Origin: Thermoanaerobacter ethanolicus JW 200
GTDB lineage: Bacteria; Bacillota; Thermoanaerobacteria; Thermoanaerobacterales; Thermoanaerobacteraceae
DNA length: 64,000 bases
Direction of reading: 5' to 3'
NCBI RefSeq assembly: GCF_003722315.1
Contig: NZ_CP033580.1
Location: forward strand, 2,570,501 to 2,634,500
The position numbers and the translations under genes are program-made. The number at the start of each line of letters is the position of its first letter. Position 1 is the stretch's first letter. The notes below the pieces were generated by a model that saw nothing but the letters and a program-made list of their open reading frames with translations, was not told the DNA's origin and made no database searches. Positions 1 through 64,000 of the stretch are shown in pieces.

Positions 1-879
1 TTTCTTTATATAGTTATTTTTACCAATTATTACGTTAGGTCCTACAACAGCGTTAGCTTCAATTATTGCATTGTCTCCTATAATCACAGGAGGGATGATT
101 TTAGCTTCAGGAGAAATTGTAACATTTTTACCTATTACCTTTCCCTTTTTAAGTAACTTATCTTTATATCCTAAATCTACTCTTCCTTCTAAAATATCAA
201 AATGACTAGTGATGTATTGATTGGTATTTCCTATATCACACCAATATCCTCCTGTAATATAACCGTACATTGGAATATCATTTTTCAACAACATAGGAAA
301 TAAATCTTTACTAAAATCAAAAGGCTTATCTTGAGGTATAAACTCCAATATTTCTGGTTCTATTATGTATATACCCGTATTTACTGTATCGCTAAACACT
401 TCTCCCCAAGAAGGTTTCTCTAAAAATTTTTTTATTTTGCCTTCCTCATCCACAATCACAACACCATATTCCAACGGCACATCTACTCTTGTCAAAATAA
501 GAGTAACTTTTGCCCCTTTCTTTCTGTGAAACTCATAAGCTTCTTTTATATTAACATCAGTAATTACATCTCCGCTCATAACAATAAAAGTATCATTTAG
601 AAAGTCTCTAGCATTTTTGACACTGCCTGCCGTCCCTAACGGCTTATCCTCTATATAAAACTTTATTTCATCCCCATATTCTTCTTCTAAATATTTTTTA
701 ATCTTTTGAGGCAAGTAAAAAAGCGTAACAGCTAAATCTTTGATTCCATATTTGTGTAAGTGTTCCACTATATGCTTTATCGCAGGTTTATTTGCAACAG
801 GTACCATAGGCTTAGGTATATCGGCTGTTAAAGGTCTTAGTCTACTTCCTTCTCCACCCGCCATGATTATCCCTTTCAT
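1..879 (-). CDS. Sugar-phosphate nucleotidyltransferase, C-terminus cut by window edge
   Basis: The enzyme should join a sugar 1-phosphate to a nucleotide to make an NDP-sugar for glycan synthesis. The N-terminus MKGIIMAGGEGSRLRPLT is the nucleotide-binding signature of the family, followed by a conserved PKPMVPVANKP segment and DV/GDV metal-site residues near residue 110. After about residue 240 the protein turns into hexapeptide repeats (VIIGDNAIIEANAVVG), so a left-handed beta-helix follows the catalytic domain. About 293 codons are visible and no stop is reached. In this lineage such proteins are often fused to a phosphomannomutase-like domain, which cannot be checked here. Sugar specificity (glucose or mannose) is not decided. 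The start is the ATG at 877-879 behind an AGAGGTGG site. Confidence 0.85.
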   Translation of the reverse strand, partial: MKGIIMAGGEGSRLRPLTADIPKPMVPVANKPAIKHIVEHLHKYGIKDLAVTLFYLPQKIKKYLEEEYGDEIKFYIEDKPLGTAGSVKNARDFLNDTFIVMSGDVITDVNIKEAYEFHRKKGAKVTLILTRVDVPLEYGVVIVDEEGKIKKFLEKPSWGEVFSDTVNTGIYIIEPEILEFIPQDKPFDFSKDLFPMLLKNDIPMYGYITGGYWCDIGNTNQYITSHFDILEGRVDLGYKDKLLKKGKVIGKNVTISPEAKIIPPVIIGDNAIIEANAVVGPNVIIGKNNYIKK

Positions 880-1006
880 CCAACCACCTCTAAAAAATAT
901 TATTAATCCCTAATTCTTAGTGTTTTTTATTTAATGAAAAATTATTCATTTTAAGACATTGGCAACATAAAATTGAAATAGGAAAGGACTTTGCGGGGGA
1001 GTAAAA

Positions 1007-1933
1007 ATGATAATCTCTTTAATATATTTCGCGGCAGGAATAGGAATATTTATTTGGGGAATTTTTACTTTAACAAGGGGATTAAAGGTCTTCTCACACC
1101 AAAAAATTTCTCAAATTATTAACAATTTTGCAAGCAATTTATTAAAATCAATAATAATAGGTTTTTTTATAACCTTAATTATTCAAAGCAGTAGCATGGT
1201 AACTGTAATCGCAGTAACAATGGCAGGAGCAGAGCTTTTAACTCTTAAAAGCGCAGCAGGTATAATTATAGGTTCTAATATTGGAACTACTATTGCCGTG
1301 CAGCTTTACGCATTTAATCTGTTTAAAATAGCCCCTTATTTAGTTTTTATAGGTTCTGTACTACATTTCCAAAATTGCAATACTAAATTAAAATTTGTAG
1401 GAAATGTATTTTTAGGATTTGGATTAGTATTTTATGGTCTTAAGATAATGGAACTGGCTACAATGCCTCTTAAAAAAAATTCTAACTTCGAGCTTATTAG
1501 TGCTAATCTTTCAAATCCTTTCTGGGGAATTCTTGCTGGAATAATCACAGCATTAATCCTTCAATCAAGTAATGTAGGTATAGCAACACTACAAGTTTTG
1601 GTCTCCTCTCAACTAATAACCTTGCCTCAAGCATTGCCAATAATATATGGTTTAAATATTGGAACTTGCTCAGAGGCTATCATACTGAGCTTTGCCTCTA
1701 ACAAAGAAGGGAAAAAAATAGCTCTCTTTAACATTTTTCTTAATATAGGGGGCACTATACTCTTTTTGCCTTTTACAAATTTTTTTGCAGAGTTTTTGAA
1801 ACTCATCTCCCCCCACAATCCTTTAAGACAGGTGGCAAACGCCCACACATTTTTTAATCTTTTTTCTGCACTTTTGATAATTCCTTTTCTTAAGCAACTT
1901 TTTGTTTTAATAGATAAATTAGTAAATAAATAA
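1007..1933 (+). CDS. Na/Pi-cotransporter II-family membrane protein
   Basis: This 308-residue membrane protein has the internal duplication of the Na/Pi cotransporter family (PF02690). The two halves carry the matching signatures QSSSMVTVIAV (around residue 61) and QSSNVGIATL (around residue 187), and each is followed by a Gly/Asn-rich NIGT stretch. About eight hydrophobic segments are visible. The C-terminal PhoU-like domain of the longer bacterial members is absent, so this is the short form. It probably moves phosphate or a similar anion with sodium, but the substrate is inferred from the family. It is transcribed divergently from the nucleotidyltransferase, and a GGGGGAG site precedes the ATG. 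Confidence 0.8.
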   Translation: MIISLIYFAAGIGIFIWGIFTLTRGLKVFSHQKISQIINNFASNLLKSIIIGFFITLIIQSSSMVTVIAVTMAGAELLTLKSAAGIIIGSNIGTTIAVQLYAFNLFKIAPYLVFIGSVLHFQNCNTKLKFVGNVFLGFGLVFYGLKIMELATMPLKKNSNFELISANLSNPFWGILAGIITALILQSSNVGIATLQVLVSSQLITLPQALPIIYGLNIGTCSEAIILSFASNKEGKKIALFNIFLNIGGTILFLPFTNFFAEFLKLISPHNPLRQVANAHTFFNLFSALLIIPFLKQLFVLIDKLVNK

Positions 1934-1987
1934 AAAATTCAATTAATAGGAATCCTAATATTAAAGTTTATTTTCAAGGTGGTAACA

Positions 1988-3073
1988 ATGAACAAAAGAT
2001 TAGAAGTTAGCAATTTATTGTTTTTAATGATAACTTTTGAGATTGGAACATCAGTACTCTTTTGTTTGGGAATTGAAGCAAAACAAGATTGTTGGCTTTC
2101 TATTTTAATTGCAATGCTTATTTCTCTGCCAATTACACTTATGTACGTCTCCTCTTTTGAAAAATCGCAAAAAAATCTTCCACAGTTACTTGAGTTTGTT
2201 TATGGGAAATATATAGGTAAAACTTTATCTCTAATTTATGCTCTGTACTTTTTATACATTGCTTCGAGAAACGTAAGAGACTATGTAGAACTCAGTGTAA
2301 ATACAATATATTCTCGAACACCTACATATATTTTTTCTTCTTTTATGCTTATATTAGTAATGTATTACCTCCTATTTGATATATGTGTACTTGCCCGCGT
2401 TGCTAAAATTTTGCTCCCTCTTATTTTAGCTATTATGGCTTTTCAAACAACTATGATAATGATGGGAGATAATTTTAGTTTTTCAAGGCTTTTACCAATT
2501 TTAGAAAATGGAATTGTTCCCGTAATCAAAGCAGCAATTCCTCTAATTGTGACTTTTCCCTTTGGTGAACTTATTGCTTTTACTACAGTTTTTGATAAAG
2601 TAAAACAAAAGGAAAAAATAAAAAAGATAATGCTGATAACCACTGTTTTTACTGGTCTACTATTGTCCTTTAACAATATCATTATAATTTCTTCTTTAGG
2701 AGCAGATGAAGCTTCAAGAGAAAATTTCCCATTGTATCAAGTTATAAGATTAATAAATTTAGGAAATTTAAAAAACCTAGACACTTTGTATGTATTTATA
2801 ATGATTATAGGGGTATTTTTTAAGATTAGCGTATTTACTTATGCAGGACTTACAATGATAAAAAATGCGTTGGAACTAAAAAGTTATAAATACCTTCTTT
2901 TTCCTGTTTTGTCGATGATTTTTGCTGCTTCTTTTATAATTGCCGACAGTTATCAAACCCACATACTTATAGGTCTTAAATTTACTCCTTTTTACATACA
3001 TGTACCTCTACAAATAATTTTACCTATGATTACATTTCTATTTTTAAACATAAAAGAAAAGAGAAAGCTTTAA
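1988..3073 (+). CDS. GerAB-family spore germination permease
   Basis: This is a 361-residue integral membrane protein with about ten hydrophobic segments. The start MNKRLEVSNLLFLMITFEIG and the following SxLFCLGIEAKQD fit the GerAB/endospore germination permease family (PF03845, APC superfamily). GerAB proteins are the ligand-sensing subunit of germinant receptors in the spore inner membrane. No gerAA or gerAC partner is adjacent, so this is an orphan B subunit or a permease of another role. I chose the ATG at 1988 over the GTG at 1979 because the AAGGTGG ribosome site overlaps the GTG. The stop codon lies inside the loop of a terminator hairpin. Confidence 0.8.
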   Translation: MNKRLEVSNLLFLMITFEIGTSVLFCLGIEAKQDCWLSILIAMLISLPITLMYVSSFEKSQKNLPQLLEFVYGKYIGKTLSLIYALYFLYIASRNVRDYVELSVNTIYSRTPTYIFSSFMLILVMYYLLFDICVLARVAKILLPLILAIMAFQTTMIMMGDNFSFSRLLPILENGIVPVIKAAIPLIVTFPFGELIAFTTVFDKVKQKEKIKKIMLITTVFTGLLLSFNNIIIISSLGADEASRENFPLYQVIRLINLGNLKNLDTLYVFIMIIGVFFKISVFTYAGLTMIKNALELKSYKYLLFPVLSMIFAASFIIADSYQTHILIGLKFTPFYIHVPLQIILPMITFLFLNIKEKRKL

Positions 3074-3087
3074 AAGCCTTCTCTTTT
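3057..3087. terminator. Bidirectional terminator between convergent genes
   Basis: AAAAGAGAA and TTCTCTTTT form the base of a hairpin whose upper part pairs GCTT with AAGC. It overlaps the 3' ends of the GerAB-like gene and the convergent PIG-L gene, with T-rich arms in both directions. Confidence 0.6.
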
Positions 3088-4495
3088 ACTCACCTATTTT
3101 ATACATATTCCAAGGTATTTTATCTATAAGACGATTCCTATAAATAGAATCTGCTCCCATAAATATATATCTTAAATTGTCCACCTGTGGTATTTTTATT
3201 TCAACCCAAATTTTATTTCCATTAATTGTAGGTTTTGCTGCTATGACATCTGTCAAAGAATTTTCTGCCCTTTTATACTGATATAATTTTCCATTTACAA
3301 TTCCTAAATCAATACGTTTTATATCATTTTGATCTTTATAAAATAGCCTCATTTCAACATGGTAAATTACTTTTTTAGATATTGGTCTTGCCGATTCTAA
3401 GCCGATGTACAATTTATTGTCGTAATAAAAAGCTCCTAATCGCGTTAAAGCTGCACTTCTGTATATTTCCTCATTTAACATGCCACCAGTATACACTTTT
3501 AAAAGAGTATGAGGCAAAGCTCTACTTTGTAAATCTGGTTTTGAATCAACTACAGGAATAGTGATGACAGGTTTTGTAGCAAATAATTCGGTTTTTCTTA
3601 CAAAAGCCATTAAAAATGGTTCCATAACATCTATTTGGGTCCTATATTGTTTTATAGCCACTTGTTTCAAATCTATTTCTTTTGGAGTTAAGTCAAAAGA
3701 TTGCCATTCTGTGTTACTATCTTTCATATCTACAGGAGGTAACATGGGCCTATTTTTCTCCGCCATCCATGGCACTGGCCATTGTGGATGATGGACTAAA
3801 AACATATGCTCACGGACATTTATATTCACAGCGGTAATAGTATATCTCACAAAATTGCTTACTGCCCAATGGTCGGGATGCATATCATCTGCTAAAGGAT
3901 AATATATATCAGTAGGTTTAAAATCTTTAATTATTTCCGTAAGTTCATTAACTAAATTTTGTCCTGTATATGGAATACCCGGCTTATAAACTGTATCATA
4001 AGGAGCATATGCCACATGAATTCCGCCACTCACTCTTGGACGGCCATTATCCCAATATTGGCTCCACAAAAATCTGATGCTTCCATCAGCAAACCCTAAA
4101 AAAATTAAATCTTGTCGCGGTAATCCCAAAACTCTCATGGCAACAATACTTTCTTGCTGTCTTGCAAGTCCAAAACGATAAAAATCTTGAGGAGTAGGAT
4201 TTGTTTTACCACAAAATGACATTGCAGCTTTCTTGTAACTCTCTCCACTTGTGACTATTACTACTTTAATAGGCCTTTTAAGTTCTACAGCTCTTTGAAT
4301 AATTCCTGCCATTCCTAAAGTCTCATCATCAGGATGAGGAACTATAATGAGGATTCTTTGCCCAGGGTCATCAAAAGTTGGCAGTGTACCTTTTTCTGCG
4401 AAGTTTGCAATAGCCATTTCCCAATTCATTATATAGGATATTCCTATTAATAAAGCAATAAACAAAGAAAAGTAAATAGTCCGTTTATTTATCAT
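3086..4495 (-). CDS. Membrane-anchored PIG-L family deacetylase
   Basis: The 469-residue protein begins with a single hydrophobic anchor (residues 8-23) and then a PIG-L/LmbE domain (PF02585). The zinc motif HPDDE is at residues 54-58 inside ILIIVPHPDDETLGMAG. The later HPDHWA segment (near residue 206) supplies the usual further metal ligand. These enzymes remove N-acetyl groups from glycans or glycosyl conjugates. From about residue 310 there is an extra beta-rich region resembling a carbohydrate-binding or sandwich domain, which I do not recognise. The anchor suggests action on the outer face of the membrane. It is monocistronic, with a GGAGG site before the ATG. The substrate is unknown. 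Confidence 0.8.
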   Translation of the reverse strand: MINKRTIYFSLFIALLIGISYIMNWEMAIANFAEKGTLPTFDDPGQRILIIVPHPDDETLGMAGIIQRAVELKRPIKVVIVTSGESYKKAAMSFCGKTNPTPQDFYRFGLARQQESIVAMRVLGLPRQDLIFLGFADGSIRFLWSQYWDNGRPRVSGGIHVAYAPYDTVYKPGIPYTGQNLVNELTEIIKDFKPTDIYYPLADDMHPDHWAVSNFVRYTITAVNINVREHMFLVHHPQWPVPWMAEKNRPMLPPVDMKDSNTEWQSFDLTPKEIDLKQVAIKQYRTQIDVMEPFLMAFVRKTELFATKPVITIPVVDSKPDLQSRALPHTLLKVYTGGMLNEEIYRSAALTRLGAFYYDNKLYIGLESARPISKKVIYHVEMRLFYKDQNDIKRIDLGIVNGKLYQYKRAENSLTDVIAAKPTINGNKIWVEIKIPQVDNLRYIFMGADSIYRNRLIDKIPWNMYKIGE

Positions 4496-4647
4496 GCTAC
4501 TCTGCCTCCATTCATGCTATTATTGTACTATACATTTATGAACAAATTATTACATGATAATTAATTTTTAATTAATAATCTCAAATTTTGAAAAATATTT
4601 TGTTGTGATACAATCATACTACGAAGAAAAAATAAAAAGGGGGAAGG

Positions 4648-5589
4648 ATGAATATGTTTGTAGATTTTCACTGTGATACTCTTTATCATTTAGTGGACAA
4701 AAAAATAGATTTCACTGAAAGGTCAAAAGAAGGTCATGTGGATTTACAAAGGATGAAAGAAGGTAAAGTTCACTTACAGGTTTTTGCTGTATTTGTAGAC
4801 CCAACACAGATGAGAAAAAATGCTGCTACAATGGCTTTAAAGATGATTGACAAAATGCATGAAGTAATCGAAGAAACAAAAGAATTTGGATTAATATTAA
4901 AAGGAGAAGATATAGATAAAGCAAAAGAAAAAGGAAAAATTGGAGCATTGCTTTCTATAGAAGGCGGCGAAGTTTTAGAAGGTGAAATTTCTCTTCTTAG
5001 GATGTTTTACAAATTAGGAGTAAGAGCTCTCACTTTAACATGGAGTTTGAGAAACGATTTAGGGGACGGAGTAGACGGTGTTAAAGAATCGGGGCTTACC
5101 TCCTTTGGCAAAGAAGTTGTAAAAGAGATGAATCGCCTAGGAATGATTGTAGATGTATCTCATCTTAATGAAAAAGGATTTTGGGATGTAGTAGAACTTA
5201 GTAAGAAACCTATTATAGCTTCTCATTCTAATGCTAAAACCCTATGCTCCCACAGAAGAAATTTGACAGATGAGCAAATAAAAGCGATAGCTCAAAAAGG
5301 CGGTGTAATTGGAATAAATTTTGCTCCACAATTTTTAAGAGATGAAGGTCAAGCTACATTAGAAGATGTTTTAAATCATATAAATTATATATGCGAATTA
5401 GTAGGAGAAGATTATGTAGGTTTTGGTTCTGACTTTGATGGGATTAGCAGTACACCAGAAGGTTTAGAAGATATATCACACTTTCCTAAAATTGTAGAAG
5501 GCCTAATAAAAAGAGGATATACTGAAGAACAAATTGCTAAAATTACTCACAAAAATTTTGAAAATCTCATAAAGAAAATTTTGATATAA
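4648..5589 (+). CDS. Membrane-dipeptidase family peptidase (renal dipeptidase type)
   Basis: At 313 residues this matches the bacterial peptidase family M19 (PF01244), zinc enzymes that cleave dipeptides. Visible metal-site motifs are DFHCDTLYH at the N-terminus, LLSIEGGE in the middle, and SHSNAKTLCSHRRN and GFGSDFDG in the second half. There is no signal peptide, so the protein is likely cytoplasmic despite the family name. A GGGGGAAGG ribosome site lies just before the ATG at 4648. A second in-frame ATG two codons later is less well spaced. The gene stands alone, ending at a near-palindromic hairpin. Confidence 0.88.
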   Translation: MNMFVDFHCDTLYHLVDKKIDFTERSKEGHVDLQRMKEGKVHLQVFAVFVDPTQMRKNAATMALKMIDKMHEVIEETKEFGLILKGEDIDKAKEKGKIGALLSIEGGEVLEGEISLLRMFYKLGVRALTLTWSLRNDLGDGVDGVKESGLTSFGKEVVKEMNRLGMIVDVSHLNEKGFWDVVELSKKPIIASHSNAKTLCSHRRNLTDEQIKAIAQKGGVIGINFAPQFLRDEGQATLEDVLNHINYICELVGEDYVGFGSDFDGISSTPEGLEDISHFPKIVEGLIKRGYTEEQIAKITHKNFENLIKKILI

Positions 5590-5852
5590 AAACAAAAGGA
5601 GCCCTGGAATATTCCAAGGGCTTGCATATGTTAAAGGGGGAGTCATTGTTTTGACCAAGTATACATTATACAGTCCTTTTTCAAAAAAATCAAGACCTCA
5701 ATAAAATTTTTTTGAGGGATAGGGGGTATCTTTAAGGGAGCTCATCTTATATTATAACCAAATTTGTGAGTTTTAAAATTAAAATCTCGTTAATTTTGTT
5801 AAATTTATATTAACTTTTTGTTAATTGTGACACTGCGATGAGAGATTTGTTA
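5590..5852. other. Gene-free stretch before glyA
   Basis: Directly after the dipeptidase stop there is a near-palindrome (GCCCTGGAATATTCCAAGGGC with one unpaired base, about 5603-5623), which may end that transcript although no T-run follows. Further on, around 5789-5825, the hexamers GTTAAT, ATTAAC and GTTAAT alternate in an AT-rich stretch and could bind a regulator of glyA. I see no gene and no recognisable riboswitch here. Confidence 0.35.
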
Positions 5853-5881
5853 TTGAATATAGTATACAAAAAATTTATAAT
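5853..5881 (+). promoter_or_regulatory. Sigma-A promoter of glyA
   Basis: TTGAAT (5853-5858) and TATAAT (5876-5881) are separated by exactly 17 bases and lie about 30 bases before the glyA ATG. Confidence 0.65.
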
Positions 5882-5913
5882 AGAAATATAAATGAAACAT
5901 AGGGGGTAAAGTC

Positions 5914-7155
5914 ATGGATATTGAAATAATAAGAAAAACTGATCCAGAAATTGCAGACGCAATTGAAAAAGAGCTTATAAGGCAGAGAAATAAAATAGAG
6001 CTTATAGCTTCTGAAAATTTTGTAAGTAGAGCTGTAATGGAAGCAATGGGGTCCCCTCTTACTAATAAATACGCAGAAGGGTATCCAAATAAAAGGTATT
6101 ACGGCGGTTGCGAATATGTGGATATAGCTGAAGAGTTAGCAAGAGAAAGGCTCAAAAAACTTTTTGGTGCTGAACACGCAAATGTACAACCTCATTCAGG
6201 AGCACAGGCAAACATGGCTGCTTATTTTGCTCTTATAAAGCCAGGAGATACTGTGCTGGGAATGGATTTAGCCCATGGAGGGCACCTCACTCATGGAAGC
6301 AAAGTCAATTTTTCAGGCCAAATCTATAATTTCGTATCTTACGGAGTAAGAGAAGATACAGGATATATAGATTACGATGAAGTAGAAAGAGTCGCAAAAA
6401 AGCACAAACCCAAATTGATTGTCGCAGGTGCTAGCGCTTACCCAAGGATAATCGATTTTAAGAGATTTAGAGAAATTGCAGACAGCGTTGGAGCTTACCT
6501 AATGGTAGATATGGCTCATATAGCTGGTCTTGTAGCAGCAGGTCTTCATCCTAATCCTGTTCCTTATGCAGATGTCGTTACGACTACCACCCATAAGACT
6601 TTAAGAGGCCCAAGAGGAGGAGCTATTCTTTGCAAAGAAGAATACGCAAAAGCAATAGACAAAGCACTCTTCCCGGGCACACAAGGTGGCCCTTTAATGC
6701 ATATAATAGCAGCAAAAGCCGTTTGTTTTAAAGAAGCTCTCACCGATGAATTCAAAGAATATCAAAAAAGAATTGTCGAAAATGCAAAAGCTTTAGCAAA
6801 TGCATTAATGGAAAGAGGAATAAATTTAGTGTCAGGTGGAACCGATAACCACTTGATGTTGTTGGATTTAAGAAATACAGGAATAACAGGCAAAGAGTTA
6901 GAAACAAGATTAGATGAAGTAAACATAACTTGCAACAAAAATGCTATACCCTTTGACCCATTAGGGCCAAATATAACTTCTGGTGTGAGACTGGGAACTC
7001 CAGCTGTTACGACAAGAGGTATGAAACCTGAAGACATGGTAAAAATAGCGGACATTATAGTCAATGTAATAAGGGATGAAAACTATAAAGAAAAAGCAAA
7101 AGAAAGAGTAGCAAATCTGCTCAAAAAATACCCTCTTTATGAGGACCTCATATAA
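5914..7155 (+). CDS. glyA: Serine hydroxymethyltransferase
   Basis: GlyA converts serine and tetrahydrofolate to glycine and 5,10-methylene-tetrahydrofolate, the main source of one-carbon units. The 413-residue length is standard. The family start [10 protein letters not shown], the [10 protein letters not shown] segment and the PLP lysine in [14 protein letters not shown] (about residue 227) are all present. It has its own promoter and a GGGGG site before the ATG at 5914. It is convergent with the his operon. The original bidirectional terminator between the two was split by an insertion sequence and an intron. Confidence 0.97.
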
Positions 7156-7162
7156 AGAAGAT

Positions 7163-7189
7163 AGGGAAAGTCTTTTACTGACTTTCCCT
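7163..7189. terminator. glyA terminator hairpin; left copy of IS target duplication
   Basis: AGGGAAAGTC and GACTTTCCCT pair around a short TTTTACT loop. The identical 27 bases recur at 8756-8782, directly on the other side of the insertion sequence. In the rebuilt ancestral site the hairpin was followed by TATTTCTTTC on the plus strand and TATCTTCTTT on the minus strand, so it probably terminated both glyA and hisIE. Confidence 0.75.
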
Positions 7190-7210
7190 CAGACTGTTGA
7201 CAAAATATCG

Positions 7211-7237
7211 GGAACCCGTTATGATGAGAAGGGTTCC
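7211..7237 (+). terminator. Hairpin inside left end of the IS1182-type element
   Basis: GGAACCC (7211-7217) pairs with GGGTTCC (7231-7237) and is followed by TTGTTATTTTA. It lies between the left inverted repeat and the transposase start and would stop read-through transcripts from glyA. Confidence 0.5.
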
Positions 7238-7282
7238 TTGTTATTTTAGTGGTATAAAGCAAAAGAGGAGAGGAGAAGGAAG

Positions 7283-8824
7283 ATGTTAACAAAGAAACAG
7301 GATGCAAGACATCAAATAGAATTTGTAAGCATAGATCAATTAGTACCAAAAGACCACCTTTTAAGAAAGATAGAAAAAGTCATAGACTTTAGCTTCATAT
7401 ACGATTTAGTAAAGGACAAATATTCCGAAGATCACGGCAGACCAAGTATAGATCCAGTAGTATTGATAAAAATACTGTTCATTCAATATCTTTTTGGTAT
7501 ACCGTCGATAAGAAGAACAATAGCAGAAATAAAAACAAACGTTGCATATAGATGGTTTTTAGGGTATGGACTAACAGAAGAAATACCTCATTTTTCAACA
7601 TTTAGCCAGAACTACATAAGAAGATTCAAAGGGACAGACATATTTGAGAAAATATTTACGAAGATTTTAGAAGAAGCAATAAGGCATGGGTTAGTAAATG
7701 CAGAGGAAGTATTCATAGATTCCACTCACGTAAAAGCAAGTGCCAATAAGAAAAAATATACAAAAGAAATAATAGAACAAGAAGCCAAGACTTACCAAGA
7801 AAAACTAGAAGAAGAAATAAACAAAGATAGAGAAGCTCATGGAAAAAAGCCATTAAAGAAAATCAAGACGATAAAGACGAAAGAAGTAAAAGTAAGCAAA
7901 ACAGACCCAGATAGTGGAATGTTAAACAAAAATGAAAAAGAAAAATGTTTTGCATATTCCTTTCACACAGCCTGCGATAAAAACGGATTTGTATTAGGAG
8001 TAAAAGTTGAAGCAGCGAATGTACACGACAGCGTAATGTTTGAAGAAGTACTAAAAGAAGTTGAAAATAGGGTAGGAAAACCGAAAGCAATAGCAGTAGA
8101 TGCAGGATACAAAAATCCGTACATATTAAAGACAATATTTGATAGAGAAATAATACCAGCAGTGCCATACACAAGACCAAAAACAAAAGACGGTTTTATG
8201 AAGAAACATGAGTTTGTGTATGATGAATATTATGACTGTTACATATGCCCGCAGAATGAAATACTAACATATGTTACAACCAATAGAGAAGGATATAGAG
8301 AATACAAATCAAACCCAGAAAAATGTAAAAACTGTCCTTTAAGAGAAAAGTGTACCCAAAGTAAAGACTACACAAAGAGGATATTCAGGCACATATGGGA
8401 AGGATATGTAGAAGAAGCAGAACACCTAAGGCATACACCTTACTGTAAAGAAGTATATGAGAGAAGGAAAGAGACAATAGAGAGAGTGTTTGCAGATTTA
8501 AAGGAGAAGCATGGTTTGCGATGGACAACATTAAGAGGGAAAGAAAAATTGTCCATGCAAGCGATGCTTGTTTTTGCTGCCATGAATTTAAAGAAAATGG
8601 CCTTATGGTTATGGAGGAAGGGCAAAGGGCCCTTTGACATTTCAAAACTTTATCCATTATTTGGAGTTTTAAAGAAAATTTTATCCAGATATATACAGCC
8701 CCTGTTTTCGGTACTAAGAAAACAGGGGCTAAAATTTTACTTTGTCAACAAACTGAGGGAAAGTCTTTTACTGACTTTCCCTATTTCTTTCGTGCGCCCG
8801 GCATGGGCGATAGCTAGGCGGTGA
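7283..8824 (+). CDS. IS1182-family DDE transposase with read-through C-terminus
   Basis: The 513-residue frame encodes a DDE transposase. Likely catalytic residues are D146 ([10 protein letters not shown]), D273 ([10 protein letters not shown]) and E400 ([14 protein letters not shown]). Four cysteines in CYIC and CKNC-type pairs plus a nearby CTQ form a probable zinc site around residues 319-357. The start is the ATG at 7283 behind GAGGAGAAGGAAG. The element itself ends after codon 491. Codons 492-503 come from the target duplication and flank, and codons 504-513 with the TGA stop come from the adjacent group II intron. The transposase therefore has no stop of its own at this locus. The catalytic core is intact. 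Confidence 0.88.
8697..8730 (+). terminator. Strong hairpin inside the 3' end of the transposase gene
   Basis: AGCCCCTGTTTTC (8697-8709) pairs perfectly with GAAAACAGGGGCT (8718-8730), and AAAATTTT follows. It lies within the coding sequence (codons about 472-483), close to the right end of the element. It may act as a terminator for antisense or incoming transcripts. Confidence 0.5.
8756..8782. terminator. Right copy of the duplicated terminator; group II intron target
   Basis: This is base-for-base the same 27-bp hairpin as 7163-7189. It is followed by ATTTCTTTC, and the group IIC intron starts at 8792, nine bases behind the stem. That is the position expected for class C introns, which integrate behind intrinsic terminators. 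Confidence 0.75.
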
Positions 8825-9211
8825 AAGTCCGCTGTGGGCTTGGTAGTGGGAACCACTAGCCAAGAGCAAGGGTGTCCATCGTGAGGTGGAATCTGAAGGA
8901 AGCTTAAGGCAAAATCTCGGTCTGATGAACAAGAACCAGATAAGAGGCTGAATTGGGGTGGATGAGTTTGCGTAACAAAACGAAGTCCAACACTACCCGA
9001 ATCCCATACAGTAAATCTGGCAGATATATGAGATGAAAGTTATCGTTCTTACCCGGGGAGGTCTCAAGGATAAGTCATGGAAGTAAAATCTGAAGTGACA
9101 ACCCATGCAGTGATGTATGGCTGAACCTTGAGAAGTCAGCAGAGGTCATAGTACTTATCTAGACATGAATAGATAAGGAAGGACCGAACGTTAGGAGGTT
9201 TTGGAAATCTT

Positions 9212-10624
9212 ATGGACTCGAAAGATATGCAGAGACTGCAGACAACTCAACAAAGAGGCTATCCGTTGAATAGAGAAATGGAATTTCAAAAGACAACGGA
9301 AGTGCATAGTATATCATCGGCGTCGGAAGATGGAAGAAACGAAGTACAAAGATATACCAGCAAGATGCTTGAAATGATAGTAGAACGAAGGAACATGGAA
9401 GCAGCATACAAGCGCGTTGTTGCAAATAAAGGAAGCCATGGAGTCGATGGGATGGAAGTAGATGAACTTCTACCGTATCTCAAAGAAAACTGGGCAACCA
9501 TAAAACAACAACTGCTGGAGGGGAAATACAAACCACAACCAGTGCGAAGAGTAGAAATTCCCAAACCAGATGGAGGAGTAAGACTACTAGGAATACCTAC
9601 AGTACTAGACAGACTAATACAACAAGCAATAGCCCAAATACTAAATAAAGTCTACAACCATACATTTTCAGATAGCAGTTATGGATTCAGACCAGGACGC
9701 AGTGCAAAAGACGCAATAAAAGCCGCAGAAGCATACATAAATGAAGGATACACGTGGGTTGTAGATATGGACTTAGAAAAGTTCTTTGACAGAGTAAACC
9801 ACGACATAATAATGTCCAAACTAGAAAAGCGGATAGGAGATAAAAGGGTACTAAAGTTAATACGAAGATACCTAGAATCAGGAGTAATGATAAACGGAAT
9901 CAAAGTATCAACAGAAGAAGGGACACCCCAAGGAGGGCCATTAAGTCCCCTATTAGCAAACATAATGTTGGACGAACTAGACAAAGAACTTGAGAAACGA
10001 GGGCATAAATTCTGCCGATATGCAGATGACTGCAACATATATGTAAAAAGCAGGTCTGCAGGAAACAGAGTAATGAAGAGCATAAAGAAGTTCATAGAAA
10101 GCAAATTAAAACTAAAAGTCAACGAAGCAAAAAGTGCTGTAGATAGACCATGGAGAAGAAAATTTCTTGGATTTTCATTCTATACAAAAGAAAACGAAGT
10201 AAGAATAAGAATCCATGAAAAATCCATCAAAAGGTTTAAGGAAAAAGTAAGAGAAATAACCAATCGGAACAAGGGAATAAGCATGGAAAACAGAATAAAA
10301 AGACTAAATCAAATAACAACAGGATGGGTCAACTATTTTGGATTAGCAGACGCGAAAAGCATAATGAAAACCCTTGACGAATGGATAAGGCGAAGACTAA
10401 GGGCATGTATATGGAAACAATGGAAGAAGATAAAAACGAAGCATGATAACTTAGTAAAACTAGGAGTAGAAGAACAAAAAGCCTGGGAATACGCCAATAC
10501 AAGGAAAGGCTACTGGAGAATATCCAATAGCCCAATCCTAAATAAGACTCTTACAAATAAATACTTTGAAAGCATAGGTTATAAGAGTTTATCCCAAAGA
10601 TATCTAATTGTACACAATTCCTAA
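9212..10624 (+). CDS. Group IIC intron reverse transcriptase/maturase, copy 1
   Basis: The 470-residue intron-encoded protein copies intron RNA into DNA and helps it splice. RT motifs run from about residue 60. They include VDMDLEKFFDRVNHD (residue 184 on), GTPQGGPLSPLLANI (about 237) and the active-site box YADD at 270-273. After residue 330 comes the X/maturase domain (RIKRLNQITTGWVNYFGLAD). No C-terminal HNH endonuclease is present, as usual for class C. A TTAGGAGG site lies about 12 bases before the ATG. The TAA stop sits directly before domain V. The protein appears identical to copy 2. Confidence 0.95.
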   Translation: MDSKDMQRLQTTQQRGYPLNREMEFQKTTEVHSISSASEDGRNEVQRYTSKMLEMIVERRNMEAAYKRVVANKGSHGVDGMEVDELLPYLKENWATIKQQLLEGKYKPQPVRRVEIPKPDGGVRLLGIPTVLDRLIQQAIAQILNKVYNHTFSDSSYGFRPGRSAKDAIKAAEAYINEGYTWVVDMDLEKFFDRVNHDIIMSKLEKRIGDKRVLKLIRRYLESGVMINGIKVSTEEGTPQGGPLSPLLANIMLDELDKELEKRGHKFCRYADDCNIYVKSRSAGNRVMKSIKKFIESKLKLKVNEAKSAVDRPWRRKFLGFSFYTKENEVRIRIHEKSIKRFKEKVREITNRNKGISMENRIKRLNQITTGWVNYFGLADAKSIMKTLDEWIRRRLRACIWKQWKKIKTKHDNLVKLGVEEQKAWEYANTRKGYWRISNSPILNKTLTNKYFESIGYKSLSQRYLIVHNS

Positions 10625-10625
10625 T

Positions 10626-10703
10626 GAACCGCCGTATACCGAACGGTACGTACGGTGGTGTGAGAGGACGCTGAATAAAATAATTATTCAGCTCCTACTC
10701 GAT
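10626..10703 (+). ncRNA. Group II intron domains V and VI, copy 1
   Basis: Domain V folds from AACCGCCGTA and TACGGTGGTG around the ACCGAACGGT loop region (about 10626-10660). Domain VI pairs GCTGAATAA with TTATTCAGC (about 10671-10692) and ends CTCCTACTCGAT. This is the catalytic core and branch-point helix. The antisense strand of domain VI also encodes the last residues and stop codon of HisIE. Confidence 0.85.
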
Positions 10704-11352
10704 TCTCTTTATGTTCTTCTTTAAATTCCTTTGGCTTATAATACCTTCTACCAAGCTCACCGTATACATCCTCGAGCTTTATACCTTTGTCAACTAACAA
10801 AACTATTAAATGATAAAGTAAATCTGAAACCTCATACACTATCTCTTCTTTGGAGTCATTTTTGGAAGCTATCACTACCTCCGTAGTTTCTTCGCCAATT
10901 TTCTTTAAAATCTTATCTATGCCTTTTTCAAACAAATAATTAGTATAAGACCCTTCTGCCGGGTTTGTCTTTCTATCTTTTACCCGTTCATATAGCATTT
11001 TAAGTATTTCCATGTCATAATTTTCAACTTCACCTAAAAAGCTTCTATAAAAACAGCTTACATTCCCTGTATGGCATGCCGGCCCTTTTGGCTCCACCTC
11101 AATTAGCAAAGCATCTCCATCGCAGTCATAAAATATGTTTTTTATCTTTTGGGTATTACCTGAAGTTTCCCCTTTATGCCAAATTTCCTTTCTACTTCTG
11201 CTAAAAAAATAAGTTTCTCCCTTTTCCAAGCTTAATTTTAAACTTTCCTCATTCATATAAGCCAACATTAATACTTGTTTTGTGTTGTAGTCTTGCACAA
11301 TCGCAGGAATAAGTCCTTTTCCATCAAACTTTAATTCCTCTATATCAATCAT
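10684..11352 (-). CDS. hisIE: Bifunctional phosphoribosyl-AMP cyclohydrolase / phosphoribosyl-ATP diphosphatase
   Basis: HisIE carries out steps two and three of histidine synthesis. The N-terminal cyclohydrolase domain (about 1-110) shows the metal/Cys motifs [20 protein letters not shown] and NVSCFYR. The C-terminal pyrophosphatase domain shows [13 protein letters not shown]. It is the last gene of the operon. The final residues NRVGAE and the TAA stop are encoded by the antisense strand of the group II intron (10684-10703). Removing the intron and the IS would make the protein end in KERKK followed by TAG, 219 instead of 222 residues. The change is confined to the extreme tail, so the enzyme is probably active. 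Confidence 0.95.
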
Positions 11353-11374
11353 TCTCTACATCCTTTCGATAAAT

Positions 11375-12136
11375 TTAAATTCTCACTGGTATACCTTCTT
11401 CTTTTAAATATCTTTTAACTTCTTTTATTTCCAACTCCCTGTAATGAAACACAGAAGCCGCTAACGCAGCATCAGCTTTGCCTTCAGTAAAAACCTCTTT
11501 AAAATGCTCTTTATTTCTTGCACCTCCAGAAGCTATAACGGGGATATTGACAGCTTCACTTACCATTCTTGTAAGCTCTATATCATACCCATCTTTAGTA
11601 CCGTCTTTATCCATACTTGTAAGAAGTATTTCTCCTGCTCCTAAAGACTCTACTTTTTTAGCCCACTCAATCACATCAAGCCCTGTGTTTACCCTTCCGC
11701 CGTTTATATACACATCAAAGCCCGAGCCATCACTTCGCCTCTTGGCATCAATTGCTACAACCACACATTGGCTTCCAAAACGTACAGCGGCCTGACGAAT
11801 AAGAGTTGGTTGTTTCACAGCTTGGGTATTTATTGAAACCTTATCAGCCCCTGCTCTTAGAATATCTTTTATATCGTCAAGGTCTGAAATTCCACCACCA
11901 ACAGTTAAAGGAATAAATACTTTTTCAGAAGTCCTTTTTACAACTTCTATCATTATTTTTCGTTTTTCATAAGAAGCAGTAATGTCCAAGAATACAAGCT
12001 CATCTGCTCCTAATTCATTGTACTCTGATGCTATCTGGACAGGGTCTCCCGCATCTTTTAAATTTAAAAAGTTAACTCCTTTTACTACCCTGCCGTCTTT
12101 CACATCTAAACAAGGAATTATTCTTTTTGCAAGCAT
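11375..12136 (-). CDS. hisF: Imidazole glycerol phosphate synthase, cyclase subunit
   Basis: HisF joins with HisH to turn PRFAR plus ammonia into imidazole glycerol phosphate and AICAR. The start [20 protein letters not shown] contains the catalytic Asp, and the second half-barrel has [15 protein letters not shown] with the second catalytic Asp. The 253-residue length is normal. The gene begins one base after the hisA stop, consistent with coupled translation. Confidence 0.97.
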
Positions 12137-12844
12137 TTATATTACCTCCAAAGCACTTTTAAAGTTTATTTTTCCAATATATAAGGCTTTTCCAATTATC
12201 GCACCATATGCTCCCATCTCTTTAAGCTTTTTTAAATCCTCAATTGAGGATATTCCTCCTGATGCTATCACTTGAACACCTGTTTTTAAAATATTTTCTA
12301 AAGCTTTAAAATTTGGTCCATTAAGAGTTCCATCTTTAGAAATATCAGTGAAAATTATCGTTTTTACTCCTATTTCTTTCATTTTTTTAGCTAACTCCAT
12401 ATCTTTTATTTTAGTCTTTTCAAGCCATCCACTTACGGCAACTTCTCCATTCTTTGAATCTATACCCACTATCGTCCTTTCTCCGTAATTGGAAAGGGAA
12501 TAAAGAAGAAGGTCTTTGTCATATATTGCCGCCGAACCTAAAATTACATACTTAACACCTGCAGAAAAAAGATAATCGATAGTTTCTCTATTCCTTATTC
12601 CTCCACCTACTTCTATCTCGGCTTTACAGTTTTTTATAATCTGTTCAATGACCTTACCATTTACCAAATGACCTTGTTTTGCACCATCTAAATCTACCAC
12701 ATGAATTCTCTTTGCTCCTAATTCCTCCCACATTTTAGCTACGTCAACGGGATTTTCATAATAAACCTCTTTGGTATTAAAATCTCCTTTTGTAAGCCTT
12801 ACACATTTTCCTTCCATGATATCAATTGCAGGTATTAAAATCAT
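12137..12844 (-). CDS. hisA: ProFAR isomerase
   Basis: HisA is the (beta-alpha)8-barrel isomerase that acts on ProFAR just before HisHF. The start [20 protein letters not shown] and the segment [16 protein letters not shown] carry the two catalytic aspartates and phosphate-binding loops. At 235 residues the length is normal. Its ATG overlaps the hisH stop by four bases (ATGA). Confidence 0.97.
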
Positions 12845-13446
12845 TTTGCCATCTCTCCAAAATTCTTTAAGATTTTAAGTCCCACTTTTCCGCTCTTCTC
12901 AGGATGGAATTGACAAGAAAAAACATTGTCTTTAATTATAACTGCAGGAATCTGAACACCATAATCAGTCACTGCATACACATATTTCTCCTCATTGTTG
13001 GCTATATAATAAGAATGGACAAAATACGCATAATCTCCATTCTCCACTCCTTTAAGAAGTGGAGTTTCTCTTTTTATTTCAAGACTATTCCATCCCATGT
13101 GAGGAATTTTATTATGCTTTGGAAGTTCTATTACTTGCCCTTTAAAAATCTTAAAGCCCTCAGTTTCTTCTATCTCAAAACCCTTTTCAAATAAAAGCTG
13201 CATCCCCAAACATATCCCAAGAAACAACTTACCTTTGTCAATTTGTCTTTTTATCTCTTCAAACATACCTGTTTTAATGAGAGTATCCATCGCATCAGGA
13301 AAAGCTCCCACTCCAGGAAGAACTAATGCATGAGCCTCTTTTACCGAAGCTACATCTTTTATAATTTTTGCCTCATAGCCTACGTATTCAAATGCTTTTT
13401 CTACACTTCTTAAATTTCCCATTCCATAGTCAATAATCCCTATCAA
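12841..13446 (-). CDS. hisH: Imidazole glycerol phosphate synthase, glutaminase subunit
   Basis: HisH hydrolyses glutamine and passes ammonia to HisF. It is a class I amidotransferase of 201 residues. The nucleophile C79 lies in LFLGICLGMQLLF, and the His-Glu pair is in FHPEKSG near residue 182. The N-terminal IDYGMGNLRSVEKA is typical. Sixty-one bases separate it from hisB, and it overlaps hisA by four bases. Confidence 0.97.
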   Translation of the reverse strand: MIGIIDYGMGNLRSVEKAFEYVGYEAKIIKDVASVKEAHALVLPGVGAFPDAMDTLIKTGMFEEIKRQIDKGKLFLGICLGMQLLFEKGFEIEETEGFKIFKGQVIELPKHNKIPHMGWNSLEIKRETPLLKGVENGDYAYFVHSYYIANNEEKYVYAVTDYGVQIPAVIIKDNVFSCQFHPEKSGKVGLKILKNFGEMAK

Positions 13447-13507
13447 TTTTTCACCGCCTCACTTAAGTTACGTGTAAAGTATATGCAATCTCGCTTAAAC
13501 TGTATCT

Positions 13508-14092
13508 TTATAAAATCCCTTTAGTAGAAGGTATCCCTTCTACCCTTTCATCTATCTTTAGCGCTTCATCAAGAGCCCTCCCCAGTGCTTTAAAAGTTGC
13601 CTCTATAATGTGATGACTGTTACCGCCGTGCAAAAGTTCTACATGCAGTGTAATGCCAAAGTTGTAAGCAAAGGCTCTCAAAAATTCCTCCACATTTTCC
13701 GTTTCAAAATTTCCAACTTTTTCAGCTTTTAAAGGCAAATCACAGTATAAAAAAGGCCTTCCACTTATGTCTACAGAAACTCTCACTAAGGCTTCGTCCA
13801 TGGGTACATAAAAAGTGCTAAACCTTTTTATAGACTTTTTATCTCCACAAGCCTTTAAAAAAGCATTACCCAATACAATACCTACGTCTTCAACAGTGTG
13901 ATGAGTGTCTACCTCTAAATCTCCTTTTGCCACCACTTTTAAATCAAAAAGTCCATGCCTGGCAAATAAAGAAAGCATGTGGTCAAAAAAACCTATTCCT
14001 GTAGCTATGTCATAATTTCCTTTTCCGTCAATATTAAGTTCAACGTATATATCCGTCTCTTTAGTTTTTCTTTTAACTTCCGCCTTCCTCAT
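13508..14092 (-). CDS. hisB: Imidazoleglycerol-phosphate dehydratase
   Basis: HisB dehydrates imidazole glycerol phosphate to imidazole acetol phosphate. The 194-residue single-domain form is present, without the phosphatase domain found in enterobacteria. Metal-binding motifs are GFFDHMLSLFARHG, DTHHTVEDVG and LLHGGNSHHIIEA. It overlaps hisC by four bases. No histidinol-phosphatase gene is seen in this operon, so that step must be encoded elsewhere. Confidence 0.97.
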   Translation of the reverse strand: MRKAEVKRKTKETDIYVELNIDGKGNYDIATGIGFFDHMLSLFARHGLFDLKVVAKGDLEVDTHHTVEDVGIVLGNAFLKACGDKKSIKRFSTFYVPMDEALVRVSVDISGRPFLYCDLPLKAEKVGNFETENVEEFLRAFAYNFGITLHVELLHGGNSHHIIEATFKALGRALDEALKIDERVEGIPSTKGIL

Positions 14093-15144
14093 AGCAATAA
14101 CTCCTTTAACCCATTTATTAAATAATCATTAGCCTCGCAACTACTCACTGTTATCCTTAAAGCTCCTTCAAGCCCTTCTACCTTTGAAAAATCCCTCACC
14201 AAAATTCCTTGTTCTAAAAGTCCTTTGTATACATAACCTGCATCTTTAAATTTTACCAATATAAAATTCGTTTTTGAGGGATAAACTTTAACGCCAGGAA
14301 TTTTGCCTAGCTCTTTTATAAGACGCTCTCTTTCTTCTAAAATGTAGTTAATTCTTTCTTTTAAAACACCTGTCCTTAAAACCTTCAAAGCTATTACCTG
14401 AGATAAAGAGTTAATGTTATAAGGTGATTTCACAAGGTTTAAATACTTTAAAATATTCTCGTTAGCTACAGCATATCCTACTCTCAAACCGGCAAGTCCA
14501 AAAGCCTTAGATAAGGTCCTTAAAACAATCAAGTTTTCAAATTCATTTATAGCATCTACAATTGTATTACCATAAAACTCAAAATAAGCTTCGTCAACAA
14601 CTACAATTCCATTGCTCTTTTGTATTATTTTAATTATATCTTCTCTTTCTATAACACTTCCTGTTGGGTTATTAGGGTTACACAAAAACACTAATTTAGG
14701 CCGATATTTTTCTATAACTTCCGTGAAACTCCCCACATCATAAGTATAATCTTCTTTTAATTTTACACGTATTTCAATGGCTCCTGCAATTTTGCTATAT
14801 ACACTGTACATAGCAAAAGAAGGATGAGGATATGCTACCACATCACCTTTGTTTATGAAAGCCAGCATAATAAGGTGGATTATCTCATCCGAGCCATTTC
14901 CCACAAATATGTTTGTAGGCACTACTCCACAATATCGTGCCAATTCTTCTTTTAACTTTTCTGCAGTAGGGTCTGGATATACATTTACTTGAGAAGATTT
15001 TACAATCTCTTGAATATTTTTTATCACTTCTTCAGGAAGTTCAAAAGGCGTTTCATTTGCATCCATCTTATATCTGTAGGGAATACTGTGCACTTCATAA
15101 TTTTTAAATCCCTTAATTTCTTCTCTCACCAAATTCTCAATCAT
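14089..15144 (-). CDS. hisC: Histidinol-phosphate aminotransferase
   Basis: HisC transfers an amino group from glutamate to imidazole acetol phosphate. It is a fold type I PLP enzyme of 351 residues. Visible signatures are KMDANETPFELPE near the N-terminus, the FLCNPNNPTGS loop, VVDEAYFEFYG, and the PLP lysine in LRTLSKAFGLAGLRVGYA. It sits one base downstream of hisD and overlaps hisB. Confidence 0.96.
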   Translation of the reverse strand: MIENLVREEIKGFKNYEVHSIPYRYKMDANETPFELPEEVIKNIQEIVKSSQVNVYPDPTAEKLKEELARYCGVVPTNIFVGNGSDEIIHLIMLAFINKGDVVAYPHPSFAMYSVYSKIAGAIEIRVKLKEDYTYDVGSFTEVIEKYRPKLVFLCNPNNPTGSVIEREDIIKIIQKSNGIVVVDEAYFEFYGNTIVDAINEFENLIVLRTLSKAFGLAGLRVGYAVANENILKYLNLVKSPYNINSLSQVIALKVLRTGVLKERINYILEERERLIKELGKIPGVKVYPSKTNFILVKFKDAGYVYKGLLEQGILVRDFSKVEGLEGALRITVSSCEANDYLINGLKELLL

Positions 15145-15145
15145 T

Positions 15146-16429
15146 TTAAAACCTCACTTTTATAGAATTAGCATGAGCGGTAAGCCCTTCTGAATTTGCT
15201 AAAGTTATTACATCCTCTTTTACCTCTCTCAAAGAATCCTTAGAATAATAGAGAATATTCATCTTTTTGATAAAGTCCGTCACAGAAAGAGGCGAGAAAA
15301 ACCTTGCTGTTCCACTAGTAGGAAGCACATGGTTAGGGCCAGCAAGGTAGTCCCCTAAGGGTTCTGGAGAATATTCTCCCACAAAGACTGCTCCTGCATT
15401 CTTGACTTCACCAATTATTTCAAAGGCATTGGAAATGTTAAGCTCTAAATGCTCTGGAGCTATGTCGTTTGCAATACCAATTGCTTCTTGTAAATCATTT
15501 ACAACAATTATCGCACCAAAATTTTTTAATGACTCTTCAATTATTTCTTTCCTTTCAAGATATTCCATTTGCCTTTCAATTTCTATTTTTACTTGTTGTG
15601 CAACCTCCAAAGATGTTGTGACAAGTATTGAAGATGCCATTGCATCGTGTTCTGCCTGTGACAACAGATCCGCCGCCACATATTTAGGATTAGCGCTCTC
15701 ATCTGCTATTACCAAAACTTCACTGGGGCCTGCCACCATATCAATATCCACATGTCCGTAAAGGGCTCTTTTAGCCATTGCGACAAAAATATTTCCCGGG
15801 CCAACTATTTTATCCACCTTAGGTATTGACTCTGTACCAAAGGCCAAGGCTGCAACAGCCTGTGCGCCTCCAACTTTATATATATCCTCTATTCCTATCT
15901 TGTCTGCAGCCACTAACACATAAGGGTTTATTCCCTTCTTACCAGCCGGAGAAACCATCACTATTTTCTCTACACCAGCCACCTTTGCAGGTATTCCATT
16001 CATCAAAACTGAAGAAGGATATGCAGCAGTTCCCCCCGGCACATAAATCCCAACTTGAGAAAGAGGTCTTACTATCTGCCCATAAACTATACCTTCTTTA
16101 AAATCCATCCATGTAGACTGTTTTTGCTTTTCATGAAATTCTGTTATGTTTTTGATAGCTTTGTCAATCGCTTTTAAAAATTCTCCTTCCACTTCTTTAT
16201 AAGCATTTTTTATTTCCTCTTTCGTAACTTTTACAGTACTTTTGTCAAGATTTATTCCGTCAAACATGTAAGTATACTCAAACAAAGCCTTGTCTTTTCT
16301 CTCTCTTACGTTTGAAATTATTTCTTCCACTTTTTTTGCTATTTCTTTATTCTCTAATTTACTTCTGTTGTGAAGCTTTTGTAAAATACCATTGTCAATT
16401 CCCTTTCGAAAATCAAATATCTCAATCAT
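15146..16429 (-). CDS. hisD: Histidinol dehydrogenase
   Basis: HisD oxidises histidinol twice with NAD to give histidine, the last step of the pathway. The 427-residue protein shows GQIVRPLSQVGIYVPGGTA, KVDKIVGPGNIFVAMAK, VAGPSEVLVIAD with a nearby AEHD zinc ligand, and EHLELNI. I place the start at the ATG at 16429 because AAGGAGGTTTAA precedes it. A frame start nine codons upstream would lie inside hisG and lacks such a site. Confidence 0.97.
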   Translation of the reverse strand: MIEIFDFRKGIDNGILQKLHNRSKLENKEIAKKVEEIISNVRERKDKALFEYTYMFDGINLDKSTVKVTKEEIKNAYKEVEGEFLKAIDKAIKNITEFHEKQKQSTWMDFKEGIVYGQIVRPLSQVGIYVPGGTAAYPSSVLMNGIPAKVAGVEKIVMVSPAGKKGINPYVLVAADKIGIEDIYKVGGAQAVAALAFGTESIPKVDKIVGPGNIFVAMAKRALYGHVDIDMVAGPSEVLVIADESANPKYVAADLLSQAEHDAMASSILVTTSLEVAQQVKIEIERQMEYLERKEIIEESLKNFGAIIVVNDLQEAIGIANDIAPEHLELNISNAFEIIGEVKNAGAVFVGEYSPEPLGDYLAGPNHVLPTSGTARFFSPLSVTDFIKKMNILYYSKDSLREVKEDVITLANSEGLTAHANSIKVRF

Positions 16430-16430
16430 T

Positions 16431-17072
16431 TTAAACCTCCTTAAAAGTTTCCACAACCTCTTTTAATTTTATAATTATCTCTTTTATTCTCTGGCTTTTA
16501 GTTTTAAGACTGGCTTTATTCACTATCAATCTCGCACTGGAAGGAAAAATTTCTTCAATGACTATAAGACCATTTTCTCTTAAAGTATTGCCTGTCTCTA
16601 CAATGTCTACAATTACCTCTGACAGCCCCACAATAGGAGCAAGCTCCACAGAACCATTCAGCTTAATTATTTCTACATTTTCTCCCTTTTGCCTGAAAAA
16701 TTCTTCTGCAATATTGGGAAACTTTGTTGCAACTCTTTTATTAGTAAGAAAACTGTCCTTTGCCTCTTTAGGCCCCGCAACCACCATTTTACAAAAACCA
16801 AATTTTAAATCTAAAACTTCATAGCAATCTTTTTTTTGCTCTAAGAGAATATCTTTTCCACAAATCCCCAAATCAGCTGCCCCGTGTTCTACATATGTGG
16901 GCACATCCATCGGCTTTACCAACATAAACTTCATTAAATTTTTATGGTCATTAACAACAAGTTTTCGAGAAATATCTTTTAAAATATTCTCAGCAATTCC
17001 TGCCTTTTCAAACAAAGTTATAGCACTATCTGCCATTCTACCTTTTGGCAGTGCAATAGAAATATTTTCCAT
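16431..17072 (-). CDS. hisG: ATP phosphoribosyltransferase, short catalytic form
   Basis: HisG starts the pathway by joining ATP and PRPP and is the usual target of feedback control. At 213 residues it is the short form that lacks the C-terminal regulatory domain and needs HisZ. The typical motifs IALPKGRMADSAITLFEKAG, GAADLGICGKDIL and VDIVETGNTLRENGL are present. It starts one base after the hisZ stop, and its own end overlaps the ribosome site of hisD. Confidence 0.97.
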   Translation of the reverse strand: MENISIALPKGRMADSAITLFEKAGIAENILKDISRKLVVNDHKNLMKFMLVKPMDVPTYVEHGAADLGICGKDILLEQKKDCYEVLDLKFGFCKMVVAGPKEAKDSFLTNKRVATKFPNIAEEFFRQKGENVEIIKLNGSVELAPIVGLSEVIVDIVETGNTLRENGLIVIEEIFPSSARLIVNKASLKTKSQRIKEIIIKLKEVVETFKEV

Positions 17073-17073
17073 A

Positions 17074-18216
17074 TTATTCCTCCATATCTATAATTTCGTC
17101 AAAGCTATTTTCATCAACATGCTTCGCTTTTTCATAGCTATACATCTCTACAATTTTTCCCTCACCTCTTAACAAAGTGGCTTTCTTGTAAGCATTACTT
17201 CTTAAGTTTTCCTTGTATTTTATTAAAACTCTCCAGGATTTATCAATAATATCTTTTTTCTGTTTTTGAAGTGCTAACATTGACCTTTCCACACTTATAG
17301 CAAAACCTGTCGCCGGAATGTGCTCTCCAAAAATCCCTAAAAGACCATCATACCTTCCTCCGGTACATATAGCATAACCAATCCCTTTAACAAAACACCT
17401 GAATATGATACCAGTATAATAATTAAGATTTTGCACCATTCCTAAGTCAAAACTTATATACTCTTCCATACCAAAATCTTTTAATATTCTATATACTCTT
17501 TCAAGGTAATCTATCGTTTCACCTAGTTTAGGAGTATCATAAAGCTCTTTTGCTCTTTTAAGCACTTCTTCGCCACCAAATAAAAGAGGAAGTTCACTTA
17601 AAAACTTTGCTTTTTTGCCCCTAATTCCTTTATCATTTATGAATTCTTCTATCGCAGATTGATTTTTCTGTTGCAAAAACTCTCTTAAAAGGTTTATTTC
17701 TTCATTTTGTAGCTCTAAATCTTCCACTACTCTTTTAAAAAATTCCACCTGTCCCACGTCCACTTTAAAGTCCTCTATTCCAATACTTTTTAAAGCCTCT
17801 ATCGCAACTGCTATTATCTCTGCATCAGATTCTTCATGGTTTGTACCTATAAGTTCAATCCCTGCCTGAGTAAACTCTCTCATTTTTCCTACCTGGGGAT
17901 CATCATAGCGATAGACATTAGCGACATAGCATAACTTAAGTGGGAAACTACCTTTTAACTTTGTAGACACAATTCTCGCTATTTGAGTAGTCACATCTGG
18001 CCTTAAAGCTAATATATTTCCCTTTTTATCGAAAAATCTGTACAAATTGTTTTCATCAAACAAAACAGAAAAATTATCGTTATATTCAAAAGTAGGAGGC
18101 ATTATCTCTTGATAGCCAAATTTTATAAAAACCTCTCTAAACTTTTCTTCTATTTTGCGCTTAACTCTATATTCTTCCGGCAAAAAATCTTGTACACCAT
18201 CAGGCAAATATATCAT
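17074..18216 (-). CDS. hisZ: ATP phosphoribosyltransferase regulatory subunit
   Basis: HisZ is a paralogue of histidyl-tRNA synthetase that binds short HisG and confers histidine feedback. Class II synthetase motifs are recognisable (LPDGVQDFLPEEYRVKRKI, ALRPDVTTQIAR, YRYDDPQVGKMREFTQAGIE, GGRYDGL). The anticodon-binding domain of true HisRS is reduced. Placement directly before short hisG supports HisZ rather than HisS. The ATG at 18216 is preceded by GGGGTG, whereas an upstream TTG at 18231 has no site. It is the first gene of the operon, about 64 bases behind the promoter. Confidence 0.93.
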   Translation of the reverse strand: MIYLPDGVQDFLPEEYRVKRKIEEKFREVFIKFGYQEIMPPTFEYNDNFSVLFDENNLYRFFDKKGNILALRPDVTTQIARIVSTKLKGSFPLKLCYVANVYRYDDPQVGKMREFTQAGIELIGTNHEESDAEIIAVAIEALKSIGIEDFKVDVGQVEFFKRVVEDLELQNEEINLLREFLQQKNQSAIEEFINDKGIRGKKAKFLSELPLLFGGEEVLKRAKELYDTPKLGETIDYLERVYRILKDFGMEEYISFDLGMVQNLNYYTGIIFRCFVKGIGYAICTGGRYDGLLGIFGEHIPATGFAISVERSMLALQKQKKDIIDKSWRVLIKYKENLRSNAYKKATLLRGEGKIVEMYSYEKAKHVDENSFDEIIDMEE

Positions 18217-18279
18217 TAAAACACCCCACAATTTACTCTGTCTTTGTAACGTGATAAAGTAATAAACTGTACTTCTTTT

Positions 18280-18308
18280 ATTGTATCCTAATTTTCAATG
18301 TATGTCAA
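18280..18308 (-). promoter_or_regulatory. Sigma-A promoter of the his operon
   Basis: On the minus strand TTGACA (18308-18303) and TACAAT (18285-18280) are separated by 17 bases. The leader to the hisZ ATG is only about 60 bases, and I see no T-box or other riboswitch in it. Confidence 0.75.
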
Positions 18309-18373
18309 GCATAGACAAATAGGCAGAAACGTACTGAATATTATCCTGCTTGCATTGTAAATCCACGCGCAAA

Positions 18374-18431
18374 ATCAAAAAAGTGAAATTTTACATTATT
18401 TGAAGAAGACTTAGGGTTGTTGTGGTATAAT
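18374..18431 (+). promoter_or_regulatory. Promoter-like repeat A, upstream of the Uma2 gene
   Basis: This 58-bp segment (core GAAATTTTACATTA) is repeated with a few changes at 20790-20847. Both copies end in TTGTGGTATAAT, which fits an extended -10 box (TGGTATAAT). A good -35 box is not obvious. Between it and the Uma2 gene there is only a very short frame (MYLLLDEKGVDFWQFT) that I do not consider a gene. Confidence 0.45.
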
Positions 18432-18554
18432 TAAATATAAAAGGAGTTAAATGTGAATAATGTATTTACTGTTAGATGAAAAAGGTGTGGATTTTTGGCA
18501 ATTTACATAAGAGGAATAAAAGCTTTTAATCTAATTTGAAAGAAGGTGTTAAAT

Positions 18555-19127
18555 ATGCCGTTGCCAAAAGAAAATAAAATATATACTTATGCAGATTATA
18601 TAGCGTGGCCAGAAAATGAAAGAATAGAACTGATTGATGGCCAAATTTACTTGATGACTTCCCCTTCAAGAACTCATCAAAGGATCTTGGGACAGCTTTT
18701 CTACCAATTCTTTGATTATCTCAAAGATAAATCGTGTGAAGTATATATGGCACCTTTTGATGTAAGGTTTCCTGACGGAAATGAGAAGGACGAGGAAAAT
18801 ATAAAGACTGTAGTTCAGCCTGATATAGTTGTTGTGTGTGATGAATCCAAGCTTGATGAGAAGGGATGTACGGGAGCTCCTGATTTGATAATCGAAATTA
18901 TTTCGCCTTCAACAGCACAGAAAGATAAACTCCACAAGTTTAACTTGTATGAAAAGTATGGTGTGAAAGAATATTGGATAGTAGAACCCGAAAACAAAAT
19001 CCTAAGTGTGTTTATTTTACAGGATAATGAAAGATATGGACGACCCGACATATATACACAAGATGATAAAGTTAAAGTTTCTATTTTTGAAGATCTTGTG
19101 ATTGATTTAAAAACAGTACTAATATGA
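18555..19127 (+). CDS. Uma2-family putative endonuclease (DUF820)
   Basis: The 190-residue protein matches the Uma2/DUF820 family (PF05685), which has a PD-(D/E)XK restriction-endonuclease-like fold. Visible family features are YTYADYIAWPENERIELIDG at the start, the PDIVVVCD segment with its acidic residue, and EIISPSTAQKDKLHKFNLYE followed by YGVKEYWIVEPE. The biological role of the family is not settled. I use the ATG at 18555 with GAAAGAAGG in front, rather than the GTG at 18546. The gene is monocistronic, on the opposite strand to the his operon, and has promoter-like repeat A upstream. Confidence 0.85.
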   Translation: MPLPKENKIYTYADYIAWPENERIELIDGQIYLMTSPSRTHQRILGQLFYQFFDYLKDKSCEVYMAPFDVRFPDGNEKDEENIKTVVQPDIVVVCDESKLDEKGCTGAPDLIIEIISPSTAQKDKLHKFNLYEKYGVKEYWIVEPENKILSVFILQDNERYGRPDIYTQDDKVKVSIFEDLVIDLKTVLI

Positions 19128-19339
19128 ATAGAAACTGATACTGTAGAAAATTTTGTGTAGACTGATTATAAACCTCTTTATTGACAAAAATTAGAATGTA
19201 AAACAGTTCTATAATAAATATTGGTCGTATAAAAATCACCCATAAAAAATAGGATACTTATTCTAAATACCTGCTATAATAAAGTGGCATTCAGAAAAGT
19301 ACCCATCCCAACTCCTGACAAAGAATCTAAATATGACTT

Positions 19340-20635
19340 TTAATTGTATTGTTTTTCAACTATATCTAAAATTCCTTTTTTCTTTAACATTTCTTCCGGA
19401 ACTAAAAATGTTACAGTCGCTACTCCTGGCAAACGTCCTATTTCAATAGCACCGGTGATTGTAGCTCTGTTCAAAACTTCCCCTAATGGAATCCCCAAAA
19501 AGTTAGCTGCTCTTCGCAATCCATTTTCGACAGCTTCATTTAAATTTTCACCAGTTCCAATGAAAGAAAGAGGATAAGATTTCTCTAAACGACTGACATT
19601 CCACTTCAAAGAAAGCTGCTTCGCTTTTTCAATTTCTCTTTCTGTTAAGGGTCGTGCTAAATAAGGCAAATCTTCAAAATTAGGCAGTAAAATAGGTCCC
19701 TCAATGTTTAAATTCTTAATAACCTTAACTTTCAAAATTACTATTCCTGCTACATCTGTTGTATGCCCTGCAATTTCTCCATCCCCCTGCATTGCATGCA
19801 TATCTCCTACATAAACACCAGCCCCTTTGACTTTTACTGGTGCTATAACAACCGCTCCCTTTCTTACACGATTTACATCCATGTGTCCATCCGTTCGATG
19901 TAACTCTAGTTCCTCTTTTGTAATTCCATATTCATGAGGAGCATTAACAAGAAAAGTACCAAAATCCCCTGCATTATGAGAATCAGGCATCCTTTTAGAA
20001 GGCAATGTTCCTAATTGCCCTAAAAAAGGCCTCATACGAGCTATTACTCCCACTAAGTCATGAGGAGCAAGAGTAACAGATGGATTTTGCACAGAATTAT
20101 AAGGAATTTTCATGTATTCTCTACCATTTCGTGCTATTTTCTCGGCAGTTTCCTTATCAACTGTTACTCCAATTTCGTTTTCTTCATCAAAGACCATAGT
20201 ATAGCCATGTTCAAACTTAAAAGGTACTACATCTGCTCCACAATTAGCACAACGAATAGAATCAGGTCCAACTCCTTCTATTACAGTCTCCGGATAAAGT
20301 GTTCCGCAATTAGGACATTTAGCTGCAACAAAAGGATCTCCTACATACCGTCCTTCAAGGACTTTCTCCTTCCCAGACGCTGTTGCAATAGATGTTATGT
20401 GAATATCTTCAATATAAATTGCTATTGCATCACCCACTTCTGCGTTTTCTACAAATACTGGTTTTGTTACCTCATGACCACCCCTTAATTTAGGAGTAAG
20501 CATCGGCCCCCAACATCCTGGCGCTGTATTTGCTATAATGTATCCTCCATCTTTTACAACTCCTAACATTTTTTCATTTGGATCGAGAATTCCATTAGTA
20601 AATTCATCTACATAAATGATGTTTTTAGCCTCCAT
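19340..20635 (-). CDS. Acetamidase/formamidase family protein with zinc-knuckle insert
   Basis: The 431-residue protein belongs to the FmdA/AmdA family (PF03069), which hydrolyses formamide, acetamide or related amides to ammonia and acid. Signatures include GPMLTPKLRGGHEVTKPV, NAGDFGTFLVN, GVYVGDMHAMQGDGEIAGHT and ATITGAIEIGRLPG. Inserted after about residue 105 is a C-x2-C-x18-C-x2-C unit (C107, C110, C129, C132; CPNC and CANC) that should bind zinc. I chose the ATG at 20635 because AAGGAGA precedes it, while the 36 codons upstream look noncoding. It is isolated, with no amide transporter next to it, so the substrate is open. Confidence 0.88.
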   Translation of the reverse strand: MEAKNIIYVDEFTNGILDPNEKMLGVVKDGGYIIANTAPGCWGPMLTPKLRGGHEVTKPVFVENAEVGDAIAIYIEDIHITSIATASGKEKVLEGRYVGDPFVAAKCPNCGTLYPETVIEGVGPDSIRCANCGADVVPFKFEHGYTMVFDEENEIGVTVDKETAEKIARNGREYMKIPYNSVQNPSVTLAPHDLVGVIARMRPFLGQLGTLPSKRMPDSHNAGDFGTFLVNAPHEYGITKEELELHRTDGHMDVNRVRKGAVVIAPVKVKGAGVYVGDMHAMQGDGEIAGHTTDVAGIVILKVKVIKNLNIEGPILLPNFEDLPYLARPLTEREIEKAKQLSLKWNVSRLEKSYPLSFIGTGENLNEAVENGLRRAANFLGIPLGEVLNRATITGAIEIGRLPGVATVTFLVPEEMLKKKGILDIVEKQYN

Positions 20636-20789
20636 AAGCCTAAGTCTCCTTTCTTTAATTTTTTTGATATTATTATAATTCCACATAAATGTGTAAATTC
20701 CTTTGTAAAAGTTTAACTTAAATTTTGCAAATGGATTATACACCTGCTTGGTTTTCGCTCAAAGGATTTATTCAAAGAAATTTCTTTAA

Positions 20790-20847
20790 ATCAAAAAGCG
20801 AAATTTTACATTACTTGAAGAAAACTTAATATTATTGTGGTATAATG
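20790..20847 (+). promoter_or_regulatory. Promoter-like repeat B
   Basis: This is a second copy of the 58-bp segment at 18374-18431, again ending in TTGTGGTATAAT. No recognisable gene follows. The rest of the interval 20636-21108 holds only a 40-codon frame and AT-rich sequence, so B may have lost its gene. Confidence 0.45.
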
Positions 20848-20860
20848 TATTTACACAGGA

Positions 20861-20983
20861 GTGATTGATGAATACTTTTATGAAGCAAAGCCTGTAAAAC
20901 TTACGAAGCCCCAGTTTTTGAATATAAAGATGAATAAAAGGGAGAGTTTAATAAAGACAAACGGTAAAATGTCAAGGGGGTAA
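20861..20983 (+). CDS. Possible 40-residue ORF behind promoter-like repeat B
   Basis: A GTG-started frame of 40 codons (beginning VIDEYFYEAKPVKLTKPQFL) lies 13 bases behind the -10-like box of repeat B. The GGAG ribosome site overlaps the GTG, so initiation would be poor. I do not recognise the product. It could be a gene remnant left next to the IS110-type element, or chance. Confidence 0.2.
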   Translation: MIDEYFYEAKPVKLTKPQFLNIKMNKRESLIKTNGKMSRG

Positions 20984-21108
20984 TTAAAAAATTTTTGAGA
21001 CATTTGGAGGTCAAAAAAGACAAAAAGATATCCTTCTTCCAATATACTAATAAATGGTATTGGGAGTTCCAGAACAAAATTCCTTATTAATTTTTAACAA
21101 AAAAGTAT

Positions 21109-22350
21109 TTAAATACTAGCAACACCTCTTTCTTGATATATTTGACCTTTGCTGAGCATTGCAAAGATCAGAGGGATTAATCTTCTAGCAGTTAAGACGA
21201 GGGCACGTTTATGTTGGTGTTTAGGTACCTCGCGATACTTCTTGTTGTAGTACTCTTTAAATCTCACTGTGTGCACCCTAACACAGTTAGCGGCTTCAAC
21301 AAGATAGTATCGCAGGTACTGATCACCACACTTAACTAAAGAAGTATCCTGGGCATTGAAATTACCAGACTGATATTTATTCCAGATGAGGCCGGCATAC
21401 TTGGCAACAGCAGCTTCATTATTAAACCTTTTAATATCTCCAATTTCGGCGATGATACCAGCAGCAAGGACGTCCCCAATACCGGGGATACTAGTTAAAG
21501 TTTGAGAAAAAGCTTTAAGCTGTCTTGATATCTCGCCATCAAGCTTTTTAAGTTGAGATTCGAGGAAGCGAATATTTTCGAGTGTCATAGAAAGAGCTAA
21601 GTCGTTTGCTTCAGCAAGATCATGATGAAGCCTGTAAGCTCTGTTAGCAGCAGCTTTTAAAGTTTTGGCGATTTGAGTAGGATCTGAGAGTCTGTTATTG
21701 CCGTTTTTCACAATAAAGTCGATGAGGTCATCAAGAGGCATGGAAGCAATATCATCAGGTGTAAAATTTTCAATAATAGCTAAGGAAGCCTTACCGAATA
21801 TATTACTAAAAGGGCACTCTGAGGGATAGGTTGAGAACTTGAAGGAAATAAGGTTTAGGGCGCGATTTTTTTCACGGACCAGGCTACGAACAATATGATA
21901 ACGCATGCGAGTGAGTTTTTGTAGTGCAGCGTATCTCAAGTCTGGGAGAGGAGTTGGTTTGACCTGTCCAAATCTTACACATTCAGCAATAACAGCTGCA
22001 TCAATGGAGTCTGTTTTAGGAAGATGGATATAAGCGCCTTTAAAAGATTTAATAATAGAAAGATTGATGACGTAAAATAGAGGATTAAAGGGAGCAAGTT
22101 CAGGAGAAGAAGCTAGGAAAGTATGCAAATGCCAAGCATAGTGTGAAGTAGCTTCCATGCCAAATTTGATAGATGAAATATTGTATTGTTGAGCAAGAGA
22201 GATAGTAAAGTTTAGAAACTGCTGAGCGCCATCCAAATCATTAGGGAAGAAGAAAGTTTTTTTCACTAAGCGGTTGCCGGTCTCATCAATAAAAGAAGCA
22301 GCATTTAATTCACTTGAAATATCAATGCCAACGATAAGTGTAGAGCTCAT
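21109..22350 (-). CDS. IS110-family DEDD recombinase/transposase
   Basis: The 413-residue protein has the N-terminal RuvC-like DEDD domain (STLIVGIDISSELNAASFID) and the C-terminal Tnp_20 domain with LTSIPGIGDVLAAGIIAEIG. The serine in YQSGNF is the likely nucleophile. IS110 recombinases use an element-encoded bridge RNA to choose donor and target. The ATG at 22350 has AAAGGAG upstream. The open frame continues 54 codons further up, but that stretch overlaps the structured RNA region and looks noncoding. The gene appears intact. Confidence 0.9.
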   Translation of the reverse strand: MSSTLIVGIDISSELNAASFIDETGNRLVKKTFFFPNDLDGAQQFLNFTISLAQQYNISSIKFGMEATSHYAWHLHTFLASSPELAPFNPLFYVINLSIIKSFKGAYIHLPKTDSIDAAVIAECVRFGQVKPTPLPDLRYAALQKLTRMRYHIVRSLVREKNRALNLISFKFSTYPSECPFSNIFGKASLAIIENFTPDDIASMPLDDLIDFIVKNGNNRLSDPTQIAKTLKAAANRAYRLHHDLAEANDLALSMTLENIRFLESQLKKLDGEISRQLKAFSQTLTSIPGIGDVLAAGIIAEIGDIKRFNNEAAVAKYAGLIWNKYQSGNFNAQDTSLVKCGDQYLRYYLVEAANCVRVHTVRFKEYYNKKYREVPKHQHKRALVLTARRLIPLIFAMLSKGQIYQERGVASI

Positions 22351-22389
22351 GGATAAATTCACGCTCCTTTTTGTAAAAAGTTTTTTAAA

Positions 22390-22661
22390 GGTCCTTTGTC
22401 TCTTAAGTTTTTGTAATACACCCTCGCCGTGGGAAGTAGCCAGATTTAGCTTATAGGGTGCCTGACCATCGATGCTCAAGCGATGGACAGATAAGCTAAA
22501 GAGGCACAACAAACGAGTATGTATTACTCAATAACTCCAGAGGTTCAGTCTTATTCGAGTGGTGATGCTGATTTACCAGCATGCCACAGGAGTAAGCCAA
22601 AAATACCTCAGTAAACTTAAAAGGGACCTTCCACTTTTAAGTTTATCAGAGACAAAGGACC
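22390..22661 (-). ncRNA. Candidate IS110 bridge RNA
   Basis: The noncoding region upstream of the recombinase is strongly structured. A perfect 14-bp inverted repeat closes it (AGAGACAAAGGACC at 22648-22661 against 22390-22403). Inside are three hairpins. One has a perfect 12-bp stem (22612-22645). One is GTGG..ATGCTG / CAGCAT..CCAC with an asymmetric internal loop (22559-22587). One has TTTAGCTTAT / ATAAGCTAAA enclosing CTG-t-CCATCG / CGATGG-t-CAG (22445-22500). Position and fold fit the bridge RNA of IS110-group elements, which lies in the end upstream of the recombinase. Guide loops were not assigned. Confidence 0.55.
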
Positions 22662-22798
22662 ATTTAAATAAAAAAATGAGAGATTTAATTATGAGATTGT
22701 TTTACCAGGGTAAAAATGGTTTTTAAGGATTTAATTTATGTGTTTATTATTAAATTTTTGATGTGAATTACAATCATATTATACGAGAGGTGTTTTTT

Positions 22799-23146
22799 AT
22801 GATAGAAGCCACTGAATTATTAAAGTATTCCTTAGAAGATGAGCTAAAGAGAATAACGAATATTATTATTGAAAAGTGCAATCCAGAGAGGATAATACTT
22901 TTCGGGTCAATGGCTAATGGTACTGCTAAGGAATGGAGCGATATTGACTTAGTCGTGATAATGGATACGGATTTAAGATTTGCTGATAGAACTTTATATT
23001 TAATGAGGCTTACCCATCCTAGAGTAGGAGTTGATTTTTTAGTATATACACCAGAAGAAGAAGAGTTGTTTAAGAAGAATAGAGACCTATTTTATACCGA
23101 AGAGGTACTCAAGAAGGGGGTCATATTGTATGACAGAAGTTCATAA
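22799..23146 (+). CDS. MNT-type nucleotidyltransferase, partner of HEPN protein
   Basis: The 115-residue protein is a minimal nucleotidyltransferase. The signature ILFGSMANGTAKEWSDIDLVV supplies GSxxxG and the DxD metal ligands, and GVDFLVY supplies a third Asp. Family members linked to HEPN proteins act as antitoxins, in some cases by AMPylating the partner, or transfer nucleotides to unknown targets. I use the ATG at 22799 (site GAGAGGTG). The upstream frame lacks a site. It overlaps the HEPN gene by 17 bases, so the two are translationally coupled. Confidence 0.85.
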   Translation: MIEATELLKYSLEDELKRITNIIIEKCNPERIILFGSMANGTAKEWSDIDLVVIMDTDLRFADRTLYLMRLTHPRVGVDFLVYTPEEEELFKKNRDLFYTEEVLKKGVILYDRSS

Positions 23147-23543
23147 ATATAGTCAGTGGTTAGATTATGCTAATGACGATTTGAAGGCAGCAAAAGAACT
23201 GTTAAAAACTGATTTGCATAATATTGTTTGTTTCCATTCGCAGCAAGCTGTAGAAAAAGCTTTAAAAGCCTATTTGGTTTTTAATAATATAAATCCTCCT
23301 AAAGTACACAATTTGATCACTTTGTTAGAATTGTGTATAAACTTGGACAAAGAATTTGAAATTTTGAGAGATGATATGGAATTTTTAGACTCCTATTATA
23401 TTCCAACAAGATATCCAAGTGCTCCTATTGGCTATTTACCTGGTGGCAAACCTAATAAAGATAATGCTACCAAGGCATTTGAAAAAGCTGAAAATTCTGT
23501 GAAATATATAATTAAACTTGTAGAAGATAAGAAAAAAGAATAA
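23130..23543 (+). CDS. HEPN-domain protein
   Basis: The 137-residue protein has the PF05168-type HEPN core: a four-helix bundle with VCFHSQQAVEKALKAYLVF followed by PPKVHNLITLLEL. It overlaps the MNT nucleotidyltransferase gene and forms the common HEPN-MNT pair. I do not see the R-x4-6-H motif that marks HEPN ribonucleases, so it may be a nucleotidyltransferase-binding protein rather than a toxin. Toxin-antitoxin function is not shown by the sequence. Confidence 0.8.
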   Translation: MTEVHKYSQWLDYANDDLKAAKELLKTDLHNIVCFHSQQAVEKALKAYLVFNNINPPKVHNLITLLELCINLDKEFEILRDDMEFLDSYYIPTRYPSAPIGYLPGGKPNKDNATKAFEKAENSVKYIIKLVEDKKKE

Positions 23544-23821
23544 AACCTTAACCTTATTATTATGACCTAGAATTTAAGGTCTCTTAGAGAAAAAGCTCCT
23601 CTTTTATTTAGTTGATGCTAAGTCTAACAGTAAGAGAAAATGGTCGTCTTCCTCAGCTTAGTGTATTAAATGGAATGAACCCATAAAAAGCAAACAAAGT
23701 TTTACTAAAGTTACACAAAGCTCTTGACATTACTAATAATTGGAGTATCATTATATTTAAAGTAGGTATAGTTATATTTTTAACAATAACCCCAAAAATC
23801 AAAAATGGAGGAGGGTTTAAA

Positions 23822-25768
23822 ATGAACTCATCATTAGAGTTCGAAAAGCTTTTAGAGCCAATTCAAATTGGACCGATGAAACTGAGAAACAGAATTGTCA
23901 TGCCTCCAATGGTTACAAATTATGCAGCTGCTGATGGTGCAGTTACCGAACGTTTTAAAGCTTATCACCAAGCCAGAGCAAAAGGTGGAGTAGGCTTAAT
24001 TATTGTAGAAGCAACATATGTTCATCCAAGTGGTAAAGGTTTTCAAAATCAAGTTGGTATTTACAAAGATGAATTAATATCTGGCTTGAGAGAATTGACT
24101 GAGACGGTGCATAAGTATGGAGCAAAAATTGCCGTGCAACTTTATCATGCTGGTAGGCAAACAACTTCGAAAGTTACTGGAATGAAAGTGGTTGCCCCTT
24201 CACCTATTCCTTGCCCAGTTAAGCAAGAAATGCCCAAAGAATTATCAGTAGACGAAATAAAAGAATTGGTAGAAGCATTTGGACAAGCTGCAAGACGTGC
24301 TAAAGAAGCAGGGTTTGACGCCATTGAAATCCATGGCGCCCATGGTTACCTACTTAATCAATTCTTATCGCCGTATAGCAATAAACGAACCGATGAATAC
24401 GGTGGAAGTTTTGAGAATAGAATTAGATTTCCATTGGAAGTTGTCAGAAGAGTAAGAGAAGAAGTTGGTGGAGATTTCCCTATTATATATCGCATGAGTG
24501 CTGAAGAATATGTTCCTGGAGGACTTACGATTGAAGATACTAAGATATTTGCTCAAAAGTTAGTAGAAGCAGGAATCGATGCCCTGCATATTTCAGGTGG
24601 AGTATATGAATCTTCGGCAATGATTATCCAGCCCGCAGCCATTCCTCAGGGTTGTTTTGTAGAAAACGCAGCTGCTATAAAGAAAGCAATTAATAGCAAA
24701 GTACCTGTAATTGTTGTTGGTCGAATCAAAGATCCTCTTATGGCAGAACAAATCATCCGTGAAGGCAAAGCTGATCTAGTATCTATAGGAAGAGCTCTAC
24801 TAGCAGATCCGGATCTGCCCCGAAAAGTTTCTGAAGGTAAGATTCAAGAAATAAGAAAATGCATTGGTTGTAATCAAGGTTGTATTGATCGTTTATTCCA
24901 AGACCTTGATATTACTTGCATAGCTAATGCATTAACTGGACATGAGACAGAATTTGATATAGAAAACCCGGCAGAGGAAAAGAAGAAGGTATTAATAGTT
25001 GGTGGTGGACCTGGTGGTCTAGAAGCAGCCAGGGTAGCCGCTTTGCGAGGACATGAAGTAGTTCTTTACGAAAAGCAAACAGATCTAGGTGGGCAAATGC
25101 TAATTGCTGCTGTACCGCCTTATAAAGGAGAAATAAATGATTTGGCTAATTATCTTATTAATCAAGTAGAAAAATCTGGAATTGCGATTGTAAAAGGCAA
25201 GGAAGCAGATATAAAGACAATTCAAGAGGTTAAACCAGATGTGGTAATCTTAGCAACAGGATCTGAACCAATAATTCCTGAAATTCCTGGAGCTAATCAG
25301 AAAAACGTTGTTACAGCGCATGATGTCCTTAAAAATGCGGTTATTGTCGGTAAAAAAGTAGTTATCATTGGTGGTGGACTGGTGGGTTGTGAAACTGCAG
25401 AATTTTTAGCTGATCAAGATAAAGAAGTAACTGTAGTGGAAATGTTGGATGATATAGCAATGGATGTTGGAGCATTGACTAGAGTTCTCTTACTAAATAG
25501 AATGGCTGAGAAAAAAATAACCGTATTGACGAAGAGCAAAGTTCGAGAAATATCAGGAGATAAAGTTATTATGGAAAGTAAAAGTGGAACTCAAGAAATA
25601 ACTGGTATAGATACAGTCGTAATGGCAGTTGGTTCTAAACCCAAAAATGATTTATTGAAGTCCATTGAAGAAGAAAATATACCTGTTTATGCTATTGGAG
25701 ATTGTGTCAAGCCTAGAAAATTTATAGATGCCATTCACGAAGGTTTTCGCATAGCGTATAATTTGTAA
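23822..25768 (+). CDS. NADH:flavin oxidoreductase of the 2,4-dienoyl-CoA reductase/enoate reductase type
   Basis: The 648-residue protein is a three-part redox enzyme. Residues 1 to about 340 are an FMN TIM barrel of the old yellow enzyme family (IQIGPMKLRNRIVMPPMVTN, IEIHGAHGYLLNQFLSP, SIGRALLADPDLP). A 4Fe-4S site follows (C-x2-C-x3-C-x11-C in KCIGCNQGC). The C-terminus binds FAD and NAD(P)H (IVGGGPGGLEAARVA, IIGGGLVGCETAEFL). It should reduce activated C=C bonds using NAD(P)H, but the substrate is not evident. A GGAGGAGGG site precedes the ATG. It is monocistronic and convergent with the sugar operon. Confidence 0.9.
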   Translation: MNSSLEFEKLLEPIQIGPMKLRNRIVMPPMVTNYAAADGAVTERFKAYHQARAKGGVGLIIVEATYVHPSGKGFQNQVGIYKDELISGLRELTETVHKYGAKIAVQLYHAGRQTTSKVTGMKVVAPSPIPCPVKQEMPKELSVDEIKELVEAFGQAARRAKEAGFDAIEIHGAHGYLLNQFLSPYSNKRTDEYGGSFENRIRFPLEVVRRVREEVGGDFPIIYRMSAEEYVPGGLTIEDTKIFAQKLVEAGIDALHISGGVYESSAMIIQPAAIPQGCFVENAAAIKKAINSKVPVIVVGRIKDPLMAEQIIREGKADLVSIGRALLADPDLPRKVSEGKIQEIRKCIGCNQGCIDRLFQDLDITCIANALTGHETEFDIENPAEEKKKVLIVGGGPGGLEAARVAALRGHEVVLYEKQTDLGGQMLIAAVPPYKGEINDLANYLINQVEKSGIAIVKGKEADIKTIQEVKPDVVILATGSEPIIPEIPGANQKNVVTAHDVLKNAVIVGKKVVIIGGGLVGCETAEFLADQDKEVTVVEMLDDIAMDVGALTRVLLLNRMAEKKITVLTKSKVREISGDKVIMESKSGTQEITGIDTVVMAVGSKPKNDLLKSIEEENIPVYAIGDCVKPRKFIDAIHEGFRIAYNL

Positions 25769-25776
25769 TTTTAAAA

Positions 25777-25807
25777 ATTAGGAGGGATGATTCGCCTCCC
25801 TCCTAAT
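25777..25807 (-). terminator. Terminator at the end of the sugar operon
   Basis: ATTAGGAGGG (25777-25786) pairs perfectly with CCCTCCTAAT (25798-25807). The T-run is on the minus-strand side (TTTTTAAAATT), so it mainly ends the minus-strand operon. It may also stop the convergent reductase transcript. Confidence 0.75.
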
Positions 25808-25812
25808 CGATT

Positions 25813-26970
25813 TTACTCAATTACAACCCACTTATTTTCTTTTGCAGATTTCACTATTTGTTCACATAAGAATAATTCGCGACGTCCATCTTCAAAAGTT
25901 GGAAAATCAGGAGTTTCTCCTTTAAGATGACCATCCTGAAGTATATATTTGTAAACTTTTTTAAACATCTGTTTAGAAGTATCAGGAAAACCTTCGTTAT
26001 GTCCTCCAGGGAAACTAGTTATTTCTCTAGCATAAGGATTTAATAACGAAGGGTCTTTCATTAAAATTTCATTAGTCCCATCTCTTCTTCCAATCCAAAG
26101 TTCATTAGGTCTCTCTGAATCCCAACTTATAGACTTTTTAGAACCATAAATCTCAAAATATAATCTATTTTTTCGTCCTGCTGCAACCTGATTTACAGTC
26201 ATTGATCCATGTGCTCCATTATTAAATTTTAAGAGTACTGTAGCATAATCTTCAGTCTCAATCTTTACTTCTTCATAATCCTCTGGACTTAACAATTTCC
26301 CTGCATAGGTTTCAACAGGTTTTAGTGGTTTTTTCCTTATAGGATAAAATGTTGCAAAATCCGCACACACTTCATTTACTTTAATTCCTGTAACAAATTC
26401 GATTAGATCCAACCAATGGGAACCTATATCTGCAACCGCTCTAGAATCTCCACTAAATTCAGGCAAAAGTCTCCAGTTAAAATCTGTATCATAAAAAAGC
26501 CAATCTTGCTGATATGAACCATTTACTGCAAAAATCTGCCCTAATTCACCTTCTTCTATCATTTTTTTTGCATGATGCATTAAAGGATAAAATCTTAAAT
26601 TAAAATGTGCCGCATTCACAAGTTTTTTCTCTTTTGCAATTTTAATAAGCTCGTCAGCTTCAGAAGAATTCATAGCTAAAGGCTTTTCGCATATTACATG
26701 TTTGTTTGCCAATAAAGCATCTTTAGCAACTTTATAATGGAGGTAATTGGGAGTACACACATGAACTGATTCTATTTCTGGATCTTTCAATAATTCTTTG
26801 TAATCACCGTAATATTTTTCTACATTTAATAACTCTGCTTTTTGCTTTGCTACCTCTTGATTAACATCTGCAATTGCTACTACTTCTACAAATCCTAATC
26901 TTCTTAAAGCCTCAATATGTGCAGGTCCTATAAAACCCGTACCTATTATTCCAACCTTTATTTTTCTCAT
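25813..26970 (-). CDS. Gfo/Idh/MocA-family sugar dehydrogenase, operon member
   Basis: The 385-residue protein has the N-terminal Rossmann motif [17 protein letters not shown] and the family signature [19 protein letters not shown] (about residue 91). A C-terminal alpha/beta substrate domain follows with [11 protein letters not shown]. Such enzymes oxidise or reduce sugars, inositols or related polyols with NAD(P). It is the last gene of the LacI-ABC-isomerase-kinase operon, so it probably acts on the imported sugar. A TAGAGGAGGAG site precedes the ATG. Confidence 0.88.
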
Positions 26971-26997
26971 TTTTTACATCTCCTCCTCTACCCTAAT

Positions 26998-27936
26998 TTA
27001 ATCTAATATGGCAGCGCCGATGATCCCTGCATCATTTCCAAGCTCTGCTTTCCTTATGTCAGCATAAGGAAGGTCTTTGAATAAAATATTTTCTGACACT
27101 TCTTTTTTAAGAGGTTTTATGAGAAAATCCCCTGCATTTGCAACTCCGCCACCCAATATTATCACTTCAGGGTCAAACATGTTTATCACATTTACAATTC
27201 CAATAGCTAAGTATTTGACGTAGTCATTGAAAATTCGCATGGCGTCTTCATCATACTGCTTCGCAGCATCAATTACGTTTTTAGCCGTTATGCTGTTTAT
27301 ATCTCCATTTGCAAATTTTAAAATAAGAGAATTGGGATTCTTCTCTACCGCCTTTTTCCCTTCTCTTATTAAAGCAGTTGCTGAAGCATATGTTTCCAAA
27401 CATCCAATCTTACCACAGTTACACCTTACACCATTGTCTCCTATCACTATGTGTCCAAGCTCAAGTGCAAAATGATGAGCACCGTTGTATATTTTGCCGT
27501 CGAGAATAAAGCCAGATCCTACTCCTGTACCTAAAGTAAGCGTGATAGAGGACTTTGAGCCTTTACCAGCGCCAAATATCGCCTCTGCCAAAGCCGCTAC
27601 ATTTGCATCATTGCCCATATATATTGGCAAATCAATGTATTTTCTTATTTCTTTTGCAAGGGGAACTTTTGTCCAAAAGAGATTCACCGCTCGTATTACT
27701 ATGCCTTTTTCGCTATCTGCTACACCCGGGACTCCTATTCCCATTGACTTAATGTCACTTACACTTAGATTACTCCTCTTAATAAGTTCAAAAGCTATAT
27801 CCGCTATGTCTTTGGCAATCGCCTCATAACCTCTTTCCGGTTTTGTCGGTCTGCTATCTGTAGCTACTATACGTCCTTCTTCATCCACTAATCCAACAGC
27901 TATGTTAGTGCCTCCAAGGTCAACGCCAATTCTCAT
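26998..27936 (-). CDS. ROK-family sugar kinase
   Basis: The 312-residue protein starts MRIGVDLGGTNIAVGLVDE, the ATP-binding phosphate-1 motif of ROK kinases. It carries LELGHIVIGDNG and the zinc motif CNCGKIGCLET typical of ROK glucokinases and related enzymes. GNDANVAALAEAIFG contains the catalytic Asp. It likely phosphorylates the imported sugar or its isomerised product at the expense of ATP. I use the ATG at 27936, spaced nine bases from GGTG. The earlier in-frame starts overlap the ribosome site. Confidence 0.9.
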   Translation of the reverse strand: MRIGVDLGGTNIAVGLVDEEGRIVATDSRPTKPERGYEAIAKDIADIAFELIKRSNLSVSDIKSMGIGVPGVADSEKGIVIRAVNLFWTKVPLAKEIRKYIDLPIYMGNDANVAALAEAIFGAGKGSKSSITLTLGTGVGSGFILDGKIYNGAHHFALELGHIVIGDNGVRCNCGKIGCLETYASATALIREGKKAVEKNPNSLILKFANGDINSITAKNVIDAAKQYDEDAMRIFNDYVKYLAIGIVNVINMFDPEVIILGGGVANAGDFLIKPLKKEVSENILFKDLPYADIRKAELGNDAGIIGAAILD

Positions 27937-28015
27937 TCTTCTCATCACCTTTATTATTTTTGTTAGCTATATTTTCTAAGAAAATTTAACCTCATGAAAT
28001 GCAAGTTTCGTAAAA

Positions 28016-28930
28016 TTATACAATGAATTGTTTTAGATAATTCTTGCTCATTATTAATGCACGTTTTTTATGCTCTAAAGAATCTTCAAAAGCTTTATCC
28101 TCCACTTCTATGCAAGCAGGACCTTCATATTTTATGTCATAAAGCGCTGATATAAATTTTTTCCAATCTATATCGCCAAGACCCGGAATTTTTGGTGATT
28201 GATATTCGAGAGGTGTTGCAAGAATTCCAACTTCATCCAATTTATTTTTAAAAATTTTAGTATCTTTAAAATGTATATGATGTATCTTATCTTTAAACTC
28301 ATATAATGGCTTTATATAATCCATTTGTTGCCATACAAAATGTGAAGGATCGTAATTTAACCCAAAATTCTCACTTGGAATAAGTTCAAACATTCTTCGC
28401 CATATAGCAGGAGTGGTTGCTAAATTTTTCCCACCAGGCCATTCGTCATTTGTAAAAAGCATAGGACAATTTTCAATTAAAACTCTCACGTTGTGTTCTT
28501 CAGCGAATTTGATTATTGGTTTCCATACCTCTACAAACATTTTTAAGTTTTCTTCAACATTTTTAGTTTGATCTCTTCCAATAAAAGTATTGAAATTTTT
28601 TATGCCAAGTTTATTTGCCGCTTTTATTCCTTTTTTTATGTGTTCTATATAAAATTCACGCTTTTCCGGATCGGGATCTAAAGGATTAGGATAATATCCT
28701 AACGCTGAAATTTCTATACCTGCTTTATTGAGGTAATTCTTAATATAATTTGCTTTTCCCTCATCAATATCAGAAACATCTATATGAGTCACTCCTGCAT
28801 ATCGTCTCTCAGCTTCTCCTTTGGGCCAACACATAATCTCCACACATGAAAACTCATTTTGCGAAGCAAAATCTATAACTTCCTCAAAACTTAATTCTTC
28901 CAATATTGCGCTTACAAAACCCAGTTTCAT
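28016..28930 (-). CDS. Sugar phosphate isomerase/epimerase-like TIM-barrel protein
   Basis: The 304-residue protein begins [20 protein letters not shown] and belongs to the AP endonuclease 2/xylose isomerase-like TIM-barrel family (PF01261). Metal-site acids appear in [28 protein letters not shown] and ACIEVED. The family includes sugar isomerases, epimerases and inosose dehydratases. Operon context favours a sugar interconversion step. I use the ATG at 28930, which follows AGGAGGAAC. The 46 codons above it in frame look noncoding. Confidence 0.85.
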
Positions 28931-29106
28931 TCGATGAGTTCCTCCTCTTTTATTTAGATAAGACATATAAGACATATATTTTTTAGTTAACCATCCATGC
29001 TTAAGCAAGCACAACCAGGAATGAAAATAGATTTCTAAATCTATTTTCGTGCTAAAATTCTTGCCCATTTCTAATCCCTAACTTTTTCTCCTTTTTACTT
29101 TGCTTT

Positions 29107-29138
29107 AAAGGGATAGGTTAATAAAAACCTACCCCTTT
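29107..29138 (-). promoter_or_regulatory. mRNA hairpin behind the binding-protein gene
   Basis: On the minus strand AAAGGGGTAGGTT pairs with AACCTATCCCTTT. One pair is a G-U wobble that would be an A/C mismatch on the plus strand, so the minus-strand RNA is the structured one. No T-run follows, so it is more likely a stabilising or processing hairpin than a terminator. Confidence 0.5.
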
Positions 29139-29157
29139 AACTATTAAATATCAACTA

Positions 29158-30204
29158 TTAATAATTAGCATTGGGATCATAAAATTTATCTACATTTTCC
29201 GATGTTACTGTGGGAGCATCAAGTATAATTTTCCTCGGTATTGTTTTCTCCCATAATTCGCTTAATCCTTTACCCTCAAGATAATTTACAGCTAATCTTA
29301 CAGCACTTCCACTCATCGTAGGAGCATATACAAAAGTAGCAGCCATTAATTTATCGTGGTTTTTTAACAATTCATAAACTTGTTTATTGCCACCAACTCC
29401 TGTAACAAACATTTCATTTTCTCTATTAGCATTTTTAATTGCTTGGATAACCCCTAATGCCATTTCATCATCTTCTGTATAAACAGCGTCTATTTTTGGT
29501 TGTGACTGTAATATATTTTGCATCACATTAAAAGACTTTTCTTTTTGAAAATCCCCAGGTTGCATTGCAACTACTTTAATGTCAGGATAATTTTTTATAA
29601 CATCATTAAAGCCTTGTGTCCTTTCTGTAGTAACTGAGGAAGGAACACCAGTAATAACAACTACATTCCCTTTACCGTTTAGTCTTTTAGCAATATATTC
29701 TCCTGCCTCTCTACCTATTTGATAATTATCACCACCGATATAAACATCATAATTCTCACTATTTATAGCCCTATCTACAATAATTAAAGGAATCCCCGCT
29801 TTTTTAATTTTATCGGCAACAGGCGTCATTGCTGCAGACTCTATTGGAAGCATTACAATTGCATCAACTTTTTGTGTTATTAAATCCTCAATATCTGCAG
29901 TTTGTTTCATGGGGTTATCAGCAGTAGTTAATATATATTTTATATTTTTGTGACGTTCTGCTTCTTGTTTAGCATTTTGAATGATCGCCCCAAGCCATCC
30001 ATGGTCTGCAGCAGGAAAAGAAAGACCTATTGTATACGTTTTTTCAGATGCTGTATTTTGAGGCTCTGCACTTTGGGTAGTTTGGTTTTGAGTACTTGCA
30101 TTTTGTTGTTGATTAGTAGTTGTAGATGTTGAACTACATGCGACCATACTAAAAACTAAGCTTACCACTAAAAAGCTCGCCAAAAAAACTTTAACAATTC
30201 TCAT
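29158..30204 (-). CDS. Sugar ABC transporter substrate-binding lipoprotein
   Basis: The 348-residue protein has a lipoprotein signal with the lipobox LVFSMVAC (Cys23) and a low-complexity Thr/Gln/Asn linker to about residue 55. A periplasmic-binding-protein type 1 domain (PF13407, ribose/galactose type) follows, with YTIGLSFPAADHGWLGAII and AIVMLPIESAAMTPV. It should catch a monosaccharide outside the cell for the adjacent importer. Hairpins flank the gene on both sides, which may raise its mRNA level relative to the permease. A GAGGAGG site precedes the ATG. Confidence 0.9.
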   Translation of the reverse strand: MRIVKVFLASFLVVSLVFSMVACSSTSTTTNQQQNASTQNQTTQSAEPQNTASEKTYTIGLSFPAADHGWLGAIIQNAKQEAERHKNIKYILTTADNPMKQTADIEDLITQKVDAIVMLPIESAAMTPVADKIKKAGIPLIIVDRAINSENYDVYIGGDNYQIGREAGEYIAKRLNGKGNVVVITGVPSSVTTERTQGFNDVIKNYPDIKVVAMQPGDFQKEKSFNVMQNILQSQPKIDAVYTEDDEMALGVIQAIKNANRENEMFVTGVGGNKQVYELLKNHDKLMAATFVYAPTMSGSAVRLAVNYLEGKGLSELWEKTIPRKIILDAPTVTSENVDKFYDPNANY

Positions 30205-30250
30205 TTGAAATTCCTCCTCTCGATATTATTTTTTATAGTATTATTTTTTA

Positions 30251-30317
30251 TTTGAACCCCATTTATCTCTATGCTAAAATACATAAAGAGCGTTTTTAGG
30301 AGAAAGTGGGGTTCAAA
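30251..30317 (-). promoter_or_regulatory. mRNA hairpin between permease and binding-protein genes
   Basis: TTTGAACCCCA (30251-30261) pairs perfectly with TGGGGTTCAAA (30307-30317) around a 45-base loop. No T-run follows in either direction. It lies in the 160-base gap before the binding-protein gene and is likely a processing or stability element. Confidence 0.5.
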
Positions 30318-30363
30318 ATTATTTGGCACATCACTATCGGTTAAATTAAAATTAATCCTCTTT

Positions 30364-31317
30364 TTATTTGTTTTCTTTTTTTTGTAGTAAAACCGCACCT
30401 ATGATAATTACACCTCTTACAAATCCTTGCAAATAAGGAGAGATATTAGACAAGTTCATTAAATTAGCTAACACACCTAAAATCAAAACACCTACTATAG
30501 TACCAAAAATTTTTCCTCTGCCACCTGATAATTTTGTTCCTCCAATTATGACTGCTGCTATGGAATCCAATTCGTAAAAAGTACCTGTGCTAGAAGAGGA
30601 TATTGAATTTAATTGTGATGATTCTATCATTGCTGCAACTGATACAGTAAAGCCTAAAAACATATATACAAATAGTTTAACCTTATCAACATTAATACCA
30701 GAATATAAAGTAGCCTTTTCATTTCCACCTACTGCATATATGTATCTACCATACGGTGTTTTTTCTAGTATTACATATGCAATTAGATATACTATCAAGA
30801 AAATCCATACTGGAACTGGAATATAAAGTATCCGGCTATTTGCAATATTTGAATAAGCCATAATAGAACCATTTACACTGCCTCCATTTGCATAATACAG
30901 GATTAAAGACCGCGCAATAGTCATCATACCTAAAGTAACAATAAATGGTTCTATTTTAGCTTTTGTGATTATAAGCCCATTTATTAATCCTATAAAAATT
31001 CCAACTAATATTCCTATAACAATTGACAAGAATATACCACTACCAAAATTTTGTACAGTTAGTATTACTCCACCTATTAAAGCAAGAACTGACCCAACAG
31101 ACAAATCTATACCACCCGATAAAATAACAAACGTCATACCTATAGCAATGATACCTATAATAGATGATTGTCTCAAAATATTAATGATATTTGTTAAAGT
31201 TAAAAAATATTTATTCACAAACGTAGCTAATATAATTAAAAGAATCAATGCTAGTAAAACACTATTGTTTTGATAGAAAGAGTGAAAAGTCTTCTTCTTG
31301 GCTAACTCTCTATTCAC
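30364..31317 (-). CDS. Sugar ABC transporter permease (RbsC type)
   Basis: The 317-residue membrane protein belongs to the branched-chain/ribose permease family (PF02653). It has about nine hydrophobic segments and the family stretch GMTFVILSGGIDLSVGSVLAL. Others visible are AVGGNEKATLYSGINV (the cytoplasmic loop that contacts the ATPase) and AVIIGGTKLSGGRGKIFGT. The start is a GTG at 31317 with AAAGGAG eight bases upstream. It overlaps the ATPase stop by eight bases, so the two are translationally coupled. Confidence 0.92.
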   Translation of the reverse strand: MNRELAKKKTFHSFYQNNSVLLALILLIILATFVNKYFLTLTNIINILRQSSIIGIIAIGMTFVILSGGIDLSVGSVLALIGGVILTVQNFGSGIFLSIVIGILVGIFIGLINGLIITKAKIEPFIVTLGMMTIARSLILYYANGGSVNGSIMAYSNIANSRILYIPVPVWIFLIVYLIAYVILEKTPYGRYIYAVGGNEKATLYSGINVDKVKLFVYMFLGFTVSVAAMIESSQLNSISSSSTGTFYELDSIAAVIIGGTKLSGGRGKIFGTIVGVLILGVLANLMNLSNISPYLQGFVRGVIIIGAVLLQKKENK

Positions 31318-32827
31318 CTAGGACACTCCTTTCAGCTAATCCTGTAGCGTATAGCATTATCTCTTCTTCTGTAGCTTCTCCCCTATAGAATTCTCCTGTA
31401 ATTTTTCCCTGCCACATAACTAGTATCCTGTCACATAACCCTAAAAGTTCTTGCATCTCTGAGGATATAACAATTATCCCTTTTCCCATATCAGCCAGTT
31501 TTTTTATTAAGTAATAAATCTCTCTTTTAGCACCGATATCAATACCTCTCGTTGGTTCATCCATAATATATATTTCAGAATTCTTTAGAATCCATTTTGC
31601 TAACACAACTTTTTGTTGATTTCCTCCACTTAGATATTTCACCTCCTTAACTAAACTTCCCACATCTATCGCTAAATCACGTGCAATATTTGTTACATCC
31701 GAAATTTCATTTTTCCTATCAATAAAAAATTTTAATTTTGCATATTTTTCCAAATTAGGTATAGTTATATTAGACTTTGCATCCATTTCGAGTATCAAAC
31801 CTGTACTTTTTCTATCCTCTGTTGCAAGACATATACCTTTTTTTAAAGCATCTATCGGTGATTTGATATCAGTTAATTCACCTTTTACGTATATTTGCCC
31901 ATCAAATTTTTTTCTAATGCCAAAAATTGTTTCAGCTAATTCTGTTCTACCAGCTCCAACCAGTCCAGCAATGCCTAAAATTTCTCCTTTTAACAACTTG
32001 AAATTTATATCTTTAACACTCTCACTAGTTAATTTTTCAACTCTTAATAGTTCCATCTTGGAACTTAATTCATGCCGAGGGAATAATTCATTCAGCTCTC
32101 TACCCACCATTAACTTAACAATTTCTTTTTCATCCACATCTTTTACATCTTTTGTTGCAATATATTTTCCATCTCTCAATACTGTAACTCTATCACATAT
32201 TTCAATTATTTCTTTCAGACGATGAGAAATATACAAGATAGTTACACCCGAATTTTTTAACGATTTCATTAAAGCAAATAACTTTTCTATCTCTTTATCT
32301 GTCAAAACAGCTGTAGGTTCATCCATTATAAAAATCTTTGAATCTAAAGAAAGCGCTTTTGCAATTTCAACAATTTGCTGTTCTGCTATACCCAAGTTTT
32401 TTACTAATTCATACGGATTGACATTAAAACCTATACGCTGAAAAATTTTTCTTGTCCCTTCTGCCATTAAATTATAATCAACAAATAGTCCCTTCCTTGG
32501 CTCTCTTCCAAGAAAAATGTTTTCTGCCACTGACATATCCTGAATTAAATTAAATTCCTGAAAAATTGTGGCTATGCCAAGTTTTTGAGCTTGATCTGGA
32601 CTTAATATATCTACTTTTTTTCCATCAATGAATATTTCCCCAGCATCTTTTGTATAAACTCCACTTAAAATTTTCATCAATGTAGACTTGCCTGCGCCAT
32701 TTTCACCTACTATAGCATGAATTTCGCCTTTTTTTACTGAAAATGATACATTATCAAGAGCTTTTACGTTATAAAAAGATTTGGTAATACCCTTTATAAC
32801 AATGTAATTTTCTTTATTCATATTCAT
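31310..32827 (-). CDS. Sugar ABC transporter ATPase, double NBD (RbsA/MglA type)
   Basis: The 505-residue protein has two tandem nucleotide-binding domains. The first has Walker A GENGAGKST (about residue 43) and FIMDEPTAVLT. The second has a degenerate Walker A (GLVGAGRTEL), LSGGNQQKVVLAKW and YIMDEPTRGIDIG. This layout is typical of carbohydrate uptake family 2 (CUT2) importers for monosaccharides. I use the ATG at 32827 with AGGAAG in front, directly after the LacI gene stop. An earlier ATG would overlap lacI. Confidence 0.92.
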   Translation of the reverse strand: MNMNKENYIVIKGITKSFYNVKALDNVSFSVKKGEIHAIVGENGAGKSTLMKILSGVYTKDAGEIFIDGKKVDILSPDQAQKLGIATIFQEFNLIQDMSVAENIFLGREPRKGLFVDYNLMAEGTRKIFQRIGFNVNPYELVKNLGIAEQQIVEIAKALSLDSKIFIMDEPTAVLTDKEIEKLFALMKSLKNSGVTILYISHRLKEIIEICDRVTVLRDGKYIATKDVKDVDEKEIVKLMVGRELNELFPRHELSSKMELLRVEKLTSESVKDINFKLLKGEILGIAGLVGAGRTELAETIFGIRKKFDGQIYVKGELTDIKSPIDALKKGICLATEDRKSTGLILEMDAKSNITIPNLEKYAKLKFFIDRKNEISDVTNIARDLAIDVGSLVKEVKYLSGGNQQKVVLAKWILKNSEIYIMDEPTRGIDIGAKREIYYLIKKLADMGKGIIVISSEMQELLGLCDRILVMWQGKITGEFYRGEATEEEIMLYATGLAERSVLGE

Positions 32828-32832
32828 ATTTA

Positions 32833-33822
32833 TCACTTCCTCATACAACTTTCCCTTATTATCAAACGATGTTCTAATACAATATTTCTATTCACAACAT
32901 TTTCCCCTTTAATCAATTTGATAAGCATATCCATTGCAGTAGTCCCAATTTCATACATTGGCTGAGCTATAGTAGTTAATTCAGGCTTTATAATAGAAGC
33001 TAATTTAATATTATCAAATCCTACCACTGAAACCTCTTCCGGTACTTTAATGTTATTATCTATGCAATATCTTATAAAGCCTGCAGCCATATCATCCGAT
33101 GCAGTAAATACAGCAGTTGCTTCGTTTTCTAAGATTTGCTTTGCATGTTTATAACCACTTTCGTAATAAAAGTCTCCTTCAAAAATAAGTTTTTCATCAA
33201 TTTCTATTCCATATCTTTCAAGAGCCGCCTTATATCCTCTTAATCTATCTCTGGATAATACAATACCTTTAGGACCATTTATATAAGCAATTTTTTTATG
33301 GCCTAGCTTTATTAAATATTCAGTAGCTTCATAAGCAGCTTTAAAATTGTTGATAGAAACAGTAGGAATGTCTAAATTGTCTATATATTCACAAGCCACA
33401 ACTACTGGACAAGTTTTAGTTAATTCCAAAATGTTAGTATAATTAACTCTTGCTGTTAAAAAGATAATTCCATCTGCTCCTCTTCTTTCTGTAAACCTTA
33501 TATATTCAAGTTCTTTCTCCACATCATTATTGGTATTGCATAAAAGCACATTGTATCCGTTTGCATTTGCAACATCTTGCATACCCAAAAGTATTTTTGA
33601 GAAAAAAGTGTTAGTAATATCGGGAATCACAACAATAATCGTGTCAGTCTTATTTTGTCTAAAATTTTTAGCTATAGTGTTCGGTTTGTAATTTAGCTTT
33701 TTAATTGCATCCAAAACTTTTTGTTTTGTTTCGCTATTCACACCTCCCTGTTCATTTAAAACTCTTGAAACTGTAGCTGTAGAAACCCCAGCCAACTTTG
33801 CAACATCCCTTATTGTAGCCAT
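32833..33822 (-). CDS. LacI-family repressor of the sugar operon
   Basis: The 329-residue protein has an N-terminal helix-turn-helix and hinge (VAKLAGVSTATVSRVL, then KVLDAIKKLNYKPN) and a sugar-sensing periplasmic-binding fold. It is the first gene of the operon it most likely controls, upstream of the importer. The region before it contains a perfect palindrome and three repeats with a LacI-type operator core. An AAGGAG site precedes the ATG at 33822. The effector is unknown. Confidence 0.92.
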   Translation of the reverse strand: MATIRDVAKLAGVSTATVSRVLNEQGGVNSETKQKVLDAIKKLNYKPNTIAKNFRQNKTDTIIVVIPDITNTFFSKILLGMQDVANANGYNVLLCNTNNDVEKELEYIRFTERRGADGIIFLTARVNYTNILELTKTCPVVVACEYIDNLDIPTVSINNFKAAYEATEYLIKLGHKKIAYINGPKGIVLSRDRLRGYKAALERYGIEIDEKLIFEGDFYYESGYKHAKQILENEATAVFTASDDMAAGFIRYCIDNNIKVPEEVSVVGFDNIKLASIIKPELTTIAQPMYEIGTTAMDMLIKLIKGENVVNRNIVLEHRLIIRESCMRK

Positions 33823-33879
33823 TTACTCACACTCCTTGTAATCTATTACGTATGATTCAAAGACTTATTTTAATATGAT

Positions 33880-33905
33880 TTACCGATTGTATATGTAATC
33901 GGTAA
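33880..33905. promoter_or_regulatory. Palindromic operator candidate upstream of the LacI gene
   Basis: TTACCGATT (33880-33888) and AATCGGTAA (33897-33905) form a perfect 9-bp inverted repeat with an 8-base spacer, about 60 bases before the LacI start codon. The right half also belongs to repeat unit 1 (TGTAATCGGTAACT), which resembles LacI-type operators with a central CG. Confidence 0.5.
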
Positions 33906-33954
33906 CTATTTGTATAATATAAATATTCGACGTGAATTTGTAAATTCCTTCTTG
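33893..33954. repeat. Control-region repeat, unit 1 of 3
   Basis: The unit begins ATGTAATCGGTAACTAT and continues with an AT-rich TATAAT-like stretch, ATTCGAC and AAATTCCTTCT. Units 2 (34081) and 3 (34290) match it over about 60 bases with a few changes. On the minus strand the order is AT-rich -10-like box, then operator-like core. Confidence 0.7.
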
Positions 33955-34080
33955 CTTCTGAATGCCAAAACCTGTAATTTGTGTATTGTCTGGGATTCCT
34001 ACAACTGTTTATTTAAATTTAGTTAATGAAATCTGTTACATCAGTATTAAATCGCAAATATACTTATTTTTTATCGTTTA

Positions 34081-34142
34081 ATGTAATCGGTAACTATCTT
34101 TATATAATTATATATTCAACATTTTTTCAAAAATTCCTCCTT
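34081..34142. repeat. Control-region repeat, unit 2 of 3
   Basis: The start ATGTAATCGGTAACTATC is shared with unit 3, and the tail is AAAATTCCTCCTT. A further similarity to unit 3 extends upstream (CTGTTACAT near 34031 and near 34245), so the duplicated block is about 120 bases. Confidence 0.7.
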
Positions 34143-34289
34143 CATTTTTAAAAAAATTTTTCTCTTTATACCAGCACCTATTTTTCTTAAAAATCATAAC
34201 TTATCCTCCAAACTTATTTTTTCATGTTCATTTTCGAAACCTGTTACATACATGATAAATGCGATATTTTAGGATATTTTTAATAATTT

Positions 34290-34351
34290 ATGTAATCGGT
34301 AACTATCTTTTTATATTATATATTCGACATCTTTTTTAAAATTCCTTCTTT
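34290..34351. repeat. Control-region repeat, unit 3 of 3
   Basis: The start ATGTAATCGGTAACTATC and tail AAAATTCCTTCTTTT match unit 2. The rest of the 730-base gap 33823-34552 holds no gene that I can support, only AT-rich sequence and the terminator at 34519. Confidence 0.7.
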
Positions 34352-34518
34352 TACAGAGAAAAAAATTTATAAAAATTTTTAAACTCCCCGAAAACCTTTT
34401 TATGCCTTAAACTCTTCTATGGAACTCAACATATTCAAACTACTTACTGTTCGCAGTAAAAATTACATTAAATACTCCTACAACGCACTTTGCATTTAAA
34501 AGCTTAGTATAAATTTAA

Positions 34519-34541
34519 GGCAGAAACATACAGTTTCTGCC
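34519..34541 (-). terminator. Terminator of the GldA/F/G-like ABC operon
   Basis: GGCAGAAAC pairs perfectly with GTTTCTGCC around a five-base loop, just behind the stop codon of the DUF4340 gene. The T-run is weak on both sides. Confidence 0.55.
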
Positions 34542-34552
34542 TTTCTATAATT

Positions 34553-35455
34553 TTACTTAATAAGTTTATCAAAAGTATCTTGCAGATTTTTTATGTCTTT
34601 CAAAGTTACATATTGTCCTATGCAATGTCCATTAACAAGCACATATTTATTTTCTGCATCTCTTTTAGCAAAGCTTATTTTTTCTACTTTGTCCTTGCCA
34701 TACACATCAAAAGCAAAAGGTTGATCTGCTTGTGAAATATTTTTTCCTTCATCTAATCCACTAATTTGAAGTAACACTATTCCGTCTAAGAGATTGTCCA
34801 CATCATCAGCTTTAATAGCTTTCCCATCAATTTTCCAGTTATCTTTTTCACCTTTTTGTATTTGATACTCTTTTCCATCTTGGTAGAAAACTAATTTAGT
34901 TATTTCATTCTTTGGAATAGACACTACAAATTTTTCCATATATTTATATACGTAATCATCTGTCAGAAAGAAATTCTCTAAAGAAGAAGCATTGACTCTG
35001 TAAATTTTATCTCCATCAGTTTTTGCATAATAACCCTCTTGGTAATTTTCTTTTACAGGAGATTTATTACCTATAAAAAGTGAATAGCTTTTTCCATTTT
35101 TCAAAGATACTTTTATCGCATAAGAAGGTTTGTCAAGACCATAAGTGGATAAATCACCTTCTAACGTTCTATCAAAAGTGAGAGATGTCAAGCTGTCTAA
35201 TAATTCATCAACATAAATGCTATCTGCTTTGTAGTCAATAGGTTCTTTTATAAACCATGTATCGCCTTCTTTTTTAAAATCAATTAAAGTTTTCCCTTCT
35301 TTTTCTATTTTTAAAGAATTTACATCGTTATTTTTGAAGGTAAAAATTTTGTTGTCTTCTTTAACAGGTTTATTGGTCTTACTTTCATAAAAATAGTAGC
35401 CAAAAAGAACAGCGAATATTACCAGCAAAACAATAGTGGTTTTAAAAATCTTCAT
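34553..35455 (-). CDS. DUF4340-domain membrane-anchored protein
   Basis: The 300-residue protein has one N-terminal membrane segment (about residues 5-24) and an extracellular beta-rich region with repeated DUF4340 units (VNSLKIEKEGKTLIDFKKEG; FDRTLEGDLSTYGLDKPSYA; YSLFIGNKSPVKENYQEGYY). DUF4340 proteins commonly sit next to GldG-like proteins and a two-subunit ABC exporter, as here. The function of the complex is unknown. It overlaps the GldG-like gene by four bases (ATGA). Confidence 0.85.
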   Translation of the reverse strand: MKIFKTTIVLLVIFAVLFGYYFYESKTNKPVKEDNKIFTFKNNDVNSLKIEKEGKTLIDFKKEGDTWFIKEPIDYKADSIYVDELLDSLTSLTFDRTLEGDLSTYGLDKPSYAIKVSLKNGKSYSLFIGNKSPVKENYQEGYYAKTDGDKIYRVNASSLENFFLTDDYVYKYMEKFVVSIPKNEITKLVFYQDGKEYQIQKGEKDNWKIDGKAIKADDVDNLLDGIVLLQISGLDEGKNISQADQPFAFDVYGKDKVEKISFAKRDAENKYVLVNGHCIGQYVTLKDIKNLQDTFDKLIK

Positions 35456-36840
35456 AATGTCTTCCTCCTATACCACATGTATCCTCCAATTATCCACATT
35501 ACCAGTGGAATAGTTACAACTGTGGTATAAAAGAGTATAGCAGCTTGTTTGCCGGTTAGGAAAATCTGATTAAACTCAAGGGATTTAGGACGTATAGAAA
35601 TCTGTGTTGTCTTATCCGCTAACCAGTTAGCACTGTTCATTAAAAAGTCTCTATTAGCTTCCAATGTAATTATTTTATCAGTAAACATCATGCTACTTCC
35701 AATAGCTACAATCTTCATTCCTGTCTTTGAATCGGATATAGCTAAGCCTAAGCTTAAAGGACCTTTGATATCACCTTTTTGAAAATTAGCATCTTTTGAG
35801 TTAAAATCGGTTTTACCCCAAGCTTTATCACTGGTTGAAAGCAATTGCTCTATAGTTATATTTTCTGTTGGTTTATCAGGATAAGAAATACTTCTTGACA
35901 TTGGCATTACAACGTACAAGTTTGATAAATCCAATTTATTAGTTATAGTATGAAATTTGTACTGAGGAACTGGAGAAAGCGGGTCCATAAAATAATTCCT
36001 TCCTGGATCTACTACAACGTCATTGTCAAATTTTACACCCCAAGTAGACAAAAGCTCATTTACAGATTTTTGAGTCAAAGGCCCATATTCTGCCCCCATT
36101 GCAATGATTGCTTTTCCGCCTTTGTCAAAGTATTCTTTTAAAGCAGCCATTTCCTTGTCAGTAAAGTCTCTTCTTGGGTTAACAATAACTAATAAGTCTG
36201 TATTTTTTGGTATTCCTCCTGCCTGTCCTATATTTAAATCTTCTACATTATATCCTTCTCCTCTCAAAGCGTTTTTAAAAGTCACCAAATAGTCAATACT
36301 GTTTAATTCATCATGTCCTTGAAGAATATACGCATTTAATTTTTTAGGCTGTGTAACATCAATTATAGCCTGTGTAAACTGTTCTTCTCCATTAAAAGTA
36401 GCAGTATTAGGCTGACTACCCATGCCAAAAATATCATAAGAATTTACTATCTGTCTTTTTTCATTAGCACCACTTCCTGCAATAAAAAGCACTGTGTCAT
36501 AATCCGTAATTCCATATCTTTGAGCAGTTGCCGGCTCCTTATCTGGGTCTACAAAATGGACAATTATTCTCTTTGAAACATTTCTGTATTGATCTAACAA
36601 ACTTTTTACCATGTCTCTTGAAGTAGTACCCTCTTTGAAAAAGGCATAGACAGTTACATCTGTTTTTAGACTTTTCAAAACTTGTTTTGTTTGGTCAGAA
36701 AGGGTATATTGCTTGTTTTTAGTCAAATCCCACTTGACAGGCTTTTGCGTGACTATGACATTTGCCAATATTAAAATAGCCAGTAAAAGAGCTGTCATTA
36801 TAAAAGCATTAGTCCCGTACTTTAGCCTTATATTATTCAT
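35452..36840 (-). CDS. GldG-family ABC-associated protein
   Basis: The 462-residue protein has an N-terminal membrane segment, a large extracellular domain of the ABC_transp_aux type (PF09822) and a C-terminal membrane segment (about residues 432-455) followed by YRRKTL. Visible segments are NKQYTLSDQTKQVLKSLKTD, FVDPDKEPATAQRYGI and LVIVNPRRDFTDKEMAALK. The family was first named in Bacteroidetes gliding, but homologues with ABC subunits are widespread and of unknown role. The ATG at 36840 follows AGGAGG. Confidence 0.85.
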   Translation of the reverse strand: MNNIRLKYGTNAFIMTALLLAILILANVIVTQKPVKWDLTKNKQYTLSDQTKQVLKSLKTDVTVYAFFKEGTTSRDMVKSLLDQYRNVSKRIIVHFVDPDKEPATAQRYGITDYDTVLFIAGSGANEKRQIVNSYDIFGMGSQPNTATFNGEEQFTQAIIDVTQPKKLNAYILQGHDELNSIDYLVTFKNALRGEGYNVEDLNIGQAGGIPKNTDLLVIVNPRRDFTDKEMAALKEYFDKGGKAIIAMGAEYGPLTQKSVNELLSTWGVKFDNDVVVDPGRNYFMDPLSPVPQYKFHTITNKLDLSNLYVVMPMSRSISYPDKPTENITIEQLLSTSDKAWGKTDFNSKDANFQKGDIKGPLSLGLAISDSKTGMKIVAIGSSMMFTDKIITLEANRDFLMNSANWLADKTTQISIRPKSLEFNQIFLTGKQAAILFYTTVVTIPLVMWIIGGYMWYRRKTL

Positions 36841-36851
36841 CTTTTCTCCTC

Positions 36852-37559
36852 CTAACTCCAACGTCTTTTGTCTACAACACGAATTGTCAAGAAAATAAAG
36901 AATATAATTACACTTATGAAAAAGACTACATCACTTAAATTCACTAATCCATTTAGAAAATTATTTAGCCTGTCAAAGAAAGACAGATTCTGAAAAATAG
37001 TTTTTGCTTTTCCACTAAACACGTCTCCTAGCCAACTAATCAACCAAAGCACAAGAATTAAAGCAAATCCAATTACTCCAGCTATCATTTGATTTTCTGT
37101 AAGTGAAGAAGCAAAAAGCCCTATTGATATAAAAGTCACTCCTATTAGAAACACTCCAATATAACCTGCTATGATAGAACCCATATCTGGTGAAGAATAC
37201 AATTTAAGATAAATGGGGTATAAAAAAGTTATTACAAGTGCTACTAAATACACAAACACTGTAGAAAAAAACTTGCCAATCACTATATCAGTAACTGTAA
37301 CGGGTGACGTGAGTAAAAGTTGATCTGTTCCCGTCTTCATATCCTCTGAAATAAGTCTCATTGTCAAAATAGGACTTATAAACATAAAAACAGTGACCAT
37401 ACTACCTAAGATTGGAGTTAATATAGCATAATGAGTAGATAACACATAGGTTGTAAAAAAGTATCCAGATATCAAAAGATAAAATCCTAGCAGCACATAG
37501 GCAAGGGGGGAAAAGAAATAGCTTTTAAGCTCCCTCTTTAGTATTTCCCACATTTTCAT
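36852..37559 (-). CDS. ABC-2 type permease (GldF-like)
   Basis: The 235-residue membrane protein has six hydrophobic segments and the family feature RLISEDMKTGTDQLLLTSPV (ABC-2 permease, PF12679/PF12698 type). It pairs with the upstream ATPase, with which it overlaps by 35 bases, and with the GldG-like protein 11 bases downstream. The start ATG at 37559 is behind GAGGAAAG. The transported substrate is unknown. Confidence 0.87.
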   Translation of the reverse strand: MKMWEILKRELKSYFFSPLAYVLLGFYLLISGYFFTTYVLSTHYAILTPILGSMVTVFMFISPILTMRLISEDMKTGTDQLLLTSPVTVTDIVIGKFFSTVFVYLVALVITFLYPIYLKLYSSPDMGSIIAGYIGVFLIGVTFISIGLFASSLTENQMIAGVIGFALILVLWLISWLGDVFSGKAKTIFQNLSFFDRLNNFLNGLVNLSDVVFFISVIIFFIFLTIRVVDKRRWS

Positions 37560-38502
37560 CGTAACTTTCCTCCTCTGTTGTAAGTTCTAAAAATACTTCT
37601 TCAAGACTATAATTTAGCATTTTAAGTTCTAATATTGGAAAGCCTTTTTTGGCAAAAGCAAAAAACATATCTTTTCGAACATCTTTATCAGCAGAAGATT
37701 CCACTGTCAACTTTATCGTATTATCTGAATCAACTTCTGCTTCTACATTAGTTACTCCTTCAATCTCTTTTACACTGTTTACTACTTCTTCATAAGGCCC
37801 TTCCACTTTTATAAAATATCTCCTTGAATTTTGCAATGCAGTTGATAAATTCTCTGTCTTATCTATTGCAACAATTTTCCCTTTATTTATTATAATAACT
37901 CTGTCACATACCATACTAACTTCTGGCAATATATGAGTGCTTAAAATTATTGTATGCTTTTTCCCTAACTCTTTTATAATATCTCTTATTTCTTTAATTT
38001 GCTTAGGGTCAAGACCTACTGTCGGCTCATCTAATACCAAAACATCAGGGTCTCCTATGATTGCTTGTGCAAGTCCAACCCTTTGTTTATAACCTTTAGA
38101 CAAGTTTTTTATAAGCCTTTTTCTCACATCAGTCAAACCAACTTCATGTATAATTCGTTCAACATCTTCTCTTCTCTTTTTTGGAGGAACACCTTTTATA
38201 CCTCCTACAAAATGGAGATATGCCTCTACGGTCATATCTAAATACAAAGGAGGTACCTCTGGTAAATAACCAATATGTTTCTTTGCCTCTATCGGTTGTT
38301 CAACAATATCATATCCTGCAATTTTTATAGTACCGCTGGTAGGAGGCATATATCCTGTTATCATTTTCATAGTGGTAGTTTTACCAGCACCATTGGGCCC
38401 CAAAAAACCAACTATTTCTCCTTTATCGACAGAAAAGCTTATGTTATCTACTGCTTTACGAGTACCATAAACTTTTGTGACGTTTTTTAGCTCTATCATC
38501 AT
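37525..38502 (-). CDS. ABC transporter ATPase (GldA-like)
   Basis: The 325-residue ATPase has Walker A GFLGPNGAGKTTTMKM, the signature LSKGYKQRVGLAQA, Walker B VLVLDEPTVGLDP, and the switch His in LSTHILPE. A C-terminal extension of about 90 residues (from SRRYFIKVEGPYEEV) is typical for the ABC-2 exporter class. It is the first gene of a four-gene operon with permease, GldG-like and DUF4340 proteins. Confidence 0.92.
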   Translation of the reverse strand: MMIELKNVTKVYGTRKAVDNISFSVDKGEIVGFLGPNGAGKTTTMKMITGYMPPTSGTIKIAGYDIVEQPIEAKKHIGYLPEVPPLYLDMTVEAYLHFVGGIKGVPPKKRREDVERIIHEVGLTDVRKRLIKNLSKGYKQRVGLAQAIIGDPDVLVLDEPTVGLDPKQIKEIRDIIKELGKKHTIILSTHILPEVSMVCDRVIIINKGKIVAIDKTENLSTALQNSRRYFIKVEGPYEEVVNSVKEIEGVTNVEAEVDSDNTIKLTVESSADKDVRKDMFFAFAKKGFPILELKMLNYSLEEVFLELTTEEESYDENVGNTKEGA

Positions 38503-38612
38503 AGCAGTCTCAACCCTCCATTTTACATAGTGTGGAAATTATATCACAAAATTATTAAAAATTTGTGTACAAATTGTTAAGCATTAGTTAAGATTGTAAC
38601 TTAAAGCAAAAT

Positions 38613-38657
38613 GATAATAAGAAACTATGACAATAGTCGTCATAGCTTCTTATTATC
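38613..38657 (-). terminator. Terminator of the large glucan-synthase gene
   Basis: A 19-bp stem (GATAATAAGAAGCTATGAC on the minus strand) surrounds a seven-base loop. One position pairs as G-U only in minus-strand RNA and is a mismatch on the plus strand, which assigns it to the minus-strand gene. ATTTTGCTTT follows. The stop codon of the gene lies inside the stem. Confidence 0.75.
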
Positions 38658-41600
38658 CCATTACCACTAAAACCTGATGACTATTTCCCTTCTTTGTTAA
38701 ATCAATAGTCTTATCTGTAACAAGCTCCCCATCTATATATACTTCTTTTACACCTTTGTTAACAGCATTGGGATTTCTTACATCTATTAGATATTTCGTA
38801 TTCTTATAGTTATATTCTATCACATATTTATCCCAATTTTTTGGTATACAAGGGTCTATTATAAGTTTTTCTCCATATTTTTTCAAACCCAAGAGGTTCT
38901 CAATTGCTATTCTGTACATCCAACCTGCTGCGCCAGTATACCACGTCCAACCTCCTCTTCCTACATGAGGTTCTACCGCATACACATCTGCAGCCATGAC
39001 ATAGGGCTCTACTTTATACTTCATACACTCAATAGGGGTCCTGGTGTGATTTATAGGATTTATCATGTTGTAAAGTTGCCATGCTCTATCTCCTTCTCCT
39101 AGCTCTGCAAAGGCGAGTATTACCCATGCTGCCGCATGGGTGTATTGACCCCCATTTTCTCTAACTCCTGGAACATATCCTTTTATATACCCCGGATTTA
39201 AATCCCCGTTGTCAAAGGGAGGGGTTAAAAGCTTTATTATCCCTTCTTCCTCATTGACCAAATAATTTACAACAGCCTTCATTGCCTCTTTTACTCTTAC
39301 TTCTTTTCCCGCTTTAGATATAACAGACCAAGATTGAGATATGGAATCAATTTTACATTCTGAATTGTCTACAGATCCTAAAGGTGTCCCATCGTCAAAG
39401 TAAGCCCTTCTGTACCAACTTCCGTCCCATGCATTTTCTTCTATAGCTTTTATTAATTTATTAGCTATTTCTTGATACTTTTTTGCATGTTCTTCATCCT
39501 TTTTAGTTTGACATATGGGCGAAAACTTCTGAAGAATAGTGTACAAAAACCAGCCAAGCCATACACTTTCCCCTTTTCCTTTGTTTCCTACCTTATTCAT
39601 TCCGTCATTCCAGTCGCCAGCCCCCATCAAAGGCAAACCATGTTCTCCAAATTTTAACGAATAGTCTATAGCCCTTATGCAATGCTCATATACTGTACCT
39701 TTTGTTTCAGATATACGAGGTGTTGAATATCTTTCTTCCTCTTCTTCTTTTAAAGGCAAATCTTCTAAGTAATTTACTTCTATGTCCAGTATAGACCAAT
39801 CTCCTGTCTTTTCTATATAGTCAGCTGTGACGTAAGGAAGCCACAACAAGTCATCGGCAAATTTTGTCCTTATACCTTTATTTAATACAGGATGCCACCA
39901 ATGTTGCACATCTCCTTCAACAAACTGATGCTGGCAAGCGTTGACTATTTGATTTTTTGTAAATTCTGGCTCTAGATATACCATATTCATAGCATCCTGC
40001 AATTGGTCTCTAAAGCCATAAGCTCCTCCCGATTGATAAAAAGCTGACCTTGCCCACAATCTACACGCAATTGTTTGATAAGGCAGCCATCCATTTACAA
40101 GTAAATCCATTGACTTGTCAGGAGTTTTAATCTGTATCCTTCTTAGAAGCTCTTGCCAAAATTCTTGGACTCTTCGCAATTCATTCTGACAATTTTCAAC
40201 ATTTGTATACTTTAAAATCAACCTTTTTACTTCTTCTTCGTTTTTACCATGTCCTAATAAGATTGTAAATTGCTTTTCTTCTTTAGCTTTTACTTCTACA
40301 TGAAATTGTATTGCAGCACAGGGGTCTAATGATGTTCCTGTAGAATTTGAGAGAGTCTCATATTCCAATGCTTGGGGTGAAGTTAAACTTGAAGCAACTC
40401 CTATAAACTCTGCCCTGTCGCCTGTAAATGAATATATCTTTTCTGAAGCTGACAAAAATGCTAATCTGTTAGCAAAATCTTCATTGTACACATTTTTAAT
40501 CATTAATGCTCCTATTTTTTCATCGTACTTTGTAAATAGATACGGAAAAGTAATCTCATCAGTTACTCCTAAAACTGGCCTTATATAATAAGTTACTGTA
40601 AGTTTCCTGTTTTCATTTCCCAAATTTTTGATGGTAACTAAATTTATTTTTATCGAATCTTCCTTTGCTACAAATATCTTTAAGTGTTGGCTTAAACCAC
40701 AGCATATTGTTTCAAATGAAGTATACCCAAAACCATGTTTTATATAATGAACTTTTGCTTTACCAGCAGGTAAAGGAGTAATTGACCATCTGTCCCCTGT
40801 TTCCTCATCTGTTAAATAAATTACCTCTCCATGGGGGTCTAAAACAGGGTCATTGTACCATGGAGTCAATTTGTATTCCCTGCTGTTTTCTGCCCAAGTA
40901 TACCCTGCTCCTGTTTCTGACACCTGAAAGCCAAAAGAAGGGTTGGAAATCACATTTATCCAAGGAGCAGGAGTACTTTTGCCTTCCCACTTTATGATAT
41001 ACTCTTTGCCATCATAGCTAAATCCTCCAAAACCATTGTAATAATCTAATGGTAATTCCTCTAATTTGATTTCTTCAAAATTTTGTACTTTTTTGACCCG
41101 ATTTTTAAGTTTTGGAGCGTTTTTTGTCTCTTTAATCATTATCTGGTCGTAAATAGATTCATTTCCTCCTTCAAACTTAAGGGCAACAACAGTATTTAAA
41201 AGATATACATCTTCCTCTTTTAAATTATTTTGCTGTAACAAATATACGCCTCCATATTTGCCAAAAATGTCATAAGAAAAGGTAGTATTAATTAATTCTT
41301 TTATCTTATCATGTAAGGGCTGTAGATAACCGCTTTTATCTTTATTTAATATCACAAGGTCAACATTTATCCCTTTCATTTTCCAATATTCATAAGCTTT
41401 TAAAAACCACTTTACCATTTCTATTTCTTCCATCTTTTCTATCTCTACTAACACAATTGGCAAATCTCCTGAAATCCCATATGCCCACAGACCAGATTGA
41501 CCTTTTACATTTTTCAAAATCATCTCTTCTCTAAGCTTACGCTGAGGACTCACAAATAAAATGTGAGCCAACATTCTTTGCAAAAGGCCTAATTCTCTGG

Positions 41601-44600
41601 GTTTTAAATTAAGATAATCTAATTCTACCCTACTTCTTGTCCACGACACTTCAAAAGCTCTTTCTACTACATTTTCCTCTTTGTATTTTGCAGCAATTTT
41701 TATGGCTTCTTCTTTAGTTTCAGTTATTGCAGAAATATATACTACTTTTGCTACTTCCCCTGGCATTACTTTTACTCTTTTCCTTAAACTTACAATAGGA
41801 TCGAGGACTGCTCCTTCTGTATTGGAAAGGGGCTGATCAGCTTCTAAAGCAATTGGATTTTTTAGACTTCTTCCTCTTCCTATAAATTTTGCTCTATCAG
41901 TTTCAAACTGAGTATCTCCCACAATTTCTCCACTTAAAACTGCTACCTTGTGCACAGCCCATAGTTTACTTTTTCCTTGTTCCCTTGGCTTTCTGCAGAC
42001 TAAAATTGCATCTTCTTCCTTTAAAAATTCTGTTTTTACAAAAAGTTTATTAAAAGCAGGATGTGCCACATCTGTTGGCAAATCTATTAAGCTTATTTCT
42101 CCAAAACTTGTAATTTCTAATATTCTCGGATGTTTACTATGATTTTTTAAAGTCAATCGCCTTATCTCCACATCATCCTCTGGTGAAACGACTATCTCTA
42201 AGTGAGTATCTATATTTCCAACTCTTTTAAAGTATTCTGCTTTATCTGCAGAGAAAACAACCCTGTAATTCTGACCTTTTTCGTAAAAGGGAGCGTAAGT
42301 GGCTGACCATACAGTATTAGAGTTTATATTTTGAACAAATATAAAGGTACCAAAATCTTGCGCCAAGTCTTTCCTCCATCTTGTCAAGAAAATACCTTTG
42401 TTATTTTTACTGTATCCTGTCCCTTTTTCTGTAAGCATTACAAAATATCTTCCGCTTGACAAAATATGAACCTCTGGCAGCCAAGTTTTTGATTCTCCTA
42501 AAACCCTTACAAAGTCTCCATCTTCTTTGCGAACTTTTTGAATTTTTCTTGCTTCTTCTCTTTCTTCCCTCGTTATATCTAAATACATTGGCATTTTTTC
42601 TTGTAATAATATTTGAGTAGCTTTTATACTTGGGTCTTTATGAAATCTTTTTTGCATTATATTGTTATTTATAAAATTGTCTAAAGCCACAAAAGCCATA
42701 CCTTGGTGATGAGCCATAAAGCTTTTGACTATCGCACTTTTCTTGCCAAAAGGAACTCTTTCTGGTGTATAATCTATCGCTTCATAAAAACCGTATTTCC
42801 CTTCAACTCCTTCTTTTTTAAGGAACCTTATGTTTTGTAGCACCCCTTCTACATCTACTCCAATAGCCAGCAAAGACCCATAAGGAGCTACTACTTTGTC
42901 GTGGGATAATCCCCTTTTAAGACCTAGACTTGGGACTCCAAAAGCTTTGTACTGATAATTCAAATTTATGTCAAAAGCGTAAAATCCGGACTCTGATATA
43001 CCCCATGGAATTCCTAATTCTTTAGCATAATTTTTTTGCACTCTTACAGCAAAGGCATAAGTTTCATCCAATAAAGTATTTTGGTAATTTTTCATTATTA
43101 AAAGGGGCATAAAGTACTCAAACATCGTTCCAGACCAAGATACCAAGCCTTTATAACGATTTTCAATGGCAAGCATCCGGCCCAATTTAAACCAATGTTT
43201 TTTATCAATTTCTCTTTTTGCAATAGCAATAAAACTTGCTTGCCTTGCTTCCGAAGCCAACAAATCATAATAAGACTTTGTAAGTTTTTCCTCTTCAACA
43301 TTGTACCCTATTGAGAATAATTGTCTTTTTTCGTCATACAAATGCCTGAACTCTGTTTTTTCTACCAAATTTTCAATTGTACTCTTTATATTTTCAATCT
43401 CTGCCTCCAACTTTTTAATTTTCTCCAGAGCCTGGGCAACTTTATCTTTTTGACTTTTTAACAAAGCTTTCTCCTCTTCTGTAGCTTTTTCAAAAACTTC
43501 TTCTATTTCTAATAAATAGTTTTTATAGACTTTTTCCAATTCTTTTGGAGATGAATGTTCTTCAAAAACCTCCTTATATCTTTTAAAAATTTCTTGCTCT
43601 TTCTGTCTTTCATCAAATTCTGTCCATGCTAAAAATTCTTTCATCTCCCTTTTTAAAGCCCCAATTATATTCTTTAACCTTTCAATATTTCCTACCTCAT
43701 CTTCTGTACTTGAAAGTTTCTCACTAATTTTACTTAAGAATACCTCCCAATCAGATGGCATTAAAGTTTTTTTATTTAAAATGTTTCTAAAAATATCTTC
43801 AGTAATTCCTTCTATATCCAACATTTTGATAGTATCTTTTAAGCCTTTTGCCAATTCAATATCTATAAGAGGTTTATTTAAAAATTCACCTATTGCTTCC
43901 TTTACTGTAATCAAATAACCTACTAAATTTCCGCTATCGACAGTAGACACATAATAGGGCCTTAAAGGCTCTAAAGTCCTCGTATTGTACCAATTGTACA
44001 AATGGCCGTTCCATTTTTCCATTTTTTCAATTGTAGTGATGGTTTTTTTGATTCTTTCTACCATCTCAGTTGTGGTTATATAGCCTAAATCTCTTGCTCC
44101 AACTACTGAAACCAAGTAAAGTCCTATGTTTGTAGGTGACGTTCTCTCCGCAATCCCATTAGGCGGGTCTTCTTGAAAATTATCTGGTGGTAGATAATTC
44201 TGGCTTTCTGTCACAAAGTCTTCAAAAAATCTCCAGGTTTTTCTCGTTATTAAGCGCAATTCCTCCATTTCCTCATGTGACACAGTTTTTTCTTTTGAAA
44301 TTATTGGCTGGCTTATATAAAAAGCAATGTAGGGAGAAATTGCCCAAAGGAAAAAAAGCACTATTGCCCCAATTAAATCTTGGGGTTTAAAATACATAAC
44401 TAATGCAACTAATGCTAATCCCTCTACTAAAACTATCCACATTCTTTTAAAAAAACTTGCAAAGTCATTTCTAAGTCGCTTCTCCATGTCAGCAGCCGTA
44501 ACCCATTCTAATAAATTCTTTCGAGTTATATACAGTCTCGTCAGTGTTCTAACTATTGCATCTGCCATCATATAAGCTTGATAGGGTAAAAACACAAAAT

Positions 44601-47319
44601 TAAGTAATGATTGATAAAAAGCGGCTTCTATGCTTGTTATCACGGCTTTATGTCTTTTTTCCCAATAGTGTCTGAACTGGCCTTTAAAAATAGTGTCAAC
44701 TAAAGCAGGTAGAATGGGGAAGAATACAGTTAAAATCGCAACCCCTAACCATAAAAAACTGCTTCCCGGCAAAAGGCTAAATCCTAAAAATAGCATTAAC
44801 ATCAAGGCAACTGAAACAACACTTCTTCTTAGGTTGTCCATAATTTTCCATTTAGTTATTAAAGAAAGGGGGTTTTTTACCATTTCTCCTTTTCTATTTT
44901 TTATTTTAGATTTCAAATAAGGCAATAACTGCCAATCCCCTCTTACCCATCTGTGCAGTCTCATGATATAGGAATTGTATTTAGCAGGATAGCCATCAAT
45001 CAATTCTATATCACTGACAAGACCGGTTCGCACAAAGGACCCTTCTAAAAGGTCATGACTTAAAATAGAATTATCCGGTATAGTATCTCTTAAAAGTTCT
45101 CTAAATACATCTACATCGTATATTCCTTTACCTGTATATATGCCTTCTCCGAACAAATCCTGATAAACATCTGATACTGCTGTAGTATATGGATCTATAC
45201 CGCCTTCTCCAGCATAGATTTTAGAAAACAGTGTAGCATTTGCGCTTTCTATATCAATGCCTATTCTAGGTTGCAATAGTCCATATCCCTCTACTACTAC
45301 ACCATAATCTCTGTCAATCACTGCTTTGTTTAAGGGATGCAACATAGTACCTACTAATTTTTTAGCAGTATCAATAGGCAAATTTGTATCTGCATCCAAA
45401 GTTATTACATATTTTATATTTAGTTTGGCAACATCTCCACTAACTACATAAAAACTCGTATCTTCCTTCCCTCTTAAAAGTTCATTAAATTCGACAAGAG
45501 CTCCTCTTTTTCTTTCCCAGCCCATCCAGCTTTTTTGCATTTGATTGTATTTTCTTTTTCTGTGGAAATAGTAAAATATCTTTTCGCCGTTTTTAGAATA
45601 TTTCTCGTTTAACTTTTCAATTTGTTCCAAAGCACACTTTACAATCTTCTCATCCTCCGACATAACCTCAAAAGGAGCGTCTTTAAAATCCCCTAATAAG
45701 CCAAAATACAAATTCTTTTCTCTGTTGGCGTGATAATACACCTCAAGATTTTCAATCAGCTCTTTTGTCCTTTTTTCATCTGGCAAAAGAGAAGAAATAA
45801 CTACCATTGTCTTAGCATCTTCAGGAATACCTTCTTTTAACTCAATTTTTGGCAATACTACTGGCTTAAAAATATGCACTAAAATCCAATTTACTAATTG
45901 AACTGACATTTCACTAAAAGGTATTAGAAGAATTACACCAGAGATAAATAATAGCCCCCATTTATTAGAAAAATTTGCTATATATTTTAATGCAAAAAAC
46001 TCCTCTACCAATAGGAAGATTAAAATTAAACCTACATACAAAGTCTCTGGAGATTTTTTGGCAATTTTTCCCCAGCTTATTGTCCTTTTTGATTTGTTAC
46101 TCAGCTTATTTTCAAGAATACTTCTTCCTTTGCCTACAAGGTAAAATCCTACATGGTTTATATATCCTAGTTTTCCCTCTTGTTCTGTCACTTCTTTTGC
46201 ACATTCAATTGCCTTTTTAGCAACATAAGTTTCTGAAGTATTATAATATTTAGCTATTTTTTCTATTTCATGTCTGTAATAATCTCTTGATTCAAAATCC
46301 ATCTTAGGATATGTACCGTCCGGGTCTTGCCTCAAAACTTGCTCTACGGAACTCAAACTTTCAAAAATTTGTTCCCAATCGAGAGAGGAAACAGTTCTTA
46401 AACTGGTAATAGCATTGCCTATAGAAATTTGCCTTTTTGCCTGTATTTGATGAGCCTTTTCTGCTACATCGTTAATGCTAGTATCATACTCCATTAAAAT
46501 TTTTTCTATAGACTGTATGACATTAACAGAATTACTCCCTTCTTTTCTAAGTCTACTTACCAAATGTTCAATAAATTGTAGAGGGAATCTGTCTGCAACA
46601 TTGATATTGTTCCTTATAAGCTTTTTCACTTCTTCATATTTCATTTCTTTTTCCAAAAGCAATGTGAGTATCTTTTCTGCTTTTTCCCTTTGGTGGCGAG
46701 TTTCTACAATTTTCTCGCAAATCTTTTTTATTTTCTCCACCAAAGCAATACGTATCATAAGGCTTAAAGCCCACAGCTCAGAGCTGGAAAGCAAAGCCTT
46801 TGTCTGATAAGCCTTTATAAAATTAATTATGGCTTTTTCATCAATTTTCCCATCAGTGTGAAGAACTAGCTCAAAGGCTATAGCATATATTCTTGGGTAA
46901 CCTTTGAATAAACCATTTTTAAGCCCTGGAAGCCCCGAATAATAACTTTTTGACAAACTTTTCCTTATTTCCTTAACTTGCTCTTCGATTATATAAAAGT
47001 TATCTAACAACCACTCCTCTTCTTGAGAAATATAGACATCCTCTTCTTTTAAAATGCTGTTCAAATTTCTGTAAACATTCTTTATGTAGTTGTAGTTTTT
47101 ATTCATCCGCGGAATTAGCAAATAGGATAATTTAGTTCTCTTCATTATGTTGTGATTCTGCGCTAGTTCTGCTGCATGTTTTTCCATTTCCTCCGAACTT
47201 AAAATAATATCGTCGAAATCTCCTATAGAATCTTCCTTACCCCATGTAGGCTTTTTTGAAATATGTACAACAAACGCGGCTATTAAAAGCAAGATAGCTC
47301 CTATCAACACATACTCCAT
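38653..47319 (-). CDS. Cyclic beta-1,2-glucan synthase-like protein (NdvB type), 2888 residues
   Basis: This is the largest gene here. The N-terminus has one membrane segment, then a soluble region. Membrane segments near 425-490 precede a glycosyltransferase domain (GT84-like) with YVITLDADTNLPIDTAKKL, GEGGIDPYTTAVSDVYQD and MRLHRWVRGDWQLLPYL, followed by more membrane segments. Next come a glycoamylase-like domain (NGIAERTSPTNIGLYLVS) and a coiled coil. Two GH94/GT36 beta-sandwich regions follow, and a catalytic (alpha/alpha)6 barrel with RDQLQDAMNMVYLEPE and GAGDWNDGMNKVG. NdvB makes, sizes and cyclises beta-1,2-glucan. The product here is inferred from the domain order. Monocistronic. Confidence 0.88.
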   Translation of the reverse strand: MEYVLIGAILLLIAAFVVHISKKPTWGKEDSIGDFDDIILSSEEMEKHAAELAQNHNIMKRTKLSYLLIPRMNKNYNYIKNVYRNLNSILKEEDVYISQEEEWLLDNFYIIEEQVKEIRKSLSKSYYSGLPGLKNGLFKGYPRIYAIAFELVLHTDGKIDEKAIINFIKAYQTKALLSSSELWALSLMIRIALVEKIKKICEKIVETRHQREKAEKILTLLLEKEMKYEEVKKLIRNNINVADRFPLQFIEHLVSRLRKEGSNSVNVIQSIEKILMEYDTSINDVAEKAHQIQAKRQISIGNAITSLRTVSSLDWEQIFESLSSVEQVLRQDPDGTYPKMDFESRDYYRHEIEKIAKYYNTSETYVAKKAIECAKEVTEQEGKLGYINHVGFYLVGKGRSILENKLSNKSKRTISWGKIAKKSPETLYVGLILIFLLVEEFFALKYIANFSNKWGLLFISGVILLIPFSEMSVQLVNWILVHIFKPVVLPKIELKEGIPEDAKTMVVISSLLPDEKRTKELIENLEVYYHANREKNLYFGLLGDFKDAPFEVMSEDEKIVKCALEQIEKLNEKYSKNGEKIFYYFHRKRKYNQMQKSWMGWERKRGALVEFNELLRGKEDTSFYVVSGDVAKLNIKYVITLDADTNLPIDTAKKLVGTMLHPLNKAVIDRDYGVVVEGYGLLQPRIGIDIESANATLFSKIYAGEGGIDPYTTAVSDVYQDLFGEGIYTGKGIYDVDVFRELLRDTIPDNSILSHDLLEGSFVRTGLVSDIELIDGYPAKYNSYIMRLHRWVRGDWQLLPYLKSKIKNRKGEMVKNPLSLITKWKIMDNLRRSVVSVALMLMLFLGFSLLPGSSFLWLGVAILTVFFPILPALVDTIFKGQFRHYWEKRHKAVITSIEAAFYQSLLNFVFLPYQAYMMADAIVRTLTRLYITRKNLLEWVTAADMEKRLRNDFASFFKRMWIVLVEGLALVALVMYFKPQDLIGAIVLFFLWAISPYIAFYISQPIISKEKTVSHEEMEELRLITRKTWRFFEDFVTESQNYLPPDNFQEDPPNGIAERTSPTNIGLYLVSVVGARDLGYITTTEMVERIKKTITTIEKMEKWNGHLYNWYNTRTLEPLRPYYVSTVDSGNLVGYLITVKEAIGEFLNKPLIDIELAKGLKDTIKMLDIEGITEDIFRNILNKKTLMPSDWEVFLSKISEKLSSTEDEVGNIERLKNIIGALKREMKEFLAWTEFDERQKEQEIFKRYKEVFEEHSSPKELEKVYKNYLLEIEEVFEKATEEEKALLKSQKDKVAQALEKIKKLEAEIENIKSTIENLVEKTEFRHLYDEKRQLFSIGYNVEEEKLTKSYYDLLASEARQASFIAIAKREIDKKHWFKLGRMLAIENRYKGLVSWSGTMFEYFMPLLIMKNYQNTLLDETYAFAVRVQKNYAKELGIPWGISESGFYAFDINLNYQYKAFGVPSLGLKRGLSHDKVVAPYGSLLAIGVDVEGVLQNIRFLKKEGVEGKYGFYEAIDYTPERVPFGKKSAIVKSFMAHHQGMAFVALDNFINNNIMQKRFHKDPSIKATQILLQEKMPMYLDITREEREEARKIQKVRKEDGDFVRVLGESKTWLPEVHILSSGRYFVMLTEKGTGYSKNNKGIFLTRWRKDLAQDFGTFIFVQNINSNTVWSATYAPFYEKGQNYRVVFSADKAEYFKRVGNIDTHLEIVVSPEDDVEIRRLTLKNHSKHPRILEITSFGEISLIDLPTDVAHPAFNKLFVKTEFLKEEDAILVCRKPREQGKSKLWAVHKVAVLSGEIVGDTQFETDRAKFIGRGRSLKNPIALEADQPLSNTEGAVLDPIVSLRKRVKVMPGEVAKVVYISAITETKEEAIKIAAKYKEENVVERAFEVSWTRSRVELDYLNLKPRELGLLQRMLAHILFVSPQRKLREEMILKNVKGQSGLWAYGISGDLPIVLVEIEKMEEIEMVKWFLKAYEYWKMKGINVDLVILNKDKSGYLQPLHDKIKELINTTFSYDIFGKYGGVYLLQQNNLKEEDVYLLNTVVALKFEGGNESIYDQIMIKETKNAPKLKNRVKKVQNFEEIKLEELPLDYYNGFGGFSYDGKEYIIKWEGKSTPAPWINVISNPSFGFQVSETGAGYTWAENSREYKLTPWYNDPVLDPHGEVIYLTDEETGDRWSITPLPAGKAKVHYIKHGFGYTSFETICCGLSQHLKIFVAKEDSIKINLVTIKNLGNENRKLTVTYYIRPVLGVTDEITFPYLFTKYDEKIGALMIKNVYNEDFANRLAFLSASEKIYSFTGDRAEFIGVASSLTSPQALEYETLSNSTGTSLDPCAAIQFHVEVKAKEEKQFTILLGHGKNEEEVKRLILKYTNVENCQNELRRVQEFWQELLRRIQIKTPDKSMDLLVNGWLPYQTIACRLWARSAFYQSGGAYGFRDQLQDAMNMVYLEPEFTKNQIVNACQHQFVEGDVQHWWHPVLNKGIRTKFADDLLWLPYVTADYIEKTGDWSILDIEVNYLEDLPLKEEEEERYSTPRISETKGTVYEHCIRAIDYSLKFGEHGLPLMGAGDWNDGMNKVGNKGKGESVWLGWFLYTILQKFSPICQTKKDEEHAKKYQEIANKLIKAIEENAWDGSWYRRAYFDDGTPLGSVDNSECKIDSISQSWSVISKAGKEVRVKEAMKAVVNYLVNEEEGIIKLLTPPFDNGDLNPGYIKGYVPGVRENGGQYTHAAAWVILAFAELGEGDRAWQLYNMINPINHTRTPIECMKYKVEPYVMAADVYAVEPHVGRGGWTWYTGAAGWMYRIAIENLLGLKKYGEKLIIDPCIPKNWDKYVIEYNYKNTKYLIDVRNPNAVNKGVKEVYIDGELVTDKTIDLTKKGNSHQVLVVMG

Positions 47320-47395
47320 AGTATGTCAACTCCCTCACTGCAATTTAGTGCTAAAAATATTATTCCCTCAAGTTTGAAATTTTAAAGCATAAAAA

Positions 47396-47426
47396 AATAA
47401 AAGCCCCTAATATTTAGGCTTTTATT
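47396..47426 (-). terminator. Terminator of corA
   Basis: AATAAAAGCC (47396-47405) pairs perfectly with GGCTTTTATT (47417-47426), and TTTTTTTA follows on the minus strand. The 3' arm includes the corA stop codon. Confidence 0.8.
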
Positions 47427-48384
47427 ACCACCATCCCTTTCTTTTAAAATACAAAATTTCTACAAAAGCTATAATTCCCATAACCGCCAGAGTAACAAAA
47501 TAACCATATTCTGTATTAAGTTCAGGCATATTTTTAAAGTTCATCCCATAGATACCAGTAATAAGGGTTAGAGGCATAATTATAGTCGCTATAATTGTAA
47601 GAGTCTTCATAACCCCATTCATTCTATTTGATATGTAAGACATATAAAGGTCTAAAGTACCAGTGAGAAGGTCATAGTAAGTATCAATAAAGTCAAACAA
47701 GCGCATTATATGGTCATAAACGTCCATAAAGTACAATTTGTTTTCTTCTTTTATTATAACGAAGTCATGCCTTAAAAGCGTATTTAAAACCTCTCTTTGC
47801 GCTGTTATGATTTTTCTCAATTTCAACATGTTCTTTTTTAGAAGAAATATCTTACTTTGAATTTCTTTACTCTCTTTTTCAAAAATTTCTGCTTCAATTT
47901 CATCAATTTTATTTCCCACTTCATCTACAATAGGAAAATAATCATCTATAATTTCATCTGCAAGATTATAAAGCAAAAAATCAATTCCTCTCTCAAAAAT
48001 ATTCGCTGCGCTCTTTGCTTTTTCATAAACAGTATTCACAACTTCCATATTACCCCAATGAACTGTAACAATATAATTTTGAGAAACAAAAAGAAAAATT
48101 TCTGAAATTCTAAATTCCTCTTCCAATTTTCTCCCTTTAAAAACATTCATTACTATAAAGTAATAATCTTTGTAGTTTTCTACTTTAGACCGCTGCTTCC
48201 TATGGAGACAATCTTCTATAGTAAGAGGATGAAACTTAAAAACATCGCTTAATATTTTGATTTCAGAATCAGTTGGGTTTTCTAAATCAACCCATAAAAG
48301 ATTTTTATTGTTAATTTTTTCTGTAATAGTATTAGGGGAAATACTGACAATTTCCCCTTGTGAATATGATAAACACCTAATCAT
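47425..48384 (-). CDS. corA: CorA-family divalent cation transporter
   Basis: The 319-residue protein has the CorA plan: a soluble N-terminal alpha/beta domain, a long helical stalk (about 140-250) and two C-terminal membrane helices with the signature YGMNF between them. It probably takes up magnesium, although CorA homologues can also move cobalt or nickel, or zinc. The C-terminal basic KRKGWW tail fits the basic sphincter. It lies one base after the rRNA methyltransferase gene and is probably cotranscribed with it. Confidence 0.92.
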   Translation of the reverse strand: MIRCLSYSQGEIVSISPNTITEKINNKNLLWVDLENPTDSEIKILSDVFKFHPLTIEDCLHRKQRSKVENYKDYYFIVMNVFKGRKLEEEFRISEIFLFVSQNYIVTVHWGNMEVVNTVYEKAKSAANIFERGIDFLLYNLADEIIDDYFPIVDEVGNKIDEIEAEIFEKESKEIQSKIFLLKKNMLKLRKIITAQREVLNTLLRHDFVIIKEENKLYFMDVYDHIMRLFDFIDTYYDLLTGTLDLYMSYISNRMNGVMKTLTIIATIIMPLTLITGIYGMNFKNMPELNTEYGYFVTLAVMGIIAFVEILYFKRKGWW

Positions 48385-48385
48385 T

Positions 48386-49768
48386 TCATTCCTCCCATAC
48401 TTCTATATCTCTAAGCCACTTAGGATAATAATTTTTAACTACCCCTTTTGCAATTCTGCCCCATCCCGCAGGAAACCCTTCTATAGTAAAAAAAATCCAG
48501 CCGTCTTCTAAGTCCAATTCAAAAGTTTCTCCTTTTAAATATTTTTCCTTTTGTTCTCTTTCAAGTTCCAAAAGTCTTTTAGCTTGTAAAGTTTTAATTC
48601 CCATTGCCAACCAGTGAGAAGGCTCAAACCTGTTTTTCTTAAGCTCCCCTAACTGCCAACCGTATCTGTATACCTTTATATTACTCAAATCCGGTAAACC
48701 CTCTGGTACATGGTAAACAAAATCATTATGCACTTCAATATTTAGATTATCTAAGTCTAAATTAAGATATTTATCAGCAAAATCGTAAAATAGTTGTAAT
48801 TCTTTTTGCTTTTTTCTGCCTTTTGTTTTTTTAAATCTAGAGTCTGGCTCTTCTTCCTCTTTTTTTCTCAGTTTCGCAATAAAATGTCCTTCTCCTCTCA
48901 CCTTATGTGGCCATAATCTCATGCATTTTTTTAAATCTTCAGGACCTTCAACCCATTCGGGATGCCCTCTGTCAAAGAATTTGCTAATCTCACTTTCTTC
49001 AATTTCAAATTCAGGATGTTCTTCTAAAAATTTTTTTATAACTCCTTCATCCTCCTCAGGAGCAAAAGTACAGGTAGAATAAACCAAAATGCCTCCCTTT
49101 TTTAATAAAGGAGCTACACTTCGCAAAATATTTCTCTGTGTAATAGAACAACTCATGACATTATTTAAAGACCAAATTTTCCTTGCTGTAGGGTCTTTTC
49201 TAAACATTCCCTCTCCTGAGCAAGGAGCATCTACCAAAATTTTATCAAAATATCCTTCAAATGCGGTAGCCAACTTTTCAGGAGTTTCATTTGTTATGAC
49301 AATATTTCTTATTCCCATTCTCTCTACATTTTCCACCAGTGCTTTTATTCTTTTTTTATCTATTTCATTAGCAACAATTATTCCTTCATCGCCAATTTTC
49401 GTAGCTATGTGGGTGGTTTTACCTCCCGGCGCTGCACTTACATCGAGAATCTTTTCCCCTGGTTTAGGGTCTAACACCTCCACAACTGCCATCGCTGTCG
49501 GCTCTTGAATATAGTAAAGTCCTAAAATATGGTACAAATGGTTGCCCGCCTTTTCTTCTTTATCATAATAAAACCCAGTTGGACACCAAGGAATTGGGGT
49601 TATCTCAAAAGGAACAATTTTTTTAAACTCTTCTACACCGATTTTTAATGTATTCACTCTTAAGCCTTTTTGAGACTTTTTGTCGTATTCCTTTAAAAAA
49701 TCTTCATACTCTTCTTTAAGTAATTGCTCCATTCTTTTCAAAAACTCTTTTTTTACTGTAATTTTCAT
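48386..49768 (-). CDS. RsmF/NOL1-Nop2-Sun family RNA cytosine-C5 methyltransferase
   Basis: The 460-residue enzyme has the SAM-binding Rossmann domain (ILDVSAAPGGKTTHIATKIG) and two catalytic cysteines, one in DAPCSGEGMFRKDP and one in VYSTCTFAPEEDEG. The C-terminal part (about 300-460) resembles the RsmF CI/PUA-like region (YRYGWQLGELKKNRFEPSHWLAMG). It should methylate cytosine in 16S rRNA or another RNA. The gene symbol is left blank because orthology with E. coli rsmF is not certain. Confidence 0.9.
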   Translation of the reverse strand: MKITVKKEFLKRMEQLLKEEYEDFLKEYDKKSQKGLRVNTLKIGVEEFKKIVPFEITPIPWCPTGFYYDKEEKAGNHLYHILGLYYIQEPTAMAVVEVLDPKPGEKILDVSAAPGGKTTHIATKIGDEGIIVANEIDKKRIKALVENVERMGIRNIVITNETPEKLATAFEGYFDKILVDAPCSGEGMFRKDPTARKIWSLNNVMSCSITQRNILRSVAPLLKKGGILVYSTCTFAPEEDEGVIKKFLEEHPEFEIEESEISKFFDRGHPEWVEGPEDLKKCMRLWPHKVRGEGHFIAKLRKKEEEEPDSRFKKTKGRKKQKELQLFYDFADKYLNLDLDNLNIEVHNDFVYHVPEGLPDLSNIKVYRYGWQLGELKKNRFEPSHWLAMGIKTLQAKRLLELEREQKEKYLKGETFELDLEDGWIFFTIEGFPAGWGRIAKGVVKNYYPKWLRDIEVWEE

Positions 49769-49812
49769 CTTATTACTACCCCTATCTTATTGATTGAATA
49801 ATATACTGACAA

Positions 49813-50949
49813 CTAATCTTTTAGATTACTAATAACTTTCCCATTATTTTCAGCTGATAATAATATTTTATCCAAAATAACCTGGTCTTTGTAGGCTTCC
49901 TCAAAAGTGGGTGTCTCACTAAATACAATTTTATCCTCTACTATATTTGTAAAAAAATTTATAAGGCTTGCCATGTGTAAATCTACCATCCATCCAAGAG
50001 AATACTTTTCTGTAGGATATATTGACTCCACATACTCGCTAAATTTGCTTTTTTTATCGTAATCGCCAATTATTTGGATATTATCTTGCTTTTTATATAA
50101 TACAGCATAACGAGGATGTTTTGTAGATATTTTTATTGAGCCCTTTGTACCGTATATTTCAAATCGAGTCTCCTCCTCAAGGTCGGCAGATATCCTTGAG
50201 GCTTCGATACTTCCCCATCCTCCATTTTTCATTTCTATTTCTACATTTGTCCAGTCATCTACATCCACTTCTTCATAAATTTCAGAGCCTTTGGATACAG
50301 GCCTTTTTTTAAAATATGTCTTAGAATTTGATCTTAAAGACTTTATTTCTCCCATCATAAATCTTACTGCATCCACAAGGTGTATCCCCATGTCAACTAT
50401 TGCTCCACCACCAGAAGTAGCTTTTTTCATTTTCCAGGACATAGGCCTTTTAGGGTCCATATAGCCCGAATGAAGCATCAACGCCTTAAAATTTAAAATT
50501 TCACCTATCTCTCCATTTTTTATCATGTCTCTTGCCTGGTTTACAGCGGGCATAAACCTATACATTAAAGCTGTTTGATGTATTATCCTTTTTTCTTTTG
50601 CCTTTTCCATTATTTCATAGGCTTCTTTGCCGTTAACTCCTATTGGCTTCTCAAGATATAATGGAATGCCTTTTTCTATCACTTTCATCGCCTGTTCATA
50701 ATGAAGGTAATTAGGGGTACATATGTCGACAGCATCAAGGCCACCCTCTTCCAACATTTCTTCAATACTTTTTACACCTTTTTCAAAAAAATGTGGTATA
50801 TCTTCTATGTTATTCTTGTACACAGGTCCAAGTTTCACTTCAAAAGGAAGGTTTTTAAATATTAAAGGCATTGAAAAACAAGCTATAGAATGGATTGTCC
50901 CAATAAAGCCAAGCCCTATAAAGCCAAGTTTTATTTCTTTTTTTGACAT
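49813..50949 (-). CDS. Gfo/Idh/MocA-family oxidoreductase, second paralogue
   Basis: The 378-residue protein has the Rossmann motif LGFIGLGFIGTIHSIAC and the signature IPLYLEKPIGVNGKEAYEIM, then the C-terminal substrate domain with GGAIVDMGIHLVDAVRFMMG. It is a paralogue of the enzyme at 25813 and likely an NAD(P)-dependent sugar or cyclitol dehydrogenase. No transporter or kinase is adjacent. The ATG at 50949 follows AGAGGTG. The region upstream, where its promoter should be, was invaded by group II intron copy 2 only about 55 bases before the start codon. Confidence 0.88.
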   Translation of the reverse strand: MSKKEIKLGFIGLGFIGTIHSIACFSMPLIFKNLPFEVKLGPVYKNNIEDIPHFFEKGVKSIEEMLEEGGLDAVDICTPNYLHYEQAMKVIEKGIPLYLEKPIGVNGKEAYEIMEKAKEKRIIHQTALMYRFMPAVNQARDMIKNGEIGEILNFKALMLHSGYMDPKRPMSWKMKKATSGGGAIVDMGIHLVDAVRFMMGEIKSLRSNSKTYFKKRPVSKGSEIYEEVDVDDWTNVEIEMKNGGWGSIEASRISADLEEETRFEIYGTKGSIKISTKHPRYAVLYKKQDNIQIIGDYDKKSKFSEYVESIYPTEKYSLGWMVDLHMASLINFFTNIVEDKIVFSETPTFEEAYKDQVILDKILLSAENNGKVISNLKD

Positions 50950-51004
50950 CCAAATCACCTCTTTATAAAATTACGATATATTTTAATTATAACATTAATA
51001 AAGC

Positions 51005-52916
51005 ATCGAGTAGGAGCTGAATAATTATTTTATTCAGCGTCCTCTCACACCACCGTACGTACCGTTCGGTATACGGCGGTTCATTAGGAATTGTGTACAA
51101 TTAGATATCTTTGGGATAAACTCTTATAACCTATGCTTTCAAAGTATTTATTTGTAAGAGTCTTATTTAGGATTGGGCTATTGGATATTCTCCAGTAGCC
51201 TTTCCTTGTATTGGCGTATTCCCAGGCTTTTTGTTCTTCTACTCCTAGTTTTACTAAGTTATCATGCTTCGTTTTTATCTTCTTCCATTGTTTCCATATA
51301 CATGCCCTTAGTCTTCGCCTTATCCATTCGTCAAGGGTTTTCATTATGCTTTTCGCGTCTGCTAATCCAAAATAGTTGACCCATCCTGTTGTTATTTGAT
51401 TTAGTCTTTTTATTCTGTTTTCCATGCTTATTCCCTTGTTCCGATTGGTTATTTCTCTTACTTTTTCCTTAAACCTTTTGATGGATTTTTCATGGATTCT
51501 TATTCTTACTTCGTTTTCTTTTGTATAGAATGAAAATCCAAGAAATTTTCTTCTCCATGGTCTATCTACAGCACTTTTTGCTTCGTTGACTTTTAGTTTT
51601 AATTTGCTTTCTATGAACTTCTTTATGCTCTTCATTACTCTGTTTCCTGCAGACCTGCTTTTTACATATATGTTGCAGTCATCTGCATATCGGCAGAATT
51701 TATGCCCTCGTTTCTCAAGTTCTTTGTCTAGTTCGTCCAACATTATGTTTGCTAATAGGGGACTTAATGGCCCTCCTTGGGGTGTCCCTTCTTCTGTTGA
51801 TACTTTGATTCCGTTTATCATTACTCCTGATTCTAGGTATCTTCGTATTAACTTTAGTACCCTTTTATCTCCTATCCGCTTTTCTAGTTTGGACATTATT
51901 ATGTCGTGGTTTACTCTGTCAAAGAACTTTTCTAAGTCCATATCTACAACCCACGTGTATCCTTCATTTATGTATGCTTCTGCGGCTTTTATTGCGTCTT
52001 TTGCACTGCGTCCTGGTCTGAATCCATAACTGCTATCTGAAAATGTATGGTTGTAGACTTTATTTAGTATTTGGGCTATTGCTTGTTGTATTAGTCTGTC
52101 TAGTACTGTAGGTATTCCTAGTAGTCTTACTCCTCCATCTGGTTTGGGAATTTCTACTCTTCGCACTGGTTGTGGTTTGTATTTCCCCTCCAGCAGTTGT
52201 TGTTTTATGGTTGCCCAGTTTTCTTTGAGATACGGTAGAAGTTCATCTACTTCCATCCCATCGACTCCATGGCTTCCTTTATTTGCAACAACGCGCTTGT
52301 ATGCTGCTTCCATGTTCCTTCGTTCTACTATCATTTCAAGCATCTTGCTGGTATATCTTTGTACTTCGTTTCTTCCATCTTCCGACGCCGATGATATACT
52401 ATGCACTTCCGTTGTCTTTTGAAATTCCATTTCTCTATTCAACGGATAGCCTCTTTGTTGAGTTGTCTGCAGTCTCTGCATATCTTTCGAGTCCATAAGA
52501 TTTCCAAAACCTCCTAACGTTCGGTCCTTCCTTATCTATTCATGTCTAGATAAGTACTATGACCTCTGCTGACTTCTCAAGGTTCAGCCATACATCACTG
52601 CATGGGTTCTCACTTCAGATTTTACTTCCATGACTTATCCTTGAGACCTCCCCGGGTAAGAACGATAACTTTCATCTCATATATCTGCCAGATTTACTGT
52701 ATGGGATTCGGGTAGTGTTGGACTTCGTTTTGTTACGCAAACTCATCCATCCCAATTCAGCCTCTTATCTGGTTCTTGTTCATCAGACCGAGATTTTGCC
52801 TTAAGCTTCCTTCAGATTCCACCTCACGATGGACACCCTTGCTTTTGGCTAGTGGTTCCCACTACCAAGCCCACAGCGGACTTTCACCGCCTAGCTATCG
52901 CCCATGCCGGGCGCAC
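51005..52916 (-). mobile_element. Group IIC intron, copy 2, complete
   Basis: The 1912-bp intron is the same as the copy at 8792-10703, but in the opposite orientation. Its 5' end (52916) lies directly behind the T-run of the metX terminator, and its 3' end (51005) ends CTCCTACTCGAT. I see three base differences between copies, all in the 5' RNA part: 52844, 52750 and 52609 (matching 8864, 8958 and 9099). Such similarity implies recent mobility. The insertion separates the metX terminator from the Gfo/Idh gene downstream. Confidence 0.92.
51084..52496 (-). CDS. Group IIC intron reverse transcriptase/maturase, copy 2
   Basis: The 470-residue protein appears identical to that of copy 1 (YADD at residues 270-273, X/maturase domain in the last third, no HNH endonuclease). 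An intact frame suggests the copy can still move. The stop codon precedes domain V by a few bases. The ATG at 52496 follows TTAGGAGG at the same spacing as in copy 1. Confidence 0.95.
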   Translation of the reverse strand: MDSKDMQRLQTTQQRGYPLNREMEFQKTTEVHSISSASEDGRNEVQRYTSKMLEMIVERRNMEAAYKRVVANKGSHGVDGMEVDELLPYLKENWATIKQQLLEGKYKPQPVRRVEIPKPDGGVRLLGIPTVLDRLIQQAIAQILNKVYNHTFSDSSYGFRPGRSAKDAIKAAEAYINEGYTWVVDMDLEKFFDRVNHDIIMSKLEKRIGDKRVLKLIRRYLESGVMINGIKVSTEEGTPQGGPLSPLLANIMLDELDKELEKRGHKFCRYADDCNIYVKSRSAGNRVMKSIKKFIESKLKLKVNEAKSAVDRPWRRKFLGFSFYTKENEVRIRIHEKSIKRFKEKVREITNRNKGISMENRIKRLNQITTGWVNYFGLADAKSIMKTLDEWIRRRLRACIWKQWKKIKTKHDNLVKLGVEEQKAWEYANTRKGYWRISNSPILNKTLTNKYFESIGYKSLSQRYLIVHNS

Positions 52917-52920
52917 ATAA

Positions 52921-52956
52921 AAAAGAACAACCCCTTTTAAAAGGGACTGTTCTTTT
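52921..52956 (-). terminator. metX terminator; target of intron copy 2
   Basis: On the minus strand AAAAGAACAGTCCCTTTT pairs with AAAAGGGGTTGTTCTTTT (two wobble pairs) and the T-run TTTTTTAT follows. The intron begins right after the T-run at 52916. Confidence 0.8.
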
Positions 52957-52960
52957 ACAA

Positions 52961-54061
52961 TTATACACAAACCATTTCTTTATTGTATGTTTCTTCTATA
53001 AAATCCGAAATAATAGGTCCAATCTTATCTATATCCACCAAAAAAGAGTCATGACCTTGCATTGAAGATATTTCTTCAAATTTGCCACACCCTCCTGAAG
53101 CATTAAGTTTTTTAATGAAATCCCTCATGTACTTAGAAGGAAAAATCATATCTGTATCTATCCCTATCATGAGTATTTCCGCTTTAATCCTTTTAAGTGC
53201 CATCTTCAAAGAACCATAAGGCTTCGTAATGTCATGTTCATTCATAGCCCATAAAATATATAAATATGAATTTGCATCAAACCTGTTTATAAAAGACAAA
53301 CCATGATAGTTGAGGTAATTTTCCACTTCAAAATTGTTTTCATCTCTTAACCTATCAAATCTATAGTCAAATAAATCACCACTTTTGTAGGTTATCATTC
53401 CCAGCATTCTGGCAGTGCTCAATCCTTTATCAGGTTTATGGGGCTTATCATAGTAATCACCGCCGTAAAAATGTGGGTCATTTAGTATGCATTGTATTCC
53501 TACATGATTATACGCAATATTAAGAGGAGTAAGCTTATAATCAGCAGCTATGACAATAGATTTATCCACTAAATCCGGGTATGTCACTGCCAACTCTAAA
53601 GCCTGCATTCCTCCCATAGACCCTCCAATAGCGACTTTTATCCGGTCTATGCCAAGATAATCTAGAAGAAGTTTCTGCACTCTCACCATGTCTCTTATAT
53701 TAATTTTTGGAAACCTTAAACCGTAAGGTTTTCCTGTTTTAGGGTCTATAGAAGAAGGGCCTGTCGTTCCATAACAACTGCCAAGAAAGTTAGAGCATAT
53801 GACAAAATACTTATCTGTATCAATATACTTGCCCGGACCAATTAAAGGGTCCCACCAGCCCACGTTATTTTTCCCAGGATGCATACCTGCTGCATGGGCA
53901 CTGCCACTTAAAGCGTGTTCCACAAGTATCACGTTATTTTTTTCTTTATTTAATTTTCCATAAGTTTCATAAACAATAGTAAGTTCATCAAAGCTATATC
54001 CACTTTCTGTAGTGAATATATTTTTCCCTTTTAGTGTAACCTTTTTTTCCTCAACTATCAT
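52961..54061 (-). CDS. metX: Homoserine O-acetyltransferase
   Basis: MetX activates homoserine with acetyl-CoA (or succinyl-CoA in some members) for methionine synthesis. It has an alpha/beta-hydrolase fold of 366 residues. The nucleophile Ser is in AIGGSMGGMQALEL, with the Asp in GIDTDMIFPS and the His in MQGHDSFLVD. It is the third gene of the S-box-controlled hom-metY-metX operon and ends at a strong terminator. The product MetY uses is made here, which fits the gene order. Confidence 0.93.
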   Translation of the reverse strand: MIVEEKKVTLKGKNIFTTESGYSFDELTIVYETYGKLNKEKNNVILVEHALSGSAHAAGMHPGKNNVGWWDPLIGPGKYIDTDKYFVICSNFLGSCYGTTGPSSIDPKTGKPYGLRFPKINIRDMVRVQKLLLDYLGIDRIKVAIGGSMGGMQALELAVTYPDLVDKSIVIAADYKLTPLNIAYNHVGIQCILNDPHFYGGDYYDKPHKPDKGLSTARMLGMITYKSGDLFDYRFDRLRDENNFEVENYLNYHGLSFINRFDANSYLYILWAMNEHDITKPYGSLKMALKRIKAEILMIGIDTDMIFPSKYMRDFIKKLNASGGCGKFEEISSMQGHDSFLVDIDKIGPIISDFIEETYNKEMVCV

Positions 54062-54081
54062 TTACATCAACCTTTCCTTAT

Positions 54082-55392
<1,311 letters not shown>

Positions 55393-56676
55393 TTAAATCA
55401 CTTCTACAAAATCCTCAAATTTACTTACTTCTTCTGTTATATCCTCTTGCAAAACTTTAAAAATAGTTTTTATCTCGGTTATTTTTTCTAATTTTTCTGT
55501 AAATGTCTCAACACTTTTCTTCATTTTAACAATAGCTGTAAATGTGCCGTTTTCATAGGAAGATTCCACAATTGATACTTTTTGTTCTTTTAAAAACTTT
55601 AAAACTTTTTTCAAACCTAAAATATTTTCTTTATGAGTTTCAAGCCTTATATAAAAAGTATCTGTAAAACTTCCCTGACGAATTGGAAGAAAGTTTATCC
55701 TCTTATTATCTTTGATATCATAGTTTAACAATATATCAATTAAATCTGCCACTACAGCATCCCCTGTAGGAAGTTCTCCAGCACCTTTTCCTACAAAAAC
55801 ATATTCACCAAAACTATCCCCTCTAAGTATGATAGCATTATTTACGTCGTTTATCCTTGACAAAATATTATTTTCTTCGACTAAAACTGGTTCCACTCCT
55901 GCAAAGATGCCATCTTTGACTTTTTTGCCCCAGGCAAATAATTTTATTTTATATCCCCACTTATTGATGTAATTTAAATCTTGAGTCGTGATTTCGTCTA
56001 TTCCTTTTCTGGTTATAGAATTTACTGGCACGTTTATATTGAACACTTTCCTCATTAATATAGCAAGTTTATAAAGGGCATCAAAGCCTTTTACGTCATA
56101 ATCGGGATTTGCTTCTGCATATCCTAATTGCTGGGCTTCTTTAAGTGCTTCTTTATAACTTCTACCTTCAGTAGTCATTTTGGTGAGAATATAATTAGTA
56201 GTGCCATTTATTATACCGCCTACAAAATCTATTTCATCTGTAATTTTTAATCTATCAATTTGATGCAGTATAGGTATAGCCCCACCTACACTTGCCTCAC
56301 ATTTTAGAAATACTCTATTCTTTTCTGCTATTTCATTTAATTCTTCTCCATGCTTAGCTATCAATTCTTTATTTGCAGTGATTACATGCTTCCCTGAAGC
56401 CAAAGCCTCCTTCACATATTCGTAAGCTGGAGAAATACCTCCTATTGCTTCAATAACTATTTTTATCTCTTTATCTTTCAAAATTTCTTCAGCATTTTGG
56501 GTAAGTAGTCCTTCTACCTTCACTTTCCTTGGCTTATTGAGATTTTTCACGAGTATCTTCTTTATCTCAGGATAAACCCCTGTACTCTCCCTTATATGAC
56601 CTCCTCTTGAAGTTATCAATTTATATACTCCTGTTCCTACTGTTCCAAGTCCTAATAATCCGATTTTTATTTTCAT
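55393..56676 (-). CDS. hom: Homoserine dehydrogenase
   Basis: Hom reduces aspartate semialdehyde to homoserine, the branch point to methionine and threonine. The 427-residue protein has the Rossmann start IGLLGLGTVGTGVYKL, the motif GGIINGTTNYILTKM and DVKGFDALYKLAIL. A C-terminal ACT-like domain (about 345-420) could bind a feedback effector. It is the first gene behind the SAM-I riboswitch, so its expression follows methionine supply rather than threonine. The GGAGGTGTG site precedes the ATG at 56676. Confidence 0.95.
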   Translation of the reverse strand: MKIKIGLLGLGTVGTGVYKLITSRGGHIRESTGVYPEIKKILVKNLNKPRKVKVEGLLTQNAEEILKDKEIKIVIEAIGGISPAYEYVKEALASGKHVITANKELIAKHGEELNEIAEKNRVFLKCEASVGGAIPILHQIDRLKITDEIDFVGGIINGTTNYILTKMTTEGRSYKEALKEAQQLGYAEANPDYDVKGFDALYKLAILMRKVFNINVPVNSITRKGIDEITTQDLNYINKWGYKIKLFAWGKKVKDGIFAGVEPVLVEENNILSRINDVNNAIILRGDSFGEYVFVGKGAGELPTGDAVVADLIDILLNYDIKDNKRINFLPIRQGSFTDTFYIRLETHKENILGLKKVLKFLKEQKVSIVESSYENGTFTAIVKMKKSVETFTEKLEKITEIKTIFKVLQEDITEEVSKFEDFVEVI

Positions 56677-56700
56677 GTCACACCTCCAAATAAATTTTTA

Positions 56701-56727
56701 GGCCCTCTTCTCAATGAGAAGAGGGCC
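56701..56727 (-). terminator. Regulatory terminator of the SAM-I riboswitch
   Basis: A perfect 12-bp stem (GGCCCTCTTCTC / GAGAAGAGGGCC) with a three-base loop lies between the aptamer and the hom ribosome site. The strand CCTCTTCTCAT can also pair with GATGAGAGG, the 3' side of aptamer helix P1, which gives the usual antiterminator switch. The tail TAAAAATTTATTT is only moderately T-rich. Confidence 0.7.
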
Positions 56728-56742
56728 TAATAATCCGCCACT

Positions 56743-56855
56743 CCTCTCATCTCTCAGGTTAGACACCCTAACCTGCAGGATTTGGCACCAGACGCATATA
56801 AATGCCGGTTGCCGGGTTTCATCGGGCCAGTCCCTCCACCACTCTTGATAAGAGG
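56743..56855 (-). promoter_or_regulatory. SAM-I riboswitch (S-box) of hom-metY-metX
   Basis: Read on the minus strand, the S-box consensus is nearly complete: CTTATCAAGAGTGGTGGAGG, CCCGATGAAACCCGGCAACC, GGTGCCAAATCCTGCAGG and CCTGAGAGATGAG. Helix P1 forms from CCTCTTATC and GATGAGAGG. Binding of S-adenosylmethionine should favour the terminator and switch the operon off. Confidence 0.93.
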
Positions 56856-56893
56856 TTTGTGTGTAATATATTCAATTTTGCATGTTGTAATCT

Positions 56894-56922
56894 ATGTTAT
56901 CACTTTGAAACTGTAAAGTCAA
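56894..56922 (-). promoter_or_regulatory. Sigma-A promoter of hom-metY-metX
   Basis: TTGACT (56922-56917) and TAACAT (56899-56894) are 17 bases apart on the minus strand, placing the transcript start about 30 bases before the SAM aptamer. Confidence 0.6.
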
Positions 56923-57042
56923 GAACTTTTTTTGTACTCTTTCTTAAATTTTTTCTAAATTTTAATATACGCCGATTTTTTTTAGTGGTATAATAATATT
57001 GTATAATATTTATACTCTATCGATTATAAAAATTTAATATTT

Positions 57043-57135
57043 GCCACATGGGGTGCCGGCGTAACCGGCTGAGAAAAAGGTGTTGCCTTTTAACCCATCG
57101 AACCTGTTAGGTTAGTACCTGCGTAGGGATGTGGT
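57043..57135 (+). promoter_or_regulatory. TPP riboswitch (THI box) of thiC
   Basis: The THI-box consensus is clear: GGGGTGCC, GGCTGAGA, ACCC-x3-GAACCTG, and TTAGTACCTGCGTAGGGA. The closing helix pairs GCCACAT (57043 on) with ATGTGGT. Thiamin pyrophosphate should bind here and repress thiC. Confidence 0.94.
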
Positions 57136-57141
57136 CATCTG

Positions 57142-57176
57142 CCATGGCTATAATCCCCATGGTTTATTTATTTTTT
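57142..57176 (+). terminator. Regulatory terminator of the TPP riboswitch
   Basis: CCATGG (57142-57147) pairs with CCATGG (57157-57162) around a nine-base loop, and TTTATTTATTTTTT follows directly. It ends just before the AAGGAGG ribosome site of thiC, so it can cut off expression before the start codon. Confidence 0.7.
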
Positions 57177-57191
57177 AAGGAGGTTTTTATT

Positions 57192-58490
57192 ATGACACAA
57201 TTGGAATACGCCCTTTCAGGCATTGTCACAAAAGAGATGAAAATAGTCGCAGAGTATGAAGGAGTAGACGAAGAATTTATTTTAGAAGGAGTTAAAAAAG
57301 GAGAAATAGTAATACCATCAAACATCAACCACAAAAACCTCATTCCCAAAGGCATAGGAAGGGGTTTATCGACAAAAGTAAATGCCAATATAGGAACCTC
57401 TGATGCATACCCTGAAATTGAAAAAGAAATTGAAAAATTAAATGTTGCTGTAAAAGCTGGAGCAGATGCGGTAATGGATTTAAGCACAGGGGGCGACATT
57501 AACCAATCTCGTAGAAAAATACTTGAAAATTCCCCTGTCCCTGTAGGCACTGTCCCTATGTATCAAGCAGCTGTAGAATCTATATCCAAATACGGTAGCA
57601 TTGTAGCTATGCCTGAAGAATTTATTTTTGAAGTTATAGAAGAACAAGCAAAAGACGGGGTTGATTTTATTACAGTCCACTGTGGTCTAACATTTGAATC
57701 ATTGAAAAAGCTTAAAGACAACGGCCGAGTGATGGATATAGTAAGCCGCGGTGGCTCCTTTACAATTGCTTGGATGCTCCATAACGACAAAGAAAATCCT
57801 TTGTATAAACATTTTGATAGGCTCCTTGATATTGCTAAAAAATATGACATAACTCTAAGCTTAGGAGATGGACTGCGTCCAGGTTGTCTTGAAGATGCTA
57901 CAGACGCAGCACAAATTCAAGAACTTATAATCCTTGGCGAATTGGTAAAGAAATCTCGAGAGGCAGGAGTTCAAGTTATGGTAGAAGGACCCGGGCATGT
58001 GCCAATTGACCAAATTGAAGCAAATGTAAAACTTCAAAAACAACTTTGTCACAACGCTCCTTTTTATGTGCTTGGCCCTATTGTGACTGATATAGCTCCT
58101 GGTTATGACCACATAACTTCAGCAATCGGAGGAGCAATTGCAGCAGCTTCTGGTGCTGATTTCCTTTGCTATGTTACACCCGCTGAACATCTCGGACTTC
58201 CAGACAAAGAAGATGTCAAAGAAGGCGTTATTGCAGCAAAAATAGCTGCCCATGCTGCAGATATCGCAAAAGGCGTAAAAGGTGCTAAAGAAAAAGATTT
58301 AACTATGGCTAGAGCTAGAAAAGCCTTAAACTGGGATGACCAAATAAAGCTTTCTATAGACCCTGATAAAGCTTTTAAATATCGCGTCAATAAAAACATA
58401 TCTACAGCCAAAACTTGCAGTATGTGCGGAAAATTCTGCGCTATGAAAATTGTCAGTGAGTACCTTGGAACTTCAACTATGACTTGCTAA
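57192..58490 (+). CDS. thiC: Phosphomethylpyrimidine synthase
   Basis: ThiC is a radical SAM enzyme that turns AIR into the HMP-phosphate part of thiamin. The 432-residue protein shows the family run [33 protein letters not shown] and [20 protein letters not shown], and ends with the 4Fe-4S motif C-x2-C-x4-C in [12 protein letters not shown] use the ATG at 57192 behind AAGGAGG. Upstream frame codons lie in the riboswitch. No other thi genes are adjacent. Confidence 0.96.
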
Positions 58491-58512
58491 TACCTTTGCC
58501 TTATTTACATTC

Positions 58513-58573
58513 CCCCCTTGATTTTCTTTGCTAATTTCTGCTATAATAGAGGAAAACATCAAGGGGGTATTTT
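58513..58573 (+). terminator. thiC terminator that encloses the rubredoxin promoter
   Basis: CCCCCTTGATTTTC (58513 on) pairs with GAAAA-(CA)-TCAAGGGGG (58552-58567), about 14 bp with a two-base bulge, followed by TATTTTTTA. The loop contains TATAAT (58542-58547), and TTGATT (58518-58523) in the 5' arm is an 18-base-spaced -35 box. The 3' arm contains the rubredoxin ribosome site AGGGGG. Confidence 0.6.
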
Positions 58574-58575
58574 TT

Positions 58576-58734
58576 ATGGAAAAGTGGCAGTGCACAGTAT
58601 GCGGGTACATCTATGATCCAGAAGAAGGAGACCCATCACAAGGAATTGAACCAGGAACTCCTTTTGAAGAATTGCCTGATGATTGGGTCTGCCCGGACTG
58701 TGGAGTAGGAAAAGATATGTTTGAAAAAATGTGA
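58576..58734 (+). CDS. Rubredoxin
   Basis: The 52-residue electron carrier binds one iron through four cysteines, C6-x2-C9 ([10 protein letters not shown]) and C39-x2-C42 ([12 protein letters not shown]). In anaerobes it typically feeds oxygen- and peroxide-reducing enzymes. The ATG at 58576 follows AAGGGGG. A longer frame upstream lies in the promoter/terminator region. It is monocistronic with its own promoter and terminator. Confidence 0.97.
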
Positions 58735-58758
58735 GGGAGCAATTGCTCTCTCTTTTTA
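58733..58758 (+). terminator. Rubredoxin terminator
   Basis: GAGGGAGC (58733-58740) and GCTCTCTC (58745-58752) pair with one G-U around AATT, and TTTTTATT follows. Confidence 0.75.
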
Positions 58759-58787
58759 TTGATTTTTAATAAGATTCATATTATTAT
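58759..58787 (+). promoter_or_regulatory. Probable promoter of the KdpD-like gene
   Basis: TTGATT (58759-58764) and TATTAT (58782-58787) are 17 bases apart, about 65 bases before the start codon. Confidence 0.45.
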
Positions 58788-58851
58788 AGTTGTATGAAAT
58801 CATTATGCTCAAACAAAGATATAATCAAACTGTGGAGGGCGTGTAAATTTA

Positions 58852-59991
58852 ATGAGTGAAGGTTTTAGGAGGTTAACTCCTGAAGAAGCTTTAGAAATTA
58901 TAAAAAAGCAACAGCGAGGAAAATTAAAAATATTCTTAGGATATGCTCCTGGTGTTGGAAAAACTTATGCAATGCTCAATGAAGGCAACAGGCGTCTTAA
59001 AAGAGGTCAAGATGTAGTAATAGGTTATGTGGAAACTCATGGAAGAAAAGAGACAGAAGCACAAATAGGAAATTTAGAAATAATCCCGCGAAAAAAAATT
59101 GAATACCACGGCATGATATTAGAAGAAATGGATACCGACGCCATAATTGCTCGTAAACCAGAAGTAGTTTTGATAGATGAATTGGCACATACGAATGCGC
59201 CTGGCTCTAAGCACAAAAAAAGATATGAAGATGTGGAAGAAATTTTGCGCCATGGAATAAATGTAATTACAACACTTAACATCCAACATTTAGAAAGTTT
59301 AAATGACGTTATTCAACAAATCACAGGTGTTGCTGTAAGAGAAACAATCCCTGACAGCATAGTCGATAGCGCAGATGAAATTGTTGCTGTAGATTTGACT
59401 CCTGATGCTTTGCTTAATCGATTAAAAAGAGGAGATATTTATCCAGTAAGCAAAGTCGATGAGTGTCTATCTAACTTTTTTAGAAAGGGAAATTTAAATG
59501 CTTTAAGAGAGTTAATGCTAAGACTTACCGCCGAAGAAGTAGATATAGAATTAGAAGAATATATGAAAGAGCATGGAATAACTGATACATGGGAAACAAA
59601 TGAAAAAATAATGGTGTGTATAACACCAAATCCACTATCTAAAAAGCTTATAAGAAGGGGTGCAAGGAGAGCAAGAAGATTCAAATGTGATTGGGTAGTA
59701 GTGTATGTAAACTGTACACATTTTCTTGCACCTAAACTTACTGAAAAAGATAAAGAAGTTTTAGAAAGCCATTTTATGTTAGCAAAACAATTAGGAGCAG
59801 AAGTCTACACATTGACAGGAAAAAGCGTGTCTGATGAGCTTTTAAAATTTGCAAAGCAAATGCACATTACACAAATAATAATAGGGCATTCTCAAAGGTC
59901 AAGACTGCAAACCTTTTTTAGAGGTTCTACTGTTATAAAGTTAATTAAAAAAGCAAAAAATATAGAAATTCACGTAATACCTTATAAATAA
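58852..59991 (+). CDS. KdpD-like sensor without histidine kinase (KdpD N-domain plus Usp)
   Basis: The 379-residue protein consists only of the cytoplasmic front part of KdpD. Residues about 18-225 form the KdpD sensor domain (PF02702) with a Walker-A-like GYAPGVGKTYAML and VLIDELAHTNAPGSKHKKR. Residues about 245-379 form a universal stress protein domain (ITPNPLSKKLIRRGARRARR, IIIGHSQRSR). Membrane helices, GAF and kinase domains are absent and the stop is clean, so this is a stand-alone form rather than a frameshifted KdpD. In Staphylococcus the KdpD Usp domain binds c-di-AMP, and a similar role here is inference. It is followed 30 bases later by an NhaC-type antiporter gene, probably in one operon. 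Confidence 0.85.
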   Translation: MSEGFRRLTPEEALEIIKKQQRGKLKIFLGYAPGVGKTYAMLNEGNRRLKRGQDVVIGYVETHGRKETEAQIGNLEIIPRKKIEYHGMILEEMDTDAIIARKPEVVLIDELAHTNAPGSKHKKRYEDVEEILRHGINVITTLNIQHLESLNDVIQQITGVAVRETIPDSIVDSADEIVAVDLTPDALLNRLKRGDIYPVSKVDECLSNFFRKGNLNALRELMLRLTAEEVDIELEEYMKEHGITDTWETNEKIMVCITPNPLSKKLIRRGARRARRFKCDWVVVYVNCTHFLAPKLTEKDKEVLESHFMLAKQLGAEVYTLTGKSVSDELLKFAKQMHITQIIIGHSQRSRLQTFFRGSTVIKLIKKAKNIEIHVIPYK

Positions 59992-60021
59992 CTTCTTCAT
60001 TACTAAAAGGAGCAGTGAAAA

Positions 60022-61386
60022 ATGGAAAACAAATTTAGAATCTCACTTATAACTTTTTTGTTAATTTTAGCAATAACCATGACAATGGTATTAGTTTTTC
60101 ACCAACCTCCCTATATACCGCTTTTTATAAGCTATATAATAACCTTTGCTATTGTTTTGATAAACGGTTTTTCGCCTCAAGAACTTGTCAATATGTCAAT
60201 TAAAGGAATTAAAAAAGGTATAAATGTGATGATTATACTCCTTTTGATAGGAGCCCTCGTTGCCTTGTGGAAACAGAATGGAACCCTTCCTGCTCTTATT
60301 TACTACGCCTCCCACTTTTTAAAACCACAAGCTTTTTTGGTGGTGTCTTTTATCACAACCTCTATTATCTCAATGATTTTAGGTACAGCTGTAGGAACCG
60401 CTAGTACTATTGGGATAGTAATAATGGGACTAGCCCATGGCTTTAGCTATTCTCTTCCAATAGTTGCTGGTGCAGTAATATCCGGTTCTTTTATAGGAGA
60501 TAGGACTTCTCCCCTTGCAGGAAATGTTATTCTTCTGTCAGATATGGGAGAAATTGAACAATACAATGTACTTAAATCTCTTTTTAAAACCGCGATTCCT
60601 ACTTTTGTATTAACTGGTTTATTGTACTATCTTTTAAGTCTTCACATTAATATTTCTTCGCCGCACACCTTTGACAATCTTGCAGCTATAATTTTGAAAA
60701 ATTATAAAATAAACTTTTTCTTGTTTTTAGCTCCTATAATGATTATAACGTTGGCTTTTTTCAGGATTTCTACAAAGATAAATCTTTCAATTGCTGTCCT
60801 TCTCTCCTACTTTGTCTCTTTACTAAATGGTTATAACCCTATAGATTCTTTAAAAGTCATTATGTTGGGAAATATATCTAATATTCCAGAATTTAAATCT
60901 ATCTTTTCAGGAGGAGGTATGATTTCAATCTTCCCAATGATAGGAGTAGTAACCTTTGCTACCGCTCTCTCTGGAATATTAGAAGGGACAGGAATTATAA
61001 AAGCAGTTTTTAGAAAAGCCCAAAAAATTAAAAACCCTAAAATTGCCTATTTGGTCACAATGTTATTAAGCACTTTAATGGCAGTAATAACTTGCAATCA
61101 AGCCCTTTCTGTAATTTTACCTTCCCGCATAATGTTAGACGTATTTAGAAATCTTAACGTAAAAAGTGATATGATGGTAAGAGCAATAGCAGATTCAGGC
61201 ATGATACTTGCCGGTATAATACCTTGGAATTTAGCAGCAATGCTTCCTTCTGCAGTTTTAGGAGTAAAAGTCATTGACTATCTTCCCTATGCTTATTTAA
61301 ATCTATTATTCCCTATATTATCAATACTTATCGTGTTTATAGAAAGTAATAAACAATATAGCAATGCTACAATAGAAGAATTTTAA
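60022..61386 (+). CDS. NhaC-family Na+/H+ antiporter
   Basis: The 454-residue membrane protein has about 11-12 hydrophobic segments. Features of the NhaC/ion-transporter superfamily include SFIGDRTSPLAGNVILLSDM, GTAVGTASTIGIVIMG and AVITCNQALSVILPSRI. It likely exchanges sodium for protons, though related carriers exchange amino or organic acids. It lies directly behind the KdpD-like protein, which may regulate it in response to ions or c-di-AMP. AAAGGAG precedes the ATG. Confidence 0.83.
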   Translation: MENKFRISLITFLLILAITMTMVLVFHQPPYIPLFISYIITFAIVLINGFSPQELVNMSIKGIKKGINVMIILLLIGALVALWKQNGTLPALIYYASHFLKPQAFLVVSFITTSIISMILGTAVGTASTIGIVIMGLAHGFSYSLPIVAGAVISGSFIGDRTSPLAGNVILLSDMGEIEQYNVLKSLFKTAIPTFVLTGLLYYLLSLHINISSPHTFDNLAAIILKNYKINFFLFLAPIMIITLAFFRISTKINLSIAVLLSYFVSLLNGYNPIDSLKVIMLGNISNIPEFKSIFSGGGMISIFPMIGVVTFATALSGILEGTGIIKAVFRKAQKIKNPKIAYLVTMLLSTLMAVITCNQALSVILPSRIMLDVFRNLNVKSDMMVRAIADSGMILAGIIPWNLAAMLPSAVLGVKVIDYLPYAYLNLLFPILSILIVFIESNKQYSNATIEEF

Positions 61387-61412
61387 AAAAGCAGGATTTT
61401 ATTCCTGCTTTT
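61387..61412. terminator. Bidirectional terminator between antiporter and PFK genes
   Basis: AAAAGCAGGA pairs with TCCTGCTTTT around a six-base loop, with T-runs on both strands, between the convergent stop codons. Confidence 0.8.
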
Positions 61413-62643
61413 ATATCGCATATTTTAAGTTTGTATAATAAGGTAGCCCTTCTACCATAGGGACCTTCACTTCTCCTTGTATAAGGGGTCTTGCATAATC
61501 AAAAAATTCTTCAGTGACATAATTACCTTCTTCATTTATCCAATTTAAAGGCACTTTTTTCTCCTTGTTACACACTTTATCAACATCTACAATATCCGTT
61601 TTAACAGTGTATTGGTAATTTCTTTCTCTTACAAGGCTTATCATTTTCCCGGTTTCACCACATAACGCATACTTTACTGCTTCCCTCCCCAACATTTCAG
61701 CTTCTTCAAAATCCACTTTAGATGCCAAGTGCATTGCACATCTTTGCGTTACACCAAGTCTGGTCATTTTGACACGTTTATATATTTTCTCTTTTACAAG
61801 CTTTTCTATATAGTCTCCTACTCCTCCCAGTTGAGGATGACCAAAAGCATCTTTATGATAAGCATTTTCTTTTCTTCCAATGTAATTCCCTTTTTCATCC
61901 ATAAGTCCTTCTGATACAGTTATAAAGACATTGCCATATTCCTTATAAGCTTTATTTACATCCTCTAAAAATCTTTCCTCATTAAAAGGTATCTCAGGAA
62001 GATAAATAAGTTGTTTCAAATGGGGCAATCTTTCTTTAACCAAAGCAGAAGAAGCGGTAAGCCAACCTGCATTTCTGCCCATCACTTCGAGTACGTTAAT
62101 TGTCTTAGTCTCATACACTTCCGCATCTAAAGCAAGTTCTAAAGTAGTTGTGGCTATATATTTTGCCGCACTTCCAAAACCAGGAGAATGATCTGTAAAC
62201 ATCAAATCGTTATCAATAGTCTTAGGAATTCCAATTACATTTATTTCAAAACCTATTTCTCTTGCATATTTACTGACTTTGTCAACGGCATCCATAGAAT
62301 CATTGCCACCTATGTAGAAAAAATATTTAATGTTGTATTTCTTAAAAATTTCTATTAACTTTTTGTATTCCTCTTCATCCTCTAAATAGTCTTTTAACCT
62401 ATATCGGCACGACCCTAATGCAGCCGCAGGGCTAAATCTCATTTGTTTTATTCTTTCATAGGGAATATCAAATATGTCAATAATATTGCCTTTTATTATA
62501 CCTTCTATGCCGTTTATCCCACCATAAACTTTACCAATTTTCTCCGAGCGTGAAGCTTCCATTATAGCTCCATACAGACTGGAATTAATAACAGCTGTAG
62601 GACCACCCGATTGTGCTATAAGACAATTGCTTTTAGTATACAT
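61411..62643 (-). CDS. PPi-dependent 6-phosphofructokinase
   Basis: The 410-residue enzyme phosphorylates fructose 6-phosphate in glycolysis. Motifs are QSGGPTAVINSSLYG, GGNDSMDAV, PKTIDNDLMFTDHSPGFGSA and EVMGRNAGWL. The Lys in PKTIDND and the Asp in GGND are the residue pair that marks pyrophosphate users; ATP enzymes have Gly at both places. The phosphoryl donor is therefore inferred to be PPi, which would make the step reversible. It is monocistronic, with a GGGGG site before the ATG. Confidence 0.9.
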   Translation of the reverse strand: MYTKSNCLIAQSGGPTAVINSSLYGAIMEASRSEKIGKVYGGINGIEGIIKGNIIDIFDIPYERIKQMRFSPAAALGSCRYRLKDYLEDEEEYKKLIEIFKKYNIKYFFYIGGNDSMDAVDKVSKYAREIGFEINVIGIPKTIDNDLMFTDHSPGFGSAAKYIATTTLELALDAEVYETKTINVLEVMGRNAGWLTASSALVKERLPHLKQLIYLPEIPFNEERFLEDVNKAYKEYGNVFITVSEGLMDEKGNYIGRKENAYHKDAFGHPQLGGVGDYIEKLVKEKIYKRVKMTRLGVTQRCAMHLASKVDFEEAEMLGREAVKYALCGETGKMISLVRERNYQYTVKTDIVDVDKVCNKEKKVPLNWINEEGNYVTEEFFDYARPLIQGEVKVPMVEGLPYYTNLKYAI

Positions 62644-62826
62644 AATATACCCCCATTGTGATATTCTATTAGAAATTATAAAGTAATTCAGATATATTAT
62701 ATCACAAAAAGAAATATAATAATAATTTTTGATAAAATTTTATCAACCCTTCTTGCAAAAAGCAAAAAAATATAGCAAAATTATAATAAATAACGCATTC
62801 ATCTTAAAAATACGGAGGGAGACATT

Positions 62827-63342
62827 ATGGATGTAATTGAATTAGCTGCTCATTTGATGGCATTATCAGCGAGAACAGCACCTAAAGCAACTGGAAAAGA
62901 CTTTATAGAAACAAAAGTAATTACAGGTGAAGACCTCGTAATGTTAAAAGAGGATATGATGAAATATGGCGAAGAATCCGGAAAGAAAAATTTTGACAGG
63001 GATGCAAAAAACGTCGCTAACTCCAGTGCAGTACTTTTAATTTCATTAAATAAACCAGAAAAAGTTGGACTAAATTGCGGCGCCTGCGGTTATAATCTTT
63101 GCACTAGTCTAAGGGATTTTAGAGAAGGTACAGAATTCGCAGGTCCCATATGTGCCTGGAGGCTCATCGACTTAGGAATAGCAGTAGGGTCTGCAGTTAA
63201 AACCGCCAGTCTCTTGAATGTGGATAATCGAGTTATGTATAGAATAGGTGTAAGTGCAAGAAGGTTAAAATTAATTGAAGGAGAAATTGTTATAGGCATT
63301 CCTCTTTCTGCTACAGGCAAAAACATATACTTTGATAGATAA
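62827..63342 (+). CDS. DUF2148 ferredoxin-domain protein
   Basis: The 171-residue protein matches the DUF2148 family (PF09918). Cysteines in CGACGYNLC (about residues 84-92) and PICAWRL (near 113) probably bind an iron-sulfur cluster. The rest is GIAVGSAVKTASLLNVDNRV and similar family text. Its function is unknown. It is restricted mostly to anaerobes and often annotated as ferredoxin domain-containing protein. ACGGAGGGAG precedes the ATG. It stands alone. Confidence 0.85.
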   Translation: MDVIELAAHLMALSARTAPKATGKDFIETKVITGEDLVMLKEDMMKYGEESGKKNFDRDAKNVANSSAVLLISLNKPEKVGLNCGACGYNLCTSLRDFREGTEFAGPICAWRLIDLGIAVGSAVKTASLLNVDNRVMYRIGVSARRLKLIEGEIVIGIPLSATGKNIYFDR

Positions 63343-63373
63343 AAAATGCCAGGTTAAATTTAACTAAACTATG

Positions 63374-63424
63374 ATAATAGATAGGCTACACAGTATTTTG
63401 TGTATGCTCTATCTATTATTTTTA
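63374..63424 (+). terminator. Terminator behind the DUF2148 gene
   Basis: ATAATAGATAG (63374-63384) pairs with CTATCTATTAT (63409-63419), an inner TACACA/TGTGTA helix sits on top, and TTTTTA follows. Confidence 0.7.
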
Positions 63425-63512
63425 TACATAAGTAAATATTAATATATATTGAATAATTGTAGTATATTTAGTATACTTGGTATATTAATATTTTTGCATA
63501 GGAGGTGTTCCC

Positions 63513-64000
63513 TTGAGAGTGGAGGAAATAGTTATACTAGGAGGACAGAAGCGATACTTGCTTGTTGATGATGACGGTGAGCCAGTAGAGTCAGTGTATA
63601 GGTTTTTAAAATTTAAAGATAATGCTGGAAAAGCAAGGAACACTCTTCGTGCATACTGTTATCATTTGAAGGAGTTTTTTGAGTTTCTTCAACAAAAAGA
63701 CAGAGATTATCGTGATATAAGCATAGACGATATGGCAGAGTTCATGAGATGGCTACAAACACCACATAGGAATGTAAAAGTATCATCAATAAAGCCTTCG
63801 CAAGATGTTTTACAAGCAAATACTGTTAATGCCTACATATCAAGTGTTATTGAGTTTTATGACTATCTAATGAAGATTGATGATTATTCTATACAATTAT
63901 CTCAAAGGCTTAAAAAGCAGATACCAGGTTCTCGGAGAGAATTTAAGGATTTCTTATATCATATTAACAAGAACAGGGATTACAATACGAAAATTTTAAA
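63513..64000 (+). CDS. Tn554-type tyrosine recombinase (TnpA-like), partial
   Basis: The frame opens with TTG at 63513, five bases after GGAGGTG, and runs open to the window edge (162 codons visible). The protein starts LRVEEIVILGGQKRYLLVDD and contains NTLRAYCYHLKEFFEFLQ, an N-terminal SAM-like DNA-binding domain of tyrosine recombinases. It resembles, as I recall it, TnpA of Tn554, which has the same YCYHLK..FEFL core. The catalytic domain lies outside the window. It is probably the first gene of a Tn554-like transposon or integrative element that continues to the right. Confidence 0.72.
   Translation, partial: MRVEEIVILGGQKRYLLVDDDGEPVESVYRFLKFKDNAGKARNTLRAYCYHLKEFFEFLQQKDRDYRDISIDDMAEFMRWLQTPHRNVKVSSIKPSQDVLQANTVNAYISSVIEFYDYLMKIDDYSIQLSQRLKKQIPGSRREFKDFLYHINKNRDYNTKIL

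What the first reader, a model, noticed from the sequence alone, without database searches (positions are those of the whole stretch)
22390..22661. Candidate bridge RNA of an IS110-group element
The noncoding end upstream of the DEDD recombinase holds a 14-bp closing inverted repeat and three hairpins, two of them with internal loops flanked by perfect helices. Recently described IS110 elements encode a bridge RNA in this position whose internal loops pair with target and donor DNA. This would make it a programmable recombinase of a thermophile. The loops at 22559-22587 and 22445-22500 are the first places to look for guide sequences. I could not determine the element ends, so donor pairing is not shown.
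Basis: partly seen in the sequence, partly recalled or inferred. Interest (0 to 1): 0.7.

Follow-up and report, generated by a model that had tools for sequence, protein, structure and literature searches.

The report
Bridge RNA aimed at ribosome-binding sites
This DNA is the guide-RNA end of a jumping gene in a heat-loving bacterium, and comparison with over a hundred insertions of relatives shows that the RNA reads both the element's own end and its landing site, which is mostly the Shine-Dalgarno (ribosome-binding) sequence just in front of a gene.

Summary
Confirmed and extended. Empty sites in six related genomes fix the element at 20957-22785(-), with a CT core at each end. It is an IS110-group element: DEDD plus serine recombinase, long left end, and a sigma-70 promoter (TTGACA-17-TATAAT) made only when the ends join. 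The RNA has the bridge-RNA layout. Its donor guide co-varies with the right end (10 of 12 distinct donor hexamers occur in the element's own RNA, 9% in others'; p about 1e-5). Its target guide co-varies with the insertion site (15 guides, 80 sites, p = 5e-5), including two programmes within one genome. The target is the complement of the Shine-Dalgarno sequence: 59 of 84 left flanks have a start codon at the expected spacing, against 3 of 44 right flanks and 13% of random positions. Related elements across the phylum do the same. Start-site targeting by an IS110 relative (IS900) was already reported; no paper found links it to an anti-SD bridge-RNA guide. The window copy's own guides fit its present site imperfectly. 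No expression or transposition data.

The parts
20957..22785 (-). whole IS110-group element (1829 bp), LE at the high-coordinate side, RE at the low side
   Evidence: empty sites in six related genomes match the joined flanks at 94.5-97.7%; ends also shared with copies at other sites
22786..22787 (-). left copy of the core dinucleotide CT (AG on +)
   Evidence: flank comparison with empty sites
20955..20956 (-). right copy of the core dinucleotide CT (AG on +)
   Evidence: flank comparison with empty sites
21109..22350 (-). IS110 recombinase, 413 aa; catalytic D10, E66, D114, D117, S328
   Evidence: Pfam DEDD_Tnp_IS110 2.6e-27 and Transposase_20 1.9e-23; NCBIfam IS110 family RNA-guided transposase 1.8e-74; motif positions, assigned by comparison with IS621 residues given in PMC11208158
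22351..22785 (-). left end (LE), non-coding, carries the bridge RNA
22390..22661 (-). bridge RNA core (closing stem to closing stem)
   Evidence: fold z = -9.6; co-variation
22648..22661 (-). closing stem, 5' arm
   Evidence: exact 14-bp complement; four double-sided changes among 15 pairs
22390..22403 (-). closing stem, 3' arm
22612..22645 (-). 5' hairpin
22588..22596 (-). left target guide (LTG), CUUACUCCU in this copy
   Evidence: position homologous to guides that co-vary with the left target
22559..22587 (-). apical stem-loop of the target-binding hairpin (GUGG...CCAC; GCUG...CAGC, GAAG...CUUC, GUAG...CUAC in homologues)
22549..22556 (-). right target guide (RTG), GAAUAAGA in this copy (AAAGA in most relatives)
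22507..22516 (-). left donor guide (LDG), UCGUUUGUUG, matching the RE end CCGTTTGTC
22459..22506 (-). apical stem-loop of the donor-binding hairpin
22422..22428 (-). right donor guide (RDG), GGCGAGG, pairing CTCG of core + LE
   Evidence: invariant in alignment A1 and LE start CGTATAAT conserved; no variation, so not a test
22778..22783 (-). -10 box TATAAT in the LE terminus
   Evidence: junction spacer 17 bp
20970..20975 (-). -35 box TTGACA in the RE terminus
22788..22801 (+). Shine-Dalgarno remainder AGGTG, spacer and ATG of the gene at the target (MNT-domain nucleotidyltransferase)
   Evidence: sequence; Pfam NTP_transf_2; uninterrupted in six relatives

Best explanation
The feature is the bridge RNA of an IS110-group insertion sequence. 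After excision as a circle, the RE -35 box and the LE -10 box come together and drive transcription of the left end. The RNA folds into a closed three-hairpin molecule and binds the recombinase. One loop pairs with the element's joined ends (donor), the other with the target, and the recombinase exchanges strands at a CT core. The target loop of this lineage carries an anti-Shine-Dalgarno-like sequence (about CACCUCCU, with AAAGA for the right half), so the element lands in the ribosome-binding site of genes with its LE facing the start codon, leaving an SD-like AG-GAGGTG in place. Shown by comparison: ends, core, junction promoter, RNA structure, left donor pairing, target pairing, SD targeting. 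Inferred: transcription, binding, catalysis, and that the retained SD keeps the downstream gene translatable.
For: Empty sites in six genomes and TTGACA-17-TATAAT junction. Fold z = -9.6. Structure over 17 sequences: 93.7% of cells paired against 34-45% when slid, 25 of 90 pairs with double-sided changes, 106 such cells against 33 in shuffles. Donor guide: 10 of 12 distinct RE hexamers in own RNA at the homologous place, 9.3% in others', p about 1e-5. Target guide: 3.99 of 6 non-core positions match against 3.08 when guides are permuted over 15 groups, p = 5e-5; right guide p = 6e-4 to 3e-3. In one genome (G033) guides CACCUCCU/AAAGA go with ACCTCCT-like/TCTT targets and guides CACCCCCU/GAGAGA with CCCCCT-like/TCTCT targets. 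SD: 59 of 84 left flanks have a start codon opening at least 40 codons at 6-22 nt, peak 13-14, against 3 of 44 right flanks and 13.4% of random positions; 33 of 42 sites in the wider set. Recombinase family hits and remote match to IS621 and ISCro4.
Against: No RNA or activity data. The window copy's own guides do not fit its site well: LTG UUACUCCU against ACACCTCT has four matches, two wobbles and two mismatches, and RTG GAAUAAGA against TCTTTATT is off by one base, so this copy's guide has drifted or another copy's RNA placed it. The donor-guide register at the core is uncertain (CGUUUG-CU in most relatives lacks the T of TCT). The RDG does not vary, so it is untested. Four relatives (L015, L018, L019, L020) have a donor loop that does not match their RE. 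Guide groups are related by descent, so the permutation p-values are not exact.
Confidence: 0.93

Rival explanations
1. A structured 5' leader that regulates recombinase translation (a cis-acting attenuator) rather than a guide RNA.
For: It lies just upstream of the recombinase ATG on the same strand and would be part of its mRNA; regulation of the ISPpu9 transposase by the secondary structure of its mRNA 5' untranslated region is reported (abstract).
Against: A leader has no reason to match the far RE end or the host flank, yet both match and co-vary. A double role is possible.
Confidence: 0.03
2. SD targeting is a by-product of selection: insertions elsewhere were lost because they harmed the host, and guide-target matches follow from all targets being SDs.
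For: All targets are alike, and surviving insertions are biased in any genome.
Against: Within the SD class the exact variant follows the guide (CACTCCT sites with CACUCCU guide, ATCCCCCT with AUCCCCCU, TCTCT with GAGAGA). Insertion point and orientation are nearly constant. Selection alone predicts intergenic spread, not one point in the SD.
Confidence: 0.04
3. The window copy is a fossil: a real bridge RNA by descent, no longer working at this locus (compatible with the best explanation for the family).
For: Guides mismatch the present site; single full copy in this genome; solo LE remnant at 914257.
Against: The recombinase frame is intact with all catalytic residues; both ends, promoter boxes and the LDG-RE match are intact.
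Confidence: 0.3

Closest known systems
IS621 bridge RNA and recombinase (IS110 group; Durrant 2024 PMC11208160, Hiraizumi 2024 PMC11208158)
   Same: RNA in a long LE upstream of the recombinase; 5' hairpin, then target loop, then donor loop; 5' strand of each loop pairs the bottom DNA strand, 3' strand the top; CT core; promoter made by excision; DEDD plus serine active site
   Different: about 272 nt closed by a 14-bp stem (IS621 RNA is 177 nt); longer hairpins; longer recombinase (413 against 328 residues); target is the Shine-Dalgarno region; recombinases only remotely alike in sequence
IS900 of Mycobacterium avium subsp. paratuberculosis (IS110 family)
   Same: inserts at translation start signals with CAT on the left; motif CATGNNNNNNTCTCCTT reported, and the Doran 1997 title states the targeting (both via PMC8141618)
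   Different: mycobacterial; no guide explanation in the paper read; its RNA was not examined here
ISEc21 and IS1111 elements with seekRNA (Siddiquee 2024 PMC11187229)
   Same: RNA-guided target choice, natural reprogramming between relatives
   Different: IS1111 RNAs lie downstream of the transposase; other targets

Membership tests
IS110 group | DEDD recombinase with C-terminal Tnp domain and catalytic serine | tested here: met
   Pfam and NCBIfam hits above cut-off; D10, E66, D114, D117, S328
IS110 group | long LE and short RE, RNA upstream of the gene (IS1111 is the reverse) | tested here: met
   LE 435 bp, RE about 150 bp
IS110 group | recombination at a CT core, no long terminal inverted repeats | tested here: met
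   CT core by empty sites; no terminal repeat seen in the end sequences by eye
IS110 bridge RNA | promoter reconstituted at the RE-LE junction | tested here: met
   TTGACA-17-TATAAT; activity not tested
IS110 bridge RNA | conserved secondary structure with two internal loops | tested here: met
IS110 bridge RNA | left donor guide pairs with the RE end | tested here: met
   co-variation over 12 donor hexamers
IS110 bridge RNA | right donor guide pairs with the LE start | tested here: inconclusive
   CGAG matches CTCG but both are invariant
IS110 bridge RNA | target guides pair with the insertion site | tested here: met
   met for the family; the window copy itself fits only partly
IS110 bridge RNA | RNA expressed and bound by recombinase | not testable with these tools
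   no expression data
IS1111 group | RNA in a long RE and long sub-terminal inverted repeats | tested here: not met
   RE is about 150 bp and the RNA is in the LE; sub-terminal repeats not searched for by tool

The most novel reading that the evidence does not exclude
A phylum-wide lineage of IS110 elements carries bridge RNAs pre-set with an anti-Shine-Dalgarno guide, resembling the 3' tail of 16S rRNA, so that one short guide finds the start of a great many genes while sparing their ribosome-binding sites; copies switch between SD variants within one genome. The same logic would explain the old IS900 observation.
Probability: 0.8. Interest if true: 0.7.

Novelty: new variant of a known kind. 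Interest (0 to 1): 0.62.

Why it matters
Bridge RNAs are new programmable recombination tools, and this is a family from thermophiles with a natural series of reprogrammed guides, fixed ends and empty sites. It also offers a concrete explanation for why some IS110 elements land at translation starts: their guide reads the same motif as the ribosome. That is a neat solution to the target problem of a mobile element (a short guide, very many sites, limited damage), and it is directly testable.

Tried and rejected
Rfam at gathering and relaxed thresholds gave no family for the region. An early lead, GUGCCUCUUUA at 22497-22509 resembling the target, was dropped: in homologues this stretch is part of the donor hairpin and does not follow the target. 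Whether the guide equals the 16S tail in this very genome could not be checked, because three searches for the tail found nothing, perhaps because rRNA is withheld; the likeness to the 16S tail rests on general knowledge. An outward promoter in the LE for the downstream gene was considered; no convincing -35 was seen by eye, so it is not claimed. No covariance model was built, as the RNA is probably too long for the calibration limit.

Full report
What is there. The two 14-base arms sit at 22648-22661 and 22390-22403 on the minus strand, and the 272-nt strand folds far better than shuffles, z = -9.6. The adjoining gene, 21109-22350(-), is an IS110 recombinase with D10, E66, D114, D117 and S328 where IS621 has D11, E60, D102, D105 and S241 (PMC11208158).

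Ends. Six same-genus genomes carry the uninterrupted site. Joining window flanks at 20954 and 22788 through AG gives a sequence 94.5-97.7% identical to them. The element is therefore 20957-22785, with the core CT (minus strand) at both ends. The T of TCT next to the right core is assigned to the element because it is constant at the right ends while the base before the left core varies. The RE holds TTGACA and the LE TATAAT; joined in a circle they are 17 bp apart.

Homologues. DNA searches found full or partial copies in the same genus, family, order and class; named genomes among the protein-search loci are Thermoanaerobacter wiegelii, Thermoanaerobacterium butyriciformans and Caloramator australicus. 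85 distinct insertion sites were collected, with the LE found by its terminal motif and not by the flank.

Structure. On 17 aligned sequences RNAalifold kept 61 pairs, 19 with double-sided changes. A fuller 90-pair structure has 93.7% of cells paired, against 34-45% when partners are slid by 1-3 columns, and 106 double-changed cells against 33 in shuffles. The structure was derived from the same alignment, which favours it over slid versions, and many changes separate just two lineages; the compensatory changes are still the stronger part. The closing stem itself changes in step: GGTCCTTTGTCTCT/AGAGACAAAGGACC here, GCCCTTTATCTCTGG/CCAGGGATAAAGGGC in the class-level relatives.

Donor guide. The RE end varies between lineages: CGTTTG, CGCTTG, CGTATG, CGTGAG, CGTAGG, CGTAAG, CGAAGG, CGCAGG, CGAAAT, CACAAG and two more. 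In 10 of 12 the same six bases occur in the element's own RNA, in the same sequence context; the rate for other lineages' hexamers is 9.3% and the permutation p about 1e-5. This is the pairing expected of the left donor guide. The right donor guide (GGCGAG against CTCG) is invariant and so gives no test.

Target guide. For 15 guide variants and 80 sites the left guide matches its own targets better than permuted guides do, p = 5e-5; the right guide, p = 6e-4 weighted by site and 3e-3 by group. For 28 of the 80 sites, in the fragmented assemblies G003 and G020, the guide was taken from another copy of the same genome. The clearest case is natural reprogramming inside genome G033: nine sites with CACCUCCU and AAAGA guides have right targets TCTT in eight, while four sites with CACCCCCU and GAGAGA guides all have TCTCT.

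The target is the Shine-Dalgarno sequence. Read from the host gene, the sites are AGGAGGT(G) followed by a start codon. 59 of 84 left flanks have a start codon 6-22 nt away opening at least 40 codons, mostly at 13-14 nt; 51 are ATG. The right flanks give 3 of 44 and random positions 13.4%. Elements with recombinases 39-67% identical, found in a wider sample of the phylum, show the same: 33 of 42 sites, a few of which repeat the first set. Their sites read CCTCCT, CACTCCT or CCCCCT just before the LE. In single-copy cases the LE end was set by its motif only. A second IS110 family in this very genome, 41% identical and in three copies, sits at CCTCCT sites too (L189-L191).

The window copy. It sits in the SD of an MNT-domain gene paired with a HEPN gene. 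Its RNA has LTG CUUACUCCU and RTG GAAUAAGA, while its site is ACACCTCT/TCTTTATT. The fit is partial; close relatives L010 and L040 have CACCUCU guides and CACCTCT targets. So the window copy is best read as a family member whose guide drifted after insertion, or which was placed by another copy's RNA. Its donor guide still fits its RE.

Known or new. Layout, core, junction promoter and pairing rules follow IS621 (PMC11208160, PMC11208158). Start-site targeting by an IS110 relative is prior knowledge: IS900, motif CATGNNNNNNTCTCCTT, and the 1997 paper titled 'IS900 targets translation initiation signals' (via PMC8141618). Searches of the held library for bridge RNA or IS110 with Shine-Dalgarno terms found no paper that links the two; most subscription journals and preprints are not held, so priority is not established. 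What this adds is the guide that explains the targeting, its breadth in this phylum and its reprogramming within a genome.

Noticed in passing
L189, L190, L191 (own genome 250745, 613006, 1562900): A second IS110 family in the same genome, 41% identical in recombinase, three copies, also at CCTCCT|CGTATAAT sites.
   Followed up: partly
L002 (own genome 914257-914511) and L046 (G005): A 258-bp solo LE remnant of this element, 88% identical to window 22539-22796, still next to an SD and start codon, apparently at the same site in two genomes.
   Followed up: partly
L044 (Thermoanaerobacter wiegelii): Internal-deletion derivative keeping the LE with a whole bridge RNA (guide CACCUCCU) and the RE, with much of the recombinase lost; could move in trans or supply guides.
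   Followed up: no
L015, L018, L019, L020: Donor loop reads CUCGAAGG, which does not match their RE CGTTTG but would match CGAAGG donors of G186/G235 elements; possible exchange of guide loops between families.
   Followed up: no
window 8875-10703 (+) and 51005-52833 (-): Two group II introns in opposite orientations in one window.
   Followed up: no
window 56744-56854 (-) and 57039-57146 (+): Divergent SAM and TPP riboswitches.
   Followed up: no
window 22799-23543 (+): MNT nucleotidyltransferase and HEPN gene pair (toxin-antitoxin-like) whose SD holds the insertion; six relatives have the site uninterrupted.
   Followed up: partly
L039: A MAG contig labelled Candidatus Micrarchaeota carries a full element 74% identical in recombinase; bacterial contamination is likely.
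   Followed up: no
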